Notes under the pieces: generated by a model | What the model was told of the DNA's origin: nothing | Database searches by the model: none | What the model saw: only the letters and a program-made list of their open reading frames with translations | Source of the DNA: Candidatus Aenigmatarchaeota archaeon | GTDB lineage: Archaea; Aenigmatarchaeota; Aenigmatarchaeia; CG10238-14; SCSR01 | Direction: 5' to 3' | Length of the DNA stretch: 47,695 bases | NCBI GenBank assembly: GCA_014238095.1 | Contig: JABABT010000006.1 | Coordinates: forward strand, 1-47,695 | Shown: positions 1 to 47,695 of the stretch, piece after piece | How positions within the stretch are numbered: the stretch's first letter is position 1 | Layout: the number at the start of each line of letters is the position of its first letter | Program-made: the position numbers and the translations under genes

Positions 1-377
1 ACAGCTTTAATCCAAGAAACTTCTTCTGGTTTATTACATTTCTTTAACCATTTGTAAAATTTTCTTATTGAAACTTTAAATAAATATTTAGTCCAATCTT
101 TATAATTAGGATTTTTTTCTATATCTAAAATCATATTTTTAATATCATTCATTTTTGCTTTTTCAAATCCAATTTTTAATTTCCTAGATAATTTTACTAA
201 AATACTCATATATTTTACATTACAACTTAAAGATAATCCTTCTAAAGATAAATTATCAGAATATTCTCTTAGAACTTTTTTATCTCTTTTTGGAATTTTA
301 TTATCTTCTTCTAATATTTGAAATATTCTTTTCAACCTTTTATCAAATCCATATATTTTTATAATATCTTGGTTCAT
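1..377 (-). CDS. Tyrosine recombinase/integrase, N-terminal SAM-like DNA-binding domain (partial, C-terminus off the window)
   Basis: Manual translation from ATG at 377 (minus) is open to the edge: MNQDIIKIYGFDKRLKRIFQILEEDNKIPKRDKKVLREYSDNLSLEGLSLSCNVKYMSILVKLSRKLKIGFEKAKMNDIKNMILDIEKNPNYKDWTKYLFKVSIRKFYKWLKKCNKPEEVSWIKA. The pattern 'EGLS...KY...L...DI..MI..IE...Y..WTKYLFKVSIRKFYKWL...PEEVSWIK' matches archaeal phage-integrase N-terminal domains. SD-like GAGGTGAA upstream. Confidence 0.8.
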   Translation of the reverse strand, partial: MNQDIIKIYGFDKRLKRIFQILEEDNKIPKRDKKVLREYSDNLSLEGLSLSCNVKYMSILVKLSRKLKIGFEKAKMNDIKNMILDIEKNPNYKDWTKYLFKVSIRKFYKWLKKCNKPEEVSWIKA

Positions 378-444
378 ATTACAATTCACCTCTAAATGCT
401 ATTAAACTGTGTAAATTTCTAGGTTGTATGAACAAGAATGAAAC

Positions 445-510
445 CCTTGCCCCGTTCTTCTACATCATATACGGTTTGAAACCAAATCAGTAGAGGCTTT
501 TGAAGCAAGG
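445..510 (-). ncRNA. Candidate structured RNA with kink-turn (L7Ae/H-ACA-like or leader RNA)
   Basis: GC-richer island in AT-rich intergenic DNA. On the minus strand: outer stem CCTTGC/GCAAGG and inner TCTAC-UGA...UGAUG-UAGA with tandem G.A pairs, as in a k-turn. Confidence 0.35.
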
Positions 511-590
511 TAATAATTAATAATATTTGATAGTTAAAAAATTAATTAAAAATAAAAAAATAAAAAATTTTTAATGGTTATATTTTAAAA

Positions 591-752
591 TTATCTTTTT
601 TTAGTTGTTTTTTTCTTAGACTTTTTCTTTGTAGTTGCTTTTTTCTTAGCTGGCTTTTTCATACTTGCTTTTTTCTTAGCTGGCTTTTTCATACTTGTCT
701 TTTTTGTTTTTCTAACCATTTTCTTTCCTGTTTTCTTTTTCATTACTGGCAT
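591..752 (-). CDS. Lysine-rich 53-aa basic protein (histone H1-tail-like)
   Basis: Manual translation: MPVMKKKTGKKMVRKTKKTSMKKPAKKKASMKKPAKKKATTKKKSKKKTTKKR*. Has a 10-aa tandem repeat; missing from the ORF track because it is under 60 aa. Confidence 0.65.
   Translation of the reverse strand: MPVMKKKTGKKMVRKTKKTSMKKPAKKKASMKKPAKKKATTKKKSKKKTTKKR
637..696. repeat. 30-bp tandem repeat x2 coding SMKKPAKKKA
   Basis: gcttttttcttagctggctttttcatactt at 637-666 and 667-696. Confidence 0.9.
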
Positions 753-917
753 ATTTATCTAAAATAAATTGTTTTTGACTTAAAAATAGTTTTCTATTTA
801 TTGATTTGTGTATAAAATATAAAAAAATTAATATTTAATCCAAAAAATTTATTTTATTTTTAATTATTTTTTTAAAATTTTATTATTATTTAAAAAATAT
901 ATTATTTTTATAAAAAA

Positions 918-2195
918 TTAGTAAAGATAACCCCATGTATGTAAACTATCACTATCTTGTACCCATCTTTCACCAATATCGGTTCTATAATACATATTTG
1001 GAATTGTTAAATTATTTACACGATTATAAGTTTGTTTAATAGCATCATTCATTGTTATACCAGATCCAGTAACAATTACAGGATAACCTGATGCACCAGC
1101 TATTACCCAATCATTATTAACTAATTTTACTTCAGCAATATGAACTCCATCTTTATTTTTACCTTTGAATATTATACTTGCACCTTCAGATTGTTTTTTA
1201 AATGTTGTATAATCATCAAATGGAAATGGTGGTGTTGCTATTACAACTCCAATTTGGAAACCTTTTTTTACTTTTATATCAATATTTTTTCCTTTTCCTA
1301 AATCAAGTAAAAATTGTCCCCATTCACTAATAATAGCTTCTGAAAAAATCCATGTCAATGGAAATCCAAATCTTGAAGTCCATTCAAGTGGATAAACTCC
1401 TTTTCCATTAGCAATACAATTTATATCAATATATCCAACATATCCTGATTCTGCAAGTTTATTTTTCATTTTTAATAATGTTAATTCGAACATTTTATTC
1501 CATTGAGTCCAAAACATTGATGTTCCCATTTCACCTGTACTAGGTCCAAGATTTCCTGGAAAAAATTTCTTATGTTCAAAATTTATATTAATTGGATAAA
1601 TAAAATCTTTACCATTAAAAAAAGCTCCTATTCCAACTTCAACACCAGAAACATATTTTTGTACAAGAAATTCTTTTATCTTCTTTTCCCAATTATTTCT
1701 TTTAAAATGTTCTAAAACATTTATTACATCATTTCCATCATTTTCTTGTCCTACAAATGAAAGTTCTTTTTCATTTTGTGCTTTACCACTTGGTTTTATT
1801 ACATATCTATCTGGATGTTCTTTTATAAAATCAATTGCAGAATTAAAATTTGTAAAATTCCAACTAGGTAAAATTATAACACCGGAATTTTTTAACTCTT
1901 TTTGTCCAAAATCTCTATTATCTTCTAATTTATCTGTATAACTTGAACCACCAATAACAATTTTACCTTGAGATCTAAGTTTATCTGCTCTTTTTCCAAA
2001 TCCTATATCTTCAAAAACAATAACATCTGCCCAATCAATATACTCTTTCCAATTTTCTATTTTTTCTACAAATCCATTCCCAATATTTTTAGCATAATTA
2101 TATCCTATAAAAAATTTTATATCATGACCTTCTTTTTTTATATCATTTGCTAGGTCTACTAAACTTCCTTCTAATGTTACGAATAAGAATTTCAA
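918..2195 (-). CDS. Phosphoribosylamine--glycine ligase-like ATP-grasp protein (PurD-like)
   Basis: Signatures: GSSYTDKLEDNRDFGQKEL, RYVIKPSG, GVEVGIGAFFNG, GNLGPSTGEMGT, YVGYIDINCIANGKGVYPLEWTSRFGFP. Confidence 0.7.
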   Translation of the reverse strand: MKFLFVTLEGSLVDLANDIKKEGHDIKFFIGYNYAKNIGNGFVEKIENWKEYIDWADVIVFEDIGFGKRADKLRSQGKIVIGGSSYTDKLEDNRDFGQKELKNSGVIILPSWNFTNFNSAIDFIKEHPDRYVIKPSGKAQNEKELSFVGQENDGNDVINVLEHFKRNNWEKKIKEFLVQKYVSGVEVGIGAFFNGKDFIYPININFEHKKFFPGNLGPSTGEMGTSMFWTQWNKMFELTLLKMKNKLAESGYVGYIDINCIANGKGVYPLEWTSRFGFPLTWIFSEAIISEWGQFLLDLGKGKNIDIKVKKGFQIGVVIATPPFPFDDYTTFKKQSEGASIIFKGKNKDGVHIAEVKLVNNDWVIAGASGYPVIVTGSGITMNDAIKQTYNRVNNLTIPNMYYRTDIGERWVQDSDSLHTWGYLY

Positions 2196-2315
2196 ATTTT
2201 AATCTCCATTATTTATAATTATAATTAGTATAATAATTTATAATGTTTTTTATTTTATTAAAAATAATTTTCAAAAATTTAATAAAGAACAATTGCTTAA
2301 AAGTATTAGATAGAT

Positions 2316-4640
2316 ATGCAAGAACCTAAATTGAAAGAAAATAGATGGAATCATAAACTAGAAAAAGATATATTAGAAAAATGGAATGAAGAATCTAATA
2401 TTTATAAATTTGACGAAAATGCAGATGAAATTTTTATAATGGATACTCCTCCACCATATCCTAGTGGAAGACCTTGGCATATAGGAGCAGCTGCTCATTA
2501 TTCTCAAATAGATATGATAGCAAGATCTCAAAGAATGATGGGTAAAAGTGTTATGTTTCCTATTGGTATTGATAGAAATGGTATAGGAGTAGAAAATTAT
2601 ACTGAAAAGAAATGTGGAGTTAGTATACATACAACTTCACGTGAAAATTTTTTAAAATTATGTAAAGAAACATTCAATGAATTGGAAGATGAAATGATAA
2701 CTATAATGAAACATCTTGGTTTATCTTGTGATTTTAAAAATTATTATAGAACAGATTCAGATGAATATAGAGCTTTAACACAATCTACTTTCATTAATCT
2801 TTGGAAAAATAATTTAATTTACGAAGATACTAGACCTAATAATTTTTGTGTAAAATGTGGAACAACAATAGCAGATGCAGAAGTTTTGTATGATGAAATA
2901 TCAACAGATTTAGTTTATATGAAATTCAAAACAGAAGAAGATGAAAATATAATTGTAGCATCAACTAGACCAGAATTACTTGGAGCATGTCAAATAATTA
3001 TTGTAAATCCAAAAGACAAAAAAAATAGTAAATTTATTGGAAAGAATGTTATAATTCCATTATTTAATAGAAAAGTTAAAGTTATTTCTCATCCACAAGC
3101 TAAAATAGAATTTGGATCTGGTGTAGCAATGATTTGTAGTTATGGAGATTTTTCTGATGTAAGATTATTTCGTGAATTAAAATTAAAAGAAATTGTTATG
3201 ATAGATAAAAGAGGTAAGTTAACAGATAAAGCTTGTAATTATAATGGTCTTTCTGTTAAAATTGCTAGAGAAAAAATAATTGAAGATTTAGAAAAATCAG
3301 AACTTATAATTAAAAAAGAAAAAATAATTCATAGAACACCAATTTGTGAAAGAAGTAAAAATCCTATTGAAATTATTCCAATGAAAGAATATTATTTGAA
3401 ACAATTAAATTCTATTGAAAAAATAAGAGAAGCAACTAATAAATTAAAAATGTATCCTAAAAATTCAAAACAAATTCTTTTAGATTGGATAAATTCAATT
3501 TCTATTGATTGGCCAATATCAAGAAGAAGATTTTATGCAACAGAAATTCCAATTTGGTATTGTAAAAAATGTAATGAACCACATATTCCAAAACCTGGTA
3601 AATATTATAGACCATGGAAAGATAATTCACCTTTTGAAAAATGTAACAAATGTAATTCAAATGAGTTAATTGGAGAAACAAGAACATTTGATACTTGGAT
3701 GGATTCAAGTATTAGTGCATTAGCTATTTCAAAATTAAGAAATAATGAAAAATTATTTGAAAAAACATATCCTACATCTATACGTACACAAGGTAAAGAT
3801 ATTATAAGAACTTGGTTATATTATTCAATGCTTAGATGTGAACAAATAACTAAAAAAATACCATGGGATTCTGCTTGGATAATGGGTTATGTTGTTGATG
3901 AAAAAGGTAAGAAAATGAGTAAAAGTAAAGGAAATGTTGTAGACCCAATACCTATATTAGATAACTATGGATCAGATAATTTTAGATTTTGGAGTGCTGC
4001 TGAAGCAGGTCTTGGTTCTGATTTTAGATTTTCTGAAGATAAATTACGTGGATCAAGTAAATTTATGACAAAATTATGGAATATTGCAAGATTTGTTTCT
4101 TCATTTCCACAACCATCAAAACCAAATTTAACAAATACTGATAAATGGATTTTAAATAGTCTTGAAAAATTAATTTTAGTATCTAAAGAAGCCTATAAAG
4201 AATATAATTTTTTCATACCAGCAAATAAAATTCGTGAATTTGTATGGAATATATTTGCTGATCATTATATTGAAATGATTAAAACACGTGCTTATGGAGA
4301 AGGAAATTTTAATAAAGAAGAAATAGAATCTGCACATTATACTCTTCATGAAGTTTTAAGAAAAATTTTACAATTAATTGCACCAATAACACCTTTTATT
4401 ACAGATTATGTTTATAGAAATCTGTATGAATCTAAAGTTCATAATTCAAAATTTGAAAATATAATTAATATAGAAGATGTTTCTGATATAACAAATAATA
4501 TAATTGAATTTAATTCTAATGTTTGGAATGAAAAAAAATCAAAAGGAATTTCTTTAAGAGATGAAATTAGTTTTCAAATTCCAGAAAATTTAAAAAGCTA
4601 TGAAAAAGATTTAATTATAATGCATAAATTAATTAAGTGA
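2316..4640 (+). CDS. valS: Valyl-tRNA synthetase
   Basis: TPPPYPSGRPWHIG (HIGH region), KMSKSKGN motif, class I editing domain (STRPELLGACQIIIVNP), archaeal length. Confidence 0.93.
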   Translation: MQEPKLKENRWNHKLEKDILEKWNEESNIYKFDENADEIFIMDTPPPYPSGRPWHIGAAAHYSQIDMIARSQRMMGKSVMFPIGIDRNGIGVENYTEKKCGVSIHTTSRENFLKLCKETFNELEDEMITIMKHLGLSCDFKNYYRTDSDEYRALTQSTFINLWKNNLIYEDTRPNNFCVKCGTTIADAEVLYDEISTDLVYMKFKTEEDENIIVASTRPELLGACQIIIVNPKDKKNSKFIGKNVIIPLFNRKVKVISHPQAKIEFGSGVAMICSYGDFSDVRLFRELKLKEIVMIDKRGKLTDKACNYNGLSVKIAREKIIEDLEKSELIIKKEKIIHRTPICERSKNPIEIIPMKEYYLKQLNSIEKIREATNKLKMYPKNSKQILLDWINSISIDWPISRRRFYATEIPIWYCKKCNEPHIPKPGKYYRPWKDNSPFEKCNKCNSNELIGETRTFDTWMDSSISALAISKLRNNEKLFEKTYPTSIRTQGKDIIRTWLYYSMLRCEQITKKIPWDSAWIMGYVVDEKGKKMSKSKGNVVDPIPILDNYGSDNFRFWSAAEAGLGSDFRFSEDKLRGSSKFMTKLWNIARFVSSFPQPSKPNLTNTDKWILNSLEKLILVSKEAYKEYNFFIPANKIREFVWNIFADHYIEMIKTRAYGEGNFNKEEIESAHYTLHEVLRKILQLIAPITPFITDYVYRNLYESKVHNSKFENIINIEDVSDITNNIIEFNSNVWNEKKSKGISLRDEISFQIPENLKSYEKDLIIMHKLIK

Positions 4641-4644
4641 TATT

Positions 4645-5850
4645 ATGATTACACAAGAAACCTTTACATTAAAAAAAATGATAAAAGAATTAGAATCTAT
4701 AAAAGGTAGACATACAGAATTAGTTTCAGTTTTTGTTTCTGCTGGATCTAATCTTCAAGATTCAATTGATCAGGTAAAAAATGAACAATCAACTGCAAAT
4801 AATATAAAATCTAAAGCTAATAGGAAAAATGTTGTTGATGCATTAGAAAAAATTATACAACATTTAAGAACTTTTAGAAAAACTCCAAAAAATGGTTTAG
4901 TAGTTTTTTCTGGAAATGTTTCTGAAAATGAAGGTAAAACAAATATAAAATTATGGAGTATGGAACCTCCAATAGAATTAAAAAAGAAAGTTTATTGGTG
5001 TGACCAAGTTTTTATTTTAGATCCACTTTATGAAATGGTAAAAGAAAAAGAAATATATGGATTAATTGTTATGGATTCAAAAGAAGCAGATATAGGATTT
5101 TTAACAGGTAAAAGAATAGAGTCTGTATTACATTTTGATTCAGCTGTACCAGGAAAAACAACAAAAGGAGGATATTCACAAATGAGATATCAACATGTAA
5201 GAGAAGCATTGTTAAATGATTTTATGAAGAAAATAGGAGAAAATGCTTCAAAAATTTTTATGAAAGAAAAAAATCTTAAAGGAGTTATTGTTGGTGGTCC
5301 TGGACCAAATAAAGAAATTTTTATGAAAGGAGAACATTTAACAGATATGGTAAAGAGAAAGGTTCTTGGAATAAAAGATGTTAGTTATACAGGTGAATAT
5401 GGTTTAGAAGAATTAGTTAATAGATCAGAAGATTTATTAAAAGAAGCAAGTCTTTTACATGAAAAAGAATTATTAGAAAAATTTTTTGAAAATTTAAGAA
5501 AAGATGGAAATGTTGTTTATGGTCTTGAAAATACAAAAAAAGTTCTTGAAATTGGTGCAGTAGATTCTTTACTTATTTCTGAAAATTTTGAATTATGGCA
5601 TGCAACATTAAGATGTCAAACAGGTCATGATAAAATAACTGATTTAATTGAATTTGATTTAGATAAACAAAAATGTGAAATATGTAACACTAATATGAAT
5701 TTAATAGATAAGAAAGAAGTTGTTGAAATTATTACAGAAAAAACACTTGAATTTGGTGGTGTTGTTGAGCTAATATCAGTAGATACTAGACAAGGAAAAC
5801 AATTTGAAAAGATAGGTGGTGTTGGAGCCTTACTTAGGTATAAAGTTTAA
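4645..5850 (+). CDS. prf1: Peptide chain release factor aRF1 (variant catalytic loop GGY)
   Basis: TANNIKSKANRKNV (NIKS), YWCDQVF (YxCxxxF), VPGKTTKGGYSQMRYQHVRE (GGQ-loop position), VGGPGPNKEIF, VLGIKDVSYTGEYGLEELV. Confidence 0.93.
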   Translation: MITQETFTLKKMIKELESIKGRHTELVSVFVSAGSNLQDSIDQVKNEQSTANNIKSKANRKNVVDALEKIIQHLRTFRKTPKNGLVVFSGNVSENEGKTNIKLWSMEPPIELKKKVYWCDQVFILDPLYEMVKEKEIYGLIVMDSKEADIGFLTGKRIESVLHFDSAVPGKTTKGGYSQMRYQHVREALLNDFMKKIGENASKIFMKEKNLKGVIVGGPGPNKEIFMKGEHLTDMVKRKVLGIKDVSYTGEYGLEELVNRSEDLLKEASLLHEKELLEKFFENLRKDGNVVYGLENTKKVLEIGAVDSLLISENFELWHATLRCQTGHDKITDLIEFDLDKQKCEICNTNMNLIDKKEVVEIITEKTLEFGGVVELISVDTRQGKQFEKIGGVGALLRYKV

Positions 5851-5875
5851 ATAAACTATTTTTCAATTTAAATCA

Positions 5876-6958
5876 ATGGCATATGGAAAAGATTTATTAT
5901 TTTTATTATCTGAAGGTATAGGAATAGAAAATTCATTTAATAATGAATTTATTATTTTTGGAGCAATTATTGGATTATTTTTAATATTTAGTTTAAGTTT
6001 TCGTTTTATAAATTTAAAAATTATTCATCGTTTTATAAAATATACAGATACAGATTTAGATGATATTATCTTGAAAGTAATAAAGAAGCCTATATTACTA
6101 CTAATTATTATATTAGGATTTTATTTAGGATTTCAAGAATTGTCCATATTAGAAAAATCATTATTCTATATTAATGGTGTGTTATTTACATTTTCAATAT
6201 TAATAGTTTCTAATATTATAATAAAATTATCAAACTTTTTTATTTCAAGAATAATTATACGTGATGATGTTAAGAAAACACCTAAATTAATTAATAGAAT
6301 TATAAGTTCTATAATTTTACTTTTAGCAGCTTTAATAATATTCAATTATTTAGGTTTTGATGTAACAGTTATATTTGCAGCACTTGGAGTTGGTGGTATT
6401 GCAATAGGTTTTGCATTAAAGGAAACTTTATCAAATTTTTTCTCAGGAGTTAATATTGTTTCTGATAGACAAATAAATGTTGATGATTATGTTGAATTAC
6501 CAGAAAAAAATATACAAGGTTATGTTGAAGATATTGGTTGGAGATCAACTAAAATAAAACCATTTGGTGGAAATACTATAATTATTCCAAATAGTAAATT
6601 AGCAGAAAATATTATAACAAATAAAACATCCAAAAATAAAGAAACAGGAATTATTATTGAATGTGGAGTTTCTTATGAATCTGATTTAGAAAATGTTGAG
6701 AAAATTACTTTAAAAATAGCAAAACAAATCCAAAAAAATACTCAAGGTGCATTAAAAGATTTTAATCCTTTATTTAGATATAAAAAATTTGGAGATTCTA
6801 ATATAGAATTTTATGTAGTACTTAGAGTTGAAAGATTTATTGAAAGATATAATGTAAAACATCAATTCATTAAAAAATTGAAATCAGAATTTGATAAAGA
6901 AGGAATAGAAATTGCATGGCCAATCAGAAAAGTTTATAATGTAAATATAGAAGAATAA
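5876..6958 (+). CDS. MscS-family small-conductance mechanosensitive channel
   Basis: ALGVGGIAIGFALKETLSNFFSGVNIVSDRQINVDDYVEL ... VEDIGWRSTKIKPFGGNTIIIPNSKLAENIITN. Confidence 0.9.
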   Translation: MAYGKDLLFLLSEGIGIENSFNNEFIIFGAIIGLFLIFSLSFRFINLKIIHRFIKYTDTDLDDIILKVIKKPILLLIIILGFYLGFQELSILEKSLFYINGVLFTFSILIVSNIIIKLSNFFISRIIIRDDVKKTPKLINRIISSIILLLAALIIFNYLGFDVTVIFAALGVGGIAIGFALKETLSNFFSGVNIVSDRQINVDDYVELPEKNIQGYVEDIGWRSTKIKPFGGNTIIIPNSKLAENIITNKTSKNKETGIIIECGVSYESDLENVEKITLKIAKQIQKNTQGALKDFNPLFRYKKFGDSNIEFYVVLRVERFIERYNVKHQFIKKLKSEFDKEGIEIAWPIRKVYNVNIEE

Positions 6959-7711
6959 TTAAATTAAAAATATTTTTTTTGCATTTTTAGTCAATATTTT
7001 ATCTACTTCTTCTGGTTCCATTTCTTTCTTTTCTGCTATTTTATTTATTGTGACATTTATGTTTTGAGGTACATTTATTTTTCCAGTAAATGGAGAATTA
7101 AATGGAGAATCAGTTTCTGTAACAAGATTTTCTAATGGAAATCTTTCAGCAATTTTTAATAAATTCTTATTTGTTGGTGTTATTGTTGACATTGATATAT
7201 AATATCCAGAGTCTATAATTTCTTTTGCAAGAGTAACATTTCCAGAAAAATGATGAAAAACTACATTATTTAAATCTGTTTTTAAAACAGTTTCAAATGT
7301 ATCCTTTTCTGCTTTTCTTGAGTGTAAAATTACAGGTAAATTCATTTCTTTAGCTAGATTTAAAAAAATTCTAAACCAATTCTTACATCTTTTTTGTGAA
7401 TTTTCTTCTTTAATCCAATGATAATCAAGACCAATTTCACCTATTCCAACAATATCATTTTTATGTTCTCTAATTAAATCCATATGTTTCTCTAATTGTT
7501 CATTTCTCATTCCTTCTACATCTTCTGGATGTATTCCAAGTGTAAGATAAATAAAATTCTTATTATTTTTATGAAGTTCAACAGATTCTTTTAAATCATT
7601 TACAAGACCACATGTAATTACAGCTTCCATTTTCTCTTTTGCATCTTTTATTATTTCATCTAAATTATCTTTCATTGTTGGAAAATTTAAATGAGAATGT
7701 ACATCAATCAT
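6959..7711 (-). CDS. tatD: TatD-family metal-dependent hydrolase/DNase
   Basis: MIDVHSHLNFP, ITCGLV, GIHPED, IGEIGLDYHW, PVILHSRKA, FHHFSG, VTETDSPF. Start placed at MIDVHSH rather than the upstream ORF start at 7774. Confidence 0.9.
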   Translation of the reverse strand: MIDVHSHLNFPTMKDNLDEIIKDAKEKMEAVITCGLVNDLKESVELHKNNKNFIYLTLGIHPEDVEGMRNEQLEKHMDLIREHKNDIVGIGEIGLDYHWIKEENSQKRCKNWFRIFLNLAKEMNLPVILHSRKAEKDTFETVLKTDLNNVVFHHFSGNVTLAKEIIDSGYYISMSTITPTNKNLLKIAERFPLENLVTETDSPFNSPFTGKINVPQNINVTINKIAEKKEMEPEEVDKILTKNAKKIFLI

Positions 7712-7747
7712 AATAATACTTATTATTATTGAAACATATAATTTATA

Positions 7748-8446
7748 GTGGCTAAAAATAATAGAAAAAAACAAGCAATTAAGAAATCAAAATCATTAAA
7801 ATCTAAAAATAAGTCAATTAATTATATATGGAAAGGTAATAATATTAATAAAAATTTTAGTAATAAATTTACTAAACATGCTAAAATTTTCCATATAAGA
7901 TATGGTAATTTAGTTCTTGTTATAATTGGAATAATTGCAAGTATATGGTTAATTTATAATCCAGAAATATTAATTTCATTAACTGTTAAAGAAGAATTTG
8001 GTTATTTATCTGCATTTATTTTAGGACTCATTTATCCAACAGGTGTTACAACTGCAGCATCAATAGTAGGATTTTATATAATTGGTAATACATTAAATCC
8101 ATATTTATTAGCAATTGTTGGTTCTATTGGAGCAATTATAACAGATTTTTTAATTTTTCATTTTATTCGTCATAAATTATTAGATTATTTTGATAAATTT
8201 GCTAATAAATTTTCTAAAATAAGCATAAATATTTGGAGATATAAAGTAAATAATCATAAATATTTAAAACATTTAGTACCTTTATTTGCAGGATTTTTAA
8301 TTGCTTCTCCTATTCCAACAGAAATTGCAATAGGTATATTTGCAGCTATAAAATTCAAAATGAAATGGTTTCTTCTTTATGCATTTTTATTCCATGCACT
8401 TAGTATATTTGTTATAGTTCAGTTAGGAGCTTATAATATATTTTAA
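7748..8446 (+). CDS. Polytopic membrane protein (possible small multidrug export/VTT-like)
   Basis: GTG start, Lys-rich N-terminus, multiple hydrophobic segments, GFLIASPIPTEIAIGIFAAIKFK. Confidence 0.5.
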   Translation: MAKNNRKKQAIKKSKSLKSKNKSINYIWKGNNINKNFSNKFTKHAKIFHIRYGNLVLVIIGIIASIWLIYNPEILISLTVKEEFGYLSAFILGLIYPTGVTTAASIVGFYIIGNTLNPYLLAIVGSIGAIITDFLIFHFIRHKLLDYFDKFANKFSKISINIWRYKVNNHKYLKHLVPLFAGFLIASPIPTEIAIGIFAAIKFKMKWFLLYAFLFHALSIFVIVQLGAYNIF

Positions 8447-8817
8447 ATTTTTATTGCGTTTATAATACCACTTTGATTAGGACGTGATGTTACACGAGAA
8501 TTTCCTAATTCTGTTTCTATAATTGCACCTTTTGTTATTATTTTTCTTCTAATATAATGTTGATTTGCTTTATTTTCTATAACATCTATTATTTTAGTTT
8601 TTTTTGTTATTTTTGTTTTTGGATCAGTTAAATTAACAAATTCAGTAGAAAATACACGAACTTTTATATTTCCACCTCTTCTTTTAACAATTTTCCTTTT
8701 ATCTTTTCCTATTTTTGTATCTATTTGTACAGAACCTAATTCAACCTTTCTTTTACCTCTTCTAGAAATTATATTCCCACCAGTTTTTTTTCTTCCAATA
8801 TCTCCATGCCAATACAT
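8443..8817 (-). CDS. rps8e: 30S ribosomal protein S8e
   Basis: MYWHGDIGRKKTGGNIISRRGKRKVELG ... IRRKIITKGAIIETELGNSRVTSRPNQSGIINAI. Confidence 0.93.
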   Translation of the reverse strand: MYWHGDIGRKKTGGNIISRRGKRKVELGSVQIDTKIGKDKRKIVKRRGGNIKVRVFSTEFVNLTDPKTKITKKTKIIDVIENKANQHYIRRKIITKGAIIETELGNSRVTSRPNQSGIINAIKI

Positions 8818-8969
8818 ATTTATCTATTTAAGATAGGAATGTAGAGTTTAAATTATTATTTAATATGTATTTTTATAGAATTTTACAAAAAATAATTAAA
8901 ATTTAGATATAATTTTTAAATAATATTCAACAATATAGTTTAAATAAATAGAAATTAATATTTAATTTA

Positions 8970-9197
8970 ATGTCTGAAAGACCTATTGACGCATTGGATA
9001 AGGCAAAAGGTAAAAAAGTTTTCATCAAATTAAAAACTGGAGAAGAAATTACAGGAATTTTAAAAGCATTAGATCTTCATTTGAATTTGTGGATTGATGA
9101 TGCTGATATAATGAAAAATAATGAAAATAAAATTAAAATGGGAACAATATTAATTCGTGGAGATACTATTGTTTACGCTTCGCCAGTCCAAATTTAA
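8970..9197 (+). CDS. Sm-like archaeal protein (Lsm)
   Basis: Sm1/Sm2 motifs: KVFIKLKTGEEITGILKALDLHLNLWIDDA ... MGTILIRGDTIVYASP. Confidence 0.92.
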   Translation: MSERPIDALDKAKGKKVFIKLKTGEEITGILKALDLHLNLWIDDADIMKNNENKIKMGTILIRGDTIVYASPVQI

Positions 9198-9330
9198 GTC
9201 AAATTATTTAATTTAATTGTTTCGCAATTTTAAAAAGCGATTTTAATTAGAGTAATTTATATAAAAATAGAAATTTTCATAAATTCTAAAACTTTAAATT
9301 CTATCTAATCATATTTGAGTAAGTGATATT

Positions 9331-9519
9331 ATGACAAAAGGAACACCTTCAATGGGAAAGAAAAATAAGATTTCACATATTCGTTGTAGAAGATGTGGTC
9401 GTGTTGCTTATAAAACTAATACTAAACAATGTGCAGCATGTGGTTATGGAAAGACAGCTAAATTAAGAAGCTATTCTTGGCAAACACATGATTTAGGTAG
9501 AAATTTTAGAACAAGTTAA
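9331..9519 (+). CDS. rpl37e: 50S ribosomal protein L37e
   Basis: [51 protein letters not shown]. Confidence 0.95.
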
Positions 9520-9524
9520 TTTAT

Positions 9525-9639
9525 GGGTCCATAGCTCAGCATGGTAGAGCACCTGGCTTTTAGCTTCTAGCGAAAAAGCGCTGATTCCAAGATGATGGAA
9601 GAAACCAGAGAGTCGTGGGTTCGAATCCCACTGGACTCA
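9525..9639 (+). tRNA. tRNA-Lys (UUU) with an intron of about 41 nt after position 37
   Basis: Acceptor GGGTCCA/TGGACTC plus discriminator A; D-arm GCTC..GAGC; anticodon stem/loop CCTGG-CTTTTA...A-CCAGA; T-arm GTGGGTTCGAATCCCAC. Extra sequence at about 9563-9603 interpreted as intron; exact splice sites not verified. Confidence 0.88.
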
Positions 9640-9672
9640 TTAAAAGTTTATATTCAACAAAAACAAAATAAG

Positions 9673-9903
9673 ATGATGAATAATAAAATAATTGAAAAAT
9701 ACAAAAAAAATGACTATATTATAAATATGAAATTAGAGGATGAATTAATAAAAAAGAATATTAGTTATGATATACAAACAAATAATGATATTGTCAATAT
9801 AGAATTTTCCAATAGTCAATTTAATAATATTATTGATATTGTTGGTAAAGATAATAAAGATTTATTAATTTTTTCTAAAGATTATAATGAATATAATAAA
9901 TAA
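9673..9903 (+). CDS. Small hypothetical protein
   Basis: Open frame MMNNKIIEKYKKNDYIINMKLEDELIKK...; ORF-track start at 9592 lies inside the tRNA gene, so start moved to 9673/9676. Confidence 0.45.
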   Translation: MMNNKIIEKYKKNDYIINMKLEDELIKKNISYDIQTNNDIVNIEFSNSQFNNIIDIVGKDNKDLLIFSKDYNEYNK

Positions 9904-9907
9904 AAAT

Positions 9908-11101
9908 TTAATTATATTCTAAAATTTTCTTTTCTTTATCATTGAAAGAAAAATATTTTACAATATTATTTTTTGTTTCTTCATTTTGAGCAATAATTTT
10001 TAAATAAGGAAGAAATTCCCATTTTATTTTTCTTATAGAACAATGTAGTTCTTCTTTCATTTTATTCATAGCTTCTTTTTCAATAAATCTTTTAGATTTA
10101 CTTCTACCTAGAATCATTATATTTTCTGGATATTGGTATTTAGTAAATTTTTTATAAACATTTTCTTTTGAAACTGCAACTCCACCAGTCATAAGATCAA
10201 TGAAATAGGATAATAATTTCCAATTTTGTCTTCTCCAAATTCTACGTTTAAATATATCTGCCCTACTTAACATTTCAAAAGCTTTAGCAATTTCTTCTGA
10301 TTTTTCATATTCTTTAGATATATTATTTTCAATCCACCAAAATATTTCATCTGGAGTTTTATTTACATTACCAATAGAATCTCTTGCCATTCTAATAGAT
10401 TCTGTTTTGAAAATTTCTCTTAATACTTCAAAAATACTTATTTCTCTTTCACGTAAGCCTAAATGTGGAATATGTTTAGAATCTATATTTTTTGCTTTAT
10501 ATAATATTTCTAAATCATTAATTGCAGACCTAAGATCTCCTTTTGATTTTTTTGCAATTTCTCTTATATATTCTTTGTCTATAAAAGCTTTTTCAGCATC
10601 AGTTATAAATTGTAATCTTTTAATAATATCCCAAACATTAAGTTTTTTAAAACCAATCATTTCAACTTTATTTCTTATTGAAACAAGTTTTTTATTATAA
10701 GGATCATTTGCAATTAAAACTATTGGATATTTAGCAGTTTCAATTATATTTATCATTTCTTTAACACCACCTTTATCTTCATAACCAGAAAGACCATCTA
10801 TTTCATCAAACAAGAAAATTTTCCCTTTCTTTTTTAATGAAATTAAAGATACAGAATCACTTATTTTATTTTTTAATTCTTTAGAACTTCTTAAATCAGA
10901 AGCATTAGTTTCTATAATTTCTATATTATTTTGGTTTGAAAATGCATATACTAAAGAAGTTTTACCAATTCCAGGAGGACCATGGAATAAAATTGCTTTA
11001 CCCGGTTTCCAGTTATTAATCCAATTAACAAATGTTTCTAAAGATGTTTTTTGTCCTAAATAATCTTCAAGTTTTTTAGGTCTATATTTTTCATTTAGCA
11101 T
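9908..11101 (-). CDS. rfcL: Replication factor C large subunit
   Basis: MLNEKYRPKKLEDYLGQ, GPPGIGKTSLVYAF (Walker A), FLFDEIDGL (Walker B). Confidence 0.92.
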   Translation of the reverse strand: MLNEKYRPKKLEDYLGQKTSLETFVNWINNWKPGKAILFHGPPGIGKTSLVYAFSNQNNIEIIETNASDLRSSKELKNKISDSVSLISLKKKGKIFLFDEIDGLSGYEDKGGVKEMINIIETAKYPIVLIANDPYNKKLVSIRNKVEMIGFKKLNVWDIIKRLQFITDAEKAFIDKEYIREIAKKSKGDLRSAINDLEILYKAKNIDSKHIPHLGLREREISIFEVLREIFKTESIRMARDSIGNVNKTPDEIFWWIENNISKEYEKSEEIAKAFEMLSRADIFKRRIWRRQNWKLLSYFIDLMTGGVAVSKENVYKKFTKYQYPENIMILGRSKSKRFIEKEAMNKMKEELHCSIRKIKWEFLPYLKIIAQNEETKNNIVKYFSFNDKEKKILEYN

Positions 11102-11105
11102 TTAA

Positions 11106-12062
11106 TTACTCCTTTGAAAAAAGTAAAAATTGTGCAAGTAAAGCTTCAAGTTGTAATAATTCATTTGATCCTTCATTTATTCTAAAATCAAATTCACCAC
11201 ATTTATCTATTAATTTAATTTTTAATTCTTCTGATATATCAAAATTATATATTTGTTTATGGATTTCTGAAATTATATCATTTCCAGAAAGTCCTTGTTT
11301 TAGAATAAGATATTGTAATATTTTTCTAGATTCATCAAAATTTTTTGATAAAGCAAATTTAATCATATCACGAATATCATTTGGTCTTGCTTTACTTGAA
11401 GAATCATAAATAATATTTTCATCTATATTTAAATTTAAAATTGCAGAAGATTGTAATAAATTAGATACTTTTCTTAAATCTCCATTAGTTAACTCGATTA
11501 TTAAATCAATAGCTCCATTAGTCAATTTTAATTTTTCTTTATCACTAATTCTTTTTATATAAGATTTTATATCTTCATCAAAAAGTGATCTAAATCTAAA
11601 TACAGCACATCTACTTTGTATAGGTTCAATTATTTTTGAAGACCAATTACATATTATAATAAATCTTGAAGTTTTTGAATGATTTTCCATCATTCTTCTT
11701 AAAGCTTGTTGAGCATCTTGAGTTAATGCATCAGCTTCATCAAGAATAATTGTTCTAAATGAAAATCCAATAGGCGCACCTGATCTAGCGAATTCTTTTA
11801 CTCTATTTCTAATTACATCAATTCCTCTTTCATCAGAAGCATTTAATTCTAATACATTAGTTTTCCAATTTTTTCCATATAATTCTTTAGCTATTGCTAA
11901 AGCTGTTGTTGTTTTACCTGTTCCAGCTGGACCTGTAAACATCATATGAGGAAAATTTTTATCTTTAATAAAAGCAGAAACTCTTTCAATTACATGTCTT
12001 TGATTTATTACTTCAGATAATTTTTGAGGTCTATATTTTTCCGCCCAAATCTCTAGATTCAT
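11106..12062 (-). CDS. rfcS: Replication factor C small subunit
   Basis: WAEKYRPQKLSEV, GPAGTGKTTTALAIAKELYG, ILDEADALTQDAQQALRRMME, CNWSSKIIEPIQSRCAVFRF. Confidence 0.95.
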   Translation of the reverse strand: MNLEIWAEKYRPQKLSEVINQRHVIERVSAFIKDKNFPHMMFTGPAGTGKTTTALAIAKELYGKNWKTNVLELNASDERGIDVIRNRVKEFARSGAPIGFSFRTIILDEADALTQDAQQALRRMMENHSKTSRFIIICNWSSKIIEPIQSRCAVFRFRSLFDEDIKSYIKRISDKEKLKLTNGAIDLIIELTNGDLRKVSNLLQSSAILNLNIDENIIYDSSSKARPNDIRDMIKFALSKNFDESRKILQYLILKQGLSGNDIISEIHKQIYNFDISEELKIKLIDKCGEFDFRINEGSNELLQLEALLAQFLLFSKE

Positions 12063-12133
12063 AAAATGAAATGGAAGTTTAATTATTAAATGTTATTCTT
12101 ATTTAATAATATTTATAAAATAACATTATGAAT

Positions 12134-12964
12134 TTAATATTCTAAAAATTCTTTTGCTTTATTTATTAAAATATTTAATTCTTTTTCACTAATTCTAGAT
12201 TCTTTTAATATTTTTTTTTGATTTGATTCTATTAATTCTTTAAGAGTATATATACCATAATTAGTTAATAAATCATAATTTTCTTTTTTTAAATCTTTTA
12301 AAATAGTTATTGGATATAATGAATTATTTTTTATTAAAACTTCAATACCATTATGTTTAGGATGTCCCCAACATAAAACACCTATATTTTTACAAGAAGA
12401 ATAATTTAAAGCATGTTTAGAAATTTTTGTATTACATACAATCATTCCTTTATTGAAATTATATTTATTTTTCCCATTTTTATATCCTTCAATTAAATCT
12501 TCAAAAGTAGAATTAATACTTAATAGAACATTAAGTCCAGTAAATGTATGGAATTTATTATGATGTTTAATTTCAACATAAATAACTTCATCTTCTTTTA
12601 ATGCAATAATATCTATTTCATGATTTACACAATTTCCTTTAATTATTTTATTATTTATTGTTTTGTAACCTAAACTTCTGAACAATATAGAAATATATTG
12701 TTCAAAATCTGGATAAGAATTTATTTTACCTAAAGATTCACGTAAATTTATAATATTTTTAAAATATGGTTTATGTTTTTTACCATAATTTAAAATCATT
12801 TGTATTATTTTTTCTGTTGGTATACCATCATATATATTTTTTTCTATTTCAAAAATTATATTTTCTGATTCTTTTCTTGAAAGATTCATTTTTTGACATA
12901 TTTTAAATATTTTTCTATAATTATAAGGTATTAATTTACCATCTGATTTTTTTACATTAATCAT
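12134..12964 (-). CDS. ATP-cone domain + Mrr/RecB-like PD-(D/E)xK nuclease + HhH-like C-terminus
   Basis: N-terminal ATP-cone pattern (VKKSDGKLIPYNYRKIFKIC...), nuclease core HEIDIIALKEDEVIYVEIKHH, C-terminal helices LLTNYGIYTLKELI. Confidence 0.7.
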   Translation of the reverse strand: MINVKKSDGKLIPYNYRKIFKICQKMNLSRKESENIIFEIEKNIYDGIPTEKIIQMILNYGKKHKPYFKNIINLRESLGKINSYPDFEQYISILFRSLGYKTINNKIIKGNCVNHEIDIIALKEDEVIYVEIKHHNKFHTFTGLNVLLSINSTFEDLIEGYKNGKNKYNFNKGMIVCNTKISKHALNYSSCKNIGVLCWGHPKHNGIEVLIKNNSLYPITILKDLKKENYDLLTNYGIYTLKELIESNQKKILKESRISEKELNILINKAKEFLEY

Positions 12965-13448
12965 TTTTACTATTCTCCAATATTCTTTTTACATCTTCAA
13001 CCTTTTTCCCAAAATATTTTTCAAAATCATTTGTTGTTGATATTATTTTAGTTCTTCCTTCTTTTTCAGAACTTATCAAACCTTTTTTTATTAATTTTTC
13101 AATATAACCATATGCTTTATTTCCTTGGTATTTTACTATTATAGATTGTTTTACAGGCTGATTTGATGCAATTATAGCAAGTGTTCTTAATGACCCTTCA
13201 GATATATCAGAATATGGTGCTAATTTAGATACTTTTTCACTATATTCTGGTTTTAATCTAAATTCATAACCATCTGGTGTTTTAATTAAATCAATACCAT
13301 GAATATTTTTTTCCATATCTTTTTGTAAATCTAATACAATTATTGATACTTGTTTTTCTGTTAACCCAGTTATTTTGGAAAGTTTTTTATTTGTTAGTGC
13401 TTTATCTGATATAAATATTGCAGCTTCAATTAATGCTTTATTTTCCAT
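12957..13448 (-). CDS. scpB: Segregation and condensation protein B
   Basis: KALIEAAIFISDKALTNKKLSKITGL...EFRLKPEYSEKV...SEGSLRTLAIIASNQPVKQSIIVKYQG. Confidence 0.88.
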   Translation of the reverse strand: MENKALIEAAIFISDKALTNKKLSKITGLTEKQVSIIVLDLQKDMEKNIHGIDLIKTPDGYEFRLKPEYSEKVSKLAPYSDISEGSLRTLAIIASNQPVKQSIIVKYQGNKAYGYIEKLIKKGLISSEKEGRTKIISTTNDFEKYFGKKVEDVKRILENSKND

Positions 13449-13529
13449 TAAATAACTTAGTTTATATAATAAAAATAATTTTTGTTAATAATTTTTAAAA
13501 ATATTTTTGAAAATAATTTAATATTTTAG

Positions 13530-14243
13530 TTATTTTTTCTTTATAAAAATATCTTTAAAAAAATCTTCTTGTTTTGTTGTTATTTTATTTTCTTGTTCTA
13601 AATGAAGAACTGGTAATAAATATTCAATAATTTCTGACCTATTCCATTTATTTACTACATTTCTAAATGTTATTTTATTATCTGGACTTATTGATATTAA
13701 TTTATTAATATTATTCATTATTCTTTGTATTTTATGTTCTATAGATTCTTCATTTGTTTTTATATTTTTAGTAATTTCTTTTCTCCAAAGTCTTTTTTTA
13801 ATTTCACGTTTTTCTTTAACCTTTGTAGCAGATTTTAAAGCAAAAATAAGTTCTTCTAAAGTAACTTGTCTTTTAGGTATTCTTTTAATTGGTTGTCCTA
13901 ATTGTGTAATATTTGAATCTATTCCAAGTTCTTCAAACGGTTTACTTTCTTTTAACATTTTTTCAGTAATACTTTCTTTTTCTTTAAAAAATGATAAATA
14001 ATCTGATTTTATTTTTAATAAAATAGCACAAACAAAAACTATTTTTGCTGGTATTCTAAAATCTAAATTTTTAGCAGATTTAACAAATTTTATGAAACTA
14101 TCAGTTAAATTTACTAAATCAACATTCCAAGGATCTATTCCTTCTAAAGATACTATATAATATATTAAATCTTCCCAACTTTCTTTTTCTAATATTTTTT
14201 TAAATATATTTTCTGATTCATTATTTTTCATTGAAATATTCAT
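13530..14243 (-). CDS. scpA: Segregation and condensation protein A
   Basis: DPWNVDLVNLTDSFIKFVKSAKNLDFRIPAKIVFVCAILLKIKSDYL; adjacent to scpB and smc. Confidence 0.88.
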   Translation of the reverse strand: MNISMKNNESENIFKKILEKESWEDLIYYIVSLEGIDPWNVDLVNLTDSFIKFVKSAKNLDFRIPAKIVFVCAILLKIKSDYLSFFKEKESITEKMLKESKPFEELGIDSNITQLGQPIKRIPKRQVTLEELIFALKSATKVKEKREIKKRLWRKEITKNIKTNEESIEHKIQRIMNNINKLISISPDNKITFRNVVNKWNRSEIIEYLLPVLHLEQENKITTKQEDFFKDIFIKKK

Positions 14244-14971
14244 ATTTTTCTTCCAACTGAAATTAACCAGTAATTATTTTTTTCAGAAAATGGATTAAGG
14301 TTTTTATCTCCATAAAAACCTATTGTTTTTATTCCAGATATTCTAAATAATAAATCTATTTCATTTGGAGTAAAAAATCTTAATTTAACTGGTTCTTTAT
14401 CTTTTGCAATTATTTTATATCCATTTTTAGTCTTTTTTTTATATACATTTTTTTGTTTTAATATTTTTTCAACTAAATCAAGTTCATTAAATCCTTCTAT
14501 CTGAAAAATTTCTCCATTTCTTTTATTTTTTTCTTTCCATTTACCTTGTATTTCTTCTTTAACTGTATCAGTCCAAACATTCATTGTTTGTAAAATAATC
14601 AAACCATTTTTATTCAAAACATTTTTCATAGATTCAATTGCTTTAATACAATCTTTATTTGTTAACATATAACAAAAAGCAGAATCTAAAGAAACAACAG
14701 CGTCAAATTTTCTATGTAATTTAATATTTTTCATATCCATACATTTAAAATAAAGTTGTGGTGCTTTCATTTTCGCTTTTTTAATCATATCTATACTAAT
14801 ATCTATACCAGAAATATCTAATCCTATTTCAGAAAGTTTTATAACATATCTTCCTGTTCCACAACCTACATCTAATATTGTTTTACATTTATTTTTTGAT
14901 AATAAATTTTGAATCATTTTATATGTTCCATCATCTTGATAATAATTTTCATCATACCATTTTTTTGCCAT
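14240..14971 (-). CDS. Class I SAM-dependent methyltransferase
   Basis: ILDVGCGTGRYVIKLSEIGLDISGIDIS; DAVVSLDSAFCYM. Confidence 0.85.
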   Translation of the reverse strand: MAKKWYDENYYQDDGTYKMIQNLLSKNKCKTILDVGCGTGRYVIKLSEIGLDISGIDISIDMIKKAKMKAPQLYFKCMDMKNIKLHRKFDAVVSLDSAFCYMLTNKDCIKAIESMKNVLNKNGLIILQTMNVWTDTVKEEIQGKWKEKNKRNGEIFQIEGFNELDLVEKILKQKNVYKKKTKNGYKIIAKDKEPVKLRFFTPNEIDLLFRISGIKTIGFYGDKNLNPFSEKNNYWLISVGRKI

Positions 14972-14999
14972 TTCTCATTCATAAAGTACATCTTTCATA

Positions 15000-17513
15000 T
15001 TAATTGTCTGGTAATTCTAATCCAAGTACTTTTGTTTCTCCATTTTCCATAGTTACACCATATATTCTATCTCCCATTTTAATTGTTTCATCATTATGTG
15101 TAATCATAATGAATTGAGATTTTTCTGATTCTATTTTTAACATTTTAGCAATTTCTTTAGAATTTTCCTTATCTAAAGCTGCATCTATTTCATCAAAAAC
15201 ATAAAACACAGACGGAGAATATCTTTGAATTGCTAATATAAATGCCATAGCAGTTAGTGTTTTTTCTCCACCAGACATAGAATCAATATTCAATAAAATT
15301 TTACCTCTAGGACTTGCTTTAATTAATAAACCAGATTCTATATCTTCTGAATTCTCTAAAATAATTTCTGATTTTCCTTTTGCCATTTTTGTAAAAATAT
15401 CATTAAATTCTTTTCCAACAATATTTAATGTTTTAGAAAATGTTTCTTTACGTTTTTCTTCAATTTCTTCAATCATTTCAATTACAGATTTTTTTTCTTC
15501 AATTATTTTTTCATATTTTTCTTTATAAGTATCAAATTCTGTTTTTATTTTCTCATAATCATCTATAGATTTCATATTAACTGGTCCAATTAAATTAATT
15601 TCTTTTTCTATTTTATTTATTTGATTTTGTAAAGATGATAATTTATCATTAATATATTCTATGTTTGGTCCATATTTATCAACTTCAGGTTTCAACATAC
15701 CAACTTCTGCTTCTAATCTAGCTTTTTGTACACTAATGTTATTATATTTTATTTCAGTTTGAATTTTTTTATTATGTAATAATCTTCTCTTACTTCTTAA
15801 TTTAATAATTTCTTCTTCAGATATATCATTTTTTGTTTCTAAATTAATAAATTCTTTTTCAGTTTCTGATATTTCGTATTTAGAAAATTTTTCTTCAATA
15901 TCTTTTAAATCTTCAGTTAATTTATTGTTTTCATTTTCTAAATTTATTTTAGAATTTTTATATTTTTCAATTTCTTTATTATTATAATCTTCTGATAATT
16001 TTACATTCATTTTATTTTTAAATCCACCAACCATTGCACCACTTCTTTCAATAAGAGTACCATCTAAAGTAACCATTCTTAATTTTCCTATTCCAATATT
16101 TTTAGCAGTATTTAAATTATTTATAATTACTGTACTTCCAAAAACAAATTTTATTGGTTTTAAATATTTTTCATCAAATTTAATTAAATCAGAAGCAATT
16201 CCATAAACATCTTTATTATTTAAAAAATTATCATATTTTAAGAAATTTGGTTTTATTTTATTTAAAGGTAAAAATGTAGCACGTCCTATTCTTTCCCTTT
16301 TTAAATAATCTATACAAATTTTTGCAACATTCTCATTTTCTACAATTATATCATAAATATGATGACCAGCTGCTATATCAATAGAAGTTTTATATTCATT
16401 TGGAATTTGAATCAAATCAGATATAATTCCATGTACACCATCAATATTCATTTTATTTATTATTTTAACTGCTTTTGGAATGTTTCCAATAAATTCTTCT
16501 TTTTTTGTTTCAATAATATTTAATCTTTCAATCAAATTTTCTAATCTTTCTATTTGAATTTTATTAGAATTTATTTTATCTTTAGTTATCATTATTTTTA
16601 CACGAAGTTCTGAAACTTCTTTTTCTATTTGAAATGTTTTTGAAATATTATGAACTTTATTTGCTATTTTTCTTATACTTTCTTCACGTTCATCAAGTTC
16701 TTTTTCAGTTTCTGATATTTCTTTAGTAACATTTTCATTTTCTTCATTAGCTAAAATAATTTTAGATTTAATTTCTAACATATCTTCTTCAAAATTATCT
16801 AATCTTTTTTTTGCATATGACCCTTTTAATATAGTTAATTTTTTATTAAATTCTCTATATTTTATTGCTGAATTTTTTTCAGATTCTAATTTTTTAAATA
16901 ATTCATATCTTTGAGTTATTATTATTTCTGCTTCTTTTATTTTCTGATCTACAAAATCTAAATCTTTTTTTGCCTGTTCTTTTTTATCATTATATTCTGA
17001 TATACCAGAAATTTCATCAAGAACATATCTTCTTTCTTTTGGATTCATTTCTATTATTGATGTAATATCCCCCTGCATTACTATATTATGTCCATTTGGT
17101 TTGATTTTTACTGATCCAAGTATTTGAAGTATTTTTTCTCGTGTTGTTGTTTTTCCATTTATTTTATAAGTTGATACTCCTTTTTTATTTATTTTTCTCA
17201 TTATTGAAATTTCATTTTCATCAAATGGAAATATTTTATTTTTATTATCTAAAAAAAGTGTAACAGAAGCATATTCATTTTTAATTTTATTATCATTATT
17301 ATGAAAAATTAATTCATGTAATCTATCTGCACGTAAAGATTTTGCTGATTTTTTACCAATAACAAATATTATTGCATCTATAATATTACTTTTACCACTT
17401 CCATTTGGTCCTGCAATTACATTAAATCCAGGAAGTAAAGGTATAGATATTTTTTTATTAAAACTTTTGAACCCCTGAAAGGTTATTTTAACTATTGATG
17501 TTTTTGATTCCAT
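15000..17513 (-). CDS. smc: Chromosome segregation ATPase SMC (short, 837 aa)
   Basis: Walker [15 protein letters not shown], hinge (GVHGIISDLI...MVTLDGTLIERSGAMVGG), signature SMSGGEKTLTAMAF, Walker B VFYVFDEIDAALD. Confidence 0.95.
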   Translation of the reverse strand: MESKTSIVKITFQGFKSFNKKISIPLLPGFNVIAGPNGSGKSNIIDAIIFVIGKKSAKSLRADRLHELIFHNNDNKIKNEYASVTLFLDNKNKIFPFDENEISIMRKINKKGVSTYKINGKTTTREKILQILGSVKIKPNGHNIVMQGDITSIIEMNPKERRYVLDEISGISEYNDKKEQAKKDLDFVDQKIKEAEIIITQRYELFKKLESEKNSAIKYREFNKKLTILKGSYAKKRLDNFEEDMLEIKSKIILANEENENVTKEISETEKELDEREESIRKIANKVHNISKTFQIEKEVSELRVKIMITKDKINSNKIQIERLENLIERLNIIETKKEEFIGNIPKAVKIINKMNIDGVHGIISDLIQIPNEYKTSIDIAAGHHIYDIIVENENVAKICIDYLKRERIGRATFLPLNKIKPNFLKYDNFLNNKDVYGIASDLIKFDEKYLKPIKFVFGSTVIINNLNTAKNIGIGKLRMVTLDGTLIERSGAMVGGFKNKMNVKLSEDYNNKEIEKYKNSKINLENENNKLTEDLKDIEEKFSKYEISETEKEFINLETKNDISEEEIIKLRSKRRLLHNKKIQTEIKYNNISVQKARLEAEVGMLKPEVDKYGPNIEYINDKLSSLQNQINKIEKEINLIGPVNMKSIDDYEKIKTEFDTYKEKYEKIIEEKKSVIEMIEEIEEKRKETFSKTLNIVGKEFNDIFTKMAKGKSEIILENSEDIESGLLIKASPRGKILLNIDSMSGGEKTLTAMAFILAIQRYSPSVFYVFDEIDAALDKENSKEIAKMLKIESEKSQFIMITHNDETIKMGDRIYGVTMENGETKVLGLELPDN

Positions 17514-17545
17514 ATAATAATTTTATTTTTCCTTTAAGAAATAGT

Positions 17546-17806
17546 TTATATTGTGAAATCTTTCATCATTTTTTTGGGTATTTTAAATACTTTTAAATGT
17601 AATCCAGCATCTATATATGCCCAACATATAAATGCAGCTTCTAATGATTGAAGAAATTTTTGTTTTTTTTGGAAAAAATTACAATCTTCATGATATGATT
17701 TTAAAACAATTACTAAACTTTTTGATTTTTCATCTAAAATTTCTAATTTTTTCATTATATTATTAATTCTTTGAACTTCTTTATCTGATATTTCTTTTAT
17801 ATTCAT
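17546..17806 (-). CDS. DUF357-like small protein
   Basis: SYHEDCNFFQKKQKFLQSLEAAFICWAYIDAGLHLKVFKIPK resembles the archaeal DUF357 pattern. Confidence 0.6.
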   Translation of the reverse strand: MNIKEISDKEVQRINNIMKKLEILDEKSKSLVIVLKSYHEDCNFFQKKQKFLQSLEAAFICWAYIDAGLHLKVFKIPKKMMKDFTI

Positions 17807-17829
17807 AAAAATAATTAGATTATAACTAT

Positions 17830-20800
17830 TTATTCATTTTTTAATATTGGATAATTTATTGTTGAAAATTCCCAAACATCAGAATCCCAGTTAGAATATA
17901 AATTAGTTATGGTTTGTTCAACTTGAAGTTCTGATGTTGTTTTTCCTATTCCACCAACTGATGTGGATTGACTTGATGTTTCAATATCCCAATAAGAATT
18001 ATATGTTTTTGTTCCAAAATCTCCAACTAATCCACCTACATAATTATTACCTGAAACTAAACCTGTTGAATATGAGTTTATTATTGTACCAGAAGCAGCA
18101 AATCCAACTAAACCTCCAACATCATTTGTTCCTGAAATTTGACCTGTTGAATATGAATTTTCTATTGTTCCTTTTCTATTACGACCAGATATTCCACCTA
18201 CTCCATCATTACCTGAAACTGATGCTGAATTTTTGCATTGTTTAATAAAACCCTCATTATATCCTCCTATTCCACCAACATATTCATCTCCTGATAATGT
18301 TCCTAAAACGGAACAATTTTCTATTGTTCCATCATTCCTTCCAACTATCATACCAACACTTCTTCCACCTGAAACATTACCTTCTATATTTAAATTAAAT
18401 ATTTCTGCTCCATCATTTAATATATTAAATAAACCTACATTATCTTCTACTGTGTCTATATTTAAATCTGTTATTGAATATCCATTTCCATTTAATGTTC
18501 CTGTGAATGTTCCTAATGGATTCCAATTAGAATAATATGATAAATTTATATTATTATTTAAAATAAAATAAGAATCTAAATAATTTCTTATTTTATTTAA
18601 CTCATTTGCTGTTTCTATTTGATATGGGTCTAATTTAGTACCATTACCACCAGAAAAATTTCTTCCAATAATTATTGGATAATTTATTGTTGAAAATCCC
18701 CAAATTTCAGAATCCCAATTAGAATATAAATTAGTTGTGGTTTGTTCAACTTGAAGTTCTGATGTTGTTTTTCCTATACCACCAGCTGATGTTGATCGAC
18801 CTGATGTTTCAATATTCCAATAAGAATTTATAATTTGTTCATTATTGTCATTATATCCAACTAATCCTCCAGTATTAGTATTTCCTGTAAGAACTGTAAT
18901 AACTGAAACTATAGAATATGAATTTTCTACTGTTCCACCATTATTACTTCCAACTAATCCACCATTTCCACCTCCACCTCCTGATAAATTCCCTTTTGCA
19001 TATGAGTTTTCTACAATTCCCCCATTAAGTCCAACTAATCCACCAATTAAGTTATGTTTCCCATCAGTATTTGTTATTGAATAAGAATTTTCTATATTCC
19101 CATTGTTATGTCCTACAAATCCACCAACAAAAAAATCTCCTAAAACTATTCCTAATGAATATGAATTTTCTACAAATTGTGAATTATATCCAATTAATCC
19201 TCCAACAGTACTAGTTCCTGATACTGTTCCTTTTAATAATGAATTTTTTATTTCTCCATTATTATTTCCAACTAATCCTCCAACTACTCTATTTCCCATT
19301 ATAGTTCCATTTACATATGAATTATCAATTATTCCTCTATTATTTCCAACTAATCCTCCAATATTATCATTTCCCATTATAGTTCCATTTACATATGAAT
19401 TATCAATTATTCCTTCATTTAAACCAACTAATCCGCCAGCATAATCATTACCATTAATATTTATATTTTCTACACCAACATCATATATATTCCCATAACT
19501 TAAACCAACTAATCCACCAACATAATTTAATGTTCCTAATATTTTCACATTTTCTAATTTAATATTTTTTATTTTAGAATTAGAAGATATAATCCCAAAT
19601 ATACCATAATAATTTGATGTAGATTTATTAATTATTAAATTTGTTATTCTATAACCATTTCCGTTTAATGTTCCTGAAAATGGATTTTCTAAATTTCCAA
19701 TAGGATCCCAGTTTGAATATGAAGATAAATCAATATCATTCATTAAAATATAATTAAAATTCAATTCTTTTCTTACATAATTTAATCCATCTGCATCTGA
19801 TATTTGATAAGGATTATTTATTGTTCCATCTCCACCTTCAAATTCATATATAATTTTCAATTTTGGATAATCTAAATCTGAAAATTCCCATCTAAATGAA
19901 TCCCAATTAGAATAAAGATTAGAGGAATTTTTTAATGATTTGAGTTCTATAGTTTTTTTTGCTGTTGGATCTAAAATTAATGATTGTGTTAATAATTGTG
20001 TATCCCAATAAGAGTCTGTTATATTTCCATTAAAATTAATACCAACTAATTTTGTAAAAATAAATCCTGTAAATATTACTGGTATTTGTGGATAATCTGT
20101 TGTGGAAAATGCCCATATTGAATCATCCCAATTTTGATATAAATTTGAAGATGTTTTTAATACTTGTAATTCTTCTATTGTCTTTCCTATACCATATATT
20201 GATGTTGATTGACCACTTGTTTCTGTGTTCCAATATGAATTTGTTACTGTTACTACTCCTGACCCATAAATATTTTTCCCTCCTATTAATCCACCTACAT
20301 TATTTTCATTAGTTCCTAAAACTTCTCCTATAGAGTAAGAATTTTTTATTGTTACTCCATTACTTATTTGTCCAACCAATCCACCTACATAACTCCTACC
20401 TGAAATTGAACTTATGGAATAGGAATTTGTTATAATTCCTTGACTCATATATCCTAATAATCCTCCTATACTATCATCACCATTTACTGAACCAATTGAT
20501 ACAGAATTTTCTATTTCATTAGATCCAAATGTATAACCAACTAATCCACCTACATTACTTAATCCTGATATTAATGATGAAGAATATGAATTTATTATTT
20601 TTCCATTTTCTCCATTTGATCCAACCAATCCACCTACAAGAGAATTACCTATAACATTAGTTGAACTCCAACAATTTTCTATCTCAGTATAAACACCATT
20701 ACCATTTAACCCAACCAATCCACCTATAACTAGAACTCCATCTATTGTTCCATTTGTAGAATAAGAATTTTGTATTTTACCTAAATTCCATCCTACAAGT

Positions 20801-21963
20801 GTTCCTACATAATAAAAACCCCCAATGTCAAAATCTTCTATTCCAATATTAATTATTAACCCATCATTAATTCCAAATAATCCTACATATGGTGTAGTTC
20901 GTTTATTTATTTTGAGTCCTGTTATTTTATACCCATTTCCATTTAATGTTCCTTTGAATGGATTAATTTCTGATGTTCCTATTGGATTCCAATTAGAATA
21001 TGAAGATAGGTCAATATCATTTTTTAAAACATAATTACCATTTAAATCATTTCTAATATTATAAAATTCTTCTGCTGTTGATATTCCTTCTAGAATAATA
21101 TTATCAGAATTATTTATTATTGAATATGAATTTGTTATTTTACCTATATTTTTCCCAACTAATCCACCAATATCTTTAAATCCTATTACTGAACCTACTA
21201 CATAAGAATTTTCTATATTCCCAGAATTTTGTCCAGTTATTCCTCCACCATTAATAATACCATTAATACTTACATCTTCTAATCCAATATTTTTAATAAT
21301 TCCATCATTCCAACCAAATAATCCAATAGAACTCCCAATATTTATATTATTTATTGTAACATTTATTATTTTATATCCATTTCCATCAAATGTTCCTTTA
21401 AATTTATTTTCTTCTGTACCTATTGGTTCCCAATTATCATAATTTAAATATAAATCATTAAGTAAAGTATAATTACCATTTAAATCATTTCTAATATTAT
21501 CTAAATCTTCAGGTGTTCTAATAAAATATTTCGTAGGTAAAACTAAACCTAAATTATTACCTATATAATCAGATTTTATATTAGTCGTTGTAGATAATAA
21601 ATTTAAATTAAAATTTATTTTCCTTTCATAATCTTTACACGGATAATCAATAATATAATCAAATTTTAATAAAAGATTCCTTTTTATTGTAAATTCTTTT
21701 ATAAAAATTTCATATTCTTTCAAATTCTTTTCAACTTCATAACAATTTTCACTCAATTTAATAACTTCTAAACTATTTTCCTTAATATTATTAAAAATAA
21801 AAATTTCATTTGGAATTATAGTAGAAGATGTATCTAAAGTAGCTGTTTGTATTAATTGACTAACAGCAAAAAATATTGTTACTATAATAAATCCAGATAA
21901 TACAAAAAATTGTGCTTTTTGTTTAGATTTTAACTTTAGTAAATTGTGCATGAGGTATTTCAT
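17830..21963 (-). CDS. Large GLUG-repeat surface protein (adhesin-like) with pilin-like N-terminal segment
   Basis: Many GGLVG.N.G.I.NSYS.G.V.G repeats (GLUG motif), modules of NGNYILMNDIDLSSYSNWDPIG...GTLNGNGY; N-terminus KQKAQFFVLSGFIIVTIFFAVSQ. Confidence 0.88.
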   Translation of the reverse strand: MKYLMHNLLKLKSKQKAQFFVLSGFIIVTIFFAVSQLIQTATLDTSSTIIPNEIFIFNNIKENSLEVIKLSENCYEVEKNLKEYEIFIKEFTIKRNLLLKFDYIIDYPCKDYERKINFNLNLLSTTTNIKSDYIGNNLGLVLPTKYFIRTPEDLDNIRNDLNGNYTLLNDLYLNYDNWEPIGTEENKFKGTFDGNGYKIINVTINNINIGSSIGLFGWNDGIIKNIGLEDVSINGIINGGGITGQNSGNIENSYVVGSVIGFKDIGGLVGKNIGKITNSYSIINNSDNIILEGISTAEEFYNIRNDLNGNYVLKNDIDLSSYSNWNPIGTSEINPFKGTLNGNGYKITGLKINKRTTPYVGLFGINDGLIINIGIEDFDIGGFYYVGTLVGWNLGKIQNSYSTNGTIDGVLVIGGLVGLNGNGVYTEIENCWSSTNVIGNSLVGGLVGSNGENGKIINSYSSSLISGLSNVGGLVGYTFGSNEIENSVSIGSVNGDDSIGGLLGYMSQGIITNSYSISSISGRSYVGGLVGQISNGVTIKNSYSIGEVLGTNENNVGGLIGGKNIYGSGVVTVTNSYWNTETSGQSTSIYGIGKTIEELQVLKTSSNLYQNWDDSIWAFSTTDYPQIPVIFTGFIFTKLVGINFNGNITDSYWDTQLLTQSLILDPTAKKTIELKSLKNSSNLYSNWDSFRWEFSDLDYPKLKIIYEFEGGDGTINNPYQISDADGLNYVRKELNFNYILMNDIDLSSYSNWDPIGNLENPFSGTLNGNGYRITNLIINKSTSNYYGIFGIISSNSKIKNIKLENVKILGTLNYVGGLVGLSYGNIYDVGVENININGNDYAGGLVGLNEGIIDNSYVNGTIMGNDNIGGLVGNNRGIIDNSYVNGTIMGNRVVGGLVGNNNGEIKNSLLKGTVSGTSTVGGLIGYNSQFVENSYSLGIVLGDFFVGGFVGHNNGNIENSYSITNTDGKHNLIGGLVGLNGGIVENSYAKGNLSGGGGGNGGLVGSNNGGTVENSYSIVSVITVLTGNTNTGGLVGYNDNNEQIINSYWNIETSGRSTSAGGIGKTTSELQVEQTTTNLYSNWDSEIWGFSTINYPIIIGRNFSGGNGTKLDPYQIETANELNKIRNYLDSYFILNNNINLSYYSNWNPLGTFTGTLNGNGYSITDLNIDTVEDNVGLFNILNDGAEIFNLNIEGNVSGGRSVGMIVGRNDGTIENCSVLGTLSGDEYVGGIGGYNEGFIKQCKNSASVSGNDGVGGISGRNRKGTIENSYSTGQISGTNDVGGLVGFAASGTIINSYSTGLVSGNNYVGGLVGDFGTKTYNSYWDIETSSQSTSVGGIGKTTSELQVEQTITNLYSNWDSDVWEFSTINYPILKNE
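17850..18830. repeat. Long duplicated segment inside the GLUG gene (copies at about 17850-17999 and 18680-18828)
   Basis: Both copies read aatttattgttgaaaa..cccaaa...agaatccca.ttagaatataaattagtt.tggtttgttcaacttgaagttctgatgttgtttttcctat.ccacca.ctgatg... with few differences. Confidence 0.85.
19295..19445. repeat. 78-bp (26-aa) tandem GLUG repeat unit
   Basis: cccattatagttccatttacatatgaattatcaattattcct occurs at 19295 and again 78 bp later at 19373. Confidence 0.9.
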
Positions 21964-22270
21964 TAATTAAAATTATGTTTTCAGTCGTAATAAATCCATT
22001 ATTTATAGCAAATTTAACTATTTTTTTACCAATAATGTTACCTATACTTATCATAGACATAATTTTTAATATTACATCTTCATCAACTAATTTCCCACCA
22101 TAAAAATTTTTACTTATTTTAAAAGATATTTTATCATTTTTTATTGTTTTTCCAAGTAATTCTTCATCACAAAAAGCACCTACTAAATCATGCCTATCTT
22201 GGAAAATATTATACCAAAATTTTTGTTTTTTAGATTTTTTTTGTTGCTGTTTTTGCACCACATGCATCAC
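21923..22270 (-). CDS. DUF424 family protein
   Basis: FWYNIFQDRHDLVGAFCDEELLGKTI...FYGGKLVDEDVILKIMSMISIGNIIGKKIVKFAINNGFI...PHAQFTKV; non-ATG (GTG) start inside the aIF2-beta gene. Confidence 0.75.
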   Translation of the reverse strand: MMHVVQKQQQKKSKKQKFWYNIFQDRHDLVGAFCDEELLGKTIKNDKISFKISKNFYGGKLVDEDVILKIMSMISIGNIIGKKIVKFAINNGFITTENIILINEIPHAQFTKVKI

Positions 22271-22646
22271 ATTTTATAAATAGAATTCTATCTTCCTTAT
22301 CTAAAATTGTATCTGGTTCATTACAAACTTTACAATATACAAAATTTTTTATATAATCTTCAAATTTATTTTGAAGAGTTTCTCTAGAATTTTTCTTTTG
22401 TAATATTAATGTATTACCTTTTATACTTACAGGAACAGCAAATTCTTTTGCAAAATATTTTGATAATTGAGAAGGATTTCTTCTAATTTTAGAACTTATT
22501 TCCAAAAAATTTCTTATTGATGTTTTATTCCCTTCTATTTGTGAATTTATTTGAGGAATTTGAAATCTTTTTTTATTTTCTTTATTTTTTGGAATTTTTT
22601 CCATAGCTTTTTTTAATAATGATTCATAATCAAAATTCATATTCAT
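22230..22646 (-). CDS. Translation initiation factor aIF2 beta subunit
   Basis: DYESLLKKAMEKIP, C-terminal zinc ribbon VYCKVCNEPDTIL...LFIKCDACGAKTATKKI. Confidence 0.93.
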   Translation of the reverse strand: MNMNFDYESLLKKAMEKIPKNKENKKRFQIPQINSQIEGNKTSIRNFLEISSKIRRNPSQLSKYFAKEFAVPVSIKGNTLILQKKNSRETLQNKFEDYIKNFVYCKVCNEPDTILDKEDRILFIKCDACGAKTATKKI

Positions 22647-23368
22647 ATCCTCTTTAATCTACCAACTACAGGTTCATAAACTTCACCTAAATTTATTAAA
22701 TTATTTATAGTTTCTTCTGCTATATTTTTATCTAATTTTGAAGCTTCTAATAACTTATTAATTTCTACACCATTTCCAACATCAATTTTTGACATAATTT
22801 CAAGTATAACTGGCTTATAATCAATTTCATCTTCTTTACTTTGTATAATTACATTTATTACTTCCTTTTCAATATTATATTTTTCAAATGCATAATTAAT
22901 TAATTCTTCTTCACTCATTTGATCTTTTAATTTTCTTAATTCATCTGATATTTTTTTCTTTTCAATTATTTTATTTAAAAATTCTAATTTAAACATTATT
23001 TCATAATTAGGGTTATTTAATCTTCTTATAAAATCAGGAATAATATAATTTTCATTATTATAATTTTTTATTTTACCAACAACAAATACTAATTCTCCTA
23101 TATTAACTTTTTCTATTTTATCTAAATCATTTTCAAAAACTCTTACAATAATACATTCAGTACCATCATCAATTATAACATTTCCAAATTTTTTATCTTC
23201 TCTTATATATTTTTCTAAAACAGATCCAATTATTTTTGTTCTTGATATTTTTTCCCCAAATTTTGTAATCAAATAACTAGATTTCATTATTTCTTTATCA
23301 CCAGCAATAAAAACACCATATACTAAATCAGAAATTCTAGAATTTTTTATAATTTCTCTTGATAACAT
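22643..23368 (-). CDS. OB-fold + winged-helix protein, RPA32-like (archaeal replication protein A subunit)
   Basis: OB-fold strand pattern (IIGSVLEKYIRE..FGNVIIDDGTECIIVRVF), C-terminal wHTH ending NLGEVYEPVVGRLKRI; next to mcm. Confidence 0.65.
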   Translation of the reverse strand: MLSREIIKNSRISDLVYGVFIAGDKEIMKSSYLITKFGEKISRTKIIGSVLEKYIREDKKFGNVIIDDGTECIIVRVFENDLDKIEKVNIGELVFVVGKIKNYNNENYIIPDFIRRLNNPNYEIMFKLEFLNKIIEKKKISDELRKLKDQMSEEELINYAFEKYNIEKEVINVIIQSKEDEIDYKPVILEIMSKIDVGNGVEINKLLEASKLDKNIAEETINNLINLGEVYEPVVGRLKRI

Positions 23369-23372
23369 TTAA

Positions 23373-25382
23373 TCACAATTTATTAATATAACCTTGTCTA
23401 GGAGAGAATAAGAAACCTTCGTTTAACATTTTTCTAAGTATATCTTCTGGTTTATCAAGTCCTTCCAATCTAGATTGTTTTAATATTTCATCAACTGGTA
23501 TATCTTTTCCATATTTTTTTTCTAATTCATCAATAACATCATTTAATATTCTTATTTTACTTCTTTGTTTTGCTGTTGTTCTTGCACCTTCTACTCTATC
23601 AATATCTATTTCTCCTGTTTCAGGTTCTAATCCAAACATTCTAAGTGAAGCTTTCATTAAATTTATTACCCTTAATGCATCTTCTTTCCTAACTTGTTGT
23701 TTTAATTGTATTTTTGCTGATGCTTCAGATAATCTTATTAAAGCTTCATATTGTCTTGGTGTTATTGCAATAGGAGAATCTTCACCAGATTTTTCTCTTA
23801 AATTTAAATAAAAATCTCTTATTTCATTAGCAGCTTCTCTAGTCATTTTTGGATTACAATTTTTTTTTGCATATGATATATATTTTTTCATAATATCCGC
23901 ACTAATTATTGGTTTTATTTCATTTTCTGAAAAAAATCTAGAATTCATTATATGATCTGCAATTTTTTTATCTCTATCTAAATTAGGTATATCTCTTAAT
24001 GCAAATTTTAAATCAAATCTAGTTAATAATGTTTCTGGTATATTAATTTGTTCCTTTATTGGTAAATATGGATCAAATCTTCCAAGTTTTGGATTAGCTC
24101 CTGCAAGAACTGCTGTATTAGCTGGTAATGTTGCCACTATACTTGCTTTTGCAATGCTAATTGTTTGTTGTTCCATAGCTTCATGAAGTGCTATTTGATC
24201 TTGTTGATCTATTTTTTCAAATTCATCAATTGCAATCATACTACCATTACACATAACAAGTGCACCTGCTTCAAGTACCCATCCACCTAATAATTCTTCA
24301 TCCTTTGTAACTGTTGCTGTTAATCCAGCTGCAGATACTCCTTTTCCTGAAACATATCTACCTCTTGATACAATATTTGATATAACTTTCATAGTTGCAG
24401 ATTTTGCTGTTGAAGGATCCCCAACTAATAATATATGTATATCTCCTCTAATTCTTGTTCCATCAATTAAGGTTTTTGAAATTCCACTAAAAAATTGTAA
24501 TGATAAAGCTTCTTTCACTTCTTCAAGACCATAAAGAGCTGGAGCTATAGATGAAATTAATTTTTCATATATTTTTGGATCATTTGCAAGTTTTAATATT
24601 TCTTGTTCATTTTCTGGTGTAATTTCCAAATCTTCATAATTATCTTCCGTTGATTCTACATAATTTGCTTCTAAAAAAATATCCATTTGTCTTGAATTTA
24701 GATTTTTTACTTTTCTTGGAAGTTCTTTCAATACTCCAATTACTTTTATTCTATTTCCAGGATCAGTAAGATTTTGAATTTTTGGAGTTGTTAAATCTTC
24801 TTTTAAATAAATTTTAATATTTAATGGTCTTTCTCCTGTTGTTGCTTCATATAATTCTTCTATAACTAACCATCTAGCATCATAAAGTTTTTGATTTAAT
24901 AATTTGAAATTTCTTCTATTATCACAAGAATCACATTCACTAGGATTTGAAATTGTTTTTTCTTTTTGTATTACTCGTATTTTATTTCCACAATTTCCAC
25001 ATTGAAAAATACTTTCTGAAACTTCTGGTCTTATGTCACTAGCTCTCCTTACTTGACCATTTAATACAATTAATTTTCCAATATGTTTTGCCCTTACATT
25101 TCTTATTCTTACTTCTCTTGTTTCTGGAATATTTATAAGTCTTATTCTTATTTTAGATTCTGATAATCCAGTTTCAATTTGTTTTACAGCTTCTTCTGCA
25201 ACTTCAATTGCATCATCTGGATTTTCTAATATATAATCTGCTAATTCAATATCAAATTTATCAATTAATGAAAAATCTAAAAGTATTGATTTTTTACCTT
25301 CATTTATATTAGTTATTAATTCATTTTTATAAAATTCATTTAAAAATTCAGTTAATTTTTCTATTAAATTTATTCTATCCAT
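23373..25382 (-). CDS. mcm: MCM replicative helicase
   Basis: Zinc motif CGNCGN...CDSCDN, Walker A GDPSTAKSA, GGWVLEAGALVMCNGSMIAIDEFEKI, arginine finger LLTRFDLKF. Confidence 0.95.
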   Translation of the reverse strand: MDRINLIEKLTEFLNEFYKNELITNINEGKKSILLDFSLIDKFDIELADYILENPDDAIEVAEEAVKQIETGLSESKIRIRLINIPETREVRIRNVRAKHIGKLIVLNGQVRRASDIRPEVSESIFQCGNCGNKIRVIQKEKTISNPSECDSCDNRRNFKLLNQKLYDARWLVIEELYEATTGERPLNIKIYLKEDLTTPKIQNLTDPGNRIKVIGVLKELPRKVKNLNSRQMDIFLEANYVESTEDNYEDLEITPENEQEILKLANDPKIYEKLISSIAPALYGLEEVKEALSLQFFSGISKTLIDGTRIRGDIHILLVGDPSTAKSATMKVISNIVSRGRYVSGKGVSAAGLTATVTKDEELLGGWVLEAGALVMCNGSMIAIDEFEKIDQQDQIALHEAMEQQTISIAKASIVATLPANTAVLAGANPKLGRFDPYLPIKEQINIPETLLTRFDLKFALRDIPNLDRDKKIADHIMNSRFFSENEIKPIISADIMKKYISYAKKNCNPKMTREAANEIRDFYLNLREKSGEDSPIAITPRQYEALIRLSEASAKIQLKQQVRKEDALRVINLMKASLRMFGLEPETGEIDIDRVEGARTTAKQRSKIRILNDVIDELEKKYGKDIPVDEILKQSRLEGLDKPEDILRKMLNEGFLFSPRQGYINKL

Positions 25383-25390
25383 ATTATCAC

Positions 25391-25478
25391 TAATTAAGAA
25401 CTTAATAATTGGGAATCAACATTTATAATTAAAAACCGAATATTGATTGGAATCTTCCCAAAAAATAATTCTTAATTA
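25391..25478 (-). promoter_or_regulatory. Extended imperfect hairpin immediately upstream of the mcm SD/start
   Basis: TAATTAAGAA (25391-25400)/TTCTTAATTA (25469-25478), TTGGGAA (25409-25415)/TTCCCAA (25455-25461), TCAA/TTGA apical pairing. Confidence 0.45.
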
Positions 25479-25528
25479 ATTAGTATATTAAATTTATTAT
25501 TATGATAATTTTGTAAGTATATTTCCTA

Positions 25529-26227
25529 TTATTCTTTTTTATTAACAAATGCTTTTATGGTTTTTAATTTTCTATTAATTTTTTCAACTGCTATATAAAC
25601 ATCTTTTACACTTCTAGCACCTGTAATAACAATTTTTCCACTTCCAAATAATAAAAATGCTACTTTAGGATTAGTCATTCTATGAACAAGTCCAGGGAAT
25701 TGTTCAGGTTCATATTCAGCATTTTCTAAATTGAAAGCTATTACATCAAGATTTAAATTTCTTTCCAATTTAGCTGAAGAAACTATATTTTCAGTTTGAA
25801 ATTTATAATCATTTGAAACTTTAGTTCCTATTTTTCTAATAATTAATGCTACTTTTCTAAATACTTCTTTAACATCTTTTAAACTTCTAGCTCCAGTACA
25901 TACAACCTTTCCAGATCCAAAAATTAAAGCTGCTGCTTTAGGATTAGTCATTCTATGAACAAGTCCAGGGAATTGTTCAGGTTCATATTCCATACCATCA
26001 TTTTTTTTACAAATTTTATTCAAATCTACAACAACATTAAATGCTGCAGAAGCAACTATATTTTCTATTTTTATACCAAATTTATTTTTTGTACTTATTT
26101 CAGGTTTTGATTTTGATGAAGTTTTCGAAAGTTTTGATTTTGATGAAGTTTTCGAAAGTTTTGATTTTGATGAAGTTTTCGAAAGTTTTGATTTTGATGA
26201 AGTTTTAGAAGTTTTTTTTGTTACCAT
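25529..26227 (-). CDS. tbp: TATA-box-binding protein with N-terminal Lys/Ser repeat tail
   Basis: Two saddle repeats (NIVASAAFNVVVDLNKI...EPEQFPGLVHRMTNPKAAALIFGSGKVVCTGARS and its second copy) preceded by KTSSKSKLS repeats. Confidence 0.95.
   Translation of the reverse strand: MVTKKTSKTSSKSKLSKTSSKSKLSKTSSKSKLSKTSSKSKPEISTKNKFGIKIENIVASAAFNVVVDLNKICKKNDGMEYEPEQFPGLVHRMTNPKAAALIFGSGKVVCTGARSLKDVKEVFRKVALIIRKIGTKVSNDYKFQTENIVSSAKLERNLNLDVIAFNLENAEYEPEQFPGLVHRMTNPKVAFLLFGSGKIVITGARSVKDVYIAVEKINRKLKTIKAFVNKKE
26104..26211. repeat. 27-bp tandem repeat x4 in tbp N-terminus
   Basis: gttttgattttgatgaagttttcgaaa starting at 26104, 26131, 26158, 26185 (last unit slightly diverged). Confidence 0.95.
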
Positions 26228-26492
26228 TAAAAAGCACTTCTTATTATTGGTATAATGGGTTTATAAAGGTTTTTTTTGATTAGAATTTATCTAAAAAAAT
26301 AATTTTTGTTTAAAAAGTAGATAATTATTTAATTAAGTAATATTTTATTATATTTTTACATTGAAAATTTATTAAAATTTTGATATTCTATATATTTTGT
26401 ATTTCCATATTTTTATATTGTAAATAAATTATTTTTCTTTATTTATTAAAAAATTATAATTTATTATTTAAAGATACAAAATAACTATTTTT

Positions 26493-27182
26493 ATGACATT
26501 TATAACAGGTATTGATGAAGCCGGACGAGGTGCAGTAATTGGCCCTTTAGTAATTGCTGGTGTGACAATAAATAAATCTGATGAAAATAAGTTAAAAGAA
26601 ATTGGATGTAAAGATTCTAAAAAACTTTCTCCTAAAAAAAGAGAAAAAATAGCAAAAAAAATTGAAAAAATAGCACAAAAAATTGTTATATTAAGAATAC
26701 AACCATGTACTATAGATGATTATAGATCAACTGGAATTAATTTAGATAAAATTGAAGCTATGAAGATGGCTCAAATTATTGATATGAGTAATGATGAATA
26801 TAAAACAGTAACATATGTAGACGGATTAACACAAAATCCTAAAAATTTTGAAAAAAAAATAGTCGAATATTTAAATAAAAAAGAATCTGAACTAGTTGTA
26901 CGAAATCATATGGATGAATCAGTATTAGTAGTATCAGCAGCTAGTATAATAGCTAAAACTGAAAGAGATTCTATTATTGAAGATATTAAAAAAAGAGTTG
27001 ATATGGATTTTGGAGTGGGTTATCCACATGATGAAAGAACAATAAAATTTATTGAAAATTGTGTTAAAAAAAATAATATACCTGTATATATTAGAAAATC
27101 TTGGGTTACTACTCAAAATATAATTAATAAAAGCTGGCAGAAAAAAGTAAAAGATTTCTTTATAAAAAACAAATACAAGTAA
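26493..27182 (+). CDS. rnhB: Ribonuclease HII
   Basis: ITGIDEAGRGAVIGPLVIAGV; CKDSKKLSPKKRE; VRNHMDESVLVVSAASIIAKTERD. Confidence 0.95.
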   Translation: MTFITGIDEAGRGAVIGPLVIAGVTINKSDENKLKEIGCKDSKKLSPKKREKIAKKIEKIAQKIVILRIQPCTIDDYRSTGINLDKIEAMKMAQIIDMSNDEYKTVTYVDGLTQNPKNFEKKIVEYLNKKESELVVRNHMDESVLVVSAASIIAKTERDSIIEDIKKRVDMDFGVGYPHDERTIKFIENCVKKNNIPVYIRKSWVTTQNIINKSWQKKVKDFFIKNKYK

Positions 27183-27190
27183 TAATATAT

Positions 27191-27442
27191 ATGAAATTAA
27201 AACCAGAACAAATAATGACTATAATATTCACTTGTTTCGGAATAGTTATGGGATTTCTGTCATTTTTCTTAGGTAAAGGATTATTTTCAAAAATAATTCC
27301 ATTATTGTTATATGCAGTTTCATTATTTATTTTTCATAAAATATATTCAAACAAGAAACAAAAATGGATAATTACTAACAGTATAATTCCATTTATTTTA
27401 ATATGGTTAATTACATGGGTTTTTATTTTTAATACATTATAA
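27191..27442 (+). CDS. Small membrane protein
   Basis: 83 aa with hydrophobic helices; tightly spaced between rnhB and aspS. Confidence 0.55.
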   Translation: MKLKPEQIMTIIFTCFGIVMGFLSFFLGKGLFSKIIPLLLYAVSLFIFHKIYSNKKQKWIITNSIIPFILIWLITWVFIFNTL

Positions 27443-27450
27443 GTGATTTT

Positions 27451-28761
27451 ATGCAAAGAACACATTTTACAAATAATTTAGATAATATGATTGGGAAAGA
27501 AGTAATAATTTCTGGTTGGGTACATGATGTAAGGTTTTTAGGTGGAATTAATTTTATGCTTTTACGTGATATTGGAGGAATGGTTCAAATAACAATTTTG
27601 AAAAAAAATACTGATAAAAAAATTATTGATATTGTAGCAAAAACACATCAAGAAGATACTGTTTCAGTAAAAGGAACTGTTGTTGAAAGTAAAATATCAA
27701 AATCTGGTTATGAAATAATTCCAAAAGAAATTGAAATTATTTCAAGAGCTTCAGTACCATTACCATTAGATCCTAGAGAAGTTACTCCAACTAATTTTGA
27801 TACAAGATTGGATAATAGAATTTTAGATTTAAGAAAACCAGAAAATTTAGCAATTTTTAAAATTGAATCAAATTTAATGTTTTTTATACATGAATGGTTA
27901 AGAAATAAAAATTTCATAAATGTAAATACACCATGTTTGATGGGTGGAGCTTCTGAAAGTGGGTCAGAAGTTTTCAAAGTAGAATATTTTGGAGATAAAA
28001 CTTTTTTGAGACAGGATCCACAATTACATAGACAATTAATGATGCAAACAGGATTTGATAAAATTTATGATTTGGGACCAAATTGGAGAGCTGAACCTTC
28101 ATTTACAACAAGACATTTAACAGAATTTAGAAGTGTTGCAGTTGAAATGTCATTTATCAAAGATGAATATGATGTTATGAAAGTTCAAGAAGAACTTTCT
28201 ATTTATATTATTAAAAAAACAGTAGAATATTGTGAAAAAGAACTTGAATTATTAAAAAAAGAAGTAAATATTCCTAAAAAAAGATTTCCTATTTTAAAAT
28301 TTCCAGATATATATAAAATTTTAGAAGAATTTGGTCAAAAAATTACTTTTGGTGAAGATTATGATAGAGAATCAGAAAAATTACTTTCTAATTATATTAA
28401 AGAAAAATATGGACATGAATTTTTCTTTGTTAATAAATTTCCTTATAAAATAAAACCATTTTATGTAATGAAAGATGATGATGTACAATGGGCTAGAAGT
28501 GTTGATATGGTATTTAAAGGATTAGAACAATCATCTGGTGGACAAAGAGAACATAGATATGATAAAATAATTGAACAAATAAAAGAGAAAAAAATGAATC
28601 CAAAACAACTTGAATGGTTTACAAACCCTTTCAAATTTGGATCAGTTCCTCATGGTGGATTTGCTATTGGTATAGAAAGATTTACACAAAAACTTCTTGA
28701 TTTAGATAATGTTAGAGAAACAACTTTATTTCCAAGAGATCCAAAAAGAATAATTCCTTAA
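27451..28761 (+). CDS. aspS: Aspartyl-tRNA synthetase
   Basis: N-terminal OB (VIISGWVHDVRFLGGINFMLLRD), class II motifs FLRQDPQLHRQLMM, FRAEPS-like NWRAEPSFTTRHLTEF, GGFAIGIERFTQKLL. Confidence 0.95.
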   Translation: MQRTHFTNNLDNMIGKEVIISGWVHDVRFLGGINFMLLRDIGGMVQITILKKNTDKKIIDIVAKTHQEDTVSVKGTVVESKISKSGYEIIPKEIEIISRASVPLPLDPREVTPTNFDTRLDNRILDLRKPENLAIFKIESNLMFFIHEWLRNKNFINVNTPCLMGGASESGSEVFKVEYFGDKTFLRQDPQLHRQLMMQTGFDKIYDLGPNWRAEPSFTTRHLTEFRSVAVEMSFIKDEYDVMKVQEELSIYIIKKTVEYCEKELELLKKEVNIPKKRFPILKFPDIYKILEEFGQKITFGEDYDRESEKLLSNYIKEKYGHEFFFVNKFPYKIKPFYVMKDDDVQWARSVDMVFKGLEQSSGGQREHRYDKIIEQIKEKKMNPKQLEWFTNPFKFGSVPHGGFAIGIERFTQKLLDLDNVRETTLFPRDPKRIIP

Positions 28762-28991
28762 ATTTTCATTTTACATGCCATTATATGAGAGCATTCTTTA
28801 TTTTTTAATGAAGAAAATTTACAATCACAATCCCATAAATTTTTTATTTTATTAAATATTATTGTATGATTTTCTGTATAACCCTTCACTATAAAATGTC
28901 TTCTTTTATCTGTTTTTAATTCTTCTATTATTTTATTATCTTTAAATAATTTTATTGCTTTTGTTTTTCTATCTATTTTACTCATTAACAT
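28758..28991 (-). CDS. Stand-alone SWIM-type zinc-finger protein
   Basis: CDCKFSSLKNKECSHIMACKM = CxCx(n)CxH. Confidence 0.6.
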   Translation of the reverse strand: MLMSKIDRKTKAIKLFKDNKIIEELKTDKRRHFIVKGYTENHTIIFNKIKNLWDCDCKFSSLKNKECSHIMACKMKI

Positions 28992-29476
28992 CCCACAATT
29001 TCTAAAATAACATGACTATTATTTTTCTCTGAATTTTTAATACATATATTATTAAAACCTTTATTGAATTTATCATTTCCGGTTATTATTATTTTATCAT
29101 ATTTCAATATCATTTCTAATTTTATTTTTCCATTAAAATTATTTATAATTATTTCTAAATTTCCATTTTTTGTATAATTTATTATTGGATATTTTTCTAA
29201 TTCATATTCAAAATTAATACTATTCAAATTTTCATTTATTATATAATATCCATCATTGGATTTTAATTTTAAAATTTTTAAACTACCAACACCTTCTACT
29301 GATACTTGTTTAATTAAATTATCAAAAAAAAACATATTATTTTTAGCTTCATTTATTATTGTAATTTCCATAGCTTCTTTTAATATTGGTAAACCAAATG
29401 CTAATATAATTCCTAAAATTGTAATAATAAAAACAATTATTATAACAAAACTTATTAAATTTGAAATACCTTTCAT
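28985..29476 (-). CDS. Type IV pilin-like protein (class III signal peptide)
   Basis: MKGISNLISFVIIIVFIITILGIILAFG N-terminus; paralogous to 30809-31312. Confidence 0.7.
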   Translation of the reverse strand: MKGISNLISFVIIIVFIITILGIILAFGLPILKEAMEITIINEAKNNMFFFDNLIKQVSVEGVGSLKILKLKSNDGYYIINENLNSINFEYELEKYPIINYTKNGNLEIIINNFNGKIKLEMILKYDKIIITGNDKFNKGFNNICIKNSEKNNSHVILEIVGC

Positions 29477-29536
29477 ATTTTAATTATATTATATTAAGTT
29501 AAATATATTTTTAAATATAGATTACTATTCTATACT

Positions 29537-30475
29537 ATGAAAATAGAAAAGGTAATAGAAGAATTAAAAAAAATAAAAGCAAAACGTGTTTTTATTCAAT
29601 ATCCTGAAGGTATTAAAAGAAATATTTTAAAATATGCTAAAATCTTACAAGAAAATTCTATAGAACCAGTTATGTGTTTAGAATCAACTTATGGTGCTTG
29701 TGATGTTAGAGAATATGAAGCTAAACTTTTAAAATGTGATGCTTTATTACATGTAGGTCATGAAGATTTTGGTGTTAAAACTGAAATACCTATATTTTAT
29801 GTAGATTGGTTTATTGAAGCAAATCCTTTAATTTGTTTGGAAAAAAATTTTGATAAAATTAAAAAATATCAAAATATAGGATTAGTTACAAGTGTTCAAT
29901 TTATTCATATGATGAAGCCTGTAAGAGAATGGTTAGAAAATCATAATAAGAAAACATTTAGTTATACTCATCAACAATATGAAGGACAAATGCTTGGTTG
30001 TAGAGTTCAAGCTGGTAAAAAAATTGAAGATAATGTTGATTGTTTTCTTTGTATTGGTGCAGGTAAATTTTATGGATTAGGTCTTGCTTTAGAAACAAAT
30101 AAACCTATGTTAAATCTTGACATTGAAATGAATAAAATTCATGATATGAAAGATATTGTTAATAAAATAAATAAAATAACTGCTTGGAATCTTGAAGTTG
30201 TTAAAGATTCTAAAACAATTGGTTTTTTGATAACTTGGAAAAAAGGACAAATGTTTGGATCTCCTTTTATTATAAAAAAGAAACTTGAAGATATGGGTAA
30301 AAATGTTTATGTTTTTGCTATGGATGAAATGACTATTCAAAAATTAGATTTTTTAAAAGTTGATGCACTTGTTTCTTTTGGTTGTCCTAGAATTTCTACA
30401 GATGATTTAGAAAAATATAAAATACCTATAATTAATTTTACAGAATTAATTAAAAACAATATATTTAAAAAATAA
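29537..30475 (+). CDS. dph2: Diphthamide biosynthesis protein Dph2-like
   Basis: Conserved Cys contexts YGACDV, GCRVQ, FGCPRIS; ESTYGACDVREYEA; QYEGQMLGC. Confidence 0.92.
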   Translation: MKIEKVIEELKKIKAKRVFIQYPEGIKRNILKYAKILQENSIEPVMCLESTYGACDVREYEAKLLKCDALLHVGHEDFGVKTEIPIFYVDWFIEANPLICLEKNFDKIKKYQNIGLVTSVQFIHMMKPVREWLENHNKKTFSYTHQQYEGQMLGCRVQAGKKIEDNVDCFLCIGAGKFYGLGLALETNKPMLNLDIEMNKIHDMKDIVNKINKITAWNLEVVKDSKTIGFLITWKKGQMFGSPFIIKKKLEDMGKNVYVFAMDEMTIQKLDFLKVDALVSFGCPRISTDDLEKYKIPIINFTELIKNNIFKK

Positions 30476-30523
30476 AACCTAAAAATAAATAAATTTATAA
30501 ACCTTCTATAACTATTAAATTAG

Positions 30524-30808
30524 TTGAATATAATGGAATTAAAGAAAATTAAAGAAGATAAAAATACATTATTATTAGAAATTGGTAAAGAAACAATGAC
30601 TATTACAAATGCTTTAAGAGAAGAACTTTGGAATGATTCTAATGTTATTGAAGCAGCTCAAATTAGAGAACATCCTTATCTTTCAGAACCTAAAATTTTT
30701 GTAAAAATGACAAAAGATTCTTCAAAATTAGCAATTGAAAAAGCAGCAAAAAGAATTTCAAAAAAATCCAAAGAATTTGAAGATGAATTTAATAAAAGTA
30801 TAAAATAA
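30524..30808 (+). CDS. rpoL: DNA-directed RNA polymerase subunit L
   Basis: TMTITNALREELWNDSNVIEAAQIREHPYLSEPKIFV. Confidence 0.9.
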   Translation: MNIMELKKIKEDKNTLLLEIGKETMTITNALREELWNDSNVIEAAQIREHPYLSEPKIFVKMTKDSSKLAIEKAAKRISKKSKEFEDEFNKSIK

Positions 30809-31312
30809 TTAACATAAAGTTATATTAATAAAAGATGTTGTTGAATTTTCATTAACTTTTATAAAACATATAGTATTTAATCCTCTATATATCTCTAAAT
30901 TGTTTTTACCATATATTTTTATATCATCATATTGAATTTTTATTTGAAAATATTTTTCTGATTCTGTACCAATAATATTTTCCTCTAATACACCTTTTTT
31001 AATAGATGAATTTATAGGAAATATATCTGATTCAATTTTAAATTTATATTCAAATGTATTATTAGATTCATATATTCTATAATTTCCACCACTTATTTTT
31101 ATTTTGGTTTTTTTAATACTTCCAGGAGCTTCACTAGCAATTTCACGTATATTATTATTCAAATTAATCATATTATTTTCTCCTTCTTTAATTATTTGAG
31201 ACTCTTGGAAATTTTTTATATTAGGATATCCTAATAGGGTAACTAATCCTATACCAGATAAACTAATCAAAATTATTATTGTAAATGATATCAAATTTGA
31301 AAGTCCTTTCAT
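30809..31312 (-). CDS. Type IV pilin-like protein
   Basis: MKGLSNLISFTIIILISLSGIGLV; parallels the 28985-29476 protein along most of its length. Confidence 0.7.
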   Translation of the reverse strand: MKGLSNLISFTIIILISLSGIGLVTLLGYPNIKNFQESQIIKEGENNMINLNNNIREIASEAPGSIKKTKIKISGGNYRIYESNNTFEYKFKIESDIFPINSSIKKGVLEENIIGTESEKYFQIKIQYDDIKIYGKNNLEIYRGLNTICFIKVNENSTTSFINITLC

Positions 31313-31340
31313 AATAATAATTGTTTTATTATTATATAAT

Positions 31341-32015
31341 TTAATTTATTTGAATTATTTCAGAAAATTTATCTCTTATTTCTGTATTATCTGTTATTAT
31401 TCTTAAATCAAAATAAGATAAAAATTTACTATCTTTATTTACTTTAATTGGAATTGTTATATTTTCTATTACATTTCCATTTGGAGTTTCATAATAAATC
31501 CATAAAGTTATATTTTTATTTGAATCAATATTTATTGTAAAATTATCTTTTCTAATTTCATTTGTTATATTATTAAAAATTATTGGTGAATTATAATTTG
31601 TACTTAAATTAAGAATAGCTTTTGGTATTTCTTCATCAAAATAATTGTAAAAAGTAGTTTTTACTAATGTATTTTTAGATATTTCTAATTCTTCATATAA
31701 TAATGTAACAATAATACCATCAACTTTAGTTGCTCTTCCACCTAAACGTTTTTCAATAAATGATATAAAAGAATTAGTTTCATCTGCTATTTTTGATGTA
31801 TTATTTATTGAATTATATGAAGATTTTAAAGCTTCTTGTCTTATATTATTAAAATTAAAAAATTCAGATTCAGATTCAATATATATTTGATTTTCTAAAA
31901 TATTAGTTGAATCAATTGTAGTTCTAATTAATATCATAGAAATTACAATTATAAAAGCACCAATAAGGAATATCTGTCCTTTTCTTCTTGAATTAAATTT
32001 TAATATTTTAATCAT
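31341..32015 (-). CDS. Pilin-like membrane-anchored protein
   Basis: NSRRKGQIFLIGAFIIVISMILI N-terminal signal/TM; gene cluster context. Confidence 0.6.
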   Translation of the reverse strand: MIKILKFNSRRKGQIFLIGAFIIVISMILIRTTIDSTNILENQIYIESESEFFNFNNIRQEALKSSYNSINNTSKIADETNSFISFIEKRLGGRATKVDGIIVTLLYEELEISKNTLVKTTFYNYFDEEIPKAILNLSTNYNSPIIFNNITNEIRKDNFTINIDSNKNITLWIYYETPNGNVIENITIPIKVNKDSKFLSYFDLRIITDNTEIRDKFSEIIQIN

Positions 32016-32391
32016 TTAATAACACAAATAAAATTATTTCACGATTATTTATATTATTGGGGCTACCTGAAATAAAATAATGAATAGATTTTGTTTCTTT
32101 AGCATTTAATGTGGGAACATTACAATTAATATCACATATTTGAATAAAAATATCAACTATTGGTGGAAAATTAGGTAATATTAAATTTCTAATACTTTCT
32201 GTATCATTTTTTAATGTATAATAATGTAATTGATTTCCATAATCAAGAGTTTTTAAACTTTCTATTCCAATTTTTTCATAATTTCCATCAAATTCTACAA
32301 TTATATTTTGATTAGTATAAAAGAATATGAAAGCAAACATTATTATTATTATACTAATAATAACTTCAAATGTTCTAAATAAACCTTTCAT
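32008..32391 (-). CDS. Pilin-like protein
   Basis: MKGLFRTFEVIISIIIIMFAFIFFYTNQN. Confidence 0.6.
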   Translation of the reverse strand: MKGLFRTFEVIISIIIIMFAFIFFYTNQNIIVEFDGNYEKIGIESLKTLDYGNQLHYYTLKNDTESIRNLILPNFPPIVDIFIQICDINCNVPTLNAKETKSIHYFISGSPNNINNREIILFVLLND

Positions 32392-33068
32392 AATTTATCA
32401 ATCTCCACATTAAAATTAATATTACCTAATGATTCAATAATTTTATTTGATTCTATTTTTTTTAAGGATTTTATTTTTGATTGTGATATCATTGTCAATT
32501 TTTCTGTTGGATATTTTGTTATTATATAATTTGAATTATTTGATTGAATTATTTCATAATTAGGTTCATTAATTCCTAATTCAGATGAAAAATAAACAAA
32601 AAATGTTTCTGAATTTTTAATTATCATTGATATATTTGTTTCTTTAATAAAAGATGTTCCTAAACAGTTTTTAGTATTTGAAAGTGTATAATTAAATTCA
32701 TTATTAATTTCATTATATATTCTTATTGTATTTTTTTGTATTTGTTTATTACATTCATTATCCAGTTCTAAATTGAAAGTTATTACTGTATTAGAATTTT
32801 CATTTAATTTTATTATGAAAGGTTTCCTATACAAATTATTTAATAAACCTAAACGTTCTGGTGTAATATTATTGAATGTTTCCCAATTATTTGGAATACC
32901 CATACTTCCAAATAATATATTATGTAAATTTATAGAATTTATTCTTAATTCATTATTTTCTAATAATTCATTTGAGTTATTAAAAAAATCAATTATTGAA
33001 AAAACAATTATAGATAAAAAAACAAAAAAAATCCCAATAGCAATTGATATATCAATTAAAAATGACAT
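32388..33068 (-). CDS. Membrane-anchored pilus-locus protein
   Basis: Single N-terminal TM (DISIAIGIFFVFLSIIVFSI) and large soluble domain; overlaps neighbours in the pilin cluster. Confidence 0.55.
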   Translation of the reverse strand: MSFLIDISIAIGIFFVFLSIIVFSIIDFFNNSNELLENNELRINSINLHNILFGSMGIPNNWETFNNITPERLGLLNNLYRKPFIIKLNENSNTVITFNLELDNECNKQIQKNTIRIYNEINNEFNYTLSNTKNCLGTSFIKETNISMIIKNSETFFVYFSSELGINEPNYEIIQSNNSNYIITKYPTEKLTMISQSKIKSLKKIESNKIIESLGNINFNVEIDKL

Positions 33069-33574
33069 TAAAAAATAACTCCCATTTCATTTAATATTTT
33101 TGATTCTTCTAGAATAATTGTATTATTATTTTCATTATATCTAATATATTTTAGTTTTGTATTATGAGGATTAAATGTGTCTCCTTGTATATTTATATCT
33201 ATATTTGGAATATAATATTCAATTGAAATAATTGGATCTTCAACAGTTTCAATAATTATCATGGTTTGTAGATTATTTTTTGATAAACTAATTTTATAAT
33301 TTCTATTACCTATTTTTTCTGGTAAATTAAGTTTGATTTATGATAATTTTATTGAATTATTAGAAAATTTTGAATATTTAGAAAATTCAGCAGAATTATA
33401 TATTAATGTTATTTTTGAAGATATTATATTTGATAATTGTACAAAATCTTTTTTTATCTGATTTTCAGTTATATTTTTTTGTATATTAAAAAATATTAAA
33501 GTTATAGATGATATAACTATAATTGAAACTATTATTGCGGTTATGTAACTGAAAAATAAACTTATTCCTTTCAT
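33068..33574 (-). pseudogene. Pilin-like gene interrupted by one in-frame TAA (33338-33340)
   Basis: ORFs 33338-33574 and 33068-33262 are in the same frame; joined reading ...SNNSIKLS*IKLNLPEKIGNRNYKISLSKNNLQTMIIIETVEDPIISIEYY... Confidence 0.7.
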
Positions 33575-33633
33575 ATTTACTAAAACTATTTAATTTAGAT
33601 AATATTTATTTACCAATAAAATTAATATTTATT

Positions 33634-34068
33634 ATGAAATTTAAAGGAATGTCACCTCTGATTGCAGCTATTATGTTGATAGCAATTACTATGAGTATAT
33701 CAATATTTATTTCTTATTGGGCAACAAATTTAACAGAAGAAACAACATCAGAATTAGATAATTTTAGAGAAGATTTAATATCTTCAGAATGTAATTTCGT
33801 TAATTTTAATATAAATTCTTGTTTTTATAGCAATGCTGAAGAGGAAATGAAATTTATAATAGATAATATTGGATCAAATAATATAAAAAATATAACAGTA
33901 TTTATTATTTATCCTGATAGTAGTATTGATATTAAAGTCCCAAATAATAATGATGTTGTTTCTGGTAATTTGAAATCTTTCACAATAGATAATGTAAATT
34001 CTGGATTTACTAATTTAAGAATAAGAACCCATTGTCCAAGAATTTTTGAAGAAACAACTTGTAGATGA
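33634..34068 (+). CDS. Archaeal type IV pilin (SPLIA class)
   Basis: MKFKGMSPLIAAIMLIAITMSISIFISYWA. Confidence 0.8.
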   Translation: MKFKGMSPLIAAIMLIAITMSISIFISYWATNLTEETTSELDNFREDLISSECNFVNFNINSCFYSNAEEEMKFIIDNIGSNNIKNITVFIIYPDSSIDIKVPNNNDVVSGNLKSFTIDNVNSGFTNLRIRTHCPRIFEETTCR

Positions 34069-34072
34069 TAAT

Positions 34073-34531
34073 ATGAATAAAGGTATATCACCTTTAATAG
34101 CAACTATTATTCTTGTTTCTATTGTATTTTCTATTATAGGAATTTCTTTACCATTAATAAATGATTTTATAATAGAAGAAACTACTTCTTTAAATAATTT
34201 TTCTGATAATTCTATAAAATGTTCTTTTGGAAGTATACAAATTAAAAATTTTTCATTTGAAAATTCAAAATTTATAGGTATAATTGAAAATAAAGGAAAT
34301 GTTATTTTAGAAAATATAATATTTAATGTTGTATATGAAGACAAAACAGTTGAAAATATTCATATTTGTTTAAATAATTCTACATTAATTAAATGTTCAG
34401 ATTCAAATTTAAAACTAAATGTATCAGATAAAATTTTATTTAATATTTTATCTAATAAAGATCAATATAATTATATTAAAATTTCTACAAATTGTCCAAA
34501 TGTAAATTATATAATTGAAAATAATTTATAA
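34073..34531 (+). CDS. Archaeal type IV pilin (SPLIA class)
   Basis: MNKGISPLIATIILVSIVFSIIGISL; start placed at MNKGIS (ORF track starts at 34046). Confidence 0.8.
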   Translation: MNKGISPLIATIILVSIVFSIIGISLPLINDFIIEETTSLNNFSDNSIKCSFGSIQIKNFSFENSKFIGIIENKGNVILENIIFNVVYEDKTVENIHICLNNSTLIKCSDSNLKLNVSDKILFNILSNKDQYNYIKISTNCPNVNYIIENNL

Positions 34532-34532
34532 A

Positions 34533-35360
34533 TCATCCAAATATAAGAAATACAATTATACTAATTATTATCATTATTAAACTATGTTTTACTCCAGCTA
34601 TTAATTTCCCTTCAGATATTTTACCTATAACTAATCCAGCAAATAATCCTTGTATTAAAATAAGACCTCTAAAAATATTTTCAAATTCTTCTACTGTTTT
34701 TTCTGTATTTATTTGAATAGTTGAAAATAAATTATCAAAAGATAAATTACTTGTTATATTTGGAATTAAAAAATTTTCAAGACTTAAAATAATACCTAAA
34801 AAGACAAAAAATATTATATAACTTGTAATAATTTGAGAACTTAAAAATAATTTTCTTTCTTCTTTTAATTTATGAATTTCAGTAATAGTATTATTTAATG
34901 CTTCAAATGTTTCTATAATTTTACCTCCATATTTATGACTTTCAATAACTGAAGAAATAATCCTTCCAATAAGTTTTGAATTTGTTGATTTTGAAAAAGT
35001 CATTAAAGCTTTTTCAACTGATATTCCCCATTTTAATTGAGCAGATATTTTTTTTATTGAATATGTTAATACACCATAATCATTTTTTGATAATAATTCA
35101 AATGCTACTGGAATTGTTAATCCTCCACGAACTGTTTCAATAAAATCACGAAGAAAAACTGCAAAAATATCTTCAATTTTTCCAATTTTTCTATTTTCAT
35201 TATATTTTTTTAAAAAATAAGGGAGTATAATTATTAAAATAGTAATTACAATAATAATTATTCTTTGATTTTCTTGAAGGAATAATAATCCTAATACAAG
35301 AACTATAATAGATATTATAATATTTGGTAATAATTTAAAAATATTTTTTTGTATTTTCAT
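34533..35360 (-). CDS. Type II/IV secretion system F-family (TadC/PilC-like) membrane protein
   Basis: DFIETVRGGLTIPVAFELLSKNDYG...SAQLKWGISVEKALMTFSK pattern and terminal TM helices. Confidence 0.75.
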   Translation of the reverse strand: MKIQKNIFKLLPNIIISIIVLVLGLLFLQENQRIIIIVITILIIILPYFLKKYNENRKIGKIEDIFAVFLRDFIETVRGGLTIPVAFELLSKNDYGVLTYSIKKISAQLKWGISVEKALMTFSKSTNSKLIGRIISSVIESHKYGGKIIETFEALNNTITEIHKLKEERKLFLSSQIITSYIIFFVFLGIILSLENFLIPNITSNLSFDNLFSTIQINTEKTVEEFENIFRGLILIQGLFAGLVIGKISEGKLIAGVKHSLIMIIISIIVFLIFG

Positions 35361-36235
35361 ATATCTAAATTCACCTCTCTAATGAAAAATAAAAAAATTA
35401 AATTAATTAATGGAATAATTCCATATATACTTATTTTTGTAATTGTTATTATATCAAAACCTGCAATATTTGGTTGAATAAAACTCATTATGGCTAATAA
35501 AGATATTAAAAATAATGGTGCAGCTATGAAAATTCCTATATATAATTCTGTATAAGTACTTAATTGTTGTAAAAATTTTTCTCTTTTAATTTTCCAATCA
35601 AATAGTGATTTTTCTGCAGATTTTTTGAAAAATAAATTTAAATTACCACCAGATTCTATTGTTGTTATAAAACCTATTAAAATTTGTTTAAAATCTTTTG
35701 ATGGTATTTTTTTTAAAACTTCTCTAACTGCTGTAAGTTCATCAAGTCCAAAAAATTCAATATTTCTTATAATTTCTCTCATTTTTTTTGAAATTTCTCC
35801 AAAATCATCAAATTTACCAATTAATTTAAAAATTAAATGAGGAGGAATTCCAGATTCTGATATAGCATTCATATAATTTAATGCAAAAGGAAGATTTAAT
35901 TCAATATTTTTCCTTATTTTATTTACTTTTTGTGTAGGATAATATATTAATGAAATAAATGTTGAAGATGAAATTAAAATTGAAATTAAAATAATCATAA
36001 TTGGTAATGGTATTAAAATATTAATATTACTTATAAAGAAAATAATTGATGTTATAATTATTGAAATTATAAATGATATTAAAGATAATAAAAATACACA
36101 ATTAATATAAGATTTAAAATTAATTTTCATATTTGACATTAACAAATCTTTTTTTATAAAATTAAAATTTGAAGAATATTTATAAATTAATTTATCAAAA
36201 ATTAATGTTGCAAAACTCATAATATAATGTTTCAC
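35357..36235 (-). CDS. Type II/IV secretion system F-family (TadB-like) membrane protein
   Basis: NLPFALNYMNAISESGIPPHLIFKLIGK...EIIRNIEFFGLDELTAVREVLKKIPSKDFKQILIGFITTIESGGNL. Confidence 0.82.
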   Translation of the reverse strand: MKHYIMSFATLIFDKLIYKYSSNFNFIKKDLLMSNMKINFKSYINCVFLLSLISFIISIIITSIIFFISNINILIPLPIMIILISILISSSTFISLIYYPTQKVNKIRKNIELNLPFALNYMNAISESGIPPHLIFKLIGKFDDFGEISKKMREIIRNIEFFGLDELTAVREVLKKIPSKDFKQILIGFITTIESGGNLNLFFKKSAEKSLFDWKIKREKFLQQLSTYTELYIGIFIAAPLFLISLLAIMSFIQPNIAGFDIITITKISIYGIIPLINLIFLFFIREVNLDI

Positions 36236-36237
36236 AA

Positions 36238-38022
36238 TTATTTCTCCTTGTTTTTCCCTATATTTTCCATTAATTCTACTATAGATTTTTTTCTATAATT
36301 TATTTTATTAGAATATTCTGATTTAATAATATTATTTTCAATATATTTTTTTTCTTTTTTAAAATCTTTTTTTATTTTTTCCATTAATTGATTTTTTTCT
36401 TTTCTATACATATACAAATATTTTGAAACTTCAATATAATCTCTTATGTTATTTATTTTTAACCATTCAATAACCTTTTTTCTATCTTCTAAATCTTTAT
36501 TAATTTCTTTTATGTTAGAACCTATTAATTCAGATATTTTTTTTAGTTTTATACTATCATTAATTTTAACATAAGAATCAATTGCAGAATTCCATTTAAA
36601 AACTGTATTTGTTTTTATTTCTTCTGTTTTTGAATCAATTGAAATTATTTCTGAAATTTCTTTTATTCTTCTAGCTGATTTTCCATGTTCTCTTGCATGA
36701 ATCATTATTGTAATTATATCTAAACTTTCAATAAGTGATGCAGATAAATTTATTGGAGGTGTTGTTAATCTTTTTATTACACCTTCAACACTTCCTGCAT
36801 GGAATGTTGATAAACTTGGATGTCCAGATGACATTCCTTGAAACATTACATATGTTTCATCACCTCTTACTTCTCCAACTATTACATAATTTGGATTTTG
36901 TCTAAAACTTTCTTTTAATAAATCAAAAAGTGTTATTTCTCCATATTTTTTCCCATTAGCAAGTACAGAACCAAAACCATTTCTTGTTAAACCTGCAATC
37001 CAATGTTGATGAGGTATTCTAATTTCTCTTGTATCTTCTATACTAACAATTTTTGATTCTGATGGAATAAAAATAGAAACAGTATTCAACATAGAAGTTT
37101 TACCAGTTGATACACCTCCTACAAAAAGAATACTTAATTCATGTTCTATAATATACCAATAATAAGATAATATTTCAGAATTAATTGTTCCCAATTCAAT
37201 TTGATCTATTGGGGAAAGTGGTTTTTCGCTAAATTTTCTAATCGTAAATGTTGGTCCACGTGTAGCAACATCTGATGCTATTGTAGCAGATACTCTTGAA
37301 CCATCATTTAATGTTCCATCTAAAATAGGTTCTGCATAACTTACATATCTTCCAGTTTTTTCTGAAAGTTTTGTAATAAATTCTATTAAATGATCTTTAT
37401 TATTAAATGATATATTTGTTTTAATTGAACCAAATTTTTTATGAATTATATATATTGGACTATTTATTCCATCACAACTAATATCTTCTATATTAGAATC
37501 TTGCATTAATGGTTCTATTTCATTTAATCCAACAAAATTTCTATAAATATAATATAAAATTTTTTTATATTGATTATCATTAATTTTTATTCCAAATTCT
37601 TTAATTATGTTTGTTATTTCATTCTCAAGATATATTATTATATTATCTAAATTCTTAATTTTATCAATTCCAATATCAATGTTTTCAATTAAAGTTTCAG
37701 AAATTTTTGTTAATGATTCTTTTTCTTTTATTGTAAGTAAAGGTTCCATTAAATTATATTCAACTTCTTTATTTTCTGAATTCCATTTTAAATTTACATA
37801 ACAAAATGGTTCTATTAATGGATATTTTATATTTAATGATTTTATATTTTTAATTTTATCAAAATTTATTATATGTTTATGTTTTTCTATCTTAAATTTA
37901 GGCATTTTACATATTTTTATTTTATCTTCTTTTTTAAAAATATTATTTATTTTATCAAAAAAACTTCTTTTATTTTTTTTTATTTTATTTGATGAATTAT
38001 TAATATTTGTTCCATAAAACAT
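36238..38022 (-). CDS. Type II/IV secretion system ATPase (FlaI/PilB/GspE family)
   Basis: FVGGVSTGKTSMLNT (Walker A), VSIEDTREIRIPHQHWIAGLTRNGFG, VIVGEVRGDETYVMFQGMSSGHPSLSTFHAGS. Confidence 0.93.
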   Translation of the reverse strand: MFYGTNINNSSNKIKKNKRSFFDKINNIFKKEDKIKICKMPKFKIEKHKHIINFDKIKNIKSLNIKYPLIEPFCYVNLKWNSENKEVEYNLMEPLLTIKEKESLTKISETLIENIDIGIDKIKNLDNIIIYLENEITNIIKEFGIKINDNQYKKILYYIYRNFVGLNEIEPLMQDSNIEDISCDGINSPIYIIHKKFGSIKTNISFNNKDHLIEFITKLSEKTGRYVSYAEPILDGTLNDGSRVSATIASDVATRGPTFTIRKFSEKPLSPIDQIELGTINSEILSYYWYIIEHELSILFVGGVSTGKTSMLNTVSIFIPSESKIVSIEDTREIRIPHQHWIAGLTRNGFGSVLANGKKYGEITLFDLLKESFRQNPNYVIVGEVRGDETYVMFQGMSSGHPSLSTFHAGSVEGVIKRLTTPPINLSASLIESLDIITIMIHAREHGKSARRIKEISEIISIDSKTEEIKTNTVFKWNSAIDSYVKINDSIKLKKISELIGSNIKEINKDLEDRKKVIEWLKINNIRDYIEVSKYLYMYRKEKNQLMEKIKKDFKKEKKYIENNIIKSEYSNKINYRKKSIVELMENIGKNKEK

Positions 38023-38044
38023 ATTAATTTATTCCTAACAATAA

Positions 38045-38335
38045 TTAGCGCATATGTTTCTTTCTTACAGAAACTCCTGGTCTTGTAATTCCTCTATGTC
38101 TTGCACATGAAGGACATGCTCTCATTTTTCTACTAAGCATATTAATCATTCTTTTATCTACTTGTTGTAATATTCCAGGATCATTTATTCTAAATCCACG
38201 AACTACTGGAAATGTTTTATATTTAGGGACAGTTTTATGACAGAAATCACATCTTACTGTTGATTCTGATCCACGAGATTTTGTATGGAGATATTTTCTT
38301 GTATATGGTGCTGTACTTATTGGCATAAAAATCAC
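38045..38335 (-). CDS. Ribosomal protein S26e-like
   Basis: VRCDFCHKTVPKYKTF...KMRACPSCARHRGITRPG. Confidence 0.75.
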   Translation of the reverse strand: MIFMPISTAPYTRKYLHTKSRGSESTVRCDFCHKTVPKYKTFPVVRGFRINDPGILQQVDKRMINMLSRKMRACPSCARHRGITRPGVSVRKKHMR

Positions 38336-38406
38336 ATTATTATTGTTGAAATATATTATATTTTGATAGTATAAAGGTTTTTTATATTAATAATATAATT
38401 ATTTTT

Positions 38407-38626
38407 GAAGAGCTGGTTGGGTAGTTTCGCTTTTATATCAAATAAAAGTGAGGAAGTTCCGTCCACTAGACAACAACCATAATGGTCAATGGAGACATTG
38501 ATATCAATAACAGAAACGATACCTTTAATGAGGATGAAACGGATTGATAAGTTGGATGAGGTGCAAGCATAAGCGCTAAGATAAATACTACCTTAAAAAC
38601 ATAAGATGGGCTACAACCAGCACTTC
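38407..38626 (+). ncRNA. rnpB: RNase P RNA (compact, about 220 nt)
   Basis: P1 GAAG-A-GCTGG/CCAGC-A-CTTC; P3 CGCTTTTAT/ATAAAAGTG; conserved GAGGAAGTTCCGTCCAC, AACAGAAACGATACC, AAGATAAATACTACC...ACATAAGATGGGCTAC. Confidence 0.85.
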
Positions 38627-38765
38627 ATTAATTATAATTTATTTTATGAAGTTTTGTTTATTTTTTAAAAATTATTCATTATATTTAAAAATTAGTTAAT
38701 TTATTGATTTATTAAACAATTATTTTATGAAAAAACTTTAAATATTTTCATTAGGTATTAAAATA

Positions 38766-38933
38766 ATGCCAAAAGAAGAAAAAAGTTACATGCCGTCTGG
38801 AATTGGTGGATTAATGAGATTTGGTGAAGAAGAAGAACCTTTAGTAAAAATTACACCAAAACATGTTATTTATTTGATAAGTAGTGTTGTTTTTATTGAA
38901 ATTTTAATAAAAGTAATAACAAGATTAATTTAG
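38766..38933 (+). CDS. Preprotein translocase Sec61-beta/SecG-type subunit
   Basis: Manual translation: MPKEEKSYMPSGIGGLMRFGEEEEPLVKITPKHVIYLISSVVFIEILIKVITRLI* (PSG.GGLMRF.EEE + C-terminal TM). Missed by ORF track. Confidence 0.85.
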   Translation: MPKEEKSYMPSGIGGLMRFGEEEEPLVKITPKHVIYLISSVVFIEILIKVITRLI

Positions 38934-38966
38934 TTTCTTTTATAAAATAAAATGTAATAATTATAT

Positions 38967-39791
38967 ATGAAAATTTTCTTAGGTACATCAGGTATACCAT
39001 TATCATGTAAAAAACGAAATACAATAGAAGGTATTAAAAGAATAAAAAAAATTGGATTAAATGCAATGGAATTAGCATTTGTTCATAATATTTATGTAAA
39101 AAAAGATTTAGCTGAAGAAATTGGACAAATAGCAAAAGAGAATCAAGTTAGATTATCAATACATGCTCCTTTTTATATTAATTTAGCATCAGAAAAAAAA
39201 CAGGTTATTGGAGCTTCAAGACAAAGAATTTATGATACTGCTGATAGAGCAGAAAGAATGGGTGCAGATACAATTGCAATACATTCTGCTTATTATGGAA
39301 AAAATGATAAAGAAAATGTTTATGAAATTGTTAAAAATCAATTTTTAAAAATTTTAGATAAAATGAAAGAAAATGGAATAAATGTTAATTTAGGTGTTGA
39401 AACAATGGCTAAAGAAAGTCAATTTGGAACTTTAGATGAAGTTATAAAATTACATAAAGAAGTAAAAATGATTACTCCTTATATTGATTGGGCTCATTTA
39501 TTTATAAGAAATAAAGGAAATATTGATTATAATGAAATTTTAACTAAATTAAAAAAAACTAAAATAAAACATATAAATTCTCATTTTGAAGGTGTTAAAA
39601 AAAATAAGAAAGGTTATTGGGTAGATATTCATGATTCAATTAAAAATCCTCCATTTGAACCATTAGTTAAAGAAATTTTGAAGAAAAAAATAGATATAAC
39701 AATAATATCAGAATCACCAATTTTAGAAAAAGACAGTTTGAAAATGAAAAAATATATTGAAAAAAATGGTTATAAATTTAATTATTCATGA
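38967..39791 (+). CDS. nfo: Endonuclease IV-like AP endonuclease/TIM barrel
   Basis: LSIHAPFYINLAS, ADTIAIHSAYYG, LGVETMAKESQFGTLDEV, IDWAHLFIR, KHINSHFEG, IISESP. Confidence 0.8.
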   Translation: MKIFLGTSGIPLSCKKRNTIEGIKRIKKIGLNAMELAFVHNIYVKKDLAEEIGQIAKENQVRLSIHAPFYINLASEKKQVIGASRQRIYDTADRAERMGADTIAIHSAYYGKNDKENVYEIVKNQFLKILDKMKENGINVNLGVETMAKESQFGTLDEVIKLHKEVKMITPYIDWAHLFIRNKGNIDYNEILTKLKKTKIKHINSHFEGVKKNKKGYWVDIHDSIKNPPFEPLVKEILKKKIDITIISESPILEKDSLKMKKYIEKNGYKFNYS

Positions 39792-40030
39792 ATTTCAATA
39801 ACTTTAATACAATTATTAACAGGACAAACTTCTTCAGCATCTTTAAATTTAGAATATTGATCTTCTGTTAAAATCATTTCAAAAACTTCATGATCTATTT
39901 TTTTACCATTAATTAAATTAGCTTTTCCATCGTCTGAATCTATTTCAAATCCTTCTGGAGTTGATTCTACACATGCTGCTGCACCTATACAAAGTTTTCT
40001 ATCATAAATTACTTTATATTTTTTTACCAT
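39782..40030 (-). CDS. Ferredoxin
   Basis: CIGAAACVESTPEGFEI...AEEVCPVNNCIKV; start at MVKKYK, whose ATG overlaps the upstream stop. Confidence 0.88.
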   Translation of the reverse strand: MVKKYKVIYDRKLCIGAAACVESTPEGFEIDSDDGKANLINGKKIDHEVFEMILTEDQYSKFKDAEEVCPVNNCIKVIEIHE

Positions 40031-40137
40031 TAACAACAACCTTCATAATATCCACATTTACATCTAGAATATTTTTTACTTCCTGCTATATTTAACATAT
40101 CATTATTACATTGTGGACATTTTATTATTTTTTTCAT
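40030..40137 (-). CDS. 35-aa zinc-ribbon microprotein
   Basis: Manual translation: MKKIIKCPQCNNDMLNIAGSKKYSRCKCGYYEGCC*; TAATG overlap with the ferredoxin start. Confidence 0.6.
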   Translation of the reverse strand: MKKIIKCPQCNNDMLNIAGSKKYSRCKCGYYEGCC

Positions 40138-40434
40138 AATTATATATAATTCAATATTTTCCCAAAATATTATAGAAAAAATAGAAATAAATTTTCCATA
40201 TAAATATATATTTTTTATATTATATAAATTAATATGTTTAATAAATCAATAATAAATATAAATTAGTTTAAAATTTTTATGAAATAAATAATATAAATTA
40301 AAATAAAAAATTAGAAAATAATAGGAAGTGTATAGACAAAAATTATTTAAGAAAAAAATATAAAATTATATTTCATATATTGAAATATATAACATATTAC
40401 TAATATATTTATTAATAGAAAATCCATTTTTTTA

Positions 40435-41172
40435 ATGTTAGAAATAAAAAATTTATATGTTTCAATAAATGATAAGCCAATTTTGAAAGGAGTTAATTTA
40501 AAGATAGAAAAAGGAGAAATACATGCATTAATGGGTCCAAATGGTAGTGGAAAAAGTACTTTATCTTTTGTTTTAATGGGTCATCCTAAATACAAAATTA
40601 CTAAAGGTGAAATATTTTTTGAAGGTAAAAATATAACTGAAATAAATCCAGATGAAAGAGCAAGATTGGGTATGTTTCTTTGTTTTCAATATCCAACAGA
40701 AATACAAGGAGTAAGTTTATTTAATTTTCTTAAAACATCTTACAATTCAATTAATAATGAAAAAATATCGTCAATGGAATTTAGAGAAATAATGAAAGAT
40801 AAAATGAAACTTCTTGGAGTTGAACAAAAATTTATAGAAAGATATCTAAATGAAGGATTTTCAGGAGGGGAGAAAAAACGTGGAGAAATACTTCAAATGG
40901 CTGTTTTAAATCCAAAAATTTCAATTTTAGATGAAACTGATTCTGGTCTTGATATAGATTCTTTAAAAATAGTTTCAAATGGGATAAATAAAGTATCTAA
41001 TTCTGAAAATAGTATATTACTTATAACACATTATAAAAGAATATTAAAATATATTAAACCAAAATTTGTTCATGTTATGATTGATGGTAAAATTGTTTTA
41101 TCTGGTGATGAAAAATTAGCAGATGAATTAGAAGAAAATGGATATAATTTTTTAAAAGAAAAGGTGAAATAA
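40435..41172 (+). CDS. sufC: Fe-S assembly ATPase SufC
   Basis: [68 protein letters not shown]. Confidence 0.95.
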
Positions 41173-42585
41173 TTGAATAATTGTACAGTTAATATAAATA
41201 ATAATTATGAAGAAAAATATGGATGGAATGTAAAAATTGATTCAATAAATGAAACAAATATAGGTTTATCAGAAAATACAATAAATGAAATATCTAAAAT
41301 TAAAAATGAAAATAAAGAAAATAAATGGATTAATGAATTTAGACTTAAATCTTTAAAACATTTTCAGGAAAGAAAAATGCCTACATGGGGAGGAAATCTT
41401 TCAAATATAAATTTTAATAATATAATTTATTATAAGAAATTTGTTGATAAGAAAGATAATTGGAATAAATTACCAATTAAAATAAAAGAAACTTTTGATA
41501 AATTAGGAATACCAGAAGCAGAAAAAAATATTTTAGCAGGAACTAGTGCACAATTTGATTCTGAAATTGTTTATCATAAAATAAGAGAAGATTTAAAAAA
41601 ACAAGGAGTAATTTTCGTTGATCCAGATGAAGGATTACAAAAATATCCTCATATATTTAAAAAATATTTTGGTACAGTAGTTCCTTATAGTGACAATAAA
41701 TTTGCTGCATTAAATTCAGCTGTTTTTAGTGGTGGAAGTTTTATTTATATACCAAAAAATGTTGAAGTTAAAATGCCTTTACAAGCATATTTTAGAATTA
41801 ATTCTGAAAATATAGGACAATTTGAAAGAACATTAATTATAGCAGACGAAGGAAGTAAAGTACATTATATAGAAGGATGTACAGCATCAGTTTATTCTAA
41901 AGATTCATTACATTCTGCTATTGTGGAAATTATAGCATTACCTAACTCACATGTAAGATATACAACATTACAAAATTGGTCAAAAAATGTTTATAATCTT
42001 GTAACAAAACGTGCAGTTGCTTATGAAAATGCTATAGTTGAATGGGTTGATGCAAATATTGGAAGTAGTTTAACAATGAAATATCCTTCTGTTATTATGA
42101 AAGGAGAAGGTGCAAAAGCTGATATACTTTCTGTTGCTTTTGCAGGTAAAAATCAACATCAAGATACTGGAGCAAAAGTGATACATTTAGCTTCAAATAC
42201 TACTTCTAAAATAACAGCTAAATCTGTAAGTAAAGATGGTGGAAAAACAACTTATCGTGGAAAATTATATGTTCCTAAAAAATCTGATAATGTGAAATCA
42301 AGTGTAAGATGTGATGCATTATTATTAGATGAAATATCAAAAACAGATACATATCCTTACAATAATATAGAAAATAATAATGCGGTAATAACACATGAAG
42401 CTACTGTTGGAAAAATTGGTGAAGAAGAATTATTTTATCTTAGGTCTAGAGGATTAACAGAAGAAATGGCCTTAAATATGATAGTAACAGGGTTTTTTGA
42501 TGTATTTGCAAAAGAAATTCCATTAGAATATGCTATTGAATTTAATAGACTTATTCAATTAGAAATGATAGGGGCAGTTGGATAA
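41173..42585 (+). CDS. sufB: Fe-S assembly protein SufB
   Basis: TTG start; EGCTASVY, VEWVDANIGS, KYPSVIMKGEGAKADILSVAFAGKNQHQDTGAKVIHLA, SRGLTEEMALNMIVTGFFD. Confidence 0.95.
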   Translation: MNNCTVNINNNYEEKYGWNVKIDSINETNIGLSENTINEISKIKNENKENKWINEFRLKSLKHFQERKMPTWGGNLSNINFNNIIYYKKFVDKKDNWNKLPIKIKETFDKLGIPEAEKNILAGTSAQFDSEIVYHKIREDLKKQGVIFVDPDEGLQKYPHIFKKYFGTVVPYSDNKFAALNSAVFSGGSFIYIPKNVEVKMPLQAYFRINSENIGQFERTLIIADEGSKVHYIEGCTASVYSKDSLHSAIVEIIALPNSHVRYTTLQNWSKNVYNLVTKRAVAYENAIVEWVDANIGSSLTMKYPSVIMKGEGAKADILSVAFAGKNQHQDTGAKVIHLASNTTSKITAKSVSKDGGKTTYRGKLYVPKKSDNVKSSVRCDALLLDEISKTDTYPYNNIENNNAVITHEATVGKIGEEELFYLRSRGLTEEMALNMIVTGFFDVFAKEIPLEYAIEFNRLIQLEMIGAVG

Positions 42586-43787
42586 TGAAATTAAATATTT
42601 TCAAAGAAGAATCAAAAGAAAAATTTGATAAAATGGAAGCTGAAGTATCAGAAATTTTCAAATATGAAACATTTTTTAATAGATTTGAAAAAGAAAATTA
42701 TAAAGAAAATATTTCAGATAATTTTGAATATAATATAATAGAAAAATCTGATGGAATATCAATAAAATCAATTAATAATTATAAATTAGATAATATATTA
42801 AAAAATTTTGATATAGAAGATAAATTTGTTCAAATGAATAATGCATTTTTTACTTCAGGTTCTGTTATTGAAGTTCCAGATAATTTTAAAGATGGTAAAT
42901 TAAAAATAAAATCAGAAATTTCTAAAAATATTTTTTCTAAAACAATAATTTTAGTTGGAGAATCAAGTAATTTAAAAATAATTAAAGAATCTTATTCAAA
43001 AAATGAAAATTCTAATTTAATAAATGAAGATTTTCTTATTTTATCAAAACCATCATCAAATATCATTTTTTCTGAAATACAATATTATAATAAAGATTCA
43101 ATTTATATTTCAAATAAAATATCAAAATGTGAAGAAAATAGTAAAATTGTATGGAATATTGGATTATTTGGATGTAAAATGAATAGAAATAGAACATATA
43201 ATTTTATGAAAAAAAATAATTCTACAATAAATGATTTTCAATTAGTATTTGGTAATAATAATCAAAAATTTGATATGTTTTCTAATTTAATTCATATTGG
43301 AAAATCAACAAATGGAAAATCTTTAACAAGAGGAGTATTAAAAGATAATTCCAAATCAATTTTTAAAGGAATGATAGAAATAAAAGAAAATGCTAAAAAT
43401 TCTAATTCTTATTTATCATCTGATGGTATGTTAATTAATGAAAATTCTAAAATTAGTGCTATACCTGGACTTAAAATTTATACAAATGATGTTAAAGCAA
43501 CACATTCAACATCTGTATCGCCTATAGATAAAGAAAAGATATTTTATTTTTTATCTAGAGGAATTAAAAAAGATGAAGCAGTAAAAACAATTATTTTAGG
43601 TTATTTTGATTCTTTAATTAAAAATATATCTTCTAAAGAAATTAGATCTAAAATGAAATATTTAATTGAATATAAATGGAATGGAAAATATGTAAAATCA
43701 TTTGATAAAAAAGTATTAGAAGAATTTATAACTGAAGATTCTATTAAAAGTGGAAATATATTTGAAGGACATTACAAATATAGGTGA
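42585..43787 (+). CDS. sufD: Fe-S assembly protein SufD
   Basis: KSIFKGMIEIKENAKNSNSYLSSDGMLINENSKISAIPGLKIYTNDVKATHSTSVSPIDKEKIFYFLSRGI. Confidence 0.92.
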   Translation: MKLNIFKEESKEKFDKMEAEVSEIFKYETFFNRFEKENYKENISDNFEYNIIEKSDGISIKSINNYKLDNILKNFDIEDKFVQMNNAFFTSGSVIEVPDNFKDGKLKIKSEISKNIFSKTIILVGESSNLKIIKESYSKNENSNLINEDFLILSKPSSNIIFSEIQYYNKDSIYISNKISKCEENSKIVWNIGLFGCKMNRNRTYNFMKKNNSTINDFQLVFGNNNQKFDMFSNLIHIGKSTNGKSLTRGVLKDNSKSIFKGMIEIKENAKNSNSYLSSDGMLINENSKISAIPGLKIYTNDVKATHSTSVSPIDKEKIFYFLSRGIKKDEAVKTIILGYFDSLIKNISSKEIRSKMKYLIEYKWNGKYVKSFDKKVLEEFITEDSIKSGNIFEGHYKYR

Positions 43788-44979
43788 TTATTTGTCATTA
43801 AATGTATCAAAAATAAAAAAAGATTTTCCAATATTAAAAAGAAAAATTAATGGTAATAAATTTATTTATTTAGATTCTGCTTCAACTTCTCAAAAACCAA
43901 TTCAAGTTATTAATTCTATTAAAAATTTTTATGAAAAAAATAATTCAAATGTACATAGATCAATATACAAAACATCTGAAGAGTCAACTAAAATGTTTGA
44001 ATTAACTAGATTTAAAATAAAAAAATTTCTAGATGCAGAAGATTATGAAATAATATTTACTAAAAATTGTACAGAAGCAATTAATTTAGTAGTAAATGGT
44101 TGGGTTAAAAAAAATATTCCAAAAGGTAAAATTTTATCTAGTGTAATGGAACATCATTCAAATATAGTACCATGGTTTTCTTTAAAAAATCCTATAAAAT
44201 TTTTAGATGTAAATAATTATGGTGAATTAAATTTTAATATAGATAATAATATAAAAATGGTTTCATTAACACATGTTTCAAATGTTTTAGGGACAATAAA
44301 TAATGTAAAAGAAATATCTGAAAAATGTTATGAAAATGGATCTTATTTTATGTTAGATGGTGCTCAATCTACACCACATATGAAAATAAGTTTAAAGAAA
44401 ATAAATTGTGATTTTTTTACATTTTCAGGACATAAAATGTTATCTCCTACAGGTGTGGGTGTTTTAGCTGTTAAAAAAGAACTTACAGAAAAAATGAATC
44501 CAATTTTATTTGGTAGTGATATGATAAAAGAAGTTAATTTAGAAAATTTTACTGTTGCAGATTCTCCATATAAATTTGAAGCTGGAACTCCAAATATAGA
44601 AAGTGTTATAGGACTTTCTTCTGCTATAGACTATTTAGAAAAAATTGGAATGAGAAATATAGAAAAACATACTAAAAAAATCACAAAATATGCTTTTGAA
44701 CAATTACAAAAAATAAAAAATATAAAAATTTATGGTCCTAAAAAAAGAATTGGATTAATTTCATTCAATTTGAAAAATATACATTCTCATGATGTAGCAA
44801 GTATAATAAATGAATATGGTATTGCTATAAGATCTGGTCATCATTGTGCACAACCACTTATGAAAAGATTTAATGTATCATCTATGTCACGTGCTAGTTT
44901 TTATTTGTATAATGATGAATATGATGTTGATTCACTTATTAATAGTTTAAATAAAGTGTATGGAGTTTTTAAATTATGA
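43750..44979 (+). CDS. sufS: Cysteine desulfurase, SufS-type
   Basis: YLDSASTSQKP, EHHSNIVPW, SGHKMLSPTGVGVL, RSGHHCAQPLM. True start may be a TTG near 43792 rather than the ORF start. Confidence 0.93.
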   Translation: MEIYLKDITNIGDYLSLNVSKIKKDFPILKRKINGNKFIYLDSASTSQKPIQVINSIKNFYEKNNSNVHRSIYKTSEESTKMFELTRFKIKKFLDAEDYEIIFTKNCTEAINLVVNGWVKKNIPKGKILSSVMEHHSNIVPWFSLKNPIKFLDVNNYGELNFNIDNNIKMVSLTHVSNVLGTINNVKEISEKCYENGSYFMLDGAQSTPHMKISLKKINCDFFTFSGHKMLSPTGVGVLAVKKELTEKMNPILFGSDMIKEVNLENFTVADSPYKFEAGTPNIESVIGLSSAIDYLEKIGMRNIEKHTKKITKYAFEQLQKIKNIKIYGPKKRIGLISFNLKNIHSHDVASIINEYGIAIRSGHHCAQPLMKRFNVSSMSRASFYLYNDEYDVDSLINSLNKVYGVFKL

Positions 44980-45350
44980 GTCTTGATATGTATGCAGAAG
45001 AAATACTTGATCATTATAGAAATCCTAAAAATTTTGGTGAAATGAAAAATCCTGATTATGAATATGAAGAATTAAATCCAATTTGTGGAGATAAATATAA
45101 ATTTCAGATTAAAGTTGAAAATAATATAATTAAAAGTGTAAAATTTAATGGAGATGGTTGTGCTATAAGTATGGCATCCTGTTCAATATTATCAGAATTT
45201 ATTAAAGAAATGGAATTATCTAAAATAAAAAAAATTCAAATAGATGAACTTTTAAAATTATTAAAAATTAATGTAAGTTTAGCTAGAATGAAATGTGTAA
45301 CATTATCTTTAAATATAATAAAAAAATTAAATATCAATAATGATTTGTGA
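44976..45350 (+). CDS. sufU: SufU/IscU-type Fe-S scaffold
   Basis: ILDHYRNPKNFGEM, NPICGDKY, FNGDGCAISMASCSILSE, third Cys in RMKC. Confidence 0.9.
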   Translation: MSLDMYAEEILDHYRNPKNFGEMKNPDYEYEELNPICGDKYKFQIKVENNIIKSVKFNGDGCAISMASCSILSEFIKEMELSKIKKIQIDELLKLLKINVSLARMKCVTLSLNIIKKLNINNDL

Positions 45351-45752
45351 TTTCCAACCATCTTCATATTTTTTTACAGAAAACCTATGAAAAGTAATTG
45401 CTTTTACATCAACTATAAGATTATGTTTTTTCATATCTAATTCTTCTCCTAAAGCTAAACAATGAAGTTCATTTTTATTTTCATCAATTTTAATAGAAAA
45501 TTTACTAAATAATATATTTTCAGAATCTTTATAAAAAATAATTTCTTGTAAAAAATTAAAGAGTAAATTATCAATATTATCTGATTTTATAATTATTTCT
45601 TTTTTTATTTTTTGTTTAATAGTATTTAATTTTTCAACCATAGTATTAACAACAGCAAATGCAGATGATTCAAACATTTCTTCTAATGTTTTACCATAAG
45701 CTTCAAATGCTATATCAGCAATTGCAACATCTTCAAAAAATTTATATGACAT
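45327..45752 (-). CDS. Archease
   Basis: YKFFEDVAIADIAFEAYGKTLEEMFESSAFAVVNTM...KAITFHRFSVKK. Confidence 0.88.
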   Translation of the reverse strand: MSYKFFEDVAIADIAFEAYGKTLEEMFESSAFAVVNTMVEKLNTIKQKIKKEIIIKSDNIDNLLFNFLQEIIFYKDSENILFSKFSIKIDENKNELHCLALGEELDMKKHNLIVDVKAITFHRFSVKKYEDGWKSQIIIDI

Positions 45753-45753
45753 A

Positions 45754-46647
45754 TTAATAAGTTATATTACAATTATTTAATTGTTTAATAATATCATATT
45801 TTAATTTATTTATTTTTTCTCCAATAAAAATTAATTCAGTTTTTCTAAATTCATCTGTTTTTGTAAATTCATATCTTTTGTTTACATAATTAATGAAATA
45901 AGAACTATTTTTGAATTTAACATATCCTTTTAAACGATATATTTCTTTAGGTAATTTAATAATAAATTCTGTAAAATATGATCTATTAAATGTTCTTTCA
46001 GATTCATATTTTATAGTTTCTATAAATTTAGGTTCATGAATAGTATTTTTCTTTTCAATATTTCTTTCAAAACCAATTAAAAATAAATCTGTTGGATTAA
46101 CATTAGAATATGTTGTTTTTATTATTTTTGCTTTTGGATTCATTTTTGAAATAATTTCAGTAATTTTAGGAATATCTTCAATAGTTACAATATCTAATTT
46201 ATTTAATATCATTATATCAGCACCTGTTATTTGTAGTTGTCCTGTATGGCCTATTTTTGGATATTTTATAAAAGCTTCCGCATCAATTATAGTAATTACA
46301 GAATCAAGATATACATCTTTAATATCATCAATATTAGTTATCATAGAATCTGGTTCTGCAATTCCAGTAGTTTCAACAATAATCATTTCTGGTTTTACTT
46401 TTTCTAATATTTCATATATAGCGGCTTCAAATTCCCCATTTAAAGAACAACAAACACAACCATTTAATAATTCTTTTATTTCTATATTATTTCCTTTAAT
46501 TAAATTTGAATCAAATCCTATTTCTCCAAATTCATTCATTAATATAGCTACTTTACCGTTTATCTTACCAATAATATTTTTTAATAAAGTAGTTTTACCA
46601 GAACCAAGATATCCTGTAATAATTTCTACTGGAACCCCTTTTTTCAT
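45754..46647 (-). CDS. G3E-family (CobW/COG0523) metal-chaperone GTPase
   Basis: GYLGSGKTTLLKN, LNGCVCCSLNGEF (CxCC), ETTGIAEPDSM, LNKLD. Confidence 0.92.
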   Translation of the reverse strand: MKKGVPVEIITGYLGSGKTTLLKNIIGKINGKVAILMNEFGEIGFDSNLIKGNNIEIKELLNGCVCCSLNGEFEAAIYEILEKVKPEMIIVETTGIAEPDSMITNIDDIKDVYLDSVITIIDAEAFIKYPKIGHTGQLQITGADIMILNKLDIVTIEDIPKITEIISKMNPKAKIIKTTYSNVNPTDLFLIGFERNIEKKNTIHEPKFIETIKYESERTFNRSYFTEFIIKLPKEIYRLKGYVKFKNSSYFINYVNKRYEFTKTDEFRKTELIFIGEKINKLKYDIIKQLNNCNITY

Positions 46648-46688
46648 TATAATATATTATTTATTTAAGTAAAAGTATTTATTATTTA

Positions 46689-47159
46689 ATGATTTTACAA
46701 AAGATTTTAAATTTTTGGGATAAATATGAACATCTAAATTTAAAAATAGCTCTAACTTTAATGGGATTACAAATAGTTCATTTATTTTGGCTTACAACAG
46801 ATGTTGTTATTCCAAGAATATTTGAAACTAATGCTTTATTTCCAGAATTTTTAATACCAGTTTTAATTTTTGTTGATTTTATTGAGATACCTGCTTTAAT
46901 TACTGGTGGAACATTTTATATTATAAGTACGCTAAGAAATAAATCTAATAGACCAAAAAACATTTTACTTTTTATTGCTTTAATAATACAAATAATTCAT
47001 ATATTTTGGATTACTGATGAATTTGTTGTAAAAGCACTTACAGGAACAACATTATTAATGTTCCCTTTATATTTTGCATGGATTGCAATATTAATTGATT
47101 ATTTAGAATTACCAGTTATTTTTGATTTATTAAATAGAACTATTAAAAAGAAATTATAA
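46689..47159 (+). CDS. Membrane protein with internal two-fold duplication
   Basis: QIVHLFWLTTDVVIPRIF...VDFIEIPALI repeated as QIIHIFWITDEFVVKAL...IDYLELPVIF. Confidence 0.65.
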   Translation: MILQKILNFWDKYEHLNLKIALTLMGLQIVHLFWLTTDVVIPRIFETNALFPEFLIPVLIFVDFIEIPALITGGTFYIISTLRNKSNRPKNILLFIALIIQIIHIFWITDEFVVKALTGTTLLMFPLYFAWIAILIDYLELPVIFDLLNRTIKKKL

Positions 47160-47235
47160 TTATTATTGTATTTAATTTATAATTAAAATATAAATTAAAT
47201 GATAATTTATAATTTTATTCTTTAATTCATATAAT

Positions 47236-47454
47236 TCAATATTTTCTAAATATTCTTTTTCTAGGTGCTGATTTTCGAAGATTTATTAATGTAATAATAA
47301 AATTAATGACAATAAAGAAACCACCAATATAAAGAATTATTTTTTTCTCATTTGAAATATCAAAATCAAAAATAATTGGAGGTAAAAAATAACCAATAAT
47401 TAATAAAATTATTCCTATAATAGTTAAAAATATTATTGGAGGCATGAAAAACAT
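47236..47454 (-). CDS. Small membrane protein with basic C-terminus
   Basis: 72 aa, two hydrophobic segments, RKSAPRKRIFRKY tail. Confidence 0.5.
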   Translation of the reverse strand: MFFMPPIIFLTIIGIILLIIGYFLPPIIFDFDISNEKKIILYIGGFFIVINFIITLINLRKSAPRKRIFRKY

Positions 47455-47503
47455 ATAATTAATTATATTATTATAATATTTATGTTTATATAATATATAT
47501 TTT

Positions 47504-47695
47504 TTATTTAAATATTATATTAATTAATTTACTTTTCTTTATTTTTTTACTTAAAATTTTTAGTATAATTTTATCTTTTTCATCAAAGAATTTAATAATT
47601 TTTAATATTTTGAAATAAATAAATATTCCAATTAATCCAAAAATGAAACTAATTATTGTTCTAAATACTGATTGTGGAATAATATATTCTATAAT
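47504..47695 (-). CDS. Partial hypothetical membrane protein (C-terminal end, start off the window)
   Basis: Open minus frame from edge: IIEYIIPQSVFRTIISFIFGLIGIFIYFKILKIIKFFDEKDKIILKILSKKIKKSKLINIIFK*. Confidence 0.45.
   Translation of the reverse strand: MIEYIIPQSVFRTIISFIFGLIGIFIYFKILKIIKFFDEKDKIILKILSKKIKKSKLINIIFK

Follow-up and report, generated by a model that had tools for sequence, protein, structure and literature searches.

A conserved H/ACA-like hairpin RNA with a kink-turn in DPANN-type archaea

The locus and its hairpin

The window (the whole stretch of DNA analysed here, 47,695 nucleotides) carries near its first letter an integrase gene fragment that starts at 377, is cut by the contig end and matches archaeal XerA weakly (E 3.9e-5). 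Upstream of this fragment, on the minus strand at 445-510, lies a hairpin made up of a 9-bp lower stem, an internal loop of 7 + 5 nt, a 5-bp upper stem and a kink-turn (Table 1). Directly upstream of the RNA, also on the minus strand (597-752), there is an ORF of about 50 amino acids with Lys/Ala/Pro repeats (MPVMKKKTGKK...KKPAKKKASMKKPAKKK...), which resembles a histone H1-like or DNA-binding tail.

The first-pass annotation had singled out the strip as GC-rich, as indeed it is (GC 0.37-0.40 versus ~0.07-0.2 in the flanks), and the segments of the fold that it named, CCTTGC (510-505) with GCAAGG (450-445), TCTAC-TGA (494-487) with TGATG-TAGA (467-459), and the inner GGTT/AACC, all lie where it placed them. 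The 6-bp lower stem that it drew proved too short by three pairs, the complete stem being CCTTGCTTC/GGGGCAAGG, and because this stem has 9 bp the internal loop shrinks from the proposed 8-10 nt per side to 7 + 5 nt. The fold energy of the strip by itself is mildly unusual (z = -2.1, with 7 of 200 shuffles equally good). Over the whole genome (516,096 bases) the strip attains the top score of a structural descriptor, 42, a score shared by a segment of 23S rRNA; this is a marginal excess given that shuffled sequence reaches up to 41. Energy alone and the genome-wide descriptor are therefore not decisive; it is conservation that makes the hairpin certain.

Table 1. Elements of the hairpin and its surroundings in the window
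Feature	Positions	Strand	Evidence or remark
H/ACA-like sRNA hairpin	445..510	-	covariance-model homologues (n=20); covariation
Lower stem, 5' strand CCTTGCTTC, 9 bp with 445-453	502..510	-	covarying helix 1
Left guide AAAAGCC (5' strand of the internal loop), conserved in its inner GCC	495..501	-	
Upper stem, 5' strand TCTAC, partner 459-463	490..494	-	covaries: TCTAC/GTAGA, TCTGT/ACAGA, TTTAT/ATAGA
K-turn, 5' UGA (GA of tandem sheared pairs)	487..489	-	
Apical part with C-stem GGTT/AACC, a loop and a bulge of 3 nt	468..486	-	
K-turn, 3' UGA	465..467	-	all 20 members
Upper stem, 3' strand GTAGA	459..463	-	covariation
Right guide AGAAC (3' strand of the internal loop); most relatives have (A/U)GCAC	454..458	-	
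Lower stem, 3' strand GGGGCAAGG	445..453	-	covariation
UUC where 16/20 homologues have the ANA box; UCA one nt further	440..442	-	
TATA-like element TTTTTTAAC, ~28 nt upstream of the RNA start	533..541	-	

Homologues and covariation

A BLAST search of the strip against 57 related genomes returned four real members including the window's own, and a covariance model built from these four found about 20 members among the 156 genomes of the group. A second model, built from the 20 members, recovers all of them (20/20) with E values of 1e-8 to 1e-21. The family thus defined by the covariance models comprises the window's copy and 19 others, one per genome and all within the same phylum-level group; in the second-model search of the 156 genomes the members span six families, that is, 12 of 15 genomes of the window's family besides its own, plus five other families. 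That search gave no convincing member in the remaining genomes of the group, nor was any member found in 15 named genomes of other DPANN-type and unclassified archaea. Among the weak matches to the second model, L229 and L230 are apparently coding sequence by inspection, and L228 is a separate, HgcG-like H/ACA RNA that does not belong to the family.

The covariance analysis of homologous loci by which the proposal was to be checked thus furnished 20 members, and the covariation among them is strong. In the 20-row alignment, 94.9% of the cells of 11 pairs hold standard pairs, a percentage that leans toward the lower stem because the alignment was fitted to it, and two-sided changes occur in 10 of these 11 pairs. 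The compensatory types (UA/CG/GC, GC/AU/CG) are independent of the fitting. The covariation score amounts to 0.567, as against 0.296 +/- 0.027 in shuffled alignments (none of 500 shuffles reached it), and pairing falls to 53% when the partner is slid by one column. Within the lower stem, 96% of the cells are paired and eight of nine pairs show two-sided changes. When the sequences are read separately, each forms 12-14 of 14 pairs versus 9-12 in shuffles subjected to the same fitting. We take the strip to be a functional RNA, the product of a small-RNA gene.

Assignment to the H/ACA class

The kink-turn and the H/ACA-like layout that had been proposed from the window alone are kept in 20 genomes. 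H/ACA guides are recognised by a lower stem of 7-9 bp and a k-turn or k-loop 5-6 nt above the pocket, and here a 9-bp lower stem is combined with UGA...UGA above a 5-bp stem. The 3' UGA is present in 20/20 members and the 5' GA in most of them, several having AG instead. An ANA box (ACA, AUA or AGA, mostly ACA or AUA) follows exactly 2 nt past the lower stem in 16/20; the exceptions are G001 and G024 with AUU, the ambiguous G028, and the window copy. By fold, kink-turn, box and gene context, the RNA is of the H/ACA class, in a family without an Rfam match: the window RNA gave no hit to Rfam H/ACA models, and the homologues likewise gave none. Nor did any Rfam H/ACA model reach its gathering score in this genome (all of it scanned except ~32 kb in small contigs), and the genome-wide H/ACA descriptor brought up no other convincing H/ACA RNA there.

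The genome encodes Cbf5 (317 bits, cutoff 238), Nop10 (E 5.9e-18) and L7Ae (E 3.3e-26); Gar1 was not found by a motif search in this genome, which is 93% complete. A TATA-like element lies upstream of 11 of the 20 members, compared with 1.9 +/- 1.3 at random positions, a count that is support rather than proof because the pattern was chosen after looking. Taken together, this points with good probability to an independently transcribed single-hairpin H/ACA-class sRNA of a DPANN-type archaeon that would most likely place a uridine at Cbf5. By analogy with the structures of archaeal H/ACA RNPs, L7Ae would bind the kink-turn, while Cbf5, Nop10 and Gar1 would occupy the pocket, the lower stem and the box region; in the particle so assembled, a uridine of some RNA would most likely come to lie in the active site of Cbf5 for presumed pseudouridylation.

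Search for a target

Which RNA might this be? The first-pass annotation had proposed a complementarity of the internal loop to rRNA, and rRNA is the target of most known archaeal H/ACA RNAs (PMC7991803, PMC4652768). The pairing rule applied sets aside an unpaired uridine and the one nucleotide that goes with it; the right strand pairs on their 5' side and the left strand on their 3' side. By this rule every uridine in 11 aligned LSU and 13 SSU sequences was scanned, in all registers that skip 0-3 inner nucleotides. The best aligned uridine was matched by 3 genomes, as compared with 3-7 for permuted guides, in a set with some incomplete SSU sequences, where misalignment could mask a target in variable regions. 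A mismatch-tolerant rRNA scan likewise stayed within the range of the permuted guides, so that the proposed complementarity was not borne out. No shared target site emerged from tRNAs (three genomes), SRP and 5S RNAs (two genomes) or RNase P RNA (the window's genome).

Several individual candidates were set aside. At the 16S site AUUC[UG]GGCUA of the window's genome, the relatives carry CCCC or other sequence. The 16S sequence GUGC-AU-GGC complements GCC/GCAC, but lacks a uridine where the target should be and is mismatched in the window's genome, and the 23S sequence GGUUCAGCUUUU is not kept by the relatives. The SRP RNA of the window's genome offers a 10-bp site, UGUUC[UA]GGUUU, the predicted equivalent of which is absent from the SRP RNA of a relative (G018), and the occurrences of GUGCUAUGGC, common to three genomes, are coding coincidences.

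Is it conceivable that an ordinary rRNA pseudouridine guide is at hand, whose target was missed through a wrongly drawn pocket or through short or mismatched pairing? The predominance of rRNA among the known targets and the fact that several of the MAG rRNAs are split or incomplete speak for this explanation, which we nevertheless hold to be possible rather than likely, given that no column rose above the permuted-guide control across the 11 LSU and 13 SSU sequences in any register. The best reading is that of an orphan H/ACA-like RNP RNA, the target of which was sought without success; for this reason, and because the box is missing from the window copy, we do not claim strict membership among the guides. 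A more far-reaching version, namely a widely conserved archaeal H/ACA RNP for which neither rRNA nor tRNA contains a pseudouridine target and which either modifies an unexpected RNA or acts without modification like snR30/U17, seems to us on the unlikely side; no archaeal H/ACA RNP of this kind is known (PMC7991803).

Pocket geometry and a possible non-guide role

In productive archaeal guides, the GA stem has 10 stacked layers, the 3' guide strand 5-6 nt and the lower stem 9 bp, with 14-15 nt to the ANA box (PMC4652768). If the pocket of the present RNA is left open (5-bp stem alone), the GA stem counts 8 layers, a number that occurs in folds of the non-productive kind. A C-G pair between l6 and r2 (in the left strand, the C preceding the final one; in the right strand, the G) is possible in 19/20 members, and if it closes the pocket with one stacked mismatch, the GA stem reaches 10 layers and the distance to ANA is exactly 14 nt. 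The conserved GCC/GCAC may therefore form intramolecular, structural pairs rather than pair with a target, a question that covariation cannot settle because these letters hardly vary across families.

One alternative is an H/ACA-class RNA without a part in guiding pseudouridylation, whose RNP would have a structural or rRNA-processing role like that of eukaryotic snR30/U17. In its favour, GCC and GCAC are conserved across families while the outer left pocket varies; furthermore, at no uridine target do the real guides beat the permuted ones. The apical loop, which is normally not conserved in guide RNAs, reads AUGAGUYAAGC almost identically in five homologues from two families (L033, L034, L037, L041 and L049), and its part AUGAGUCAAGC is also conserved in several members. 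Nevertheless, we judge this alternative quite improbable: in its ANA box, 14-16 nt ruler and k-turn spacing the family matches catalytic guides, the conserved pocket letters can be read as intramolecular pairs, and an snR30-like role in archaea has been judged unlikely (PMC7991803). Besides the H/ACA fold without a known pseudouridine target, the likeness to snR30/U17 is limited, as the latter has two hairpins, pairs with rRNA at the bottom of the pocket and is eukaryote-specific, whereas the present RNA is a single hairpin. We know of no archaeal homologue of snR30.

Relation to known archaeal H/ACA RNAs

The closest counterparts of the orphan H/ACA-like RNA are the archaeal single-hairpin guides of the Pyrococcus Pab/Pf and Afu46 type (PMC7991803, PMC4652768), with which it shares the pocket set between a 9-bp lower stem and an upper stem topped by a k-turn, the presence of Cbf5, Nop10 and L7Ae genes and, for most members, an ANA box that sits 14-16 nt beneath the top of the pocket. 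It differs from them by the short 5-bp stem above an open pocket, the degenerate box of the window copy, and the lack of a recognisable rRNA target and of an Rfam match. The Pyrobaculum RNAs sR203-sR210, as described in PMC4652768, resemble it in the k-turn hairpin, in atypical H/ACA features and in the variant boxes tolerated in the genus, but have no lower stem, whereas the present RNA has a full, covarying one of 9 bp. HgcG/Pab40 (RF00064) belongs to the same class of H/ACA sRNAs, but its guide strands differ (GUUAGC.../GUGUUA) and the family does not match RF00064. An HgcG-like RNA does occur in a genome of the group: the sequence at L228:1501-1576 (+) in G103, apparently unannotated, is HgcG/Pab40-like with an AUA box and matches RF00064 with E 1.7e-6 but at 35.7 bits, which falls short of the gathering score (77).

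What is the significance of such a family? It adds a covariation-supported small RNA, unmatched in Rfam, to uncultured tiny-genome archaea, in which H/ACA biology is, to our knowledge, almost unstudied. Because it occurs in most genomes of one family and yet has no recognisable rRNA target, it offers a test case for the action of archaeal H/ACA particles outside rRNA, which is an open question (PMC7991803).

The window copy and its neighbourhood

The earlier remark that no ACA box sits at the 3' position was right for the window copy, which has UUC there, but does not extend to the family, 16/20 homologues having ANA. These 16 carry it at the 14-16 nt from the pair closing the pocket that guides require; the window copy has lost the standard box (UUC, or the shifted UCA) and may bind more weakly. 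Could it be a decaying pseudogene? The replacement of ANA by UUC and of (A/U)GCAC by AGAAC would fit such decay, which we consider very unlikely in view of the 14/14 pairs of both stems and the two UGA elements that are still intact, and of the relatives with similar departures, i.e. the AGAAC right strand that recurs in G024 and the AUU boxes of G001 and G024. The window copy also illustrates that the ANA box can be lost while all other elements are kept.

The conserved neighbour of the RNA is leucyl-tRNA synthetase (LeuRS), which is encoded within ~6 kb in 14/20 genomes; aRF1 is found in 13/20, and a metallophosphoesterase gene neighbours the RNA in 10 of the 20. No member was seen close to LeuRS in 80 named archaeal loci. 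The adjacency of LeuRS and aRF1, with aRF1 51-53% identical to that of named Nanoarchaeota/Aenigmatarchaeota MAGs, hints at an affiliation in that direction, while by 16S rRNA every named genome that has a 16S is at roughly the same distance (70-79%). That the hairpin serves as an L7Ae-responsive leader of the integrase gene, as had been suggested from its k-turn upstream on the same strand and as L7Ae-bound k-turn leaders on the archaeal L7Ae gene itself might encourage one to think (PMC6298567), can hardly be upheld, since the RNA has its own promoter-like element, the integrase adjoins the window copy only and none of the 19 homologues, and the homologues terminate in an ANA box, many with an opposite-strand gene next.

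Other features of the window and its relatives

In four related genomes (G015, G016, G010 and G013; L076-L079, L080), the 16S matches break at model position 828, which suggests that the SSU gene is split or intron-bearing there, and in several relatives the SSU measures 1.9-2.6 kb and the LSU up to 4.1 kb. Elsewhere in the window, a 115-nt tRNA gene at 9525-9639 (+), found by Rfam and missed by ARAGORN, is apparently intron-bearing. On the minus strand, a TATA-binding-protein-like ORF (25529-26227) bears an N-terminal array of KTSSKSKLS repeats, and an ORF of 1377 amino acids (17830-21963) contains many GGLVG...ENSYS repeats like those of large surface proteins.
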